Shown here: positions 1 to 50,875 of the stretch, piece by piece
Numbering within the stretch: position 1 is the first letter of the stretch
Layout: the number at the start of each line of letters is the position of its first letter
From: Nitrospirota bacterium
GTDB lineage: Bacteria; Nitrospirota; Nitrospiria; Nitrospirales; Nitrospiraceae
Reading direction: 5' to 3'
DNA: 50,875 bases
NCBI GenBank assembly: GCA_016207025.1
Contig: JACQQM010000143.1
Location: 1-50,875, forward strand
The notes under the pieces: generated by a model
What the model was told of the DNA's origin: nothing
Seen by the model: only the letters and a program-made list of their open reading frames with translations
The model's database searches: none
Program-made: the position numbers and the translations under genes

Positions 1-1
1 G

Positions 2-634
2 AATCTAACTCTGACCCCTCTGTTCGAAGTTCTTGCCGCGCTCGCTGAGGCGGAGAACAACTATCAGGCGCTCGTGTCGGAATTCAAGAAGGCGCGTCAA
101 GCCGAGCTCTCAGAGGCTGAGACGAAGGCCGCATCGTTAGCCCAGGATCTTGTCAAAGCCACTCAACGGACCGGGCTGCAACGGCTCACGGCTCCGATTG
201 ACGGCGTGGTGCAGCAGTTAGCCGTGCACACAGTCGGCGGTGTGGTGACACCGGCGCAGCAGTTGATGCTCGTGGTGCCCCAGGAGCATCAACTGGAAGT
301 GGAGGCCTGGTTGGAAAACAAGGACATTGGTTTTGTCAAGGAGGGCCAACCGGTCGAGGTCAAGATCGAGACGTTCCCGTTTACGATTTACGGCACGATC
401 AGCGGCCAGATCCTCAGCGTCTCCGATGACGCCGTGCCGCTTGAGAAAGGCGGTCTGGTCTACGCGGCGCGCGTGAGCATGGATCGATCCGCCATTCAGG
501 CGGAAGACAGGCCGGTCAATCTCTCGCCCGGCATGGCGGTCACGGTGGAGATCAAAACCGGCACCCGCCGGTTGATCGAATTCTTCCTGAGCCCCCTGCT
601 CAAGGCCGTGCAGGAAAGCGCGCGGGAACGCTAG
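2..634 (+). CDS. HlyD-family secretion adaptor, C-terminal part (5' truncated by window)
   Basis: The reading frame is open from base 2, so the gene begins upstream of the window and only about 210 C-terminal residues are seen. The first ~50 residues are rich in Ala/Glu/Lys and look like the end of the periplasmic coiled coil. The segment LQRLTAPIDGVVQQL, followed by GGVVTPAQQLMLVVP, is the returning half of the lipoyl/barrel-sandwich domain. The rest (EVKIETFPFTIYGTISGQI ... LSPGMAVTVEIKTG) is the beta-barrel domain typical of type I secretion membrane-fusion proteins. Such proteins link an inner-membrane ABC exporter to an outer-membrane TolC-like channel. The partner genes would lie upstream. 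The family call is firm; the substrate is unknown. Confidence 0.85.
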   Translation, partial: NLTLTPLFEVLAALAEAENNYQALVSEFKKARQAELSEAETKAASLAQDLVKATQRTGLQRLTAPIDGVVQQLAVHTVGGVVTPAQQLMLVVPQEHQLEVEAWLENKDIGFVKEGQPVEVKIETFPFTIYGTISGQILSVSDDAVPLEKGGLVYAARVSMDRSAIQAEDRPVNLSPGMAVTVEIKTGTRRLIEFFLSPLLKAVQESARER

Positions 635-668
635 GCCACGCTCCGCGGCCGCCCCGGCCCCGGCATCA

Positions 669-708
669 TTGACATTGAGACGAGTAATAGGTACTGTAAG
701 CGTACAGT
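669..708 (+). promoter_or_regulatory. Promoter and palindromic operator of the toxin-antitoxin pair
   Basis: TTGACA (669-674), a 17-nt spacer and TACTGT (692-697) form a sigma-70-like promoter. The perfect inverted repeat ACTGTA-AGCG-TACAGT (693-708) overlaps the -10 element and the expected start site. Phd/YefM antitoxins typically autorepress by binding such palindromes, so this is the probable operator. The -10 match is imperfect (3 of 6). Confidence 0.6.
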
Positions 709-735
709 TGCTGGAGCTTTTACCAAGAGGGTTTC

Positions 736-1017
736 ATGGCAAGGGTGAGTCTCTTAGAGGATCTGACACCGATCAGCGACTTCCGCGTGCGCACGGCTGA
801 GATCGTTGCCAAGGTCAAGAAAACCAAACGGCCGGTCGTCTTGACGCAACGAGGTCGGTCCACTGCTGTCCTGGAGGATGTCGGCGAGTACGAGCGCAAA
901 ACGGAGCGGCTGGAGTTGCTGGAAAGCATCCTTGCGGGGCTGCGGGCCGCTGAAAAAGGAGCGGTCGTGTCCCACGCCAAGGCGATGGCCGAGTTGGACA
1001 AGATCCTGAATGCCTAG
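736..1017 (+). CDS. Phd/YefM-family antitoxin
   Basis: This 93-residue protein has the Phd/YefM layout. An N-terminal DNA-binding part (ISDFRVRTAEIVAKVKKTK then RPVVLTQRGRSTAVL) matches the usual 'S-x-x-R-x-x-x-x-x-x-L ... P-V-x-I-T-x-x-G-x-x-x-A-V-L' pattern. A charged helical C-terminus would wrap the toxin. The ATG at 736 follows an AAGAGGG ribosome site at 724-730. The gene overlaps the downstream toxin gene by 8 nt, which couples translation and is typical of type II modules. In such systems the antitoxin neutralises the toxin and represses the operon, and the palindrome at 693-708 fits that role. Confidence 0.85.
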   Translation: MARVSLLEDLTPISDFRVRTAEIVAKVKKTKRPVVLTQRGRSTAVLEDVGEYERKTERLELLESILAGLRAAEKGAVVSHAKAMAELDKILNA

Positions 1018-1324
1018 ACGGGCCTCGGTCGTTTGGACCCGCCCGGCCCTCGATAGCCTGCTCGACATCACCCGGCCCATTCGGGCTGACAACCCCTCCG
1101 CCGCTCGGCATTTCGCCGCGTCGATCACAACCAAAGTCGCTCGGCTCGCGAAGTTCCCGGAATCTGGACGGCTTGTGCCGGAGTTTCCGTCCAGCGGGCT
1201 GCGGGAACTCATTGTCGGTGACTATCGGGTCATTTATCAGGTGCTGAGGGTTCTGGTCAGGGTCCAAATCCTGAGCGTGCGCCACGGCGCTCGCATTCTT
1301 GAATCCCCGCCCGACCCCGCCTAA
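1010..1324 (+). CDS. RelE/ParE-family toxin
   Basis: This 104-residue basic protein has the RelE/ParE fold signature: VVWTRPALDSLLDI near the N-terminus, then SAARHFAASI, FPESGRLVPEF, GLRELIVGDYRVIYQV and the closing strand VRVQILSVRHGARI. The motif 'G-R-x-V-P-E-x ... R-E-x-x-x-x-x-Y-R-V-I-Y' is characteristic of ParE-like toxins. ParE members inhibit DNA gyrase and RelE members cleave ribosome-bound mRNA. The sequence alone does not settle which activity applies here. It starts inside the last codons of the antitoxin gene (8-nt overlap), so production depends on antitoxin translation. Confidence 0.85.
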   Translation: MPRRASVVWTRPALDSLLDITRPIRADNPSAARHFAASITTKVARLAKFPESGRLVPEFPSSGLRELIVGDYRVIYQVLRVLVRVQILSVRHGARILESPPDPA

Positions 1325-1333
1325 GCCTTTATA

Positions 1334-1355
1334 GCAGGATAGTAGCCCATCCTGC
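1334..1355. other. Short hairpin between toxin gene and diguanylate cyclase gene
   Basis: GCAGGAT (1334-1340) and ATCCTGC (1349-1355) form a perfect 7-bp stem with an 8-nt loop. It lies between two convergent genes, so it could end transcription from either side. No T-run follows on either strand, so intrinsic termination is unproven. Confidence 0.35.
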
Positions 1356-1429
1356 CGTGCCGCTCACGGCTCTCCTTTGAACGCTTTGTCGAGGATGGCG
1401 GGGACGCAGCGCGTCGAGTGCGGTGGGGG

Positions 1430-3442
1430 TCAGGTGCGCTCGAACACCACCACCTGGTTCTTGCCGCGCCGCTTGGCGTTGTAGAGGGCGATGTCGGCTT
1501 GCTGGACGAGGGATTCCGGGGTATCGGCGTGTTCCGGATAACAGGCCACGCCCAGGCTGCCGGTGATCGTGATGCGCGCCTCCGCTTGTTTGACGGGCAG
1601 GTCGAGTTTTCGAAATTCAGCGCAGATACGGTCCGCGATCACGGCCGCGCCCGCCTTGTCGGTTTGCGGCAGGATGATCGCGAACTCCTCGCCGCCGTAG
1701 CGGCAGGCCACGTCGATGGCGCGCGCCGTCTGACGAATGACCCGGGCGGTCGTCCGCAACGCTTCGTCTCCCGCCTGGTGCCCGAATTCATCGTTGATCC
1801 TCTTGAAGTTGTCCAGGTCCACCATGACCAGAGACAAGGGCAAGCCGTGCCGTTTCGCGCGCTGGACCTCTTCGAGCAACCGTTCTTCAAACTGTCGGCG
1901 GTTGACCAGTCCGGTCAACGGGTCCAGGGTCGAGATCTGCTTGAGTTCCTCGGACTTTTTGTACAACGTGCTCCGTTCGATCACCACCGACGCATAGTGC
2001 GCGATGGAGGAGAGCCGATCCAGATCCTCTTGCGAGAACACCTCGCCGGTGATTTTGTCCGAGATGTTGAGCACCCCGATCGTCCGCTGATCCAGTTTCA
2101 GCGGGAGGCTGATGAACGACTTGGTCCGGTACCGGGGTTTCGGCTTTTGGTCCACCCGCGCGTCTCGCTCCAAATCTTCCACGAGCATGGCCGCGCCGGT
2201 GGCCAGCACCTTGCCGGCGATCCCCTGGTGCGGGGCGATCCGAACCGACTCGAGCAGCTTCTTGTTGAGGCCTTTCACGGCCTTGACGGCCAGGTTCCCC
2301 TCCTGGTCGTCCAGGAGCATGAGGGAGCCCGTTTCCGCCTGGACCAGCGCCGCGAGCCGGTCCAGAATCACGTCGAACAGTTGCTCCGAATCGAGGGTCG
2401 ACCCCAGTTCACGGACGAACCGATTCAGGGCCGAAAAATGTTTCTCATCTTGCTGCAGGCGTTGCCGCAGGACCCGGTTCTGGAGCACCAAGCCGGTTTG
2501 CACGCAGAAGGCTTCCAGGATCTGCTCATCCTCGTGCGCCAGATGGGAGTCCGCGATCAGGATCAGGCCGGCACCCTGTCCCTCGCGGGTCGCCATGGGG
2601 AACAGATCGACCGACTGGATGGTCGGCGGCAACCCCATCGTGAGAATGTCCCGGGTCTCGGTGGTCCGGAGATGTCGGCGCTCGGTCAGCGCCTGGCCGA
2701 TGAGCCCCTCGCGAGCATTGGAACGGTATCCCTGCAGGATTTCCTTCTTGTACCCGAACGCCTGTTTGAGTTGGACCACATTCTCTCCTTCGCTGACCTC
2801 GAGGAAGCCGGCCGTGTTGACGTTGAACAGGACTCCGATCGAGCTCAGGACGGTTGCGTAGAACGTCTCGAGGTCGGGCTCCTGCTGGAGATCCTCCAGG
2901 AGCGCGAAGAGCGTGAGGAGGGCGGCGAGTCTGGAACCGACCGTGGCCCGGATCTGCTGGCTTTCAAACCAAAAGCGAACGGCCTGTTCCAGATGTCGGG
3001 CGGCGCTGATGAGCTGGGTATTCTCGATCACGGGCTGATCCCGGACCAGCGCCTGGAACGTCTCCTGCGGAAGTCCTGTCTGCTCGGTGGTCCGGTCGGT
3101 GTGGAGCCGCTCCTCTTCGGCGATGAACCGTTTTCCTCCTTGGAGCACCACCTGGACTTCGTTCCCCACCACGATCGGGACTGTGAACACGTGGAGATTG
3201 GCTTCGCACTTGAGAAACAGCGGCTCTCGGCTCTCCTGGACCATGGCGACTGCTTTGCCGCAATGGGCCTGGCAATGCCGCGCACCCGTATCGGTGCGCT
3301 GAACGGCGGCGCAGATGGGGTTGTTCTGGCTGGGTCCGCAGACGAGGGCTCGCCGGGAGTCAAAACTGAGCAGGGACAGACCGGTCAGCGATGCGAACCC
3401 GTCCTGGATGGCCTTCCAGGCTGCCAGTACTTGTTGATCCAT
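1430..3442 (-). CDS. Diguanylate cyclase with PocR sensory domain and two GAF domains
   Basis: The protein makes cyclic di-GMP and has about 670 residues. Residues 1-150 resemble a PocR ligand-binding domain: an early LTGLSLLSFD-like segment, a cysteine set in NPICAAVQ / ARHCQAHCGKAV, and LHVFTVPIVVGNEVQVVLQGG. Two GAF-like regions follow (about 195-335 and 350-495), with a short linker helix before the GGDEF domain (about 510-670). The active site is GGEEF at 583-587, preceded by RYGGEEF context. RAID, five residues upstream, is a product-inhibition I-site (RxxD). No EAL domain or membrane segment is seen. I chose ATG 3442; an in-frame GTG at 3463 would add seven residues but lacks a ribosome site. 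The ligand is unknown. Confidence 0.9.
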   Translation of the reverse strand: MDQQVLAAWKAIQDGFASLTGLSLLSFDSRRALVCGPSQNNPICAAVQRTDTGARHCQAHCGKAVAMVQESREPLFLKCEANLHVFTVPIVVGNEVQVVLQGGKRFIAEEERLHTDRTTEQTGLPQETFQALVRDQPVIENTQLISAARHLEQAVRFWFESQQIRATVGSRLAALLTLFALLEDLQQEPDLETFYATVLSSIGVLFNVNTAGFLEVSEGENVVQLKQAFGYKKEILQGYRSNAREGLIGQALTERRHLRTTETRDILTMGLPPTIQSVDLFPMATREGQGAGLILIADSHLAHEDEQILEAFCVQTGLVLQNRVLRQRLQQDEKHFSALNRFVRELGSTLDSEQLFDVILDRLAALVQAETGSLMLLDDQEGNLAVKAVKGLNKKLLESVRIAPHQGIAGKVLATGAAMLVEDLERDARVDQKPKPRYRTKSFISLPLKLDQRTIGVLNISDKITGEVFSQEDLDRLSSIAHYASVVIERSTLYKKSEELKQISTLDPLTGLVNRRQFEERLLEEVQRAKRHGLPLSLVMVDLDNFKRINDEFGHQAGDEALRTTARVIRQTARAIDVACRYGGEEFAIILPQTDKAGAAVIADRICAEFRKLDLPVKQAEARITITGSLGVACYPEHADTPESLVQQADIALYNAKRRGKNQVVVFERT

Positions 3443-3484
3443 GAGGGTACATCCGGGCCGCACGGTTTAAAAAGCGGGAGTGGG

Positions 3485-3513
3485 ATGATACGCTTTACAC
3501 CTGCAGGCGTCAA
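3485..3513 (-). promoter_or_regulatory. Sigma-70-like promoter for the diguanylate cyclase gene
   Basis: Read on the minus strand, TTGACG (3513-3508), a 17-nt spacer and TATCAT (3490-3485) make a strong sigma-70-like promoter. Transcription would start near 3478, about 35 nt before the chosen ATG. Confidence 0.6.
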
Positions 3514-3606
3514 GATACAAAACAGCCTGTTAAATCAATTGGATTCGTCACATCGCCAGCAGTGGACGCGGCAGGGATAAGGATCATCTGGCGCGACGCG
3601 CGGGTA

Positions 3607-3615
3607 TGGTAAGAT
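3607..3615 (+). promoter_or_regulatory. Possible extended -10 promoter element of uvrB
   Basis: TGGTAAGAT (3607-3615) fits an extended -10 element (TGn plus TAAGAT). The -35 region is poor (TCTGGC at 3587-3592). The implied leader before the uvrB ATG at 3634 is only about 12 nt but contains the GGGAG ribosome site. I saw no clear LexA box nearby. This is weak evidence. Confidence 0.3.
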
Positions 3616-3633
3616 GACCGCCGGGAGTTGAGC

Positions 3634-5631
<1,998 letters not shown>

Positions 5632-5644
5632 AAAGAGAGCCTAC

Positions 5645-5726
5645 GGCAAATGGCAGATGGCTAATGGCGGGAGTCAAGTTCTGAGAAATTCATCAGCCAT
5701 GAGCCATTCGCCATCAGCCATCGGCT
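5645..5726. repeat. Long-armed imperfect inverted repeat (ATGGC word family)
   Basis: The left arm (about 5645-5671) is built from degenerate copies of ATGGCnGATGGC, and the right arm (about 5691-5726) from copies of GCCATCAGCCAT. The two arms are largely complementary around a ~20-nt centre. It fills the gap between convergent uvrB and the DUF4321 gene, where it could act as a bidirectional transcription stop. Its architecture matches the other inverted repeats in this window, but the word differs. Confidence 0.7.
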
Positions 5727-5735
5727 CTGCTGAAC

Positions 5736-5996
5736 TTACGCCTGCTTGTAGAGGTACATGCCCAGGAACATGCCCAAAAACGTCAGCAGGTTCATCTTCA
5801 CGGTAAACCCGATGGTGAACTTGAGCAGGATCAGGTCGACGGTCAGCGGCGGGTTGATGCCGGGCGTGATCGCGGTTGAAAAGACACTCTGAATGGCACC
5901 CTGCGGGGCCATGACCCGCAGCATCTCGCCGAGAATCCCGCCGAGCAGTCCCCCCACGAGGATAAACAGGAGCAGAATCCAGGGCGATTTCCGCAT
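5736..5996 (-). CDS. Small membrane protein, DUF4321 family
   Basis: This 86-residue protein has two hydrophobic stretches: SPWILLLFILVGGLLGGILG near the N-terminus and LTFLGMFLGMYLY at the end. Between them, VDLILLKFTIGFTVKMNL is also largely apolar. The pattern matches the uncharacterised DUF4321 family of short inner-membrane proteins; no function is established for it. ATG 5996 has a good GGGAGG ribosome site about 6 nt upstream on the minus strand. The longer frame that starts further upstream is arginine-rich and low in plausibility, so I did not use it. Confidence 0.7.
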   Translation of the reverse strand: MRKSPWILLLFILVGGLLGGILGEMLRVMAPQGAIQSVFSTAITPGINPPLTVDLILLKFTIGFTVKMNLLTFLGMFLGMYLYKQA

Positions 5997-6263
5997 GCTC
6001 TGCCTCCCGGCTGCGAAGCGTGCGCCCGCTGGGATAAATTGAAATTGCGGGGCACGATAACGAAACCGCTCCGAGAAGTCAAGAAACCGGAACTGAGCAG
6101 GTGACAGCGGCTTGGACATAGTATACCGGAGCGGTGAAGCCCCGCCCGGATGCCGCCCGTTCCGCGCGGGCCTCCTCAGTCTCCGTTGACTTTTCCCCCT
6201 CCGTTGATTAGACTGCACGATGCTCTTTTTTCAGATTTTTCGAGGCCATCGGAGCGTAGTGGG

Positions 6264-7607
6264 ATGTTCCAAGGCCTGAGCGAGAAATTCGAACGGATTG
6301 TGAAGAAACTGCGCGGTCGCGGGGTGCTGACCGAGCAGAACATCGCAGAGGCGCTCAAGGAGGTCCGCCTGGCCCTGCTGGAGGCGGACGTCAACTTCAA
6401 GATCGTCAAGGCCTTCATCGACCGCGTGCGCGAGAAGGCGGTTGGTCAGGAGGTCCTGCAGAGCCTGGCACCGGGCCATCAGGTGGTGAAACTGGTGTGG
6501 GAGGAACTCCGCGAGTTGATGGGCCGTGACCATGCCGGCCTCGGATTGGCCTCGGTTCCGCCCACCGTGATCATGATGGTGGGATTGCAGGGGACGGGCA
6601 AGACGACGACGTGCGGCAAGCTCGCCAGGCTGTTCAAGAACCAGGGCAAGCGCGTTTTGCTGGTCGCCGCCGACCCGCGCCGGCCGGCCGCGGGCGAGCA
6701 ATTGGCCAGATTGGGCGCGGATCTGGATGTGCCGGTCCATCGTTCCGATAGGCCGGGGGCGACGCAAGGCGACGTGGTGCGGATCTGCGCCGACGGCGTG
6801 GAGCGGGGCCGCGATCAAGGCTTCGACGTGGTGATCCTGGACACCGGTGGCCGTCTGCATATCGACGAGGAACTGATGGAGGAACTGGTGGCCGTGAAGC
6901 AGGCCATCAAGCCGCAGGAGGTGCTGCTGATCGGGGACGCGATGACCGGCCAGGACGCCGTTGCCATGGCGGAACGCTTCGATCAGCGGGTGGGCCTGAC
7001 CGGGGTGATCCTCACGAAGGTGGAGGGCGATGCGCGCGGCGGTGCCGTGCTGTCCATCCGGGCCGCGACCGGCAAGCCGATCAAATTTCTGGGCGTCGGC
7101 GAAAAGCTGGACGCGTTGGAGCCGTTCCATCCGAACCGGCTGGCGTCCCGGATTCTCGGGATGGGCGATGTCCTCTCGCTTATCGAGAAGGCGCAGGAAG
7201 CCTATTCGCGCGAGGAGGCGGGCTCCCTCCAACAGAAGCTGGCCGGCAAGACCCTGACGCTGGAGGATTTTCGCGACCAGATCAGCCAGGTGAACCGGAT
7301 GGGTTCGCTGGAGCAGGTCCTGGACATGCTTCCCGGCGGGCAGCGGCTCAAGGACCTGGCGGGCGGGGGCATGCCCGAGCGGGAGATCACGCGCGTGGTG
7401 GCCATGATCAACTCGATGACCCCCCGCGAACGACGGGATCATACGATCCTCAACGGCAGCCGCAAGAAGCGCATCGCCCGGGGCAGCGGGACGAGCGTGC
7501 AGGACGTGAATCGGCTGATCAAGCAGTATCTGACCGCGCGAAAAATGATGAAGGCCCTGACGGCCGGGGGCGGGAGACGGCAGCTTGCGCAGCTTCTGCG
7601 GGGCTAA
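6264..7607 (+). CDS. ffh: Signal recognition particle protein Ffh (SRP54)
   Basis: Ffh binds hydrophobic signal sequences as they leave the ribosome and, as a GTPase paired with FtsY, delivers nascent chains to the membrane. The 447-residue product has the N domain (1-90), the G domain with GLQGTGKTTTCGKLA, DTGGRLHID and TKVEGDARGG, and the methionine-rich M domain (from about 300) with the RNA-binding segment SRKKRIARGSGTSVQDVN. Two G-domain boxes deviate from the commonest form: DTGGR instead of DTAGR, and TKVE instead of TKxD. ATG 6264 (MFQGLSEKFERI) is the family-typical start. It heads a translation/export operon continuing with rpsP. Confidence 0.97.
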   Translation: MFQGLSEKFERIVKKLRGRGVLTEQNIAEALKEVRLALLEADVNFKIVKAFIDRVREKAVGQEVLQSLAPGHQVVKLVWEELRELMGRDHAGLGLASVPPTVIMMVGLQGTGKTTTCGKLARLFKNQGKRVLLVAADPRRPAAGEQLARLGADLDVPVHRSDRPGATQGDVVRICADGVERGRDQGFDVVILDTGGRLHIDEELMEELVAVKQAIKPQEVLLIGDAMTGQDAVAMAERFDQRVGLTGVILTKVEGDARGGAVLSIRAATGKPIKFLGVGEKLDALEPFHPNRLASRILGMGDVLSLIEKAQEAYSREEAGSLQQKLAGKTLTLEDFRDQISQVNRMGSLEQVLDMLPGGQRLKDLAGGGMPEREITRVVAMINSMTPRERRDHTILNGSRKKRIARGSGTSVQDVNRLIKQYLTARKMMKALTAGGGRRQLAQLLRG

Positions 7608-7614
7608 GCAAGAC

Positions 7615-7677
7615 GGTTTGTCTTGTTCATCTGGTTTGTCTGGTTCAACCAAACAAACGAGAGAAACGAGACAAACC
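7615..7677. repeat. Long-armed inverted repeat, GTTTGTCTGGTT family, copy 1 (ffh-rpsP gap)
   Basis: The arms 7615-7645 and 7647-7677 are each 31 nt and pair at about 26 of 31 positions, with a single base between them. The left arm carries repeats of GGTTTGTCTGGTT-like words, and the right arm their complement (AACCAAACAAAC). It lies between ffh and the rpsP ribosome site. Two further copies are found inside reading frames at 45661 and 49230. Confidence 0.85.
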
Positions 7678-7707
7678 AAATAAACTCAATAGAAAGGAGA
7701 CTGAGCA

Positions 7708-7992
7708 GTGGCAGTTCATTTACGACTTACGCGAGCGGGGCGGCGCAACCTGCCGTTTTACCGGCTGGTGGCGGCGGATTCCCGCAAGCCGCGGGACGGG
7801 CGGTATCTCGAGGTGTTGGGGACCTATGATTCGCTCAAGAATCCCCCTGTGGCCGAGTTGAAGCAGGAGCGAGTGCTAGACTGGCTAAGCAAAGGCGCCC
7901 AGCCGTCGGTGACGGTGCGGACCATTCTCCGCCGGTCCGGCGTGCTGAAGCAGTTCGAGGCTGCATGCGCGGCCGCCAAGAAAACATCCTGA
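7708..7992 (+). CDS. rpsP: 30S ribosomal protein S16
   Basis: This 94-residue small-subunit protein starts with [19 protein letters not shown] and continues [19 protein letters not shown], the hallmark of bS16. The C-terminus ([17 protein letters not shown] then [14 protein letters not shown]) is also typical. S16 helps assemble the 5' domain of 16S rRNA. The GTG start at 7708 is preceded by AAAGGAG (7693-7699). The small KH-domain gene that often follows rpsP in this operon is absent; rimM comes next after 59 nt. Confidence 0.97.
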
Positions 7993-8051
7993 CGCCGACG
8001 CGCGGCCGCCTTCCTCACTCAAGTAGGCCCGTGCGCGGGCGAGGTGACCCG

Positions 8052-8585
8052 ATGCCCGACACTGCGGAACTGATTGCCATCGGCAGGATCGAGAAACCGT
8101 TCGGCGTGAAGGGGGAAGTCCGCGTGCGGTCGCTCAGCGACGTGCCGGGTCGGTTCGAGGGACTCAAGCAGGCGACGCTGGTGGCCCCCTCGGGGCAGGT
8201 CGTGGTCACGGCGGTGAATCGCGTGCGAGGGGATCGAGGCTCGTACGTCCTGGGGTTCGACGCGTTCTCCACTCCGGAGGAGGCGGCGGCGTTTCGGGGC
8301 GGATTAGTCAAAATACCTCGGGACCAGGCCCCCCCGCTTCCGGCGGGGCAGTTTTACGAGTTCCAGTTGATCGGCCTCACCGTGGCCGATGAGACCGGGC
8401 GGCTGCTGGGCACGCTGGAAGAGATTCTGGAGACCGGCAGCAACCATGTGTTCGTGGTCCGGCGCGAGGGACGTGAGGTTCTGATTCCGGCGACCCGCGA
8501 GGTGGTCGCGTCGGTGGATATGGAAGGCCGGACCATGACGGTCCGGCTGATCGAAGGATTACTGGACGACCATGATGCGCTGTGA
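8052..8585 (+). CDS. rimM: Ribosome maturation factor RimM
   Basis: RimM assists 30S head assembly, working with S19 near the 3' major domain. The 177-residue product has an N-terminal RimM barrel (IAIGRIEKPFGVKGEVRVRS, about 8-95) and a C-terminal PRC-barrel (FYEFQLIGLTVADETGRLLG ... VLIPATREVVASVDMEGRTM). ATG 8052 follows GAGGTG. The frame continues upstream into the end of rpsP, but that part is arginine/proline-rich and not family-like. The 3' end overlaps trmD by 14 nt. Confidence 0.95.
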   Translation: MPDTAELIAIGRIEKPFGVKGEVRVRSLSDVPGRFEGLKQATLVAPSGQVVVTAVNRVRGDRGSYVLGFDAFSTPEEAAAFRGGLVKIPRDQAPPLPAGQFYEFQLIGLTVADETGRLLGTLEEILETGSNHVFVVRREGREVLIPATREVVASVDMEGRTMTVRLIEGLLDDHDAL

Positions 8586-9363
8586 GATTCTCACGCTGTT
8601 CCCGGACATGGTCCGTCCGGTCGTGAGCCAGAGCATGCTCAAGCGCGCCCAGGAGAAAGGTCTCCTGGAAGTCCGGGTCCGCAATCTGAGAGACTACACG
8701 CTGGACCGTCACCAGGTGGCGGACGACGCGCCGTATGGAGGCGGCGCGGGCATGGTGATGAAGGCGGAACCGATCTTCCGGGCGGTGGAGGCGTTGCGCC
8801 GTGAATATCGGGAATCTGCGCCGGGATCCGCCCTTCGTCTCCTGCTGCCGTCGCCACAGGGCCGCCCGTTCACGCAGCGGTTTGCCGAGGCGCTCCGGGA
8901 CGAGCGACGGAGGCTGGTCTTTCTGTGCGGACATTACGAGGGCATCGACGAACGCGTTCGTCTCGGCCTGGCACCGGAAGAGGTGTCGATCGGGGACTAT
9001 ATCCTGACGGGAGGGGAATTGCCCGCTCTCGTCATGATTGACGCGGCGGTGCGGCTGATCCCCGGGGTGCTGGGCGATCCGGAGTCGGCGCAGTCTGAGT
9101 CGTTCGCCGACTCCCTGCTGGATTTCCCGCAGTACACGCGGCCGCCGGAAGTGCGCGGCCTGACCGTGCCGGAGGTGCTGCTTTCCGGGAACCACGAAGC
9201 GATCAGGCGATGGCGGCGGAAGGAAGCGTTGCGCAGCACCTACCGCAAGCGTCCCGATTTGCTGCGGGACCGGCTGCTGAGCGACGAGGATCGACGGTTG
9301 TTGGATGACATTGCGCGAGAGGAAGGACGAGAAACACCAGTGAAGTGCGGGGAGGAGGGGTAG
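8572..9363 (+). CDS. trmD: tRNA (guanine-37-N1)-methyltransferase TrmD
   Basis: TrmD transfers a methyl group from S-adenosylmethionine to G37 of tRNAs with G36, preventing +1 frameshifts. The 263-residue protein begins [13 protein letters not shown] and contains the trefoil-knot SAM site: [12 protein letters not shown], then [18 protein letters not shown] and [11 protein letters not shown]. The C-terminal domain [19 protein letters not shown] (then IRRWRR) is also canonical. Two adjacent ATGs (8572, 8575) are possible starts; both overlap the end of rimM. The conserved order rpsP-rimM-trmD-rplS supports the call. Confidence 0.97.
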
Positions 9364-9367
9364 TTGC

Positions 9368-9814
9368 ATGAATCGGTTGGAACGAGTCCAACGATCGTTG
9401 ACCAAGAAAACGGTGCCGCCGTTCGAAATCGGGGACACGGTTCGGGTCCACGTGAAGGTGGTGGAGGGTGACAAGGAGCGCATCCAGGTTTTTGAGGGTG
9501 TCGTGATCAGCCGGAAGGGCGCGCGCAACAGCGAGACGTTTACGGTCCGGAAAGTGTCGTTTGGCGTCGGGGTCGAGCGGATCTTTCCGATCCACTCGCC
9601 GATCGTGACCCGCATCGATGTGGTCCGGCAAGGGAAGGTGCGCAGGGCCAAGCTCTACTACCTCAGGGGCAAGAAAGGCAAGACAGCCAGGGTCGGCGAC
9701 CGCGAGTTTTCCCAGGAATCCAAGACGCAGGCCGCGACCGCGCGTGCCGCTGCTGCCAGGCCGGCCGGCTCCGTGGCCGAGCCGGAAGAGGCTGTCCCGG
9801 CCGGCAAGACGTAA
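9368..9814 (+). CDS. rplS: 50S ribosomal protein L19 with extended C-terminus
   Basis: The first ~115 residues are a normal bL19: [46 protein letters not shown] and [18 protein letters not shown]19 sits at the subunit interface of the ribosome. A further ~33 residues rich in Ala, Pro and Glu (from [14 protein letters not shown] to the end) go beyond the usual length of about 115-120. This tail looks flexible and lineage-specific. The start at 9368 is 4 nt after trmD ends. Confidence 0.95.
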
Positions 9815-9910
9815 GCGTGATCCGTAACGCGTGATGGCGTGATCGGTCACAAGGCCGTCAGCGGGCCTGGTTCCCTGCGCTCATCACGCATCACCCATGA
9901 CGGGTGACGC
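9815..9910. repeat. Inverted repeat (GTGATGGGTGATG word family), rplS-rnhB gap
   Basis: The left arm, from 9815, holds degenerate GCGTGATCCGT/GCGTGATGGC words. The right arm (9881-9910) holds TCATCACGCATCACCC and CGGGTGACGC. The arms pair imperfectly across a central segment that is itself partly self-complementary (GGCCgtcagcGGGCC). It occupies almost the whole rplS-rnhB gap. A better-paired member of the same word family lies at 40821-40896. Confidence 0.65.
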
Positions 9911-9914
9911 ATAG

Positions 9915-10550
9915 GTGGAGCCCACCGACTTCTTTGAGACGGAAGCTCGGCGCTGTGGCTACCGCCGGGTGGCGGGCCTCGACGAGGCTGGTCGAGGCCC
10001 GCTCGCAGGGCCTGTGGTCGCCGCGGCGGTCATCCTGCCTCGTCGGTGTCTGTTACAGGGGCTGAACGACTCCAAACAAGTGGCCCAACCGGAACGCGAT
10101 CGGCTCTATGAGGAGATTGTGCGAAGAGCCATCGGCGTGGGGATCGGGGTCGCGAGCGAGCGCGAGATCGATGCCATGAACATTCTGGAGGCGACCCGGC
10201 TGGCCATGGCGCGGGCGATCCAGGCACTGGCGCCGCCGCCGGACTTTCTGCTTCTGGACGCGGTCACTCTTCCTTCGGTGCGTGTCCCGCAGCGGGCGAT
10301 CATCAAAGGCGATGGGCTGTCGGTCTCCATTGCGGCCGCCTCCATCATCGCCAAAGTCACGCGGGATCGCCTCATGCAGGAGTACCATCGTCAATATCCC
10401 CAGTACAATTTCCGGGCGCACAAGGGGTACCCCACGTCGGAACATCTTCGGCTGCTCGCCGCGCACGGCCCGTGCGAGATCCACCGGAGGACCTTTCGCC
10501 CCGTGCTGCAGGTTCATGCGGGTGAGACGCAGCAGACGGAGGGTGGGTGA
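9915..10550 (+). CDS. rnhB: Ribonuclease HII
   Basis: RNase HII cuts RNA in RNA-DNA hybrids, including single ribonucleotides left in DNA. The 211-residue protein has the catalytic motif GLDEAGRGPLAGPVVAAAV (Asp-Glu pair at about 22-23) and further acidic sites in LLLDAVTL. It also carries KGDGLSVSIAAASIIAKVTR, HRQYPQYNFRAHKGYPT (substrate-binding region) and a final HRRTFRPV. I chose GTG 9915, just past the repeat, although its ribosome site is weak. It overlaps yraN by 4 nt. Confidence 0.95.
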   Translation: MEPTDFFETEARRCGYRRVAGLDEAGRGPLAGPVVAAAVILPRRCLLQGLNDSKQVAQPERDRLYEEIVRRAIGVGIGVASEREIDAMNILEATRLAMARAIQALAPPPDFLLLDAVTLPSVRVPQRAIIKGDGLSVSIAAASIIAKVTRDRLMQEYHRQYPQYNFRAHKGYPTSEHLRLLAAHGPCEIHRRTFRPVLQVHAGETQQTEGG

Positions 10551-10933
10551 GCGGCGAGCGACGCGCCTACGGCCAGGTTGCCGAATCGGAAGCCGAGCGG
10601 TATTTGCGCCGCAAAGGGTATCGCATTCTGGATCGCAACGTCAGGACATCGTCCGGGGAACTGGATCTTGTCGCCCAAGCGGCTGATGTGCTGGTGTTCG
10701 TCGAAGTGAAAGCGCGGCGGACAACCGCCTACGGCGGCGCGGCCCACGCCGTGGACGGACGGAAACAGGCCCGAATCGTCCGGCTCGCGGCGCAGTACCT
10801 CGCCCGTCACCACGTCCGGAATCGGCCTTGCCGCTTTGACGTCGTGCTGTGCACGGGCGGGACGGCCAGCCCGTCCGCGATCGAGCATATCGAAAACGCC
10901 TTTGAGGTGCCGGGAGAGGATCTGCGGTGGTAG
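10547..10933 (+). CDS. yraN: YraN/UPF0102 family endonuclease-like protein
   Basis: This 128-residue protein has the UPF0102 signature: AERYLRRKGYRILDRNVR, then the nuclease-fold core GELDLVAQAADVLVFVEVKA (Glu ... Asp ... Glu-x-Lys). HAVDGRKQARIVRLAAQYL follows. The fold resembles Holliday-junction resolvases, but no cellular role is established. The GTG start overlaps the rnhB stop (GTGA), a common operon arrangement. The rnhB-yraN order is conserved in many bacteria. Confidence 0.9.
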   Translation: MSGERRAYGQVAESEAERYLRRKGYRILDRNVRTSSGELDLVAQAADVLVFVEVKARRTTAYGGAAHAVDGRKQARIVRLAAQYLARHHVRNRPCRFDVVLCTGGTASPSAIEHIENAFEVPGEDLRW

Positions 10934-10976
10934 CCGACTCTTTCCGGCCTCCAGGGTCCGGTCGGCAGACGGGTCC

Positions 10977-11645
10977 ATGATCCAATTATTTCACGTCTCC
11001 AAGTATTATGATCGGCGCCCGGCGCTCTCCAATATCAACCTCCAGATCGAGAAGGGCGAGTTTGTCCTGCTGGTGGGGCCGAGCGGCGCCGGGAAGACCA
11101 CGCTGCTCAAGCTACTCTTCTGCGCCGAGCATCCCGATGACGGTCAGATTCTTGTTCAGAACCGTAACGTGGCTCGGCTCCGGCCGTCGGATGTACCCTA
11201 TCTCAGGCGGACGATGGGGATCGTCTTTCAGGATTTCAGACTGCTGCCGAAAAAGAACGTCTTTGAGAATGTGGCGCTGCCGCTGATGGTCCAAGGTGCC
11301 TCGGCGTTTGAGACCCGGCGGAAAGTCACCGAGGCCTTGAAGGCGGTCGGGATTGAGCATAGGAAGGAGAGCCGTCCCGCGCTGCTCTCGGCCGGCGAGC
11401 AGCAGCGCGTCTGCATCGCGCGTGCGATCGTGAACGGCCCGATCATCTTGCTGGCGGATGAACCGACGGGGAATATGGATCCCGACCTCGCCGGGGAGAT
11501 CATGGAGCTGTTCAAGATGATTCATGCTCGCGGCACGACGGTGATGGTCGCGACCCACAACCGCCAGGTGGTTGAGCAGGTCGGCCGTCGCGTGGTCATG
11601 CTCAACGAGGGCAAGCTGGTATCAGACAAGGGGGCGGGACAGTGA
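10977..11645 (+). CDS. ftsE: Cell-division ABC ATPase FtsE
   Basis: FtsE is the cytoplasmic ATPase that pairs with FtsX and drives activation of septal peptidoglycan hydrolases. The 222-residue product shows Walker A GPSGAGKTT (34-42), the Q-loop FQDFRLLPKKNVFENVALPL, the ABC signature as LSAGEQQRVCIARAI (commonly LSGGEQQR), Walker B IILLADEPTGNMDP and switch His in VATHNRQVV. ATG 10977 gives the usual MIxLxxVSKxY beginning. The gene overlaps ftsX by 4 nt, matching the fixed ftsE-ftsX pair. Confidence 0.96.
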   Translation: MIQLFHVSKYYDRRPALSNINLQIEKGEFVLLVGPSGAGKTTLLKLLFCAEHPDDGQILVQNRNVARLRPSDVPYLRRTMGIVFQDFRLLPKKNVFENVALPLMVQGASAFETRRKVTEALKAVGIEHRKESRPALLSAGEQQRVCIARAIVNGPIILLADEPTGNMDPDLAGEIMELFKMIHARGTTVMVATHNRQVVEQVGRRVVMLNEGKLVSDKGAGQ

Positions 11646-12541
11646 GACAGATCGCGTACCTGGTCAGAGAGGCGGTCACCAACATCCGCATCAACCGGAC
11701 CACGACCCTGATCGCCGTGGCGACGACGGCCTTTACGCTGGCCTGCTTCGGCGTGTTCTTGCTGCTCTACCTGAACCTGAAGGGCATGGCCCGTTCGTTG
11801 CAGGACGACATCAAGGCCATCGTCTATCTGAACGACGGGCTCACCGCGCAGGGCGTCTCGGACCTCCAGTCCCGGATCAAGGCCGACCAGGAAGTCGCTT
11901 CGCTCTCGTATGTGTCCAAAGAACAGGCGCTGGCGGACTTTCGCACGCAATTCCCTTCCGAGTCCCACCTCCTGCAGGGGCTGGGTGAGAACCCGCTGCC
12001 GGCCTCGTTCGTGGTGACCCTCTCGCCGAAGTTCCGGTCGTCCGAGGCGGTCCGACGCTGGGCCGAACGGCTGCGGGCGGTTCCCGGCGTGGCTCACGTG
12101 CAATACAGTCGGGAATGGATCGAAAACCTGGCGACGGTGCTGGGCTATATCGAACTGGCCGCCGTCGCGGTGGGCACCATTCTGTCGGTGGCCTCCGTGA
12201 CGATCATCGCCAGCACCATCAGGCTGACTCTCTATGCTCGTCGGGACGAAATCGAGATCATGCGGTTGATCGGTGCGACCGGCTCCTTTATCAAGATCCC
12301 CTACCTCCTGGAAGGAGCGGCCCTGGGCGCGCTGGGAGGCGCGCTGGCCTTGATGTTGCTCAAAAGCGGCTTCGAGTTTTTTAAACTCCAACTCGGGGCC
12401 CCAGGTCGGTTTCTGGGTATCGAGTCCGGGTTCGGTTTTTTCCCAGCCCGTATCTCGTTGTTGATGGTGCTGGCGGGCCTCCTGCTGGGGAGTGCCGGTA
12501 GTTTCGTCTCGCTGATCGAGTTCAAGGGAGCCAAGCCGTGA
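11642..12541 (+). CDS. ftsX: Cell-division membrane protein FtsX
   Basis: FtsX is the membrane partner of FtsE and signals to periplasmic murein-hydrolase activators. The 299-residue product has an early transmembrane helix (TLIAVATTAFTLACFGVFLL), a periplasmic domain (about 50-165, with the DDIKAIVYLNDG strand), and three further helices (near 170-195, 220-245 and 265-290). The cytoplasmic loop RDEIEIMRLIGATGSFIKIP is the FtsX/MacB-type ATPase contact. The GTG start overlaps ftsE, and the stop abuts the next gene (TGATG). Confidence 0.95.
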   Translation: MRQIAYLVREAVTNIRINRTTTLIAVATTAFTLACFGVFLLLYLNLKGMARSLQDDIKAIVYLNDGLTAQGVSDLQSRIKADQEVASLSYVSKEQALADFRTQFPSESHLLQGLGENPLPASFVVTLSPKFRSSEAVRRWAERLRAVPGVAHVQYSREWIENLATVLGYIELAAVAVGTILSVASVTIIASTIRLTLYARRDEIEIMRLIGATGSFIKIPYLLEGAALGALGGALALMLLKSGFEFFKLQLGAPGRFLGIESGFGFFPARISLLMVLAGLLLGSAGSFVSLIEFKGAKP

Positions 12542-13743
12542 TGAGCAGATTCGCTGTCCCGGCTGCGTTCTGGCTGGTCCTGGTCGTGGCGACCGGTTCG
12601 CCCGCCTCGGCGGCCAAAGATCGGAGCGATCCCATCTCCCAGAAGATCGAGCGGGAACGGCAGGCTTTGGAAAAGCTCAAAGGTGAAATCCAGGAGAAGA
12701 AGAAGCACGCGGATGATGCGGAGAAAAAGAGGGAATCGGTGCTGCAGGCCATCCAAGACCTGGACGAGATCCTGATGCGCAGTCGGCAGGAGCGTCAGGA
12801 GATCAATCGCAAGCTGAAGCAGAAAGACCGCGAGATCGAAGAGATCAACGCTCGGCTCGTCGCCTTGCGGACCCGCATCGCCGAACGCCGGAGTTCCCTC
12901 TTGGCTCGGGCGCGCGTACAGTATATGGAAGGTCGGTTCGGCTATCTCAAAGCGCTGCTGGCCGCCGATAACTATGCGGACTTCCAGCGTCGTTTTCAGT
13001 ACCTTTCAGCGGTGTCGAAACGGGAGTATGATTTACTGGAGGCCTACAGGGACGACGTCGAGCAGTTGGAAGCGGCCGAGCGTCAACGTGGAAACGCGCG
13101 CGATGAAATGTTGACGTTCAAGCAACACACTGAGCGGAAGCTGGAGGAAATCCAAAGCCACAAGCGCGACAAGCATGTATTTTTGGCCCGCATCACTCAG
13201 GAAAAGGAGTCGTACGATCGAGCGATCGCAGAATTGGAGCGGTCTGCCGCCCGGGTCGATTCGCTTCTGAAGGAGTTGGAGCTCCGGAGAAAGTCCGCCG
13301 CGCTGCGGCCCAAGAAAGAAAAGGAAGTGGCGGGCCCCCGTTCATTCAAGGGTGTTCTGCAGTGGCCGGCCGACGGTGCGGTGGTGTCGTTCTTCGGACG
13401 GCAGAAGCACCCGGCGTTCGAGACCTATGTCCAGAAAAAAGGCATTGAAATTCGGACGGACGAGGGCAGCGCCATCCGAGCAGTGATGAGCGGCACGGTG
13501 GAATATGCGGACTGGCTGAAGGGCTATGGTCTGGTTGCGATCCTGGACCACGCCAACGGCTTTTTCTCGCTGTACGCGCATGCGTCCAAACTGCTGGCGA
13601 AGGTGGGGGAGCATGTCCAGGCCGGCCAGGTGATCGGGGAGACCGGAGACACGGGCATGACCGGCGACAGCACGCTTTACTTCGAATTGCGCGAGGGCGC
13701 GGAGCCGGTTGACCCGCTGGCCTGGTTGGCAAAACGACGGTGA
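12541..13743 (+). CDS. EnvC-like murein hydrolase activator (coiled coil plus degenerate M23 domain)
   Basis: The 400-residue exported protein has a signal peptide (about 1-22, ending SPASAA), a long charged coiled coil (about 30-250) and a C-terminal LytM/M23 domain (about 275-395). The metal ligands of active M23 peptidases appear lost: the region that should carry H-x-G-x-D reads VQKKGIEIRTDEG, and the final H-x-H reads STLYFELREG. The protein should therefore activate an amidase rather than cut peptidoglycan, as EnvC does. Its position directly after ftsEX, sharing TGATG with the ftsX stop, supports an FtsEX-controlled role. A GTG at 12538 would add one residue. Confidence 0.88.
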   Translation: MSRFAVPAAFWLVLVVATGSPASAAKDRSDPISQKIERERQALEKLKGEIQEKKKHADDAEKKRESVLQAIQDLDEILMRSRQERQEINRKLKQKDREIEEINARLVALRTRIAERRSSLLARARVQYMEGRFGYLKALLAADNYADFQRRFQYLSAVSKREYDLLEAYRDDVEQLEAAERQRGNARDEMLTFKQHTERKLEEIQSHKRDKHVFLARITQEKESYDRAIAELERSAARVDSLLKELELRRKSAALRPKKEKEVAGPRSFKGVLQWPADGAVVSFFGRQKHPAFETYVQKKGIEIRTDEGSAIRAVMSGTVEYADWLKGYGLVAILDHANGFFSLYAHASKLLAKVGEHVQAGQVIGETGDTGMTGDSTLYFELREGAEPVDPLAWLAKRR

Positions 13744-13777
13744 GGGGATGAGCTTTAACGGAAAGGAACACGGGGCT

Positions 13778-15112
13778 ATGGAACAGGAGCGGCGACACAG
13801 ATCGTGGTATCTGGGGCCGATCATCGTGGTGACCCTGCTGGTCGGTGTGCTTCTCGGGAAAGGCTGGGAGCGCACGGGGCATGCCACCGAAACGTACGAG
13901 GAACTCAAAACGTTCTCGGAGGTGCTGACCCAGATCCAGAAGCATTACGTGGATGAGGTGAAATCCAAGGATCTCGTCCAGGGTGCCATCCGGGGGATGT
14001 TGTCCACACTGGACCCCCACTCGGCCTATATGACTCCGGAGATGTACAAGGAGATTCAGGTCGAGACCAAAGGCGAGTTCGGCGGGGTGGGGATTCAGAT
14101 TGGCATCAAAGAGAACCGGTTGGCGGTCATCGCTCCGATCGAGGGGACTCCGGCGCAGCGGGCCGGGATCCGGGCGGGGGATTTCATTACCAAGGTCAAC
14201 GACGAATCGACGAAAGATCTGACGCTCATGGACGCGGTCCAGCGGATGCGGGGGCCCAAAGGCACGAAGGTCAGTGTCACGATCGAGCGCGAAGGCACGC
14301 CTGAGCCGCTTGTGTTCACCCTCGTCCGGGATATCATCAAGATCGAGAGTGTCCGATCCAAGGTGATCGAGAGCAATATTGCGTATATCCGGCTCACGCA
14401 GTTTCAGGAATCGACGGCCAAGGATCTCAGCCGGGTGTTGAAGCAGTTTCGCGAGCAGAAGCTGCAGTCCACGATTCTTGATCTGCGGAATAACCCGGGC
14501 GGGCTGCTGACCTCGGCGGTGGACGTCTCCGAGCTGTTTCTGGGACCCGGGAAACTGATTGTCTATATCAAGGGTCGGGAGGGACGCAAAGACGAGTACG
14601 TCTCTCGCTCGAAGGAACAGCCCGATGACTATCCAATGATCGTCCTGGTCAACGAGGGCTCCGCGAGCGCCTCCGAAATCGTGGCGGGCGCCATGCAGGA
14701 CTGGGGGCGGGCCGTGGTCATCGGCACGACGACGTTCGGGAAAGGCTCCGTTCAGACCATCTTGCCGTTGGCTGACGGATCCGGGCTGCGGTTGACCACC
14801 GCCAAGTATTACACGCCCAAGGGACGGTCCATCCAGTCAACCGGGATCACCCCCGATATCGTGGTGAAACCCAAGCCGGTGATGGTGGCCAAGGCCGGGG
14901 AAAAAGAAAAAGAAGGAGAGACGCGGCCGCAAAAATCCAAAGAAGCGCCGATGCCCGGCTCGCCTCGGATAGGGGACGAGGTCACCTCCAAGAACAACGG
15001 CGGTTCAACCAACGCAAGCGGGGAGGGCTCCTTGGAAGAGGACATTCAGCTTCAGAAGGCGGTGGAGCTGCTCAAGACCTGGAAGATTTTCAAGGAGCTG
15101 CGTCCGCTGTAA
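13778..15112 (+). CDS. Carboxy-terminal processing protease (S41 family, CtpA-like)
   Basis: The 444-residue serine protease is anchored by one N-terminal helix (YLGPIIVVTLLVGVLLG) and acts in the periplasm on protein C-termini. A PDZ domain (about 95-180, with GGVGIQIGIKENRLAVIAPI) precedes the S41 core. The catalytic pair is Ser297 in GSASASEIVAGAMQD and Lys322 in FGKGSVQT, with Gln326 supporting. A Lys/Glu/Pro-rich linker follows (about 390-420), then a conserved-looking end (EEDIQLQKAVELLKTW). I chose ATG 13778, after GAAAGGA; ATG 13748 would add ten residues. It is the last gene of the ftsEX run. EnvC-CtpA adjacency is common in this type of operon. Confidence 0.93.
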   Translation: MEQERRHRSWYLGPIIVVTLLVGVLLGKGWERTGHATETYEELKTFSEVLTQIQKHYVDEVKSKDLVQGAIRGMLSTLDPHSAYMTPEMYKEIQVETKGEFGGVGIQIGIKENRLAVIAPIEGTPAQRAGIRAGDFITKVNDESTKDLTLMDAVQRMRGPKGTKVSVTIEREGTPEPLVFTLVRDIIKIESVRSKVIESNIAYIRLTQFQESTAKDLSRVLKQFREQKLQSTILDLRNNPGGLLTSAVDVSELFLGPGKLIVYIKGREGRKDEYVSRSKEQPDDYPMIVLVNEGSASASEIVAGAMQDWGRAVVIGTTTFGKGSVQTILPLADGSGLRLTTAKYYTPKGRSIQSTGITPDIVVKPKPVMVAKAGEKEKEGETRPQKSKEAPMPGSPRIGDEVTSKNNGGSTNASGEGSLEEDIQLQKAVELLKTWKIFKELRPL

Positions 15113-15504
15113 AAGCCTCCGCTGACAAAGGGGAGAATCCGTCGGTGTGGTGGAAGCCGCTCCAGCGTGTGCCCGCCTAGCTGCTGTAGCTATCGGCAGA
15201 ACGGCTGCGACTCCCCCCATCCCCCGCATCGGAATGTGGGGGCCTCCGATCCCCGCTTGAGAGAGTTGCTGCCAAGCAGGGTCGGGCCTCGCTCGTTCTC
15301 CCGCCACGCACATCAGCACGGCGGTCCCCCAAAGTCGCTTTTCCCACCACCCCAACGGATTGAGCAAAAATATGCACCCATGGCGATAGCTTCCGTGTCC
15401 ATTCCTTGCCATCCGAGCGCCCACTCCACATCCCTCGTCTTGAGCAATTTGAATAACAAGCCTAGAATCTCACCACTCGTTAGGTGAGAAGAGAAGCGGC
15501 GCTC
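15113..15504. other. Gene-poor stretch with a GC-rich hairpin
   Basis: About 390 nt separate ctpA from the TIR gene without a convincing coding frame. The one clear structure is a hairpin, CCCCCGCAT (15221-15229) pairing with ATGTGGGGG (15234-15242) around a 4-nt loop, with one G-T pair. No T-run follows, so it is not a textbook terminator. I recognise no promoter, RNA gene or mobile-element end here. Confidence 0.5.
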
Positions 15505-15831
15505 ATGGCGGAAATTTTCATCGGATATGCCTCAAAGGATCGGGCTAGGGTGGAACCGCTGGCTAAAGCCCTTCATGACCAAGACCAAAGCTGGTCTGTC
15601 TTCTGGGATCTCAATATCCTGCCGGCTGATAAGTGGCGCGATGTTCTCAAAAAAGAGTTGGGATCAGCGAAATGCATTGTGGTGATCTGGACCAGAACCT
15701 CTGTATCCAGTGACTATGTCCTCGACGAGGCGGAGGAGGGCAAACGCCGGAATGTCCTGATTCCGGTGTTGATGGACCCAATCGATCGAGCCGACATTCC
15801 GCTCGGGTTTGGCCAGCGCCCAATGGGCTGA
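15505..15831 (+). CDS. TIR-domain segment
   Basis: This 108-residue segment begins MAEIFIGYASKDRARVEPLA, with the classic TIR opening (I-F-I-x-Y-x-x-x-D). VFWDLNILPADKWRDVLKKE (the W-D ... G/A-x-x-W motif) follows, then CIVVIWTRTSVSSDYVLDEA and NVLIPVLMD. Bacterial TIR domains may hydrolyse NAD+ or act as signalling scaffolds. The putative catalytic Glu would be in the DEAEEG region, but I cannot assign it. The domain is cut short at an early stop; one base less near 15820 would extend it into a typical TIR end. ATG 15505 gives the natural start. Confidence 0.7.
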   Translation: MAEIFIGYASKDRARVEPLAKALHDQDQSWSVFWDLNILPADKWRDVLKKELGSAKCIVVIWTRTSVSSDYVLDEAEEGKRRNVLIPVLMDPIDRADIPLGFGQRPMG

Positions 15832-16082
15832 CCTCACGAAATGGAAAGGGGAGCAGAGGAGGATGGTTTCCAGCAACTCGTGAAATCGGTTTCGCGCCTG
15901 GTTGACCACCCGCCAAGCGGACCTGGGTCAGAGGAACGAAAACCGGTTGGCCCATTCTCGTCCATTAGGAGGGTTGCCGCTACCCATCCAAGACTTTCGG
16001 CGACAGCAGCGGGGATCGTCGTGATGACAATAATTTTTGGCTCTGGGCTTCTTCCCTCGAGCAGCCGACGCAGCTTACCAGT

Positions 16083-16829
16083 GTGCCATCATTCAATTTG
16101 CCCAAGCAGACGCCCCAAAAGATCACTGGCAAGGATGGTGCGCCGATGGTGCTTGTGACGGCGGGCGAGTTCATGATGGGGAGCGATGACGGCCGCAACG
16201 ACACGAAGCCGATCCACCGCGTCTATTTGGATGACTATTACATGGACAAGTATGAAGTGACGACCTCCCGTTATGCAGCCTTTATGCAGGCGACCGGTCG
16301 AGATCATCCGGAGAATTGGAACGATGTCAGCCAGGTCAGCGATGGGAAGCGGCCCGTCATTGGGGTGGATTGGCACGATGCCAATGCCTACTGCCTTTAT
16401 TACGGAAAACGGCTGCCAACCGAGGCTGAGTGGGAGAAGGCAGCTCGTGGCACAGACGGACGGAAATACCCCTGGGGCGATGAAGAGCCGACGAGCCGCC
16501 ATGCGAATTTCAATAAATGTTGTGACTGGAAGGGCTATGCAACGCTGACGGCGGTCACCAAGCATGATGCCGGAAAGAGCCCCTATGGGGCCTACGACAT
16601 GGCGGGCAACGTGGCTGAATGGGTGGCCGACTGGTACGACATGAACTATTACCAGAGCAGCCCGGACCGGAATCCGACCGGACCTTCTAGTGGCTCATAC
16701 AGGGTTATCCGTGGCGGGTCGTGGCGCGTTTTCGCGGACCACGTGCGGTCCGCGAACCGGGGCACCCGCGCCAGCCCGACATACCGAGGCCGCGCCATCG
16801 GGTTTCGTTGCGCACAAGACGCCCGATAA
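16083..16829 (+). CDS. Formylglycine-generating-enzyme/sulfatase-modifying-factor-like domain
   Basis: The 248-residue segment is a near-complete FGE-sulfatase domain: AGEFMMGSDDG, YMDKYEVTTSRYAAFM, VDWHDANAYCLYYGKRLPTE, AEWEKAARG, YPWGDE, YDMAGNVAEWVADWYD and RVIRGGSWRV ... IGFRCA. True FGE uses copper and cysteines to oxidise a sulfatase Cys. Most bacterial members of this superfamily are uncharacterised or act as ligand-binding modules, so enzyme activity is not implied. The GTG at 16083 is only the first in-frame start. Residues just upstream in the same frame (QPTQLTSVPSFNLPK) look like linker, supporting a former fusion to the TIR/TM segment. Confidence 0.8.
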   Translation: MPSFNLPKQTPQKITGKDGAPMVLVTAGEFMMGSDDGRNDTKPIHRVYLDDYYMDKYEVTTSRYAAFMQATGRDHPENWNDVSQVSDGKRPVIGVDWHDANAYCLYYGKRLPTEAEWEKAARGTDGRKYPWGDEEPTSRHANFNKCCDWKGYATLTAVTKHDAGKSPYGAYDMAGNVAEWVADWYDMNYYQSSPDRNPTGPSSGSYRVIRGGSWRVFADHVRSANRGTRASPTYRGRAIGFRCAQDAR

Positions 16830-16832
16830 CGC

Positions 16833-16920
16833 AATGATGAATGATGAATGATGAGTGCTGAACGCTCAGCGCTGAACAGTTATTCTTCCACTCATCATTC
16901 ATCACTCAACGTTCATCGTT
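16833..16920. repeat. Long-armed inverted repeat, AATGATGAACG family, copy 1
   Basis: The left arm (16833-16858) is three tandem AATGATG words plus GAGTG. The right arm (16889-16920) is CACTCATCATTCATCACTCA followed by ACGTTCATCGTT, largely complementary. The centre holds a nested palindrome, GAACGCTCAGCGCTGAAC. The right arm encodes the last codons and the stop of the minus-strand helix-hairpin-helix gene. Copy 2 lies at 48035-48193. Confidence 0.8.
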
Positions 16921-17376
16921 CCTGCGTCGTGCCTGGATCGCGGCCAACAGGTCCTCCTCCGACACCGTCACGCCGGGCAACGTGCGGAGCAAGTGCGAGC
17001 GGACTAACGCCTCCAAGTCGGCGAGCGTCCGGATGTTCAACCGCACAGAAAGATGCCGGACGACGGCCTCCGAGAGCCCCAGGAGCGCGGGCCATTCGGC
17101 AACCTCTGGCGGCAAGGGGGTTTTGAGTTCTTCATAAGACCGGATCTTCCCGGTCGTCAGAAATTCAAGGATCTTGGCAGAGAGTTCGCGGCCAATCCCA
17201 GGGATCTGCTGGAGTTCCTCTCGCTGGGCCACGAGGGCCACGTCCTCGCGCAAGTTGGAGAGGGCCTCTGCGGCGCGCCGGTAAGCCCGGATGCGGTGTG
17301 GATTCGCCCCTCGAACTGCGAGGAGTTCGGCCATCGAGCGAAAAATCTCTGCAAGGGTTCTGTTGGTGTCCGTCAT
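16906..17376 (-). CDS. Stand-alone helix-hairpin-helix protein resembling the PolX N-terminal region
   Basis: The 156-residue protein begins TLAEIFRSMAELLAVRGANP, then HRIRAYRRAAEALSNL. This matches the 8-kDa lyase-like domain of family X DNA polymerases. ELQQIPGIGRELSAKILEFL is a helix-hairpin-helix DNA-binding motif, and LLRTLPGVTVSEEDLLAAI near the end could form a second one. The polymerase palm and PHP domains of bacterial PolX are missing, so this is a DNA-binding fragment or a free-standing family. Its last residues (NDER) and stop codon lie in the right arm of the adjacent inverted repeat. It is transcribed divergently from thiS. Confidence 0.75.
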   Translation of the reverse strand: MTDTNRTLAEIFRSMAELLAVRGANPHRIRAYRRAAEALSNLREDVALVAQREELQQIPGIGRELSAKILEFLTTGKIRSYEELKTPLPPEVAEWPALLGLSEAVVRHLSVRLNIRTLADLEALVRSHLLRTLPGVTVSEEDLLAAIQARRRNDER

Positions 17377-17608
17377 CTGCCCGCTGTTCGAAGAACGGCC
17401 AAGGGGACCATGCTGCTCTTTCCTATGCTATAGGGAAGAAGGCCAGAGTGCCAGGTTCGCGGCTGACCAGCATCAGGGATTCTCCATGGGGCTTCCGGCC
17501 TTTGTTGACAAGGCGTTCGATCGTCCCGTAGGATGGCACCAGTTTTCTCCTCCAGCTCAAGGGGATTCCGGCGCAATCAGGATGAGAGAATCCGGCACGG
17601 CAATCGGG

Positions 17609-17848
17609 ATGGTGAAGCAGCAGGAAGGGCAGGGGACGATACGGCTTCAGGTCAACGGCGAAGGCCGGACCGCGAGTGCCGGCTTTACGATCGCCGATCT
17701 GCTGCACGAGCTGGAGATCCGGCCTGACCGTGTGGCGGTAGAGGTCAACCTCGAGATCGTGGACCAGCAAGAGTTTGAACGACGCGGGCTGTGTGAGGGG
17801 GACCGCATCGAGATCATCAGTTTTATCGGGGGAGGAACGGAAGAATAA
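17609..17848 (+). CDS. thiS: Sulfur carrier protein ThiS with a short tail after Gly-Gly
   Basis: ThiS carries sulfur as a C-terminal thiocarboxylate for thiazole formation by ThiG. The 79-residue frame has the beta-grasp pattern [29 protein letters not shown] and [15 protein letters not shown]. The final Gly-Gly should be the very end of the protein, but here it is followed by TEE before the stop. Trimming would be needed, or this lineage tolerates the tail. The start is uncertain: ATG 17609 is plausible, ATG 17582 possible. I saw no thiamine-pyrophosphate riboswitch in the 230 nt upstream. It is followed 10 nt later by thiG. Confidence 0.85.
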
Positions 17849-17858
17849 GGGAGTCAGT

Positions 17859-18632
17859 ATGAACGACGATCGGCTGGTCATAGCGGGACGTGAATTCAAG
17901 TCTCGTCTGTGGGTCGGGACCGGCAAATATAAAGATTTCATCGAGACCCAAAAGGCCATTGAGGCGTCCGGCGCCGATGTGGTCACGGTCGCCGTCCGTC
18001 GGGTGAACATCACCGACCGATCGAAGGAGAATCTGCTCGACTACCTGGATCCAAAGAAATACACGATTCTCCCGAACACGGCGGGTTGCTACACGGTGGA
18101 GGACGCCGTGCGGTATGCGCGGCTCGCCCGCGCCGCCGGCGTTTCGGACCTGGTCAAGCTGGAAGTGATCGGCGACGAGCGGACTCTGTTTCCAGACACC
18201 GCCGGGCTGATCGAGGCGGCCAAGATCCTCATCAAGGAAGGATTTGTCGTCCTGCCGTATACGAACGATGATCCGGTCGTCGCCAAGAAGCTGGTGGACA
18301 TCGGATGCCCGGCCGTGATGCCGTTGGCCGCGCCGATCGGCTCAGGGTTAGGGATCCGCAATCCGTACAACCTCAAGATCATCCTCGAGACGGTCAAGGT
18401 CCCGATCATCGTGGATGCGGGGGTCGGCACGGCGTCCGATGCGGCGCTTGCGATGGAATACGGAGCCGATGCGGTGCTGATGAACACCGCCATCGCTGGG
18501 GCTCGGGACCCGATCGCCATGGCCGAGGCCATGAAATATGCGGTAGAGGCCGGTCGGTTGGCGTTCAAGGCTGGCCGGATTCCGAGGAAGCTGTACGCGA
18601 CCGCCAGCAGCCCGATTGAAGGCATGCTGTGA
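17859..18632 (+). CDS. thiG: Thiazole synthase ThiG
   Basis: ThiG condenses 1-deoxyxylulose 5-phosphate, dehydroglycine and ThiS-thiocarboxylate sulfur into the thiazole of thiamine. The 257-residue TIM barrel begins [19 protein letters not shown]. It contains [54 protein letters not shown] and [20 protein letters not shown], all standard for the family. ATG 17859 has AAGGGAG about 6 nt upstream; the frame extends further 5' only because it overlaps thiS. It is followed by thiE in the same operon. Confidence 0.97.
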
Positions 18633-18647
18633 TGCCCGCGCCGCTGC

Positions 18648-19280
18648 ATGCCTCGCATTGACTTTCTCCTGTACCTTGTCACCGACCGCCATCAGACCGG
18701 CGGGCGTCCGCTGGTCCCGCTTCTTCGCGAAGCGCTGAGCGCGGGCGTCCGAGCCGTCCAGTTGAGGGAACGAGACCTGGAAACCCGTCCCTTGCTCGCG
18801 CTGGCCGAGGAGGTGCTCCGCCTGACCCGCGAGTGCGGGGCGCGGCTTCTCGTCAACGATCGAGTGGATCTCGCCATGGCCATCGGAGCAGACGGCGTGC
18901 ATCTCCGGTCCGACAGTCTTCCGGTGGCGGTCACGCGACGACTCCTGGGCCCCGACCGGGTAATCGGGGTCTCCGCGCATTCGGTGAATGACGTCGTCAG
19001 CGCTGAGTCGGAGGGCGCTGATTTTGTTGTGCTCGGTCCGATCTACGAGACCGCGTCGAAACGCGCTTACGGGGCTTCGCTCGGTCTCCGCCCCATCGAA
19101 GAGGCCGCTAGCCGATGCCGAATCCCGGTGTTTGCGATCGGAGGCATCACGGCGGCGCGCGTGGGCGAGGTGAGGCGCGCCGGGGCGTTCGGCGTGGCCG
19201 TGATCTCCTCGATCCTCTCTGCCGCGAGCGTGGAGTCCGCCGTGCGACAACTCCTCGACGCGATCAAGGCGCCGATCTGA
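18648..19280 (+). CDS. thiE: Thiamine-phosphate synthase ThiE
   Basis: ThiE joins the pyrimidine (HMP-PP) and thiazole (THZ-P) halves to give thiamine phosphate. The 210-residue barrel shows LYLVTDRHQTGGRPL, AVQLRERDLETRPL, LLVNDRVDLAMAIGADGVHL, VIGVSAHSVNDV, GADFVVLGPIYETASK and VFAIGGITAARVGEV. These include the Arg/Lys and Asp residues that bind pyrophosphate and Mg2+. It ends the thiS-thiG-thiE run. A fourth thiamine gene, thiL, lies 11 kb away on the other strand. Confidence 0.96.
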   Translation: MPRIDFLLYLVTDRHQTGGRPLVPLLREALSAGVRAVQLRERDLETRPLLALAEEVLRLTRECGARLLVNDRVDLAMAIGADGVHLRSDSLPVAVTRRLLGPDRVIGVSAHSVNDVVSAESEGADFVVLGPIYETASKRAYGASLGLRPIEEAASRCRIPVFAIGGITAARVGEVRRAGAFGVAVISSILSAASVESAVRQLLDAIKAPI

Positions 19281-19370
19281 CTGATGCCGACAAGAATCCC
19301 GGAGGCATCGTCTTCCTCGCAATGCGGATCCCGACTCGCGTGTTGGGACATGTGGTGAAATGCGGAACAG

Positions 19371-19399
19371 TTGACCCTCTGGGAGGTCGGTGATAAAAT
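19371..19399 (+). promoter_or_regulatory. Sigma-70-like promoter of the proteasome operon
   Basis: TTGACC (19371-19376), a 17-nt spacer and TAAAAT (19394-19399) give a near-consensus promoter. It lies 60 nt before the ATPase gene and after the end of thiE, so the proteasome genes probably form their own transcription unit. A nested palindromic CCTCTGGGAGG overlaps the spacer and could be an operator. Confidence 0.6.
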
Positions 19400-19459
19400 T
19401 CGTTCAGCCTTGGGCTCCGGTCACCGATCAGGTTGCCGAACAGTCAGGAGCGTCACGCA

Positions 19460-21229
19460 ATGGCCGAGTCAGAGAAGGGTCCTGGCCGGCTCAGCTCACT
19501 TCGCGATTCTGTCAAAAAATTCACCGACCGTTTGTCTGATGGAGATGCGGGTTCCGTGAGAAAAAACGACGAACATATTCGCGAGATGGAAAAACTCCGT
19601 GTCCAGATTCAGTCCATGGAGGAAGAACTCCGTCAGCTCCACCAGTCCCGCTATCAGCTAGAGCAAGCTCACAAGCAAAACGAAAAACTGGCCTCGACGT
19701 TGCAGGACGCCAAGGCGCAGATTGAAGCGTTGCGCGCGGAAGTGGATAAACTGACGGCGCCACCCTCCACCTACGCCATTTTCTCCAGCCTGAACGCCGA
19801 CGCGACCGCCAACGTGTACGTCTCGGGCCGCAAGATGAAGGTGAACCTGCACCCTTCGATCAAAGCGAAGGAGTTGCGCAAGGGGCAGGAGGTGATCCTC
19901 AACGAGGCCTTCAACATCATCGAGTCCCGCGGATTCGACGGGCAGGGCGAAGTCGTCCGTTTGAAAGACCTCCTTGAAGGGCGACGCGCTCTCGTCACGC
20001 TGCATTTTGACGAAGAAAAAGTGGCGGAGCTCGGCGAGCCGTTGCTCGCCGAGCGGCTCAGCGTCGGGGACCATCTTCTTTACGACCCGCGGTCGGGGTA
20101 CGTCATTGAAAAGTTGCCGAAGTCGGAGGCGGAAGAGCTGGTGCTGGAGGAGGTGCCCGACGTCAGCTACGAGCATATCGGGGGGCTCGACAAAGAGATC
20201 GAGCAGGTCCGGGATGCCGTGGAGTTGCCGTTCCTCCACCCTCAACTCTTCGCGGAGCACAGGCTCAGCCCGCCGAAGGGGGTGTTGCTGTACGGTCCGC
20301 CCGGTTGCGGGAAAACTTTGATCGCCAAAGCGGTCGCCAACTCGATCGCGAAAAAGCTGGGACATCTCACCGGCAAGGAAATCCGCAGCTTCTTCCTCCA
20401 TGTCAAAGGCCCTGAGTTGCTGAACAAGTATGTGGGGGAATCAGAGCGGCAGGTCCGTGAGGTGTTCAAGAAAGCCAAGGAGCGGGCGGCCGACGGCAAT
20501 CCGGTCATCGTGTTTTTCGATGAAATGGATGCCTTGTTCCGGACCCGCGGCACCGGCATCTCCTCCGATGTCGAATCCACGATCGTCCCGCAATTTTTGT
20601 CGGAGATCGACGGCGTGGAGCGGCTTCGGAACGTGATCGTCATCGGGGCCAGCAACCGGCAGGACCTGATTGATCCCGCCGTGCTCCGCGCCGGTCGGCT
20701 GGACGTCAAGATCAAGATTTCTCGGCCTGACCTGCCGGCCGCACGGGAGATTTTCTCCAAGTACGTGATTGCTGACCTTCCCTTTGCCGTCGAGGAAGCG
20801 GAGCGATCCGGCGGGGATCGGCGCGCCCTGGTGGACCGGTTGATCGGCGTCACCGTCGAGACGATGTACGCGATGACCGAGGAGAACAAGTTCCTCGAAG
20901 TCACTTACGCCAGCGGAGAGAAAGAGATCCTCTACTTCAAGGATTTCGCCAGCGGCGCGTTGATCGAGGGCATCGTGTCGCGCGCCAAGAAATACGCCAT
21001 TAAGCGGGCGATCGCCACCGGCGAAAAAGGGATCAAAACGGACGACCTGCTCAAAGCCATCCGGGAAGAGTTCAAGGAGCACGAGGACCTGCCGAACACC
21101 ACGAATCCGGATGACTGGGCGAGGATCGCCGGGAAGAAAGGCGAGAAGATCGTCCACGTGCGGACGATTACGGCTGGCTCCAGGGAATCCAGGCAGATCG
21201 AAACAATCAGCACCGGCCATTATTTCTGA
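19460..21229 (+). CDS. Proteasome-associated AAA ATPase (Mpa/ARC type)
   Basis: This 589-residue ring ATPase recognises modifier-tagged proteins, unfolds them and feeds them to the 20S core. The N-terminal ~100 residues form a coiled coil ([20 protein letters not shown] and onward). OB-type domains follow (about 100-230, with [16 protein letters not shown]). The AAA module has Walker A GPPGCGKT (279-286), Walker [13 protein letters not shown] (about 349-360) and [20 protein letters not shown]. The C-terminus is GHYF, comparable to the GQYL docking tail of mycobacterial Mpa that inserts into proteasome pockets. ATG 19460 has AGGAG 9 nt upstream. It is the first gene of the proteasome operon. 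Confidence 0.95.
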
Positions 21230-21285
21230 CCGTCAGTCACGGCCCATGGCTGCGTGAGTGCAAGGGGCAACCCGGAGCAGTGACG

Positions 21286-22761
21286 ATGCAGCGTGTATTG
21301 GGGACGGAAACCGAGTTCGGCATTGCCGCGCGGGATGCGGATGCGCTCGATCCGGTGTCCAATTCCATCCAGTTGATCGGGCATTATCCTTCGCTGCCCT
21401 CCACCCAGGCCATTTGGGATTACGAGAACGAGAACCCCTTGCTCGACATCCGGGGCTTCGAGGTGGAAGGCGAGCGAGAACGGCCTGGGCCCGAGTACAA
21501 CCGGTTGTTGAACAAGCCGCTTTCCAACGGCGGTCGTCTGTACGTGGACGGCGCGCATCCTGAATATTCCACTCCGGAATGCACGAATCCGCGTCAACTG
21601 GTTGCGTTTGAACGGGCTGGCGAGCGTATCCTGGCCGCGTGCGTGCGGGCGCTGGCGCAGGCTCGAGGCGGGGAAAAGTTCGTGCTCTACAAAAACAATA
21701 CGGATGGCAAAGGCAACAGCTACGGTTACCATGAGAATTACCTGCTCGACCGCTCGGTGCCCTTCGACCGGATCGTGCGGGTCCTGCTGCCGTTTTTTGT
21801 GACCCGGCAGATCTACGCGGGGGCCGGAAAGGTCGGGGTGGAAAATCAGACGAAGCCGGTGGACTATCAGATTTCCCAGCGCGCCGACTTTTTCGAGTGC
21901 CTGGTGGATCTGAACACGATGGTGAAACGGCCGATTATCAACACCCGCGATGAGCCTCACGCGGATCCTGCGAAGTATCGCCGGTTTCACGTCATCGTGG
22001 GCGACTCGAATATGGCCGAACTCTCCACCTATCTGAAGGTCGGCACGACCGCCATCGTGTTGGAGATGATCGAGGCAGGGGTGGAGTTCCCGAATCTGGA
22101 TCTGGAAGACCCGGTGCGGACGATCAAAGAAGTGGCGCGCGACCTGGATATGAAGGGCACGCTCAAGCTGGCCGATGGCCGCGTCACGACCGCGATCGGG
22201 ATTCAGCGTGCGTACCTCAAGGCGGCGTTCGATTATTTCGCCTGTCATGAACTGACCCAGATCACCAAAGACGTGTTGGTGCGCTGGGAAGAGACGCTGG
22301 ACAAGCTGGAGCGGGATCCCATGCTGCTGGTGCGCGAATTGGACTGGGTGGCCAAGCGGCAGATGATCCGGTCGTACATGGATCGGAAAGGCTGCGGCTG
22401 GGACGATCCGCGGGTCTTGCTGCTCGATCTCCAGTATCATGATGTCCGTCCGGACAAGGGGTTGTACTACACGCTGGAGCGCAGCAATATGATCGACCGA
22501 TTGCTCCTGGACAGCGAGATTGCAAAGGCGGAGCACACGGCCCCGACCGATACGCGGGCGTATTTTCGAGGCAACTGTCTTAAAAAGTTTCCTCGGTCGG
22601 TGTACGCAGCGAGTTGGACCTCGGTCCTGTTCGACGTCGGGAACACCACGATCAAGAAGATTCCGTTGTTGGAGCCTTTGCGCGGGACCGAGTCCCTCAC
22701 GCGCGAGCTGCTGGAGGGATCCGACTCGGCGGAGTCATTGCTTGCCAAGCTGACCGCCTGA
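21286..22761 (+). CDS. dop: Dop-type deamidase/depupylase
   Basis: Dop removes the small modifier from substrates and, where the modifier ends in Gln, deamidates it to Glu so it can be ligated. The 491-residue protein begins MQRVLGTETEFGI and carries the long Dop-loop insert (about 38-75, around IWDYENENPLLDIRGF) that separates Dop from PafA. The key Asp is Asp88 in YVDGAHPEYSTPEC. VLYKNNTDGKGNSYGYHENY and IINTRDEPHADPAKYRR complete the carboxylate-amine-ligase-like active site. ATG 21286 lies 8 nt from GGAG; GTG 21280 is too close. It is followed directly by prcB, with only 86 nt between them. Confidence 0.94.
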   Translation: MQRVLGTETEFGIAARDADALDPVSNSIQLIGHYPSLPSTQAIWDYENENPLLDIRGFEVEGERERPGPEYNRLLNKPLSNGGRLYVDGAHPEYSTPECTNPRQLVAFERAGERILAACVRALAQARGGEKFVLYKNNTDGKGNSYGYHENYLLDRSVPFDRIVRVLLPFFVTRQIYAGAGKVGVENQTKPVDYQISQRADFFECLVDLNTMVKRPIINTRDEPHADPAKYRRFHVIVGDSNMAELSTYLKVGTTAIVLEMIEAGVEFPNLDLEDPVRTIKEVARDLDMKGTLKLADGRVTTAIGIQRAYLKAAFDYFACHELTQITKDVLVRWEETLDKLERDPMLLVRELDWVAKRQMIRSYMDRKGCGWDDPRVLLLDLQYHDVRPDKGLYYTLERSNMIDRLLLDSEIAKAEHTAPTDTRAYFRGNCLKKFPRSVYAASWTSVLFDVGNTTIKKIPLLEPLRGTESLTRELLEGSDSAESLLAKLTA

Positions 22762-22847
22762 CCGCCATCCATCCTTGGCACCGCCCCACGCCGGGCGAGG
22801 CCCGCCCCCACGCACCGGCAGAGTAGGGAGTGAAGGAGAAACGAGAC

Positions 22848-23669
22848 GTGCCACTATTCCCCGACGACTACGGTTCCAGCTTTTTCGACTACCTGGTGCA
22901 GCAGCGCCCGGATTTGGTGCCGGCCAGCCGAGGGTGGATGCACACGCCATCTCCGTCTTTGCCTGATGAGGGGCGCGGGACGCCTCTGCCGCCGATTTCC
23001 CACGGCACGACGGTGTTGGCGCTCAAGTACCAGGGGGGAGTGGTCATTGCGGGGGACCGGCGGGCGACCGAGGGGTATCAGATTGCGGGCCGCCATATGG
23101 AAAAGGTGTTCAAAATTGACGAGCATTCGGCGATGGCGATAGCCGGCGCCGCTGGCCCCTGCCTCGAGATGGCAAAACTCTTCCAGACCGAGCTGGAGCA
23201 CTATGAAAAGCTGGAGGGCGTTCAACTGTCGTGCGAAGGCAAGGCGAACAAGCTCGGCCAGATGGTGAAGGCCAACCTGCCGATGGTGTTCCAGGGGCTG
23301 GTGGCGGTCCCGATTTACGTGGGGTATGACCGCAAGCGGGCCGAGGGACGGATCTTCAAATATGACATCACCGGAGGTCGCTATGAGGAGTCGGACTATC
23401 ATTCCATCGGCTCCGGTGGAAAGGATGCTCGGAATACCATGCGGGAACACTTCCACAAAAACCTGTCCGAAGAGGACGCGCTCAGGCTGGCCTTGCTCGC
23501 GCTGTACAATGCGGCCGAGGAGGACGTGGGGACTGGAGGCCCGGACCTCGTCCGAGGAATCTATCCAACGGTCAAACTGGTCAGCGCGGCGGGCATTTCA
23601 GATGTCGACAGCCAGCGGGTCAGCGGAGTGTATGCCGCGTTGATCGAAGAACGCAAGAAGGGAGTCTAG
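22848..23669 (+). CDS. prcB: Proteasome beta subunit PrcB
   Basis: PrcB forms the catalytic rings of the 20S core. A 53-residue propeptide precedes the cleavage site: Gly53 is followed by Thr54, which becomes the N-terminal nucleophile (TTVLALKYQGG). Counting from that Thr, Asp17 (AGDRRAT) and Lys33 (HMEKVFKID) fall exactly at the classic catalytic positions. SIGSGGKDARN supplies another active-site segment. The 273-residue length is normal. I chose GTG 22848, which has AAGGAG 9 nt upstream; GTG 22830 abuts its own purine tract. It precedes prcA with a 2-nt gap. Confidence 0.95.
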   Translation: MPLFPDDYGSSFFDYLVQQRPDLVPASRGWMHTPSPSLPDEGRGTPLPPISHGTTVLALKYQGGVVIAGDRRATEGYQIAGRHMEKVFKIDEHSAMAIAGAAGPCLEMAKLFQTELEHYEKLEGVQLSCEGKANKLGQMVKANLPMVFQGLVAVPIYVGYDRKRAEGRIFKYDITGGRYEESDYHSIGSGGKDARNTMREHFHKNLSEEDALRLALLALYNAAEEDVGTGGPDLVRGIYPTVKLVSAAGISDVDSQRVSGVYAALIEERKKGV

Positions 23670-23671
23670 CC

Positions 23672-24355
23672 ATGCCGTTGCCCTACTACGTCTCGCCCGA
23701 GCAAATGATGCAGGACAAGGCGGAGTATGCCAAGAAGGGCATTGCGAAAGGGCGCTCCATTATCGCCATGGAGTACGAGGACGGCGTCTTGCTGGTCGCC
23801 GACAACCCCAGCTCCTCCTTGTACAAAATTTCTGAGATTTACGACAGCATCGCCTTCTCCGGTGCCGGCAAGTACAGCGAGTTCGAGAACCTGCGCAAGG
23901 CCGGGATCCGCCACGCCGATCTCAAGGGGTTCATGTACAGTCGGGAAGACGTCACGGCCAGGTCCCTCGCCAACGGGTATTCGCAGAGCGTCGGCACGAT
24001 TTTCAGTCAGGAGCTCAAGCCGTTGGAGGTGGAAATTCTGGTTGCCCAGGTGGGGGAATCGGACCGTCCGAACGAGATGTACCGCATCTCTTTCGACGGA
24101 AGCATCTTTGACGAACGGGGCTTTACGGCCATCGGCGGCCGCGCTGAAGCCATACAGGTCTATCTCAAAGAGCGCTACAAAAACGGAGTCCCCACCTTGA
24201 AGGTGGCGCTGTCCCTCTGCGTGGCCGCTCTGGAGAGCGTCACGAACCAGAAGCTGCCGCTCGAAGGACTCGAGGTCGCCGCGCTGGATCGGACGCGTGT
24301 CGGTCGAAAGTTCCGCCGTATCCCGCCTGCCGAGTCGCGTCAGCTCCTCGCCTGA
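23672..24355 (+). CDS. prcA: Proteasome alpha subunit PrcA
   Basis: PrcA forms the outer, non-catalytic rings that gate the 20S core and dock the ATPase. The 227-residue product has the alpha-type N-terminus YYVSPEQMMQDKAEYAKKGI, then GRSIIAMEYEDGVLLVADNP, GAGKYSEFENLRKAGI and FTAIGGRAEAIQVYL. It lacks the Thr-processing site of beta subunits. It sits 2 nt after prcB, as in actinobacterial loci. The C-terminal 20 residues are basic and variable. Confidence 0.95.
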   Translation: MPLPYYVSPEQMMQDKAEYAKKGIAKGRSIIAMEYEDGVLLVADNPSSSLYKISEIYDSIAFSGAGKYSEFENLRKAGIRHADLKGFMYSREDVTARSLANGYSQSVGTIFSQELKPLEVEILVAQVGESDRPNEMYRISFDGSIFDERGFTAIGGRAEAIQVYLKERYKNGVPTLKVALSLCVAALESVTNQKLPLEGLEVAALDRTRVGRKFRRIPPAESRQLLA

Positions 24356-24457
24356 ATCTTCTTCCGCAGGGCATCCGTCAATCAGGCCCTGAAGTTGAAG
24401 AACATCGCTCGGGAGTGTATGCTGAAAGCAACCTCACTTCAACCCTGCTGCTTTCAC

Positions 24458-25834
24458 ATGAAACAGCGCATCTTTGGTCTTGAGAACGAATACGGCCTGA
24501 TCTTTTCGCCGAACGGGCGCATCTACCTTCCGATGGAGAAGGTCCTCGGGTACATTTTCGAGGGCCTCATCCCGAACAGTTGGCCCTCGAACGCATTTCT
24601 GGTCAACGGAGCTCGGTTTTACCAGGATACCGGCTGCCATCCTGAATATTCGACGCCGGAGTGCGACAATATCATGGATCTCGTCGTCCACGACAAAGCC
24701 GGCGAACGCCTGCTGGAAGCCTGCCTGCCCGCGGCTGAGGAGCGCCTGAGGGAAGAGGGTCTCTCGGGGGAAATCTATATCTTCAAGAATAACACGGACT
24801 CACTCGGCAATACCTACGGCTGTCACGAGAATTATCTGATGCGCCGCGACGTGGACTTCTGGAAAGTCACCGAACAGCTCATTCCGTTCTTTGTGACGCG
24901 CCAGATCTACTCCGGTTCGGGGAAGGTGCTGAAGGTTTCGGGGAAGCCCCAGTATTTCATTTCGCAGCGTGCGCAGCATATCCACGAGAAGACGTCCTCT
25001 TCGACCACGTCGTCCCGGAGCATCATCAACACCCGCGATGAGCCCCACGCCGACGCCGAGAAATACCGCCGGCTCCATATCATTGTGGGCGACTCAAACA
25101 TGTCCGAATACGCCACCTATCTGAAGATCGGAACCGCCGCGCTGGTTCTGTCGATGATCGAGGATGGCTACACGGTCACCGGCATGGAGCTGGAAGACCC
25201 GGTGAAGTCCATCCGCGAGATTTCTCGGGACCCCACGCTCAAAAAAAAGATCAAGCTGGACGACGGCCGGCAAATGAGCGCGATCGAGATTCAGCGGGCC
25301 TACGTGGAACGGGCGCATGACTATCTGAGCTCGCAAGCGCATGATCCGACCATGGAGGATGTCCTGGCGAAGTGGGAAGTCATGTTGGACCGCCTGGATG
25401 AGGACCCGATGCAGTTGTTCCGTGAGGTCGATTGGGTAGGCAAGCGGCTGCTCATTCAGTCGTTCGTGGACAAGAAGGGCTGCGGGTGGGATGATCCGAG
25501 AGTGTTTCTGATGGATCTCCAGTATCACGATGTGAAGCGGACGCGCGGCCTCTATTATTTAATGGAGACCCGCGACATGACCGAGCGGATCGTGGATGAG
25601 GAAGCGGTGCAGCGCGCGATGTCCGTGCCGCCGCAAACGACTCGGGCCAAAATCCGGGGAGACTTCATCCGGTTCGCGAGAGCCAAGAACCGGTCCTACA
25701 CCGTGGACTGGACCTATTTGAAGTTGAACGGGTACTGGGAAGAGACGATCCTCTGCATGGATCCGTTCAGTGCAGTCAATCGACGCGTGGAAGAGCTGGT
25801 CTCGCAAGTGGCCGGCTTGCGTTTCTACCGATGA
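24458..25834 (+). CDS. pafA: PafA-type modifier-protein ligase
   Basis: PafA attaches the Glu-ending modifier (Pup or UBact) to substrate lysines using ATP. The 458-residue protein starts MKQRIFGLENEYGLIF and lacks the Dop loop. The catalytic Asp is Asp57 in FYQDTGCHPEYSTPEC. YIFKNNTDSLGNTYGCHENY, IINTRDEPHADAEKYRR and CGWDDPRVFLMDLQYHD are shared with Dop, showing common origin. ATG 24458 gives the family-typical N-terminus; the frame is open upstream to 24395 without family resemblance. Its stop overlaps the next gene by 4 nt. Confidence 0.94.
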   Translation: MKQRIFGLENEYGLIFSPNGRIYLPMEKVLGYIFEGLIPNSWPSNAFLVNGARFYQDTGCHPEYSTPECDNIMDLVVHDKAGERLLEACLPAAEERLREEGLSGEIYIFKNNTDSLGNTYGCHENYLMRRDVDFWKVTEQLIPFFVTRQIYSGSGKVLKVSGKPQYFISQRAQHIHEKTSSSTTSSRSIINTRDEPHADAEKYRRLHIIVGDSNMSEYATYLKIGTAALVLSMIEDGYTVTGMELEDPVKSIREISRDPTLKKKIKLDDGRQMSAIEIQRAYVERAHDYLSSQAHDPTMEDVLAKWEVMLDRLDEDPMQLFREVDWVGKRLLIQSFVDKKGCGWDDPRVFLMDLQYHDVKRTRGLYYLMETRDMTERIVDEEAVQRAMSVPPQTTRAKIRGDFIRFARAKNRSYTVDWTYLKLNGYWEETILCMDPFSAVNRRVEELVSQVAGLRFYR

Positions 25835-26766
25835 TGAACCCCGGCGGTGATCGAGTGCCGTACATGAGGAGCAGGCTGGATCTGCTGGCGATCATGGCCG
25901 TTGTGCTGTTGACCAGCGTCTTTCCGGTGGATATCCTCCCGAGTGGCCCCCACGAGCTTCATGGGACCGACGGGCAACTTAGCGGCAAGCAGGGACATGT
26001 GCTGCTCGTCACGGTGCCGGACGACGGGCGGTCGACCGACGCGGTCGGCCGGTTTTTGGGTCGGCAGATTCCCTTCTACAAGGATTCGTCCGGGTATGTG
26101 GGATTGCTGGGCATCGACCTGCAGGATACGCCCGGCACGCATGAGCTTGCAATCGAGATGCGGTCTCCCGATGGCCCTCGCCGCTTGAGTTACAACGTGC
26201 TGGTCATCAAGGAGCCATATCCGGTCCAGCACCTCACGCTTCCGAGAGACAAAGTCGATTTGGACGAAGCCAGTTTGGTCCGCGTCAAGGCCGAACAGGA
26301 GCAGGTGCAGTCAGTGCTGGATATGGTGTCCCGGGAACGGTTGTGGCACGGGAGCTTTCTCGAGCCCGTACAGGGGACGATCACGGCCGCGTTCGGCCGC
26401 GTGCGCATTATCAACGGACAGCCGCGCAGTCCTCACAACGGGGAAGATATTGCCGCTCCGCTTGGAGCCGACGTGGTGGCGATGAACGACGGCGTGGCCC
26501 GTTTAGCCGTGGATCACTTTTTTTCCGGGAAAGGGGTGTTCGTGGATCATGGCCTCGGGTTTTATTCCATGTATTTTCACTTGGCCGAGATCCTGGTGCA
26601 GGAGGGCGAGCCGGTCAAACGTGGCCAGGTGATCGGCAAGGTGGGCGACTCCGGCCGAGCCACCGGCCCCCATTTACACTGGGGGGTCCGTCTCAACGGT
26701 GCCCGGGTGAATCCCTATTCTCTCCTCACCCTTTTTCCGGACAGCACCGCGACGACCAAGCGTTAA
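25831..26766 (+). CDS. M23 metallopeptidase (LytM type), exported, in the proteasome operon
   Basis: The 311-residue protein has an N-terminal hydrophobic segment (LDLLAIMAVVLLTSVFPVDI), so it is exported or membrane-anchored. The C-terminal M23 domain (about 190-300) keeps its zinc ligands: PHNGEDIAAPLGADVVAMND supplies the H-x-x-x-D pair, and ATGPHLHWGVRLNG the H-x-H motif. It should therefore cleave peptidoglycan cross-links, unlike the degenerate EnvC-like protein in this window. Its start (ATGATG at 25831/25834) overlaps the pafA stop, so it is probably co-translated with the proteasome genes. No functional link between the two is known to me. Confidence 0.88.
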   Translation: MMNPGGDRVPYMRSRLDLLAIMAVVLLTSVFPVDILPSGPHELHGTDGQLSGKQGHVLLVTVPDDGRSTDAVGRFLGRQIPFYKDSSGYVGLLGIDLQDTPGTHELAIEMRSPDGPRRLSYNVLVIKEPYPVQHLTLPRDKVDLDEASLVRVKAEQEQVQSVLDMVSRERLWHGSFLEPVQGTITAAFGRVRIINGQPRSPHNGEDIAAPLGADVVAMNDGVARLAVDHFFSGKGVFVDHGLGFYSMYFHLAEILVQEGEPVKRGQVIGKVGDSGRATGPHLHWGVRLNGARVNPYSLLTLFPDSTATTKR

Positions 26767-26852
26767 CAGGCTGGCAGGGCTGGCTGGGCCCGAGACAATA
26801 GCCAGAGCAGTTTGGGGGCGATCCGTCAGCCTTGCAGAGGGGGAAGAGCCAC

Positions 26853-27446
26853 ATGGATACGATGCTCGGCAACCGTTTTCGGCGCCCCGCCGGAACCCCG
26901 TGTATGCGATGGTTCTCGGTGACGGTTGGATGCATGGTGACCGTCGGCTTGAGCGCTTGCGCGACCGCGATCCCGAGCAAGTTCGTCAGCCAGGCGGAGC
27001 CGGGCGTCACGTTGACGGCCCTGAAGAACCGTCCCGAAGCCTACAAGGGGAAGGTGGTGATTTTAGGCGGGGTGATCGTCGATAAGAGAGAGGAAGAGGG
27101 GCGTGTCTGGCTGCTGGTGAAAAACCGTCCGCTCGATGCCGACTACGTCCCGCATGTGCCCGTCTCGCGCGAAGGCCCGGAAGCCTCTCATTACTGGGTG
27201 ATGGTCACGTCGCAAGGCTTGCCCAAGACCTATCGGAACTGGGCGCGAATGACCGTGGTCGGCCGGGTCTCCGACCACAGAGCGGCCGGGCTTGACTCGG
27301 CGACGGAAACGGACACCGTGCTCGTCGCCCTCTACCTGCGCGGGTGGGGAAGCGGGTGGGGGGGCTACGGCCTCCACGAAGAAACGTGGGAGGAGATTCA
27401 GTCTCCCAACGCGATCCTTTCAACCCCTCTCAGGGTGAAGCCCTGA
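26853..27446 (+). CDS. Slp-family outer-membrane lipoprotein
   Basis: The 197-residue protein has a lipoprotein signal ending VGLSAC (Cys is the lipid-bearing residue), preceded by a hydrophobic core (TVGCMVTVGLS). The mature part resembles Slp-type proteins: GVTLTALKNRPEAYKGKVVI, LGGVIVDKREEEG, then VGRVSDHRAAG and GWGGYGLHEETWEE. Slp proteins are starvation- or stress-induced outer-membrane lipoproteins of unclear function. ATG 26853 follows a purine-rich GAGGGGG site. It is convergent with the next gene, separated by 25 nt. Confidence 0.8.
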   Translation: MDTMLGNRFRRPAGTPCMRWFSVTVGCMVTVGLSACATAIPSKFVSQAEPGVTLTALKNRPEAYKGKVVILGGVIVDKREEEGRVWLLVKNRPLDADYVPHVPVSREGPEASHYWVMVTSQGLPKTYRNWARMTVVGRVSDHRAAGLDSATETDTVLVALYLRGWGSGWGGYGLHEETWEEIQSPNAILSTPLRVKP

Positions 27447-27471
27447 GGAGTTGTGGTCGTCGCTGCTGGGT

Positions 27472-28176
27472 TTAGTCGCCTTTGCTGGGCGATTCATCAG
27501 CGAGCGTGACTTTCGTGGGGGGGCATACCCCTGGGCTGTCATCTAAACGGATGAATTCACCTAGAGCGCTGCTATACCGTCGGTCTTTCCCATCCACACA
27601 GACGGAGAAAATCGTTCTGTCGCTCTCTCTTGTTTCTTTCATCCGTCCTGCATAAAGGGCCAAGATTTTCGCTTTCAGCGAGACCCGTCGAGTTTCCAGC
27701 CAGGCCACGAACTCCTTTAATTGCGCTTCTTCCAATTCTGAGACAGACTGCCGACTGACGGCGCCCCGGTGTCTTAAATATTGGCCACCCGCGTTTAACC
27801 AATAATTGGGCGGGACAGCAGCGATCAGGCTCAGCAGATCGATGAAATTGTCCGCCGCCACCCCCTGTTCCATCCGTTCCCGTTCCCGTTTGGCATAGAC
27901 CTGCTGGGCGTCCGCGCGTGCTCGCTGGATCACTTCATTGGCTTTCTTTGCCGCGAGGGGAACAAGGATTTTGTCCTGGAACTCGGCGAGCGAAGGTGCT
28001 GGATGTTTGTCGGGCGCTGGAGGCGTGTCAAGAGGAACCATTGCGCAGCCAGCTACGGTGAAAAGGAAAAGGAATGCAGTAATAGCTGCCGTCGATGCGC
28101 ATTCCTGACGCGTAGGAGTGAACGCGATGCTGACCCTGCTGCAGTTCAAAGGCAACCCCTGAGGCATATTAGACAT
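27472..28176 (-). CDS. Lipoprotein of unknown function
   Basis: The 234-residue frame contains a hydrophobic stretch and lipobox (ITAFLFLFTVAGC), so the mature protein would be lipid-anchored. The N-terminal ~27 residues before it are unusually long for a signal peptide, and the true start may be further in. The mature region is helical and charged (AAKKANEVIQRARADAQQVY; EAQLKEFVAWLETRRVSLKA) with two late cysteines. I recognise no family. It overlaps the end of the upstream HD gene by 8 nt, suggesting co-expression. Confidence 0.55.
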   Translation of the reverse strand: MSNMPQGLPLNCSRVSIAFTPTRQECASTAAITAFLFLFTVAGCAMVPLDTPPAPDKHPAPSLAEFQDKILVPLAAKKANEVIQRARADAQQVYAKRERERMEQGVAADNFIDLLSLIAAVPPNYWLNAGGQYLRHRGAVSRQSVSELEEAQLKEFVAWLETRRVSLKAKILALYAGRMKETRESDRTIFSVCVDGKDRRYSSALGEFIRLDDSPGVCPPTKVTLADESPSKGD

Positions 28177-29590
28177 TGGTCTCGATACTGGAGGGGACCT
28201 TGTTCAGCACGGTGGCTGCGGCTCGCGAGAGTTGTGCGTCGGTGTCATGGTTGAGGGCGTAGATACGGAATTGGATCAGGCGCGTCGGCAGGAGATCCAG
28301 GAACTCCTCCAGCGGCTCGGTCGAGATGGCTTGTGTAGCGGGGTCAAACACGAACAAAGGAACGCTGCGGGTGTCTTTCGGGTCAGGGCGCGGGTCCAAG
28401 GGGGCCATATCCACCCGAAAGGGCACCTTCTGAAATTTGGACGGTAACTCCTTCTGGATCTGTTTCTCGAACTGCTCACGACTCGGAAAATCCATCCCTC
28501 GTTCTTGTCCTTTCTCTTTCAAGACCGTGTTGTAGGCCATCTTCCACTTGACGTCCCGTCCCAAGATGCGCGCCCATTCCTCACCGAGCCGTCGTCGCGT
28601 CGCGTGCCGCGACTTGCTCCAGCTTCTGACTTCTTCAAGTAAGGACCAGTCGGTCAGCGTCAGGTATTCATCCATCTTCTTTCGCGGCTCGTGCGGGAAA
28701 ACGAGTCGCATGGTGTCTCCGAAGATGTCGCGTAAATGAATGTCGATGGCCCTCGTCGTCCGGTGATAGTACACGTTGGAGTAGAGATACATCCGCGTGT
28801 TCAAGAACATCTGCAGGGCCGGCAGGCCGGTCTTGTGGATCGTGAAGCCCTTGTCGGTGACCAACGTATAGTGGATGAGCCGGGTGAGGTCCACCGGGCC
28901 GACCGCCACCCCGCACATGTAGGAGTCGCGAAGGACATAGTCCAGATTGTCTCCGGTGTAGCTCCCGGAGATGACCGGCTGGAGGAAATTAAGCCACTGC
29001 GGCATCAGGGAGCTATCCTTCCCTTTATCCTTGAGGATCAGGTGCGCGATCTGATCGGGGTCCAGGACTTCACCTTTGGCGAACGGCCCCGACGGGCCGC
29101 GTCTAATCCTTCGAATGATCGGGCTGAGGTGCTCTCGGATGATGATCTGGCCGAGTTTCTCGTGAGTGAGACCGAACGCCTTCAAATAGTTGTCGTCGAA
29201 AAAATGGCAGAAAGGCCCGTGACCGATGTCGTGCAAGAGCGCGGTCACCCTGAGCAGTTCTTCGACGTAGTTTGCCGAGGGGACGCCGCGGACCGCGTTT
29301 TCGAGGAACGGATAGAGATGGCGGGCGAAGCGGCCGGCAACGTGCATCGCTCCGACCGAGTGAACGAACCGACTATGCTCGGCTGACGGATAGACCCATC
29401 GTGCGCTCTGGAGCTGGTAGATATAGCGCAGTCGTTGCACCCACGGCGAGTCAATGAGGTCTTTTTCGGTTCGTTCCGAATGGTCCGGCGTCGAATAGGG
29501 GACGGTGAAAGAGATGTACTCGTGAATCGGGTCCGCGATCAGCGCCGATCCATCGTACTGAGCATTGGGAGCAGAAGCGTGGGGCATCAT
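28169..29590 (-). CDS. HD-domain phosphohydrolase (dGTPase/SAMHD1-like)
   Basis: The 473-residue protein opens IADPIHEYISFTVPYS and LIDSPWVQRLRYIYQLQSAR, typical of the YdhJ-like HD family. Metal ligands are visible in EHSRFVHSVGAMHVAG, LLHDIGHGPFCHFFDD (the HD pair) and DNLDYVLRDSYMCG (the distal Asp). These enzymes hydrolyse nucleotides or phosphate esters; the substrate is not predictable here. The C-terminal 150 residues are less conserved. It probably shares a transcript with the downstream lipoprotein gene (8-nt overlap). Confidence 0.87.
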   Translation of the reverse strand: MMPHASAPNAQYDGSALIADPIHEYISFTVPYSTPDHSERTEKDLIDSPWVQRLRYIYQLQSARWVYPSAEHSRFVHSVGAMHVAGRFARHLYPFLENAVRGVPSANYVEELLRVTALLHDIGHGPFCHFFDDNYLKAFGLTHEKLGQIIIREHLSPIIRRIRRGPSGPFAKGEVLDPDQIAHLILKDKGKDSSLMPQWLNFLQPVISGSYTGDNLDYVLRDSYMCGVAVGPVDLTRLIHYTLVTDKGFTIHKTGLPALQMFLNTRMYLYSNVYYHRTTRAIDIHLRDIFGDTMRLVFPHEPRKKMDEYLTLTDWSLLEEVRSWSKSRHATRRRLGEEWARILGRDVKWKMAYNTVLKEKGQERGMDFPSREQFEKQIQKELPSKFQKVPFRVDMAPLDPRPDPKDTRSVPLFVFDPATQAISTEPLEEFLDLLPTRLIQFRIYALNHDTDAQLSRAAATVLNKVPSSIETNV

Positions 29591-29628
29591 GCGTGCACGA
29601 ACTAGGGCGCGATGTCCGTCATCTTAGC

Positions 29629-30117
29629 TCAGGACGATTCGTGTGGCAACCGCCCTTCAGCGGTAGGAGTTCGTCTGATGCGTGCGCGGTACTGGGAGAT
29701 AAACAGATAGGCGGCCGGATAGCACAGCACCGCGCTACAGACGCTCAGGATGCCCCCTCCGACGAAGAAAGGCAGGGCATACGGCATGATCTGTTTGTAG
29801 ACGGACTGAAAGCCAAGATCGTCCCACTGGAAAGGAGCCACCTGCGGAATGCCCAGGAACTGGAACCCCATCCAGAATGTCGCGCCTAGGATGGGCACCA
29901 AGGTCCACGGATTGTTCACAAGAGACCCCGCCATCAGCGCGATGAAGTTGAGGCGGAACGCCCAGGTACAAAAGAATACGCTTAGCGTATGCAGGCCGTA
30001 CGTCGGGGAGAAGGCGATGAAGACGCCGATAGCGAAAGCCAGTGCGGTCCGGTGCGGCGACTCGTGCAGGTGGAGGATCAGGCTCAACTGCGAGCGGACG
30101 CGGGCTATCGAGACCAC
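29629..30117 (-). CDS. DUF2062 membrane protein
   Basis: The 162-residue protein carries the DUF2062 pattern: SPHRTALAFAIGVFIAFSPT, YGLHTLSVFFCTWAFRLNF, AGSLVNNPWTLVPILGATFW and a last helix near ILSVCSAVLCYPAAYLF. These suggest three to four membrane segments; the family function is unknown. GTG 30117 is chosen because AGGAGG lies just upstream on the minus strand. The longer frame upstream only mirrors thiL. The start overlaps the thiL 3' end by 13 nt, so the two are probably translationally coupled. Confidence 0.78.
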   Translation of the reverse strand: MVSIARVRSQLSLILHLHESPHRTALAFAIGVFIAFSPTYGLHTLSVFFCTWAFRLNFIALMAGSLVNNPWTLVPILGATFWMGFQFLGIPQVAPFQWDDLGFQSVYKQIMPYALPFFVGGGILSVCSAVLCYPAAYLFISQYRARIRRTPTAEGRLPHESS

Positions 30118-31193
30118 GTTGCCTCCTGGACGGTCGTGTGCATGCGATGAAAATGTTGATAGCTGGTGATGGCCAGTCGCTGCGACGCCCCGTTCGCTTT
30201 TTTCAGGCGAATCCCTGCACCCTTGGGTCGGATGCGGCCGATCAAAGTAAACCGGCACCGCGCCCGTTGCGCCAGCCGATCCAGCTTTGCGCGATGTGTG
30301 GGCCGCACGGTAAAGAGGAGCTCGTAATCCTCGCCCCCGGTCAAAGCCAGGCGGATGGGGTCCATGCGGCAGGCGGCTGCGTACGCCCGGCATGCGGGCG
30401 AGAGCGGGAGGGAGGTCTCGTCAATCTCGGCTCCAACCCCGCTCTGCTCACAGATGTGGGGCAGGTCGCCCGAGAGGCCGTCTGAGATATCAATGGCGGC
30501 CGTGGCCAACCGATGGGTGGACAGGAGTTGCCCCTCCTTGATCCGCGGAGTGGGGTGGAGGTGCCGATCAATGAGATAGCGCCGATGTCGCTGATTCTTG
30601 CCGCCGTTCGCGACTGGCCGTTTCTCGCGGATGCTTTCGAGGAGGGTAAGCCCCGCCAGCGAGTCTCCCAGTGTCCCGGTCACGTAGATCAAATCTCCCA
30701 CACGGGCGCCGTCTCGCGTGAGCGCCCGGCCCGGGGTGACGGTTCCGGTCAGCGTGATGCTGAGAAACAACCCGTGCCGGGACGCCGAGGTATCTCCTCC
30801 CACCAGATCCACACCGTGAAGCCGGCAGGCACGCATCAGCCCTCGGTACAGTTGTTCGATCTCGAAGGAGCTCCGCGAGGGGGGAATCGCCACCGCGACC
30901 AACATATGTTGTGGCGTGCCTCCCATAGCGGCGATGTCGCTGAGGTTGGCGACGGCAGCCTTGTAGCCGATATCCTCAAGGACAGTGGAGGCAAGGTCGA
31001 AGTGGATCCCCTCGGCCAGGAGGTCCGTAGTCAGCAGGAGTGTTTGCCCGGCTGGATGGCGGATGACCGCGGCGTCATCGCCGATGCCGCGCAGCACCGA
31101 TCGTCCGGTCCGGCCGAAGCGGCGGTGCAGGCGTCGGATGAGCCCAAACTCGCCAAGTTCGGGGAGAGAGGGGCGTAAGGGTCCAGACGGCAT
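30105..31193 (-). CDS. thiL: Thiamine-monophosphate kinase ThiL
   Basis: ThiL phosphorylates thiamine phosphate to the active cofactor thiamine pyrophosphate. The 362-residue protein has the AIR-synthase-like motifs GIGDDAAVI, LLTTDLLAEGIHFDL, AVANLSDIAAMGGTP, DLVGGDTSAS, AIDISDGLSGDLPHI and LTGGEDYELLF, covering the Mg2+ and ATP sites. Its C-terminus (after IGRIRPKGAGI) is basic and variable. ATG 31193 lies 6 nt after the lon stop. It completes the pathway begun by the thiSGE genes on the other strand. Confidence 0.95.
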   Translation of the reverse strand: MPSGPLRPSLPELGEFGLIRRLHRRFGRTGRSVLRGIGDDAAVIRHPAGQTLLLTTDLLAEGIHFDLASTVLEDIGYKAAVANLSDIAAMGGTPQHMLVAVAIPPSRSSFEIEQLYRGLMRACRLHGVDLVGGDTSASRHGLFLSITLTGTVTPGRALTRDGARVGDLIYVTGTLGDSLAGLTLLESIREKRPVANGGKNQRHRRYLIDRHLHPTPRIKEGQLLSTHRLATAAIDISDGLSGDLPHICEQSGVGAEIDETSLPLSPACRAYAAACRMDPIRLALTGGEDYELLFTVRPTHRAKLDRLAQRARCRFTLIGRIRPKGAGIRLKKANGASQRLAITSYQHFHRMHTTVQEATWSR

Positions 31194-31199
31194 CTCAGA

Positions 31200-33698
31200 T
31201 TACGAACGGGATGGGGATACGACTGAAACCGCCGGCGCAAGCGGGCGGGAGCGGGGCGGCCGCTTGGATTTTTCCATCCGGCTTGACTTGGGCCGGCTAG
31301 CTTTGCGCCGTATGCCCACCGGCTCGGTTTGCGAGCGAGGCGCGGTTGTTCGGCGCAGGCTGGCTTTTATCACGTCGTCCATCGTCTCGGCGAAGACGAA
31401 CTGAATGCCGCGCAACAAATGCTTGGGAATTTCCTCGAGGTCTTTTTCGTTGCGCTTCGGCAGAATCACGGTGGACAGTTTCGCCCGTTTGGCTGCGAGG
31501 ATCTTTGCCTTCAGGCCGCCAATGGGCAGCACGCGCCCGCGCAGGGTGACCTCTCCCGTCATCGCGACGTCGCAGCGGACCGGGATGTTCGACAGGATGG
31601 AGGCCAGGGCCGTGGCCATCGTGATGCCGGCCGAAGGCCCGTCCTTGGGAATCGCGCCGGCCGGGACGTGGATATGGATGTCGGTTTTTGAAAAGATGGC
31701 CGGGTCGATGCCCAGCAGTTTCTCCCGCGAGCGGACGTAACTGAGGGCGGCCTGGGCCGACTCTTTCATGACGTCGCCGAGGTGGCCGGTCAGCGTGAGC
31801 TGCCCCTTGCCCTTCATCACGGTCGCCTCGATGTAGAGCACGTCGCCGCCGGTCTCGGTCCAGGCCAGCCCGGTGGCCACGCCGATCTCGTCCTTTTCCT
31901 GTTCGGCCTCCGGCAAGAACTTGGGGACGCCAAGGGATTTGTGCAGGTTGGAGGGCGTGATGGTGTAACACTGCGCCTTCCCCTCCGCCACCTTTTTAGC
32001 CACCTTCCGCATCAAGTTGGCGATCTCACGCTCGAGGTTCCGGACACCCGCTTCCCTCGTGTAGTGGGACACGATCTGGCGCAACGCTAGGTCGGTGATC
32101 CGGATGTGGTCCTCGGTGATGCCGTGCTCCTTGAGTTGCCTCGGAATGAGGTACCGCTGAGCGATGCCCAGCTTTTCCTCTTCGGTGTACCCCGGGATTT
32201 CGATGATCTCCATCCGATCTTTGAGGGCGGGGAGGATCGGGTCGATGAGGTTCGCGGTGGTGATAAACATCACCTCGGAGAGGTCGAACGGAACCCCCAG
32301 ATAATGGTCGCTGAAAGCATGGTTCTGCTCGGGGTCCAACACCTCCAGCAGAGCGGCCGACGGGTCTCCGCGGAAGTCCATCCCGACCTTGTCCACCTCA
32401 TCCATCATGAACACGGGGTTGTTCGTTCCGGCCTGTTTGATGCCCTGGATGATGCGCCCGGGCAGCGCGCCGACGTAGGTCCGGCGATGGCCCCTGATCT
32501 CCGCCTCGTCGCGGACGCCTCCCAGGCTGATGCGCACGAATTCCCGCCCCAGCGCCCGCGCGATTGACTTCCCCAGAGAGGTTTTGCCAACCCCGGGAGG
32601 ACCCACGAAACAGAGGATCGGCCCCTTCATCTTGTCCTTCAATTTCCGGACAGCCAGGTACTCGAGGATGCGTTCCTTGACCTTTTCCAGGTCATAGTGG
32701 TCCTCGTCCAGCACCTTGGCGGCGGCCTTGATGTCCAAGTTGTCCTTCGATTTCTTGCTCCACGGCAGCTCGACCATCCATTCCAGGTAGGTCCGTACCG
32801 TCGCCGACTCGGCTGTGTCCGGGTGCATCTTTTCCAGGCGCTTGAGCTGCTTCTCGCACTCCTTCAGCACCTTCTCCGGCATCTTGGCATCTTTGATGCG
32901 CTTGCGAAACTCGGCAATTTCCTCGGCCCGTTCGTCGAGCTCCCCCAGCTCCTTCTGGATGGCCTTGAGCTGCTCCCTCAGGAAGTACTCGCGCTGGGTC
33001 TTGTCCATCTCTCCTTTCGCCTGGGCCTGGATCTTCTGCTGCATGGAGAGGACTTCGACCTCTTTGGAGAGGATCTCGCTGACCCGCTTGAGCCGCGCGA
33101 TAGGATCCTCGATCTCCAGCACCTCCTGGGTGACCTCAACTTTGAGCCCCAGGTTGGAGGCCACCATATCCGCTAAGCGACCGGCATCCTCCAGGTTCTC
33201 GATCACCACCATCACGTCCGGCATCAACACCTTGCCCAGGCTGACGATCCGCTCGAGCTGTTCCTTCACCGTCCGCATGACGGCCTCGGCTTCAAGCGAG
33301 GGCGTGGTTGGCTTGACCTCGGCGAGCTTCGTGATGCGGACCGAGTAATAGGGATCGGACTGGATGTACTCCAGCACCTTGCCCTTCGAGAGGCCCTGGA
33401 CCAGGATCTTGATGCGCTCATCCGGGAGCTTCAGCATGCGCATGATGATCCCGATGGTGCCGACCGAGTGGATGTCCTCCGGCTTGGGGTTCTCCACATC
33501 GAGCGCTTTCTGGGTGGCCAGGAAAATCATGCGGTTGCCAGCCAGCGCCGCCTCGATCGCTTTAATGGACATCTCCCGGCCCACGAACAGCGGCAATACC
33601 ATGTACGGGAAGACGACGATATCCCGCACCGGAAGCAGGGGAAGCTGGTTCGGGGTCTCGACGTTCTGGATATCCTGTTCAGTCGGTTCAGTCGACAT
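31200..33698 (-). CDS. lon: ATP-dependent protease Lon with basic C-terminal tail
   Basis: Lon unfolds and degrades damaged and regulatory proteins in the cytoplasm. The 832-residue product has the LON substrate domain ([20 protein letters not shown], residues 15-210), a coiled coil, and the AAA domain with Walker A GPPGVGKT (about 365). The serine-lysine protease domain has catalytic Ser at about 689 in [16 protein letters not shown]; the partner Lys follows in [14 protein letters not shown]. After the usual end ([15 protein letters not shown]), about 50 extra residues rich in Arg, Lys, Ser and Pro form an unusual basic tail. It precedes thiL with a 6-nt gap. Confidence 0.96.
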
Positions 33699-33783
33699 AG
33701 GACGAGGCCCTCTGGCGCTGATCGGAAATGAGCGCGGAAGTTTTTCTGCTACTGAGTCGCGGGACCCGAAGCCGTCTTAACCG

Positions 33784-34677
33784 TCACACGCAACGCATGC
33801 CGGGATAGCCGCGCAGCCCCTTCAGGTATTGAGCGAATCGCGGACCAAGTGACGGGTTTTTGAGCGCAAATTCAACGGTCGCTTTCAGAAAACCCAGCTT
33901 GTCTCCTGCGTCGTACCGCTGGCCCTGGACCTCCTGGGCATAAATCGGGGCGTCTTGCGCCAGAATGCGTAAAGCATCCGTCAGTTGAATCTCCCGGTTC
34001 TTGCCGGGGTCGGTCCGTTGCAGGATCGGGAAGATATCCGGCGAGAGCACATACCGACCGATCACGGCATAGCGGGATGGCGCCTGACTAGGGGCCGGTT
34101 TCTCGACCAAATCGAGCACTCGATGAAGCCCCGCCGCGACTCGCCGTGAGGCGATGATCCCGTACTGACTGACCTCGCTGGTTCGCACCTTCTGAACGCC
34201 GAGCACCGCCCCGTTGCCCTGGTCAAACACCTGAATGAGCTGGGCCAGCCCCGGGACAGGCGCGTCAATGACCTCGTCGCCCAAAATGACGGCGAACGGC
34301 TCGTTTCCGATTAGATGCCTTGCGCATAACACGGCATGTCCCAAGCCCAATGCCTCGGGTTGGCGGACGTAGCAAAAGTTCGCCAGTTCGGAGATGCGGC
34401 GGATTTCTTTCAGAAGCTGGGCTTTGCCGTTCCCCTTCAGATTCTCTTCCAGTTCGAAGGAGCGGTCAAAATGGTCCTCGATCGCGCGCTTCCCGCGGCC
34501 GGTGATGATAATGATCTCTTCGATGCCGGACGCGACCGCCTCTTCCACCGCATACTGGATCAGCGGCTTATCCACCAGGGGAAGCATCTCTTTGGGAGAG
34601 GCTTTGGTGGCGGGAAGAAAGCGGGTACCGAGACCGGCGGCCGGGATGATCGCTTTCCGGATCGCAATAGGCGACAT
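33784..34677 (-). CDS. galU: UTP-glucose-1-phosphate uridylyltransferase GalU
   Basis: GalU makes UDP-glucose, the glucosyl donor for LPS core, exopolysaccharide and glycogen-like polymers. The 297-residue protein shows the nucleotidyltransferase opening IPAAGLGTRFLPATKASPKE, MLPLVDKPLIQYAVEEAV, IIIITGRGKRAIEDHFD, AVILGDEVIDAP, GRYVLSPDIFPIL and KNREIQLTDALRIL. The conserved VEKP appears as LVEKPAPSQAP. It is transcribed towards lon. The divergent bamA promoter region lies upstream. Confidence 0.96.
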   Translation of the reverse strand: MSPIAIRKAIIPAAGLGTRFLPATKASPKEMLPLVDKPLIQYAVEEAVASGIEEIIIITGRGKRAIEDHFDRSFELEENLKGNGKAQLLKEIRRISELANFCYVRQPEALGLGHAVLCARHLIGNEPFAVILGDEVIDAPVPGLAQLIQVFDQGNGAVLGVQKVRTSEVSQYGIIASRRVAAGLHRVLDLVEKPAPSQAPSRYAVIGRYVLSPDIFPILQRTDPGKNREIQLTDALRILAQDAPIYAQEVQGQRYDAGDKLGFLKATVEFALKNPSLGPRFAQYLKGLRGYPGMRCV

Positions 34678-35031
34678 GAACTGGATACTATGAGATAGGT
34701 CGGCGGAAAGTCAAGAATACGAGATGAAGCCGAGAGGGCTCCGGGCCGTCGTCGGACCGGAGAAATTCTCTTTACATTAACGCTGGCTCCCCCTATAATT
34801 CATAAGTTTTTTCAAACTCTTTCATCGGGTCACGGGTGGCCAATGTGCGCGGAGTGTTCAGAGTTCCGCGAAGGGGGTTATCTGTGCCGTGTTGGTCATG
34901 GGGTGCGCCGGGACCATGATATCACACTGCAATGAGTTACACATCATCGGGCAGGCTCCTCTCACAGGTCTTCAAACTTCAGCATCGGGTTCCACATTCA
35001 TTGGTCTGCGGATCTCTATGGAAAGGCCGCA
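34678..35031. other. Intergenic control region between galU and bamA
   Basis: These 354 nt separate divergent galU and bamA. Besides the promoter at 34771-34799, they hold a roughly 230-nt bamA leader with no convincing reading frame. The leader includes short palindromic pieces such as TTCAGAGTTCCGCGAA and GGGACCATGATATC. I see no promoter consensus for galU. A long leader before bamA could carry post-transcriptional control, but no known motif is recognised. Confidence 0.45.
34771..34799 (+). promoter_or_regulatory. Strong sigma-70-like promoter of the outer-membrane/lipid A operon
   Basis: TTTACA (34771-34776), a 17-nt spacer and TATAAT (34794-34799, a perfect -10) make the best promoter match in the window. 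It points towards bamA and would give a 5' leader of about 230 nt. It may drive the whole bamA-to-lipid-A run. Confidence 0.7.
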
Positions 35032-37338
35032 GTGATCAATCGGGTGCGGACTCGATTGGGTTTTCTCGTCTTTGTGACGGCTTTCGCGCTTACGCACCCT
35101 CCGACGGGTATGGTGTGCGCTCAAGAGGGCACGCAGAAAGTGAAGTCCATCGAGGTGCGCGGAAATAAGCGGATCGAGGAAACAGCGATCCGCGGCCGGC
35201 TCACGCTCACGGTGGAAGACCCGTATACGCAAGAGGCCATTCGAACCCAGATCCGTCTCATCTATGAGATGGGATTCTTCGAAGACGTGCAGATCGAGAC
35301 CGAGACAGTCGTCGGAGGCGTAGCCGTGGCGTTCGTGGTCCGGGAAAAGCCGTTCATCACCGAGATCGTGTTTGACGGCAACGAGAACCTGAGCGAGGAT
35401 AAGTTGCAGGAAAAGATCACCATCCGCAACCAGACTTTTCTGGACCAGCAGCAAGCGAAAGAGAGCGCCGAGCGGATTCGGCTGGCCTACCAGGAAGATG
35501 GGTACTACAACGCCCAGGTGATCCCGATCGTGCAGGCACTGGAGGAGGATCGGAAGCGATTGACGTTTTTTATCAAGGAAGGCGAGCGGGCCAAAATTAA
35601 GACGGTCACGTTCGAGGGGGCGAAAGTGATCACAAGAAAAGAGCTGTTCAAGGTGCTCGCCACCCGCGAGTGGGCTCCGCTCTGGGCCATCTTCACAGGC
35701 ACCATCCCCTCGCTCTTCACGGACGCCGGGATTCTCAAGCGCGAAGAGCTGCCCAACGACGTCGAGCGCATCAAAGAGGTCTACCTGAACAAAGGATACC
35801 TGAACATCCAGGTGAGCGCCCCGAACGTCGAGTTGACCGAGGATAAAAAATGGTTCACGGTCACTTTTACGATCGTGGAGGGGGAACCGTACACCGTTGG
35901 CGAGGTCGGGTTTCGGGGACATACGGTGTTCGAGGAACCGGAGCTCCACGAGGGGACGAAAATTATTCCGGGCGAAGTCTTCCAACGCGCCAAGATTCGC
36001 GACGAAATGACCCGCCTGACGGAGATGTATGGCGCGAAGGGATACGCGTTCACGGACATCAGCCCGTCCGTGACGCCGGACCCGCAGGCGAAAACCGCCG
36101 CGATCATCTTTCACATCAAGGAAGGGGATTTGATCAGGATCCGACAGATCAACATCAGCGGCAACGACAAAACCCGCGACAACGTCATCCGCCGCGAGCT
36201 ACGAGTCAATGAGCAGGAAGTCATCGATACGGTGTCGATGAAGCGAAGTTACCAGCGGCTGACCAATCTGAACTTTTTTGAAACGGTCGAAATCCTGCCC
36301 AAACAGGTCGAGTCGGACAAGGTTGACCTGGACGTGAAGGTCAAGGAAAAACCCACTGGACAGTTCAGCATCGGGGGCGGGTTCAGCACGCTGGATCAGT
36401 TTGTGGCGGTTGCGGATATCACGGAGGGCAACTTGGGGGGGCGCGGGTACATGGTGCGGGTCCGCGGGCAGTTGGGGCAACGGCGCACCATCGGTCTGAT
36501 CACGTTCCGGAATCCCTACCTCGAGGATTCGCTCACCTCCATGCAGTTGGACCTCTTCAGGACCAAGACGAATTTCTCGACCTATTTGGAAGACAAGAAT
36601 GGCGTCAGCGTCTCGTTCGGTCGGTGGTTTTCAGAATTCACCTCCGGGAGCTTCAGTTTAGTGGTAGAGGCTCTCAGGATCTCCGACGCGCAAACTGACG
36701 CGCCGCAGTTCATTAAGGATCAGGTCGGGACTCAATCCACGACCGGGTTCCGGTCGTCGCTCGCCCGGGACACGCGTGACTACTACTTGGATCCCAGAGC
36801 CGGAACGCGCAGCGCCGTCAATCTGGATCTCGGCTCGCCGGCCTTGGGAGGCACGAATAACTTTTACAAGATCAGCCTCGATGCCATCAAGTATACGCCG
36901 CTGATCTATGACACGCGGTTTTCGATTCGAGGCCGGGTCGGCCAGGCTGAAGGTCTGGGAGGGAAGCCGATTCCAATCACCGAGCGGTACATGGTGGGCG
37001 GCATCAACACGATGCGCGGGTTTGTGTTCGGTCGCGCTGGCCCGGTGACAAGCGGCGGATCGCTGGTAGGAGCCGATCGGCAGATCATCATCAACAACGA
37101 TTTTATTTTCCCGATCTCCACAGAGGCGAAGCTCAACGGCGTTTTCTTTTTCGATTACGGCAAGGGATTCAATGATGGTGAAGGAGTGAACCTGTTGAAG
37201 CTCCGGCAGGCGGCCGGGTTTGAGGCCCGGTGGATCTCGCCGTTCGGTCCTCTCCGTGTGGCCTACGGAATCAATCTGGACCCAAATCCGGGCGAACGGA
37301 AAGGCGTGTTTGAATTTTCGGTCGGTTCGCTGTTCTGA
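35032..37338 (+). CDS. bamA: Outer-membrane protein assembly factor BamA
   Basis: BamA folds and inserts beta-barrel proteins into the outer membrane. The 768-residue product has a signal peptide (LGFLVFVTAFALTHPPTGMV, cleaved near VCAQEG), then five POTRA repeats (about 35-425, e.g. VKSIEVRGNKRIEETAIRGR and IRIRQINISGNDKTRDN). The C-terminal barrel (about 430-768) contains the lid-loop RGF motif (NTMRGFVFGRAG) and ends in a Phe (FEFSVGSLF), the usual barrel signature. GTG 35032 follows GGAAAGG by about 6 nt. It leads the Skp, fabZ and lipid A genes. Confidence 0.96.
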   Translation: MINRVRTRLGFLVFVTAFALTHPPTGMVCAQEGTQKVKSIEVRGNKRIEETAIRGRLTLTVEDPYTQEAIRTQIRLIYEMGFFEDVQIETETVVGGVAVAFVVREKPFITEIVFDGNENLSEDKLQEKITIRNQTFLDQQQAKESAERIRLAYQEDGYYNAQVIPIVQALEEDRKRLTFFIKEGERAKIKTVTFEGAKVITRKELFKVLATREWAPLWAIFTGTIPSLFTDAGILKREELPNDVERIKEVYLNKGYLNIQVSAPNVELTEDKKWFTVTFTIVEGEPYTVGEVGFRGHTVFEEPELHEGTKIIPGEVFQRAKIRDEMTRLTEMYGAKGYAFTDISPSVTPDPQAKTAAIIFHIKEGDLIRIRQINISGNDKTRDNVIRRELRVNEQEVIDTVSMKRSYQRLTNLNFFETVEILPKQVESDKVDLDVKVKEKPTGQFSIGGGFSTLDQFVAVADITEGNLGGRGYMVRVRGQLGQRRTIGLITFRNPYLEDSLTSMQLDLFRTKTNFSTYLEDKNGVSVSFGRWFSEFTSGSFSLVVEALRISDAQTDAPQFIKDQVGTQSTTGFRSSLARDTRDYYLDPRAGTRSAVNLDLGSPALGGTNNFYKISLDAIKYTPLIYDTRFSIRGRVGQAEGLGGKPIPITERYMVGGINTMRGFVFGRAGPVTSGGSLVGADRQIIINNDFIFPISTEAKLNGVFFFDYGKGFNDGEGVNLLKLRQAAGFEARWISPFGPLRVAYGINLDPNPGERKGVFEFSVGSLF

Positions 37339-37416
37339 GATACGCGATCGGTGGTCGGCGTTCAGCGTTCGGCTGACGGCTGAGCGGCTAACAGCGTTGG
37401 GAGGAGAACCTGGATT

Positions 37417-37998
37417 ATGAAGACTAGAACGGTGTGTGACATGATCCATCTGAGGCCGACACGAAGTCGGCTGTTATGGGTGGCGGCGGCCGTTGCGGTG
37501 ACCCTCACGGTAGGGGGGTGCGCCGCCTCGTCATCGACTCGACCAACGGCTCAGGTGGGCGTGATTGATTTTCAACAGATACTCGAGGAGGCGGACGCCG
37601 GCAAAAAGTTGAGGGAATCCCTCAATACGTTCATGAAGAATCGCCAGGCGCTCATAGAGCTGGAGGAGAAAGAACTGAAGCGCATGGAAGACGATCTCAT
37701 CAAACAAGATAGCGTGCTCAGCGCCAACGCGAAAAAGGAACGACAAGAGCAGTTTCGGCGCCGCGCAATGGAGTTTCAGCAAAAGGCGAACGAACTGAAC
37801 CGGGAAGTCCAGGAGAAGCAGCAGGAAATGCTTGAAGGGTTCAGGGGCAAGGTTGAAAAGGTGACGGCAAAAGTGGCGCAGCAGCTGGGACTCCAGGTCG
37901 TGATACAAAAAGGCAAGGGCAGCTTTACCTTTTACAACGATGCCTCGTTGGATATTTCCGTGAGGGTGATTGAGGAGTTCAATAAGGGGACCCCGTAA
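37417..37998 (+). CDS. OmpH/Skp-like periplasmic chaperone, lipoprotein form
   Basis: Skp-like proteins hold unfolded outer-membrane proteins for BamA in a coiled-coil cage. The 193-residue product has a hydrophobic signal and lipobox (VTLTVGGC), so it is probably lipid-anchored, unlike soluble Skp. The mature part opens with the typical AQVGVIDFQQILEEADAGKK. A long charged coiled coil follows (about 65-150), then a short closing sheet (LGLQVVIQKGKGSFTFYND). ATG 37417 has GGAGGAG about 10 nt upstream. A second skp-like gene follows immediately. Confidence 0.85.
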   Translation: MKTRTVCDMIHLRPTRSRLLWVAAAVAVTLTVGGCAASSSTRPTAQVGVIDFQQILEEADAGKKLRESLNTFMKNRQALIELEEKELKRMEDDLIKQDSVLSANAKKERQEQFRRRAMEFQQKANELNREVQEKQQEMLEGFRGKVEKVTAKVAQQLGLQVVIQKGKGSFTFYNDASLDISVRVIEEFNKGTP

Positions 37999-38040
37999 AG
38001 GCCAAACGCTGAATCGGGAAAGAGAAAGGAGTGCAGGACG

Positions 38041-38583
38041 ATGAATTGCGGGAAGTGGCTTGGGGCGGCCGGAGCGCTCTTGCTGGTTCTCGGCCCGGCA
38101 ACTGGGTCTTTGGCTGCTGAGGCGTTTAAAGTCGGCGTGATCGATCAACAAGTGGTGCTTGAAAAAACAAAGGCCGGCAAAAAGGCCCTGGAGTCGTTGA
38201 AGGAGTTCTCCGCCAGCCGGCAGAAGATCATCTCCGCCGACGATGAGGAGATGAAGAAGCTCGAGAATGAACTGAGAGCTCAGGAAAGCGGTCTCAGCGA
38301 GGCGGCCAAACGGGAGAAGCAGGAGCTGTTCCGGACCAAGCTTGAGAACTACCAGCGCCGTCTCCAGGAGTTCAATCGCGAGATCCAGACGAAGCAGAAG
38401 GAGATGGCGGACGAGTACCTGAAAAAGATGAACCCGGTGGTGGCGGCCGTGGCCGAAAAAGCGGGATGCGCGGCGGTGCTTGATAAGGGAAGCGACACGA
38501 CGCTCAGGATCGTCCTGTATCATCGCGACACGGTTGATCTGACCGACGAGGTGGTGAAGGAGTTTGATCGGCGGTATAAGTAG
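38041..38583 (+). CDS. OmpH/Skp-like periplasmic chaperone, secreted form
   Basis: The 180-residue protein has a conventional signal peptide (WLGAAGALLLVLGPATGSLA, cleaved near AEA). The Skp opening FKVGVIDQQVVLEKTKAGKK, a coiled coil (about 55-135) and a C-terminal strand region (AVLDKGSDTTLRIVLY) follow. Its resemblance to the upstream lipoprotein-type copy (the AGKK ... L..F motif) points to tandem duplication followed by a change of localisation. It lies between bamA and fabZ, where skp is normally found; lpxD, often next, is missing. Confidence 0.88.
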   Translation: MNCGKWLGAAGALLLVLGPATGSLAAEAFKVGVIDQQVVLEKTKAGKKALESLKEFSASRQKIISADDEEMKKLENELRAQESGLSEAAKREKQELFRTKLENYQRRLQEFNREIQTKQKEMADEYLKKMNPVVAAVAEKAGCAAVLDKGSDTTLRIVLYHRDTVDLTDEVVKEFDRRYK

Positions 38584-38616
38584 CGCAGGGAGCGTCGGAG
38601 CCAGAGAGGAGGCGGC

Positions 38617-39072
38617 ATGATGATGGACAGCGGAGAGATCCGAGCGACGCTTCCCCACCGATATCCTTTTCTTCTCGTCGACCGCATCCGGGAGCTCGAA
38701 GCGGGGCGACGCATCGTGGGAATCAAGAACGTCACCGCCAATGAACCGTTCTTCCAGGGGCACTTCCCGGATCGTCCGATTATGCCGGGCGTGTTGATCA
38801 TCGAGGCGATGGCTCAGGTGGGCGGCGTGCTGGCGTTCAAGTCGTTCCCGCTGGTCGGACGTCCCGTGGTCTATTTGACCGGCGTGGACAACGCTAAGTT
38901 TCGAAAGCCGGTCGTGCCGGGTGATCAGCTCCGTTTCGAGGTAGAGGTGCTCAAGCGGCGCCCGCCGTTCTGGAAGATGCAGGCCAAGGCGTACGTGGAG
39001 TCAGACCTGGTCTGCGAGGCCGAGCTGACCGCAATGGTGACGGAGGAAAAGAGCGAACATCGTGAACCGTGA
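38617..39072 (+). CDS. fabZ: 3-hydroxyacyl-ACP dehydratase FabZ
   Basis: FabZ dehydrates beta-hydroxyacyl-ACP in fatty acid elongation and competes with LpxA for 3-hydroxymyristoyl-ACP. This explains its place among lipid A genes. The 151-residue hot-dog-fold protein shows LPHRYPFLLVDRI, FFQGHFPDRPIMPGVLIIEA (catalytic His and Glu) and MAQVGGVLAF. Its last residues (SEHREP) are encoded by the first words of the adjacent inverted repeat, so the C-terminus seems repeat-derived. Confidence 0.95.
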   Translation: MMMDSGEIRATLPHRYPFLLVDRIRELEAGRRIVGIKNVTANEPFFQGHFPDRPIMPGVLIIEAMAQVGGVLAFKSFPLVGRPVVYLTGVDNAKFRKPVVPGDQLRFEVEVLKRRPPFWKMQAKAYVESDLVCEAELTAMVTEEKSEHREP

Positions 39073-39135
39073 ATCGTTAAACGTGGGTCCAGAAGGTAGA
39101 TAGACTCGACCGATTAACGAGTAACGATTCACGTG
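39061..39135. repeat. Inverted repeat (GTGAATCGTTA word family), fabZ-lpxA gap
   Basis: The left arm (39061-39082, with CGTGAACCGTGAATCGTTAA) and the right arm (39111-39135, CGATTAACGAGTAACGATTC then ACG) are complementary through CGTGAATCGTTA. The left arm overlaps the last codons and stop of fabZ. The right arm ends 3 nt before the lpxA ATG, so it also covers the lpxA ribosome-site region. Confidence 0.7.
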
Positions 39136-39137
39136 TC

Positions 39138-39965
39138 ATGTCAGTCTGGAGGGAACGAGTGCAGATTCATCCGACCGCAGTGGTCCATCCGAAAGCCGAA
39201 CTGGGTCAGGACGTGGAGATCGGCCCCTTCTCGGTCGTGGGCGAGCATGTGAAGATCGGACGCGGGACCCGCCTGCTCTCCCATGTCTACGTGGAGGGGT
39301 GGACCGAGATCGGGGAGCGCTGCCAGCTTTACCCCTATGCCTCCATCGGCACACCGCCCCAGCATCTGCAGTACAAGGGGGAGCCGACCCGCGTGGTCAT
39401 CGGCCACGACAACATCCTGCGGGAATACGTCACGGTAAACCGGGGCACGGTGCTCGGGGGCGGCGTGACGACGATCGGCCATCATAATTTTCTGATGGCC
39501 TATGTCCACGTGGCCCATGATTGTCACCTGGGGAGCCATCTCATCATGGCCAACGCGGCCACCTTGGCGGGACATATCTCGATCGGCGATCACGCGATCA
39601 TCGGGGGACTGGTGGGCATCCACCAATTCGTGCGCGTGGGCGCCTACGTGATGATCGGAGGGTGCTCGGCGGTGGGGCGGGATGTGCCTCCGTTTATGCG
39701 CGCCGCGGGAGGCTACCGGGCGCGGCTGTACGGGGTGAATTCCGTGGGGCTCAAGCGGCACGGGTTTTCGAACGAACGCATCGCGGTGCTGAAGCGGGCC
39801 TACGAGGCGTTGTTCCGGTCTGGCCACCGGATGGCCGAGGCGATCAAACGCGCCAAGGATGAATTCAAGGACAGCGCCGATGTGCTGGAGGTCTTGGCCT
39901 TTCTGGAAGGGTCCAAGCGCGGCGTCTGCCGGTCGGTCGGGAAGGATCTGGAGGACGAGGACTAG
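39138..39965 (+). CDS. lpxA: Acyl-ACP--UDP-N-acetylglucosamine O-acyltransferase LpxA
   Basis: LpxA performs the first step of lipid A synthesis, moving a 3-hydroxyacyl chain from ACP to UDP-GlcNAc. The 275-residue protein is a left-handed beta-helix of hexapeptide repeats (IHPTAVVHPKAELGQDVEIG onward) with a helical C-terminal domain. The catalytic His lies in YVHVAHDCHLG. The hydrocarbon-ruler region reads VMIGGCSAVGRDVPP, keeping the Gly that in E. coli favours a 14-carbon chain. ATG 39138 directly follows a repeat arm, and no clear ribosome site is visible. lpxI follows after 2 nt. Confidence 0.95.
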   Translation: MSVWRERVQIHPTAVVHPKAELGQDVEIGPFSVVGEHVKIGRGTRLLSHVYVEGWTEIGERCQLYPYASIGTPPQHLQYKGEPTRVVIGHDNILREYVTVNRGTVLGGGVTTIGHHNFLMAYVHVAHDCHLGSHLIMANAATLAGHISIGDHAIIGGLVGIHQFVRVGAYVMIGGCSAVGRDVPPFMRAAGGYRARLYGVNSVGLKRHGFSNERIAVLKRAYEALFRSGHRMAEAIKRAKDEFKDSADVLEVLAFLEGSKRGVCRSVGKDLEDED

Positions 39966-39967
39966 CC

Positions 39968-40816
39968 GTGCGCGAGCGGGGTCATCAGGGGCTGGGGCCG
40001 ACGGTCGCCGGCGAGCGGATTGGCCTCATTGCAGGCAATGGCCGGTTTCCGATCATTTTTGCGGAGAACGTCAGGCGGTTGGGCTATACGGTGTCGGCGG
40101 TGGCCCATATCGGCGAGACTGCACCTGAACTCGAACGGCACGTCGAGCGCATCCACTGGATCAAAATCGGGCAGTTCAACAAACTGATCAACGCCCTGAA
40201 AGAGGACGGGGTGCAGCAGGCGGTGATGCTCGGTGGCATTAAGAAGACGCACGTGTTCACCACGGTCAGGCCGGATCTCCGGGCCCTGGCCGTGGCAAGC
40301 CGTCTCAGGCAGTTGAAGGACGACGCGATCTTGCGCGAAGTGGCGGCGGAGTTGGAGAGCGAGGGCATCCGGGTCCGGGAATCCACGTTCGGGCTTCACG
40401 GAATTCTGGTCGAGGAAGGATCGCTCACGAAGCGCAGCCCGAGCAAGAACGAGTGGGAGGACGTCCGGTATGGATGGGAGGTGGCCCGGGAGGTCGGACG
40501 GCTCGATATCGGCCAGTGTGTGGTGATCAAGGACCGGGTCGTGGTGGCGGTGGAAGCCGTGGAGGGGACGGACGAGACGATCCGCCGCGGCGGCGCGCTG
40601 GCCCGCGAGGGCGCCGTCGTGGTCAAGCGCAGTAAGCCGCAGCAAGATCTCCGGTTCGATCTGCCGGCGGTAGGTCCGGCCACGATCGACACGATGAAGG
40701 CGATGAAGGCCTCGGTCTTGGCCTTGGAGGCCGGCCGGAGCGTGATCCTGGATCGAGATGAGATGCTCCGCAAGGCGGACAAGGCCGGGATCGCGGTGGT
40801 CGGACTCAAGAGTTAA
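39968..40816 (+). CDS. lpxI: UDP-2,3-diacylglucosamine pyrophosphatase LpxI
   Basis: LpxI hydrolyses UDP-2,3-diacylglucosamine to lipid X and UMP, replacing LpxH in many alpha-proteobacteria and other groups. The 282-residue protein shows IGLIAGNGRFPIIFAENVRR, the IGQFNKLINALKEDGVQQAV and MLGGIKKT region, RPDLRALAVASRLRQLKDDA, and the C-terminal catalytic part GQCVVIKDRVVVAVEAVEGT, DETIRRGGAL and RFDLPAVGPATI. The GTG start is 2 nt after lpxA. No lpxH is present in this window, so LpxI probably serves the pathway. Confidence 0.93.
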   Translation: MRERGHQGLGPTVAGERIGLIAGNGRFPIIFAENVRRLGYTVSAVAHIGETAPELERHVERIHWIKIGQFNKLINALKEDGVQQAVMLGGIKKTHVFTTVRPDLRALAVASRLRQLKDDAILREVAAELESEGIRVRESTFGLHGILVEEGSLTKRSPSKNEWEDVRYGWEVAREVGRLDIGQCVVIKDRVVVAVEAVEGTDETIRRGGALAREGAVVVKRSKPQQDLRFDLPAVGPATIDTMKAMKASVLALEAGRSVILDRDEMLRKADKAGIAVVGLKS

Positions 40817-40820
40817 GAAC

Positions 40821-40896
40821 GTGATGGGTGATGGGTAATGGGTGATGAGTGAGCAAGCAAGCATTCACTGATCACGCATCACGGATCACTCATCAC
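40821..40896. repeat. Long-armed inverted repeat (GTGATGGGTGATG family), lpxI-Gfo/Idh gap
   Basis: The left arm (40821-40852) is four degenerate copies of GTGATGGG. The right arm (40865-40896) is the complementary CATCACGGATCACTCATCAC series. The 32-nt arms pair at about 26 positions around a 12-nt AGCA-rich centre. It begins only 2 nt after the lpxI stop. Confidence 0.85.
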
Positions 40897-40910
40897 GAAT
40901 AGCAGAGCGC

Positions 40911-41885
40911 ATGCGGAAGATACGGGTCGGCGTGATCGGGGTGGGGCATCTGGGGCAGCACCACGCCCGTCTCTATGCCAGCTTGCCGGGGACCGTGCTG
41001 GTGGGCGTCTCGGACATCAATCCGGAGCGAGCGCGGCTGATTGCCGACCGGTGCCATGTTCCTGCATTCGACGATCCGGCTGCCCTGCTGGGCCAAGTGG
41101 ATGCAGTGAGCGTCGCGGTGCCGACCTCCGCGCACCACAAAGTGGTCACGGCGTGTCTCAATGCCGGGGCGCACGTGCTGGTGGAAAAGCCGATCGCCGT
41201 CACGTCGGCAGAAGCCCGTGAGTTGGTGGAGCTGGCCCGGGCGCGTGGGCGTACCCTCCAGGTGGGGCATGTGGAGCGGTTTAACACGGCAATCGAAGCG
41301 GTGCGCCCGTTCATCAAGCATCCGGGCTTCATTGAATGCCACCGTCTGAGCCCGTTCGGTGAGCGGGGCACCGATGTAGACGTGGTCCTGGATCTGATGA
41401 TTCACGACCTGGACATGGTGCTCTCTTTTAAGCCGGGGCCGGTCGAAGAGGTCCGTGCCGCCGGGGTGCCGGTGCTCTCGCCGAACATTGATATAGCCAA
41501 CGCCCGGATCGGATTCGCCAGCGGATGCGTCGCGAATCTGACCGCCAGCCGTGTATCCACGACCCGTATGCGGAAGCTGCGTCTCTTTCAGCGGGATGCC
41601 TATATTTCGGTGGATTATCAGACGCGCCAGGGCGTGATCTGCCGGCGACGGACCGGGCGGGGGACGCGGCCGGAGATCGAGGCGCAACCGGTGCAGGGAA
41701 GGGATGAGGAGCCGCTCAAGCTGGAGCTGGAGGCGTTTATCCATGCCGCCAGCGCAGGAACCCCACCTCCGGTTACGGGAGAGGACGGTATCGCGGTCCT
41801 GGAGCTGGCCCATCAGGTCTTGGACGCGATCAGGATGTTCGTGAAGCGCCACGGTGTCCGGACCGTTGAATCCGGGACGGCGTGA
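40911..41885 (+). CDS. Gfo/Idh/MocA-family NAD(P)-dependent oxidoreductase in the lipid A operon
   Basis: The 324-residue protein has an N-terminal Rossmann domain (IRVGVIGVGHLGQHHARLYA), the family signature VLVEKPIAV (Lys-Pro at about 97-98) and a C-terminal sheet domain starting near 125 (QVGHVERFNTAIEAVRPF). IHDLDMVLSFKPGPVEEV supplies the His-x-x-x-Asp-like catalytic pair. These enzymes oxidise or reduce sugar carbons. Its place between lpxI and lpxB suggests a role in sugar modification of lipid A or core. A GnnA-type 3-dehydrogenase role is possible but not shown. Confidence 0.88.
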   Translation: MRKIRVGVIGVGHLGQHHARLYASLPGTVLVGVSDINPERARLIADRCHVPAFDDPAALLGQVDAVSVAVPTSAHHKVVTACLNAGAHVLVEKPIAVTSAEARELVELARARGRTLQVGHVERFNTAIEAVRPFIKHPGFIECHRLSPFGERGTDVDVVLDLMIHDLDMVLSFKPGPVEEVRAAGVPVLSPNIDIANARIGFASGCVANLTASRVSTTRMRKLRLFQRDAYISVDYQTRQGVICRRRTGRGTRPEIEAQPVQGRDEEPLKLELEAFIHAASAGTPPPVTGEDGIAVLELAHQVLDAIRMFVKRHGVRTVESGTA

Positions 41886-41969
41886 GTTGTTCAACGGTCA
41901 ACGGAAAGAAACCACGTGCGAGCGAGTTTGCGGTTCACGCCTAGCGCGTAACGAAATACGGTGGACAAC

Positions 41970-43100
41970 ATGCCGCGGGTTCTCATCGTGACCGGGGAGG
42001 CCTCGGGGGATCTGCACGGTGCCAACCTCGCAGCCGCCATTCGAGCCCTCCGGCCTGACATTGAGATCCTCGGGGTCGGCGGGGCGAAGATGAGAGCCGC
42101 CGGCGTGGAACTGGTCCGTGGGATTGAACGGCTTGATGCGATCGGACTGGTCGGGCTGGCGCAGCTTCGCGCCATCGCGCGCACCTATTTCGCCATCGTC
42201 CGTTTCCTGCGTCGGCAGTCTTTCGACGTCGTGGTCTTCATCGACAATCCGGGGTTGAACCTGCGTCTGGCTCGCACGGCCAAACGGGCCGGCCACCGGG
42301 TTGTATATTACATCGCCCCCCAAATCTGGGCCTGGCACGCCGGGCGTATCCGTCTGATCTCTCGGGTGGTGGATCGCATGATCGTGATCTTGCCGTTCGA
42401 AGAGCAGCTTTACAGGCGGGCAGGGGTTCGCTGCGACTTCGTCGGCCATCCCCTGCTGGACGCGGTGGCCCCATCGTACGACCGGGCTGAGATCCGCAAG
42501 CGTTTCGGAATGGACGGGGCGGCGAAGGTGATCGGTCTGTTGCCGGGCAGTCGCGAGCGAGAGGTCCGTGATCTCTTGCCGGTCATGTTGCACGCGTCGG
42601 TGGAATTGAGCCGGTTGTTTCCGGGGCTCCGACTCCTAGTGGCGCAAGCGCCCTCGATCCCGGACGACCTGATCGCAGAGCTGTCGTCCGGTGCCGGGAT
42701 GGAGGTCCGCGTCATCCGTGATCAGCCCAACGAGGTCATGGCGGCCGCCGATTTGTTGCTGGTCGCATCAGGGACCGCGACGTTGCAGGCGGCGGTGATC
42801 GGGATTCCGATGGTGATCGTCTATCGCGTGTCGTGGCTCACCTACTGGGTCGCGCGGTGGCTGATCAGGGTGGATTGCATCGGATTGGTCAACATCGTGG
42901 CTGGCCGCCGGATCGTGCCCGAGCTCATCCAGCACGAGGCGACGCCTGAACGGTTGCAAGAGGAAGCGGCACGCCTGCTCGGCGATGAAGCCGCCTATGA
43001 CCGGATGCGCGCGGCGCTCCGCGCGGTGCGGGAATCGCTCGGCTCGTCCGGGGCGTCCCGTCGCGCCGCCGCGGCGGTCCTTGCGGAGTGCCAGATATGA
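41970..43100 (+). CDS. lpxB: Lipid-A-disaccharide synthase LpxB
   Basis: LpxB joins lipid X and UDP-2,3-diacylglucosamine into the tetra-acyl disaccharide phosphate at the inner membrane. The 376-residue GT19 glycosyltransferase begins RVLIVTGEASGDLHGANLAA and has GVGGAKMRAAGVEL, DNPGLNLRLARTAKRAG, YYIAPQIWAWHAGRI, DFVGHPLLD, GLLPGSREREV and ASGTATLQAAVIGIPMVIVY. ATG 41970 is preceded by GGTGGA; a GTG at 41961 would add three residues. It overlaps msbA by 4 nt (ATGA). Confidence 0.95.
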   Translation: MPRVLIVTGEASGDLHGANLAAAIRALRPDIEILGVGGAKMRAAGVELVRGIERLDAIGLVGLAQLRAIARTYFAIVRFLRRQSFDVVVFIDNPGLNLRLARTAKRAGHRVVYYIAPQIWAWHAGRIRLISRVVDRMIVILPFEEQLYRRAGVRCDFVGHPLLDAVAPSYDRAEIRKRFGMDGAAKVIGLLPGSREREVRDLLPVMLHASVELSRLFPGLRLLVAQAPSIPDDLIAELSSGAGMEVRVIRDQPNEVMAAADLLLVASGTATLQAAVIGIPMVIVYRVSWLTYWVARWLIRVDCIGLVNIVAGRRIVPELIQHEATPERLQEEAARLLGDEAAYDRMRAALRAVRESLGSSGASRRAAAAVLAECQI

Positions 43101-44830
43101 CCTTATTGCTCCGGTTCCTCCGGTACCTCTGGCGGTATCGATTTCGCCTGGCCGTCGCATTCGTCTGTTCCGCCCTCGTGGCGGGCATGACAGGCGCGTA
43201 CGCCTGGCTGGTCCGGCCGGTGCTGGACGGCATCTTCATCAACAAGGATCAGTTTCTCCTGATGGTTCTGCCGATCGCGATCCTGGGCGTGGCGGTGCTC
43301 AAAGGACTCTTCAGCTATGGGCAGAACTACCTGATGAATTACGTGGGCAATCAAGTGATCACCGATGTGCGGCAGGAATTGTTCCTGCAGCTCATGCGCC
43401 TGCCGGTCGGGTTTCATGACGCCAACACCTCCGGTCGCCTGGTGTCGCGCGTGATCAACGACGTCAATTTAATGGCCAATGCCGTCGCGGGCGTGCTGAA
43501 AGATCTGTTCCAGCAGGGTTTGACCTTCGTGGCGATGCTGGGGGTGATCTTCTACCAGAACTGGAAGCTGGCGGCGGTCTCGGTCGTCGTTATTCCTCTC
43601 TCGTTCTACACGATGGTCCGGATGGGGCAACGCCTGCGCCGATTGGCGACGCACGGACAGGAGCGGATCGGCGACATGGCGTCCGCGCTGCAGGAGACCC
43701 TGTCCGGCATCCGGATCGTGAAGGCCTTCGGCCGTGAGGAAGCCGAGGGAGCTCGGTTTCGGGACAGCAACAAGGCGTTTCTCCGCGCCACCATGAAAGC
43801 AATTCAGGTCTCGTCCTTGGCCTCCTCTCATATGGAAGTCATCGGCGTCTTGGGAGTGGCCGGCATTATCTGGTACGGGGGCTACCTGGTGATCCACGGT
43901 GCGATGACACCGGGTGCCTTCTTCTCATTCCTGGCGGCGATGTTCATGGCCTATACCCCCATCCGCCGTCTTGCGGGGGCCAACAACACGATTCAGCAGG
44001 CGCTCTCGGCCGCCGAGCGAGTGTTCGCCGTGCTGGATATGGAGAACGAGGAGAAGCAGAACCGCGGTCGGAAGGAGCTTGCCCCCATCGCCCGCTCGTT
44101 GGAGTTCAAGAAGGTCACCTTCCGGTACGAGGGGAGCGACCGTCCGGCTCTGGCCGGCATTGAGCTGTCGGTGGCGGCGGGAGAGGTCATTGCCCTGGTG
44201 GGCAGCAGCGGCAGCGGCAAGACGACGCTCGTGAGCTTGGTACCACGCTTCTACGAGCCAACGGAGGGCGCCATCCTGATCGACGGCCAGGACATCCGTG
44301 ACTGTACGCTCCAGTCCCTCCGTCGGCAGATCGGCATTGTCTCGCAGGATACGGTGCTGTTCGACGAGACTGTGAAGAACAACATCGCCTACGGGCGGGC
44401 GGGCGCTACGGATGAGGAGGTGGTCGAGGCGGCGAAGGCGGCCTACGCTCACGAGTTCATCCAGCGCCTGCCGGAGGGCTATGACACGATGATCGGGGAA
44501 AACGGGGTCAAGCTCTCGGGAGGGGAACGCCAGCGCTTGGCGATCGCCCGCGCCATCTTGCGGAACCCCCCGATCTTGATCCTGGATGAGGCGACCTCGG
44601 CTCTGGACTCCGAGTCGGAGCGCATTGTCCAGCTCGCGCTCTCCAATTTGATCAAAAATCGGACCACGCTGGTCATCGCGCACCGCCTCTCCACGGTGCA
44701 GAACGCAGACCGCATCGTGGTGCTGGACCACGGCCGCATCGTGGAAACCGGCTCGCATGAGGAACTGCTCCAGCGGGGCGGACTCTATAAAAAACTGCAT
44801 GCGATCCAATTTCAAGACATGGTTGACTAA
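43097..44830 (+). CDS. msbA: Lipid A export ABC transporter MsbA
   Basis: MsbA flips lipid A-core from the inner to the outer leaflet of the cytoplasmic membrane. The 577-residue half-transporter has six membrane helices in residues 1-310 and a C-terminal ATPase: Walker A VGSSGSGKTT, the Q-loop IVSQDTVLFDETVKNNIAYG, signature LSGGERQRLAIARAIL, Walker B ILILDEATSALDSESE, and switch His in IAHRLSTV. ATG 43097 overlaps the lpxB stop and follows GGAG. Generic multidrug exporters share this layout, but the lipid A context favours MsbA. Confidence 0.92.
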   Translation: MTLLLRFLRYLWRYRFRLAVAFVCSALVAGMTGAYAWLVRPVLDGIFINKDQFLLMVLPIAILGVAVLKGLFSYGQNYLMNYVGNQVITDVRQELFLQLMRLPVGFHDANTSGRLVSRVINDVNLMANAVAGVLKDLFQQGLTFVAMLGVIFYQNWKLAAVSVVVIPLSFYTMVRMGQRLRRLATHGQERIGDMASALQETLSGIRIVKAFGREEAEGARFRDSNKAFLRATMKAIQVSSLASSHMEVIGVLGVAGIIWYGGYLVIHGAMTPGAFFSFLAAMFMAYTPIRRLAGANNTIQQALSAAERVFAVLDMENEEKQNRGRKELAPIARSLEFKKVTFRYEGSDRPALAGIELSVAAGEVIALVGSSGSGKTTLVSLVPRFYEPTEGAILIDGQDIRDCTLQSLRRQIGIVSQDTVLFDETVKNNIAYGRAGATDEEVVEAAKAAYAHEFIQRLPEGYDTMIGENGVKLSGGERQRLAIARAILRNPPILILDEATSALDSESERIVQLALSNLIKNRTTLVIAHRLSTVQNADRIVVLDHGRIVETGSHEELLQRGGLYKKLHAIQFQDMVD

Positions 44831-44893
44831 TCATGAGGAACGCGGAATCATGAGCGATCAGCATTCTTCGTTCGGTGTTCAGTACGGGCGCGC

Positions 44894-45546
44894 ATGCTGA
44901 TGCATCGGATCAAAATGGCCCTGCTCCCTCCAGTCGGTGCCTGGCTGATCCGCTTCCTAGGCAAGGCGGTTCGAATCCGAACGGAAGGGGGCGACACCGT
45001 CGACGAGCTGTATCGCCAGGGCCGGCACATCATCCTTGCCTTCTGGCACGGGCGGCAGCTCATGATCCCCCTGGCCTATCGGGGGACGGAAGGGCATGTG
45101 CTCATCAGCCAGCATCGCGACGGAGAGCTGATCCACCGGATCATAGCCCGCTTCGGGTTTCGATCGGTGCGAGGGTCCACGACCCGAGGTGGGGCGGTGG
45201 CCCTTCGACAGCTCATCAGGCTGGGAAAATCGGGCGTGGACTTGGTGGTGACACCGGACGGGCCCAAGGGCCCGCGCCAGGTGGTCAAGATCGGGGTGAT
45301 CCAGTTGGCCAAGGCGACGGGCCTGCCGATCGTGCCGCTCACGTTTAGTTGCTCAAAAAAAAAGTCTTCGCGAGCTGGGACCGTTTCATGGTCCCGTACC
45401 CATTCGGCAGGGGCCTGTTTCTCTGGGGAAAGCCGATCTGGGTTTCCTCTGACGCGACGGAGACAGAACTGGAAGCCAAGCGGCGCGAGCTTGAGGAGAA
45501 CCTGAACCGGATCACCGAGCAGGCCGACAAGACGGTCGCCCGTTAA
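44894..45546 (+). CDS. DUF374 acyltransferase-like protein, reading frame changes by -1 at an A9 run
   Basis: The protein resembles DUF374/LPLAT-like enzymes found in lipid A clusters: IILAFWHGRQLMIPLAYR, HVLISQHRDGELIHRIIARF, RGSTTRGGAVALRQLI and VTPDGPKGPRQVVKIGVIQL (the H-x-x-x-x-D and D-G-P motifs). From 44894 the frame runs to 45505, but after base 45364 its product becomes unlike the family. The -1 frame, ending at 45546, gives the expected continuation (KKKVFASWDRFMVPYPFGRG). The joined product is about 217 residues, normal for the family. Either a programmed -1 shift/slippage or an indel in the A-run explains this. It sits between msbA and waaA. Confidence 0.8.
45358..45395 (+). promoter_or_regulatory. 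Candidate -1 frameshift signal: A-AAA-AAG heptamer plus hairpin
   Basis: The heptamer A-AAA-AAG (45358-45364) is in the correct phase (0-frame codons AAA AAA AAG), so a -1 slip moves both tRNAs onto AAA AAA and continues with GTC. A perfect stem, GGGACC (45377-45382) with GGTCCC (45390-45395) and a 7-nt loop, lies 12 nt downstream. The same heptamer type drives the dnaX frameshift in E. coli. Nine A's in a row would also allow RNA-polymerase slippage or a sequencing error. Confidence 0.5.
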
Positions 45547-45553
45547 GAAAATT

Positions 45554-46960
45554 ATGTGGTATCTCGCCTATAATATAGCGTTGCTTCTGGCATCCCCGTT
45601 CATCCTCCTGATCCTGCTGGCCAAGAAACGCTGCCGGCGTGGTCTCCCTGAGCGACTCGGTCTATTTGGTTTGCCTGGTTTATCTGGTTTGTCTGGTTTA
45701 TTTGGTTCACAACCAGATGAACGAGAGAAACCAAACAAACCAGACAACCCGGTCATTTGGGTGCACGCCGTGTCGCTCGGCGAGGTGGTTGCGGCCGTGC
45801 CGCTGGTGCGCAAACTGCACGCGCGATACCCGGGGTATCGGATTGTGGTCTCGACGGTCACCGAGACCGGCCGCGAAGCGGTGGAGCAGAGACTCGCGGG
45901 CGTAGCCGAACATTGCTATGCGCCGTTGGATTTTCCGTGGGTCGTCTCGCGGGTCGCGGATCGCCTCAATCCGATTCTCTTTCTCTTCCTCGAGACCGAG
46001 CTGTGGCCCAACTTACTCAGGACGCTCTCCAGGCGGGGCGTGGCGACCATTCTGGTGAACGGCCGCCTGTCGTCGAGTTCCTTCCGGGGGTACAGGTTGG
46101 TGAGATCCTTTTGGAGGACGGTGCTGGAGACCGTCACGCTCTGCTTGATGCAGTCCGAGAGGGACGCCGAGCGGATGATCAAGCTTGGCGCTGCGCCCGC
46201 GCGCGTGCTGCTGACCGGGAACATCAAATTCGATCAGCCGCTGCCGAATGAAGCAAGCGGGGCGAATACTCTGTCGCGTCGGATGATTGCAGTGGCGGAG
46301 GATGAAGAACTGATCGTGGCCGGCAGCACGCATCCGGGCGAGGAGGAACAACTCCTGACGTGCTACCAAATTCTGCATTGCGAATTTCCTTCACTGGTTC
46401 TCTTGCTTGCGCCCCGGCACATTGAACGGGCGACCGAGGTCGAAGCTGCGGTAAGGGCACGGGGGCTGCTGGCCATCCGGCGCAGCACGCTCGGACAACA
46501 CGGCGCCGACTCGCTGCCGCATGGCACTCCCAGGGTGGTCATCCTGGACACGCGCGGGGAACTGGCCGTCGCCTATCGCCATGCGGTCCTCTCGTTCGTC
46601 GGCGGCACGCTGATTCCGGTCGGGGGCCATAACCTCCTGGAGCCGTCGGTCTGGGGCAAGCCCGTGTTCTTCGGGCCGTACACCGATCACTGCGCAGAAG
46701 TGGCGGACCTTCTGAAACGGGCCGGCGGTGGGATGCAGGTCCGTGATGGGGAGGAGCTGGCCGCCGAAATGGCGAGGCGGCTTCGGGATCGCCCGGCCCT
46801 TCGGCGCATGGGCGAGGCGGCTCGAACCGTGGTGACTGAAAACCAGGGGGCGGTTGAGCGGGGTCTTGGGCTGATCGGGAACGTGCTCAGGAACCGGAAT
46901 GCCGACACCGCGGTTCACGACGCTGCTGCCGCTCGCCAGGCGCTCGCCGCCAAATCGTAA
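45554..46960 (+). CDS. waaA: Kdo transferase WaaA (KdtA) with a repeat-encoded insert
   Basis: WaaA transfers Kdo from CMP-Kdo to the lipid A precursor. The 468-residue GT30 protein starts with a membrane anchor (YLAYNIALLLASPFILLILL) and RRGLPERLG. The GT core contains VIWVHAVSLGEVVAAVPLVR, VVSTVTETGRE, FLFLETELWPNLL, SFRGYRLVRSFW, TGNIKFDQPLP, VAGSTHPGEEE and FVGGTLIPVGGHNLLEPSVW. Between the anchor and the core, residues about 37-66 are encoded by an inverted repeat (GLPGLSGLSGLFGSQPDERE, then KPNKPD) and do not look like WaaA sequence. At about 468 residues the protein is longer than the usual ~420. It starts 7 nt after the DUF374 gene. Confidence 0.93.
   Translation: MWYLAYNIALLLASPFILLILLAKKRCRRGLPERLGLFGLPGLSGLSGLFGSQPDEREKPNKPDNPVIWVHAVSLGEVVAAVPLVRKLHARYPGYRIVVSTVTETGREAVEQRLAGVAEHCYAPLDFPWVVSRVADRLNPILFLFLETELWPNLLRTLSRRGVATILVNGRLSSSSFRGYRLVRSFWRTVLETVTLCLMQSERDAERMIKLGAAPARVLLTGNIKFDQPLPNEASGANTLSRRMIAVAEDEELIVAGSTHPGEEEQLLTCYQILHCEFPSLVLLLAPRHIERATEVEAAVRARGLLAIRRSTLGQHGADSLPHGTPRVVILDTRGELAVAYRHAVLSFVGGTLIPVGGHNLLEPSVWGKPVFFGPYTDHCAEVADLLKRAGGGMQVRDGEELAAEMARRLRDRPALRRMGEAARTVVTENQGAVERGLGLIGNVLRNRNADTAVHDAAAARQALAAKS
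45661..45750. repeat. Inverted repeat, GTTTGTCTGGTT family, copy 2 (inside waaA frame)
   Basis: The inner arms 45686-45707 and 45729-45750 pair at 20 of 22 positions around a 21-nt centre. The left side is extended by further TTTGGTTTGCCTGGTTTATC-like words from 45661. The whole element lies in frame within waaA and adds about 30 residues rich in Gly-Leu-Ser, then Lys-Pro-Asn. It carries no stop in that frame, a condition for insertion into a coding region. Confidence 0.88.
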
Positions 46961-46993
46961 CGGGTGGGCTCACTGACGCGCGAAGGGGTGAGC

Positions 46994-48049
46994 ATGCCGT
47001 GGGCCCGATGGCCGCTTTTGACGCTGGCCTTTCCCTACGGCCTTGCGGTCAGAACGCGGGCTTGGTTGTATGAGCAGGGCTGGCTGCCGAGGCGGAGGCT
47101 CCCCTGTCGTGTGGTGAGCGTGGGCAATCTGACGGTCGGGGGGACCGGCAAGACACCGGTCGTGATCTGGATCGCGGAATGGCTCCTGGCCCGCGGCAAG
47201 CGAGTCGGCGTGCTCAGCCGAGGGTATCGCCGACAAAGCCGGGCGCCTCGGCTGTTAGTCTCTAACGGCCGGGCGGTCCTGGCGGGACCGGCTGAGGCGG
47301 GGGATGAGCCGTACCTGATCGCGCGGCGATGTCCCGGCGCGGTGGTTGCCGTCGGCGCGGATCGCTATCAGCTCGGCCGATGGGTCCTGGAGCAGTTTCC
47401 CATTGATTGCTTCATGCTGGATGATGGATTCCAGCATCTGGCCCTGCACCGGGATGTGAATTTGTTGCTGGTGGATGCCTCGGATCGGGCGGGCCTGCAA
47501 GCACTGTTGCCGGCCGGCCGCCTGAGGGAACCGCTCACGGCCGCAGCCCGCGCGGCGGCGCTGGTCGTGACGCGCGCCGACGCAGCTGCCGACCTGGACG
47601 CAATCATGGCCCCGATCAGGGCGGCGACCGGCAGGGATATCCGGCCGATCCTGGTCCGGTTTACAGCGGAAGGGTTCGTGGACATACGCACCGGGGAAGC
47701 CGTGGAGGTGGGACGCGTCTCGGGAATGACGGCCGTGGCCTTCAGCGGTATCGCCAATGCGGCCTCGTTCCGAACCTTGCTGGCCAGCCTTGGAGCGAAG
47801 GTCCTTGATGAACTGGTCTTTCCGGATCATCACGCGTACACCGCCGCCGACCTGAACGAGGTCGGGCGGCGGGCCAGGGGATGCGGAGCGGAGATGGTCG
47901 TGACGACCGAAAAGGATGCCGGAAAGGTTGCGTCACTGCTCGGTTCGGATGACGAGGGACATCGAATACTGGCGTTGCGTCTCGGGACCGAGGTCATGGA
48001 TGGTCGAGAACGGCTGGAACGTCTCCTGCTCGGAAATGATGAACGATGA
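46994..48049 (+). CDS. lpxK: Tetraacyldisaccharide 4'-kinase LpxK
   Basis: LpxK phosphorylates the 4' position of the lipid A disaccharide at the inner membrane. The 351-residue protein has an N-terminal amphipathic anchor (WPLLTLAFPYGLAVRTRAWL), the Walker A region SVGNLTVGGTGKTPVVIWI, VGVLSRGYRR, GDEPYLIARR, FMLDDGFQHLALHRDVNLLL, LLPAGRLREP and FSGIANAASF. ATG 46994 follows GAAGGGG; a GTG at 46964 would add ten residues. The C-terminus ends in NDER, encoded by the left arm of an inverted repeat, exactly as in the helix-hairpin-helix protein at 16906. Confidence 0.93.
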   Translation: MPWARWPLLTLAFPYGLAVRTRAWLYEQGWLPRRRLPCRVVSVGNLTVGGTGKTPVVIWIAEWLLARGKRVGVLSRGYRRQSRAPRLLVSNGRAVLAGPAEAGDEPYLIARRCPGAVVAVGADRYQLGRWVLEQFPIDCFMLDDGFQHLALHRDVNLLLVDASDRAGLQALLPAGRLREPLTAAARAAALVVTRADAAADLDAIMAPIRAATGRDIRPILVRFTAEGFVDIRTGEAVEVGRVSGMTAVAFSGIANAASFRTLLASLGAKVLDELVFPDHHAYTAADLNEVGRRARGCGAEMVVTTEKDAGKVASLLGSDDEGHRILALRLGTEVMDGRERLERLLLGNDER

Positions 48050-48193
48050 ACGCTGATCGCTGAATGACGAAAGTGAACAGATGGAGCAGCTACAAGGCAA
48101 AGCGGTGGAGGGTGAAGACGGAATGATGAATGGTGAGAGTGAGGTTCGTGGTTCTGCCTCCCCGATTCATCATTCATCGCTCAGCGTTCTGCG
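48035..48193. repeat. Inverted repeat, AATGATGAACG family, copy 2 (lpxK-waaF boundary)
   Basis: The left arm (48035-48068, AATGATGAACGATGAACGCT plus GATCGCTGAATGA) and the right arm (about 48163-48193, ATTCATCATTCATCGCTCAG then CGTT) are complementary, with about 95 nt between them. The left arm holds the last codons and stop of lpxK. The right arm lies inside the waaF reading frame and encodes IHHSSLSVL. A third partial word (GAATGATGAATGG) at 48121 holds the chosen waaF start. Confidence 0.75.
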
Positions 48194-49922
48194 CTCCGCT
48201 AAGAGACTGCTCGTGCGGGGGCCCAACTGGATCGGCGACGCCGTCATGAGCGAGCCCGCGCTGACCGCGCTGCGCGGGCTGTTCCCGACCGCCGAGATCA
48301 CCTTGCTGGTCAAGCCGGCGATTGCGGAATTGATGACCGGCCACCCAGCGCTCGACCGAATTGTGGTCTATCAAGACCGGAAACGGCATGCCGGGCTCAC
48401 CGGGAAGTGGGCCTTGGCGAGGGATCTGCGCCGCCTGCGGTTCGATCTCGCGGTTCTCTTTCAGAACGCCTTTGAAGCAGCCGTGCTGGTGTTCCTGACC
48501 GGGATTCCTCGCCGCTACGGGTATGCCACGGACGGGCGGGGGCTGCTCCTGACCGATCCGGTCGCGGTGCCGGATCGAGCGAAGATCGAACATCAGGTCC
48601 AGTATTATCTGAACCTGCTCCGGCCGTTGGGCGCCGGCGAGCGGGCCGGCTTGCCCCGCCTGTTCCTCTCGGATGAGGAAGTGCGGGCGATAGAACGGAG
48701 ATTGGCCGAAGCCGGCATCGGCCAGTCCGATTTCGTTGTGGGCCTCAATCCGGGGTCCACGTACGGGAACGCCAAGCGATGGCTGCCGGAACGGTTTGCC
48801 GAGACAGCTGACCGTCTGGTTCGGGTACAGGGCTCGCGCGGCGGGCGAGGGGCGCGCGTCGTCATCGTCGGCGCGCAGGGCGAGGAGGCGCTGGCGCGCA
48901 GCATCGCGGACCGGATGCAGGCCAAGCCGGTCGTGCTGTCCGGACAGACCTCCATCCGGGAACTGATGGCCGCGGTCAAGCGCTGCGGGCTGTTCCTCAC
49001 CAACGACACGGGGCCGATGCACATCGCCGCTGCGTTCGGGGTGCCGGTGGTGGCCGTCTTCGGCCCGACTGATTCACGCACCACCGCGCCGTTCGGAACC
49101 GGACACACCATCGTCCGCCATTCCGTTGAGTGTTCTCCGTGTCTGCTGCGCGAGTGCCCGATCGATCACCGCTGCATGACACGGGTCACGGTGGATGAGG
49201 TATACGACGCTGCGCTGAAGCAGCTCGCGGGTTCGTTTCGTTTATCTAGTTCTTCTGGTTTGTCTGGTTCGAACCAAACAAACCAAATAAACGAGACAAA
49301 CCGAACAAACGTTTTGAGAAACGTAACGGTTTTTTTAGATCGGGACGGGACCGTGAACCGGGATACCGGCTACGTCAAGACTCCCGAAGAACTGGAGTTG
49401 CTCCCCGGTGTGGTGGAGGCGGTGGCGCGCTTGAAGCGGGCCGGAGCGTGTGTCGTGCTGGTAACGAACCAGTCCGGGGTCGCGCGAGGGTTTCTCACGA
49501 TCGCAGGGCTGGAAGCGATCCATGCCAGACTGCGCGCACTGCTGGAGGCAGGTGGCGCCTGGCTCGATGCGGTGTATTATTGTCCGCACCACCCCGATGA
49601 CGGGTGCCTCTGCCGCAAGCCCCAGACGGCCATGGTGGACCGGGCCATGGCCGACCTGGCGCTTGATCCGTCCGGTGCCGTGTACGTGGTGGGCGACCAG
49701 AAGCGGGACGTGGAGCTGGCTCGTCGGGTCGGCGCGAGAAGCGTGCTGGTGATGTCGGGACCGACGAGCCTGGACGCGATCACGGCCTTGGAAGCGGACG
49801 GACAATTGCCGGATCGCGTGGCGGATGGCCTGGCACAGGCGGTGGACTGGATCATCGAGGACGTCGCGAAGTCGAGGTCCGGCCTGCCATCGGGCCAACG
49901 GTCGTTATTCATGAGGGCCTGA
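48123..49922 (+). CDS. Fusion of heptosyltransferase WaaF and heptose-bisphosphate phosphatase GmhB
   Basis: The 599-residue frame joins two LPS-core activities. Residues about 25-365 are a GT9 heptosyltransferase II: LLVRGPNWIGDAVMSEPALT, GLNPGSTYGNAKRWLPERFA, LTNDTGPMHIAAAFGVPVVA and FGPTDSRTTAPFG. Residues about 400-560 are a HAD phosphatase of the GmhB type: VFLDRDGTVN (Asp-x-Asp), TNQSGVARG, the zinc-loop CPHHPDDGCLCRKP and VGDQKRDVELARRVGA. GmhB removes the 7-phosphate from heptose 1,7-bisphosphate, and WaaF uses the resulting ADP-heptose. The 28-residue joint (about 370-397, Ser/Asn/Thr-rich) is exactly an inverted repeat. ATG 48123 follows GGAGGG; the first ~22 residues are repeat-derived. 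A TTG at 49315 could in principle start GmhB separately. Confidence 0.88.
   Translation: MMNGESEVRGSASPIHHSSLSVLRSAKRLLVRGPNWIGDAVMSEPALTALRGLFPTAEITLLVKPAIAELMTGHPALDRIVVYQDRKRHAGLTGKWALARDLRRLRFDLAVLFQNAFEAAVLVFLTGIPRRYGYATDGRGLLLTDPVAVPDRAKIEHQVQYYLNLLRPLGAGERAGLPRLFLSDEEVRAIERRLAEAGIGQSDFVVGLNPGSTYGNAKRWLPERFAETADRLVRVQGSRGGRGARVVIVGAQGEEALARSIADRMQAKPVVLSGQTSIRELMAAVKRCGLFLTNDTGPMHIAAAFGVPVVAVFGPTDSRTTAPFGTGHTIVRHSVECSPCLLRECPIDHRCMTRVTVDEVYDAALKQLAGSFRLSSSSGLSGSNQTNQINETNRTNVLRNVTVFLDRDGTVNRDTGYVKTPEELELLPGVVEAVARLKRAGACVVLVTNQSGVARGFLTIAGLEAIHARLRALLEAGGAWLDAVYYCPHHPDDGCLCRKPQTAMVDRAMADLALDPSGAVYVVGDQKRDVELARRVGARSVLVMSGPTSLDAITALEADGQLPDRVADGLAQAVDWIIEDVAKSRSGLPSGQRSLFMRA
49230..49311. 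repeat. Inverted repeat, GTTTGTCTGGTT family, copy 3 (waaF-gmhB joint)
   Basis: The arms 49230-49269 and 49272-49311 are each 40 nt, pair at about 31 positions and meet at a central GGTTCGAACC palindrome. The element is read through in frame as a Ser/Gly-rich then Asn/Thr-rich linker between the two enzyme domains. The word content matches the copies at 7615 and 45661. Confidence 0.88.
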
Positions 49923-49924
49923 TC

Positions 49925-50875
49925 ATGGTGAAGGTCGCCTGCATCGGCGCGGGGGCGTGGGGAACAAACCTGATCCGGAACTTTTCCGCGCTGGGTGCGC
50001 TCCATGCGATCTGCGATCCTGATCCGGCGGCGCTGAAGCGATGCGCCGAAGCCTATCCCCATGTCGCGGTGGGTGACTCATTCGACCGCGTGTTGGCGGA
50101 TCCGGCGATCGATGCGGTGGTGATCGCCACTCCCGCGGGGCGCCATGGGGCGATGGCCAAACAGGCGCTGGAGGCGGGGAAAGATGTGTTCGTGGAGAAG
50201 CCGCTGGCGCTCACGTTGGCGGAAGGGCGTGAAGTGGTGGAGCTGGCCGACCGCGCCTCGCGAATCCTGATGGTCGGCCATGTGCTTCAGTACCATCCGG
50301 CCGTGCTCGCCCTCAATGACCTGATCCTTAAGGGAGAGCTGGGCAAGATCCAGTACCTGTATTCCACCCGCCTGAACATCGGAAAGTTTCGGCGTGAAGA
50401 GAACATCCTCTGGAGTTTTGCCCCCCACGATATTTCCACGATCCTGTTGCTGATGGGGCAGATGCCCTCGACAGTTCAGGCCAGCGGAGGCACCTATCTG
50501 CAGCAGGGGGTCCCCGACGTCACGGTGACCTTGATGGCGTTCCCCAACGGCGTGAAAGCGCATGTCTTCGTGAGCTGGCTGCACCCGTTCAAAGAACAGA
50601 AGCTGGTGGTCATCGGGGACCGCAAGATGGCGGTGATGGACGATCTCTCGAAGGACAAGCTGGTCCTGTATCCGCATCAGGTGAGCTGGATCGCCCGCGC
50701 GCCGGTGGCCCGGAAAGCCGACGCGGAGGTCGTGCCGGTGTCGATGGAGGAGCCGCTGGCCATCGAGTGCCGGCATTTTCTGGATTGCGTCGAGCGCCGC
50801 GTCCGGCCGCAGACCGACGGCACGGAGGCGTACCGTGTGCTGGAGGTCCTCCACGCGAGCCAAGTCTCGCTGGAC
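49925..50875 (+). CDS. Gfo/Idh/MocA oxidoreductase, UDP-GlcNAc(A) 3-dehydrogenase-like (3' cut by window)
   Basis: The frame is open from ATG 49925 to the end of the window, giving at least 317 residues. The Rossmann start is VKVACIGAGAWGTNLIRNFS, with the cofactor signature DVFVEKPLALT. The segment GHVLQYHPAVLALNDLIL, with RLNIGKFRREENILWSFAPH then DISTILLL, is characteristic of the WlbA/GnnA-like branch that oxidises carbon 3 of UDP-GlcNAc or its uronate. Such enzymes are usually paired with a PLP aminotransferase (GnnB or WlbE), which would lie just downstream. It begins 2 nt after the WaaF/GmhB stop, so it belongs to the LPS operon. Confidence 0.87.
   Translation, partial: MVKVACIGAGAWGTNLIRNFSALGALHAICDPDPAALKRCAEAYPHVAVGDSFDRVLADPAIDAVVIATPAGRHGAMAKQALEAGKDVFVEKPLALTLAEGREVVELADRASRILMVGHVLQYHPAVLALNDLILKGELGKIQYLYSTRLNIGKFRREENILWSFAPHDISTILLLMGQMPSTVQASGGTYLQQGVPDVTVTLMAFPNGVKAHVFVSWLHPFKEQKLVVIGDRKMAVMDDLSKDKLVLYPHQVSWIARAPVARKADAEVVPVSMEEPLAIECRHFLDCVERRVRPQTDGTEAYRVLEVLHASQVSLD

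Follow-up and report, generated by a model that had tools for sequence, protein, structure and literature searches.

Short-unit tandem arrays dispersed between genes are represented among bacteria by the STRR heptamer repeats of cyanobacteria. Rickettsia and Wolbachia provide the best-known coding palindromic repeats, and a few other lineages have cases of REP type. The Rickettsia palindromic elements (RPEs) are dispersed elements of 105–146 bp with terminal inverted repeats that lie both between genes and in frame within conserved genes, where they add about 20–50 residues; they have been found in 19 genes, and the RPE-containing gmk is translated and active (PMC2229807). In-frame fusions are also known for the bacterial MITEs, including Correia/NEMIS, ERIC, RUP and YPAL (PMC2229807), and REPs occur in genes of several phyla, sometimes coding for 20–30 residues (PMC3733652). 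Inverted repeats are likewise retained in coding genes of Nematomorpha mitochondria (PMC6649704).

The repeat described here was found in a 50,875-nucleotide stretch of a Nitrospiraceae draft genome (the window), where one copy lies in frame within waaA, the gene for Kdo transferase (Table 1). A preliminary description of this DNA had placed an inverted repeat at about residues 37–66 of WaaA, with the frame left open, and this is borne out: the inner arms (45686–45707 and 45729–45750) are 22 nt long and complementary at 20 positions (91%), longer imperfect arms of 38 nt (45672–45709 and 45718–45755) are 79% complementary, and the intact ORF retains its conserved core motifs. The RNA of positions 45654–45756 folds with -45.5 kcal/mol (z = -6.5), a value equalled by none of 200 shuffles. 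The word GGTTTGTCTGGTTT, matched with up to 2 mismatches, is found 11 times in the window, where 0.17 occurrences would be expected and no more than two were seen in any of 100 shuffles. Rfam returned no known RNA family for the window. The solved Kdo transferase 2xci has 40 residues before the point at which the window WaaA has 65, and in an AlphaFold2 model built with 22 homologues residues 40–59, which lie between helices of high confidence and the first strand of the core, have a pLDDT below 50. The model puts most of the repeat-coded residues in a disordered linker from membrane anchor to catalytic core, in agreement with the position first proposed for the segment.

Table 1. Features of the window related to the repeat (positions in the 50,875-nucleotide stretch).
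Feature	Position	Strand	Basis or context
waaA (kdtA), Kdo transferase ORF, 468 aa	45554..46960	+	ORF list; Pfam PF04413 E=4e-64; PDB 2xci E=3e-33
9-bp-unit hairpin array, in frame in waaA, coding about residues 36–66 (GLFGLPGLSGLSGLFGSQPDEREKPNKPDNP)	45659..45750	+	arm pairing, word matches, fold
Left arm, GGTYTRTYT units read Gly-Leu-Ser/Phe	45659..45707	+	unit consensus
Right arm, inverted units read Lys-Pro-Asn/Asp	45718..45750	+	
Second copy of the element, ffh-rpsP spacer	7615..7685	.	ORF ends 7607, rpsP starts about 7708
Heptosyltransferase (GT9) + GmhB-type HAD phosphatase fusion ORF, 613 aa	48081..49922	+	Pfam; homologues
Third copy, in frame, inter-domain linker of the heptosyltransferase-GmhB fusion (SGLSGSNQTNQINETNRTN)	49230..49310	+	

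Both arms of the repeat are arrays of a 9-bp unit with the consensus GGTYTRTYT, derived from 216 internal in-phase units, in which positions 2, 3, 7 and 9 are 94–99% fixed and positions 4, 6 and 8 vary almost only through transitions. Copies mostly span 54 to over 190 bp, differ in unit number between arms, and have no fixed terminus; in Nitrospira moscoviensis some are long tandem arrays in which the opposite arm is short or missing. Five copies fold with z-scores of -4.6 to -7.4. For the word counts, shuffles served as the control, since the mirror symmetry of GGTYTRTYT makes a reversed word useless. Arms of the same copy paired better than swapped arms of the same subtype in only 20/44, 72/137 and 8/16 copies, so that arm-to-arm covariation, sought by this comparison, was not found in the three sets, and the hairpin is a by-product of two opposed arrays rather than a stem maintained pair by pair. 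Because the unit measures 9 bp, gain or loss of whole units never breaks a reading frame. At both genic sites the left arm is read in the Gly-Leu-Ser phase, the flexible and polar frame of the unit, with the right arm read as Lys/Arg-Pro-Asp/Asn in waaA and as Thr-Asn-Gln in the heptosyltransferase-GmhB fusion; the third right-arm phase is closed, because TAA arises whenever unit position 6 is A, as in about half of the units.

The second copy in the window, placed by the preliminary description in non-coding DNA at 7615–7677, is real and slightly longer, occupying the spacer between ffh and rpsP; the 28 relatives with a readable ffh-rpsP spacer lack the element there. The third copy, in the fusion gene, had been missed. 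Other hairpins are also present in the window: one at 48041–48196 belongs to another family (GAACGATGAACGCTGATCGC.../...TTCATCATTCATCGCTCAGCGTTC) and spans the lpxK-heptosyltransferase junction, and as the longer N-terminal start of ORF 48081 falls inside it, that start may be wrong; one at 16833–16913 consists of 7-bp units (AATGATG / CATCATT) of a separate unit family; and a spacer hairpin at 39063–39138 (TGAACCGTGAATCGTTAAACGT / ACGAGTAACGATTCACGTGTCA) lies between ORFs 38617–39072 and 39138–39965. In other genomes, different short-unit inverted repeats, namely GNAAAGTCN, CAAGCTGACAAG, ATCAGCTATCAGC, CACGCGTCACGC and GGTTAAGGCTGA, occur in the heptosyltransferase-gmhB linker (L191–L212), the ffh-rpsP spacer (L222–L240) and the lpxK-heptosyltransferase spacer (L192/L196/L198). 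At four loci (L076, L087, L089 and L090) repeat copies adjoin a common motif, AACGGTCTTCTNATGCTGGCGGACTTTTT, that is terminator-like in appearance.

The repeat is a genome-wide family. About 17 clusters are present in the 2.47-Mb host draft genome, and across 175 genomes of the family the two-unit word has between 0 and about 1,200 matches in each genome, although the two word versions overlap at 2 mismatches, so that summed counts overcount. The further copies that the preliminary description expected of a dispersed repeat are therefore present, both in the host genome and in its relatives. When 84,980 prokaryote species were scanned for the hairpin pattern, all 80 matches listed were Nitrospira, Nitrospiraceae or Nitrospirota records. 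The hairpin is present in waaA (L271) of genome G094, which we take to be the closed genome of the isolate N. moscoviensis. In two regions of that genome (C1:2480000–2580000 and 3050000–3330000) the copies form clusters in which one orientation prevails (251 forward, 112 reverse); in most other genomes the orientations are balanced. Clustering of copies near LPS genes was seen in G005 and in the window.

When in-frame copies were counted, a check proposed in the preliminary description, homology and an open frame assigned 7 of 137 distinct copies to genes, and the remaining 130 were not found in a gene. Because coding sequence makes up most of such a genome, these counts show a strong exclusion of the repeat from genes. 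All seven genic copies lie at just two sites, both of them inter-domain linkers: waaA (the window, L086, L092 and L101) and the heptosyltransferase-GmhB fusion (the window, L083 and L092). Further open frames across copies were considered as in-frame cases and rejected, since those inspected resembled antisense frames or a leader ahead of an internal start. The earlier suggestion that an open frame explains the tolerance of the insertion is insufficient alone, as copies avoid genes and both coding sites are inter-domain linkers read in the flexible, polar phase.

WaaA linkers were read from 89 of about 155 family genomes with waaA, most of the sampled genomes being MAGs. Repeat units are present at exactly the point of insertion seen in the window in 44 of the 89 and absent from 45, a ratio that is not a prevalence, because genus g10 and part of g6 were chosen for alignments hinting at longer linkers. 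Related WaaA sequences thus carry or lack the segment at one exact point, the question put to the proposed alignment, and do not all carry an unrelated segment of the same length there; the segment is not peculiar to the window WaaA, as some version of it is found in about half of the Nitrospiraceae sampled. Linkers free of units mostly have 13–17 residues, up to 22, and are unstructured at the RNA level (median z -0.2), versus a median z of -4.85 in linkers with units, 84% of which fall below -3. The median number of word matches is 82 (3–1238) in genomes whose waaA carries the hairpin and 1 (0–215) in the others (p = 7e-12); these counts include the waaA copy itself, which matters only for tiny counts (G028 and G031). 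On a tree built without the linker, which used just 315 columns of waaA itself, presence follows copy number in about 4 of 7 pairs and almost none run counter to it, the same direction without significance. Four repeat-rich g10 genomes have no hairpin at the waaA site. Losses of the waaA hairpin occur, as four genomes with a non-hairpin linker (G170, G175, G176 and G184) are nested among hairpin carriers. An empty site with cleanly joined flanks is not seen: relatives free of the insert have another linker in its place.

Two subtypes of the repeat exist, GGTTT and GGTCT, and the subtype found in waaA follows the ratio of subtypes across the same genome (rho 0.82). The subtype has switched at least 10 times on the waaA tree, with 7 of 7 phylogenetically independent pairs in agreement (p = 0.016); the cut-off between C-rich and T-rich genomes used for these pairs was set after the ratios had been seen, a choice on which the rank correlation does not depend. 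GC mutational bias was considered as a source of the subtypes and rejected, given a rho of 0.12 with GC3 and the sister genomes G014 and G028, which have GC3 of 0.79 and 0.78 and opposite subtypes; their letters are alike at unit position 6 and differ at position 4 almost throughout. Linker lengths change in steps of whole units: in genus g10, the length in residues is 0 mod 3 for all 10 T-type linkers and 1 mod 3 for all 8 C-type linkers. The window linker and that of G021 share 90% identity across loop and right arm, with a length difference of 18 bp, or 2 units, and so reflect vertical descent with loss of units. Because T and C linkers of one genus are also unlike in loop design, the switch seems to have replaced the element instead of mutating single positions.

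The same coupling reaches the protein. A T-to-C change is silent in the left arm, where it turns a Leu codon from TTR to CTN, and its partner change on the right replaces Lys by Arg; the choice of left-arm Leu codon and of right-arm Lys or Arg is coupled with a rho of 0.90. A synonymous change and a Lys/Arg change would not become linked through selection at the protein level, so these residues of the waaA linker are most likely set by repeat turnover and not by protein function.

Taken together, the waaA hairpin is best explained as a copy of a dispersed 9-bp-unit repeat, specific to Nitrospiraceae among the matches listed, that is tolerated in the linker and is inherited, lost or overwritten from the genomic pool, a reading to which we assign a probability of about 0.7. 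The normal place of the repeat would be between genes, and its two opposed tandem arrays of GGTYTRTYT fold into a long hairpin. In waaA, tolerance probably stems from the position in a linker that may lack order, between the membrane anchor and the first strand of the core, and from the phase, in which the arms read (Gly-Leu-Ser)n on the left and (Lys/Arg-Pro-Asp/Asn)n on the right; the effect of the segment on the enzyme is probably near neutral. Once in place, the copy would pass vertically, with occasional loss, and at times may be overwritten through ectopic recombination with, or copying from, other copies in its genome. No donor identical to the waaA copy was identified, and ectopic copying is therefore suggested by the way in which subtypes track the genome.

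High copy number, intergenic bias, genome-specific subtypes and presence or absence at one site would be expected of a non-autonomous palindrome of MITE or RAYT/REP type, mobilised by a transposase and inserted many times independently at a preferred site. This is nevertheless unlikely, as unit number per arm varies, termini are not fixed, and clear orthology links some waaA copies of different genera. A shared flanking 6-mer occurs in 3.7% of copies against 2.4% in the null, indicating no target-site duplication, although fuzzy boundaries weaken that test, and among 135 copies a GTAG tag lies near an end in 7% and CGTC in 11%, not above unrelated tetramers. RAYT/Y1_Tnp was rejected as the driver on its distribution: the family (PF01797) is absent from the element-rich genomes G004, G023, G094, G130 and G015 and present in the element-free G012, G032, G022 and G079. 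The description of the element as a mobile or copying repeat holds for its dispersal, but mobility of the transposon type is not supported, with no target-site duplication, fixed ends or matching RAYT distribution. A selected RNA or DNA signal, acting within the lipid-A/LPS operon in mRNA processing, stability or pausing with coding incidental, would accord with the strong fold of unit-bearing waaA linkers, the near-invariance of four unit positions with almost only transitions at three others, and the clustering of copies near LPS genes in G005 and the window. It too is improbable, because half of the sampled genomes have no hairpin at the waaA site, the swapped-arm comparison gives no sign of pair-by-pair selection, and Rfam offers no match.

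The two subtypes could instead have arisen by lateral exchange of waaA alleles among Nitrospira lineages rather than by copying within genomes, and C-type linkers do share loop architecture across genera (LSRRPD; 73% identity between G028 and G031) as well as length class. The waaA flanks, however, group by genus (G031 with G021 at 100/99 support, G014 with G028 at 99/98), so that only the linker differs, and exchange would leave the coupling of subtype to the genome-wide ratio unexplained; this account is somewhat less probable still. Ordinary drift or slippage of a low-complexity linker with no tie to a dispersed repeat fits a disordered linker of variable length, but is already refuted by the word copies across the genome, the coupling of codons and amino acids between arms, and the tracking of subtypes. 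A broader, and doubtful, proposal is that opposed arrays of a short degenerate unit form a repeat class by architecture, rewritten at fixed sites while unrelated unit families swap. In different Nitrospiraceae, GGTYTRTYT, GNAAAGTCN, TCAGCTNT-like and CACGCGT-like families apparently replace each other at one linker or spacer. In relatives, the other hairpins of the ffh-rpsP spacer have only moderate folds, with z mostly 0 to -3, which makes family swapping at one site a lead rather than a result, and a GAAAGTC-type family reaches at most 5 exact matches per genome, so its dispersal is weak. If true, such a class would imply a new copying or templated-writing process aimed at existing hairpins.

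The Nitrospira-type nitrifiers, which are free-living and ecologically central, offer such a repeat at a fixed site of an essential gene, where it occurs naturally in dozens of states (absent, short, long and two subtypes). The coupling between the coding copy and the genomic pool gives a direct handle on the genome-wide homogenisation of small bacterial repeats, and suggests that amino acids of an essential enzyme can be set by repeat turnover in place of protein selection. The 89 waaA genes form a data set ready for use.

The Nitrospira-type repeat of a 9-letter unit is previously undescribed; a search of the open literature returned no paper describing the element or its words as a repeat, and one N. 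moscoviensis paper that counts palindromes generally. The palindromes of Nematomorpha are perfect and code for conserved protein, whereas the Nitrospiraceae arms are degenerate and code for an expendable linker. In comparison with STRR, the unit is 9 bp long and the arrays usually form inverted pairs. The repeat resembles the Correia/NEMIS, ERIC, RUP and YPAL MITEs as a stem-loop of about 100 bp, but has no defined terminal inverted repeats and no target-site duplication, and no cognate transposase was identified. It is extragenic, palindromic and multicopy with a shared consensus, as REPs in the broad sense are, and like the GTAG-/CGTC-tagged REPs it is short, mostly intergenic, present in many copies and sometimes coding; it differs from the latter in having neither tag nor RAYT link, in measuring 55–190 bp in place of 20–40 bp, and in its 9-bp subunits. 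In waaA it lies in frame in a conserved gene and is missing from orthologues at the same point (44 with and 45 without, of 89), which is what marks a protein-coding palindrome. With the Rickettsia and Wolbachia palindromic elements it shares palindromic form, dispersal, and location both between genes and in frame in conserved genes; it is set apart from RPEs by description, as an array of 9-bp units of no fixed length or ends, with two genic sites seen, in another phylum. Without the hallmarks of REPs and MITEs, the repeat works in the manner of the RPE/WPE-type coding palindromes.
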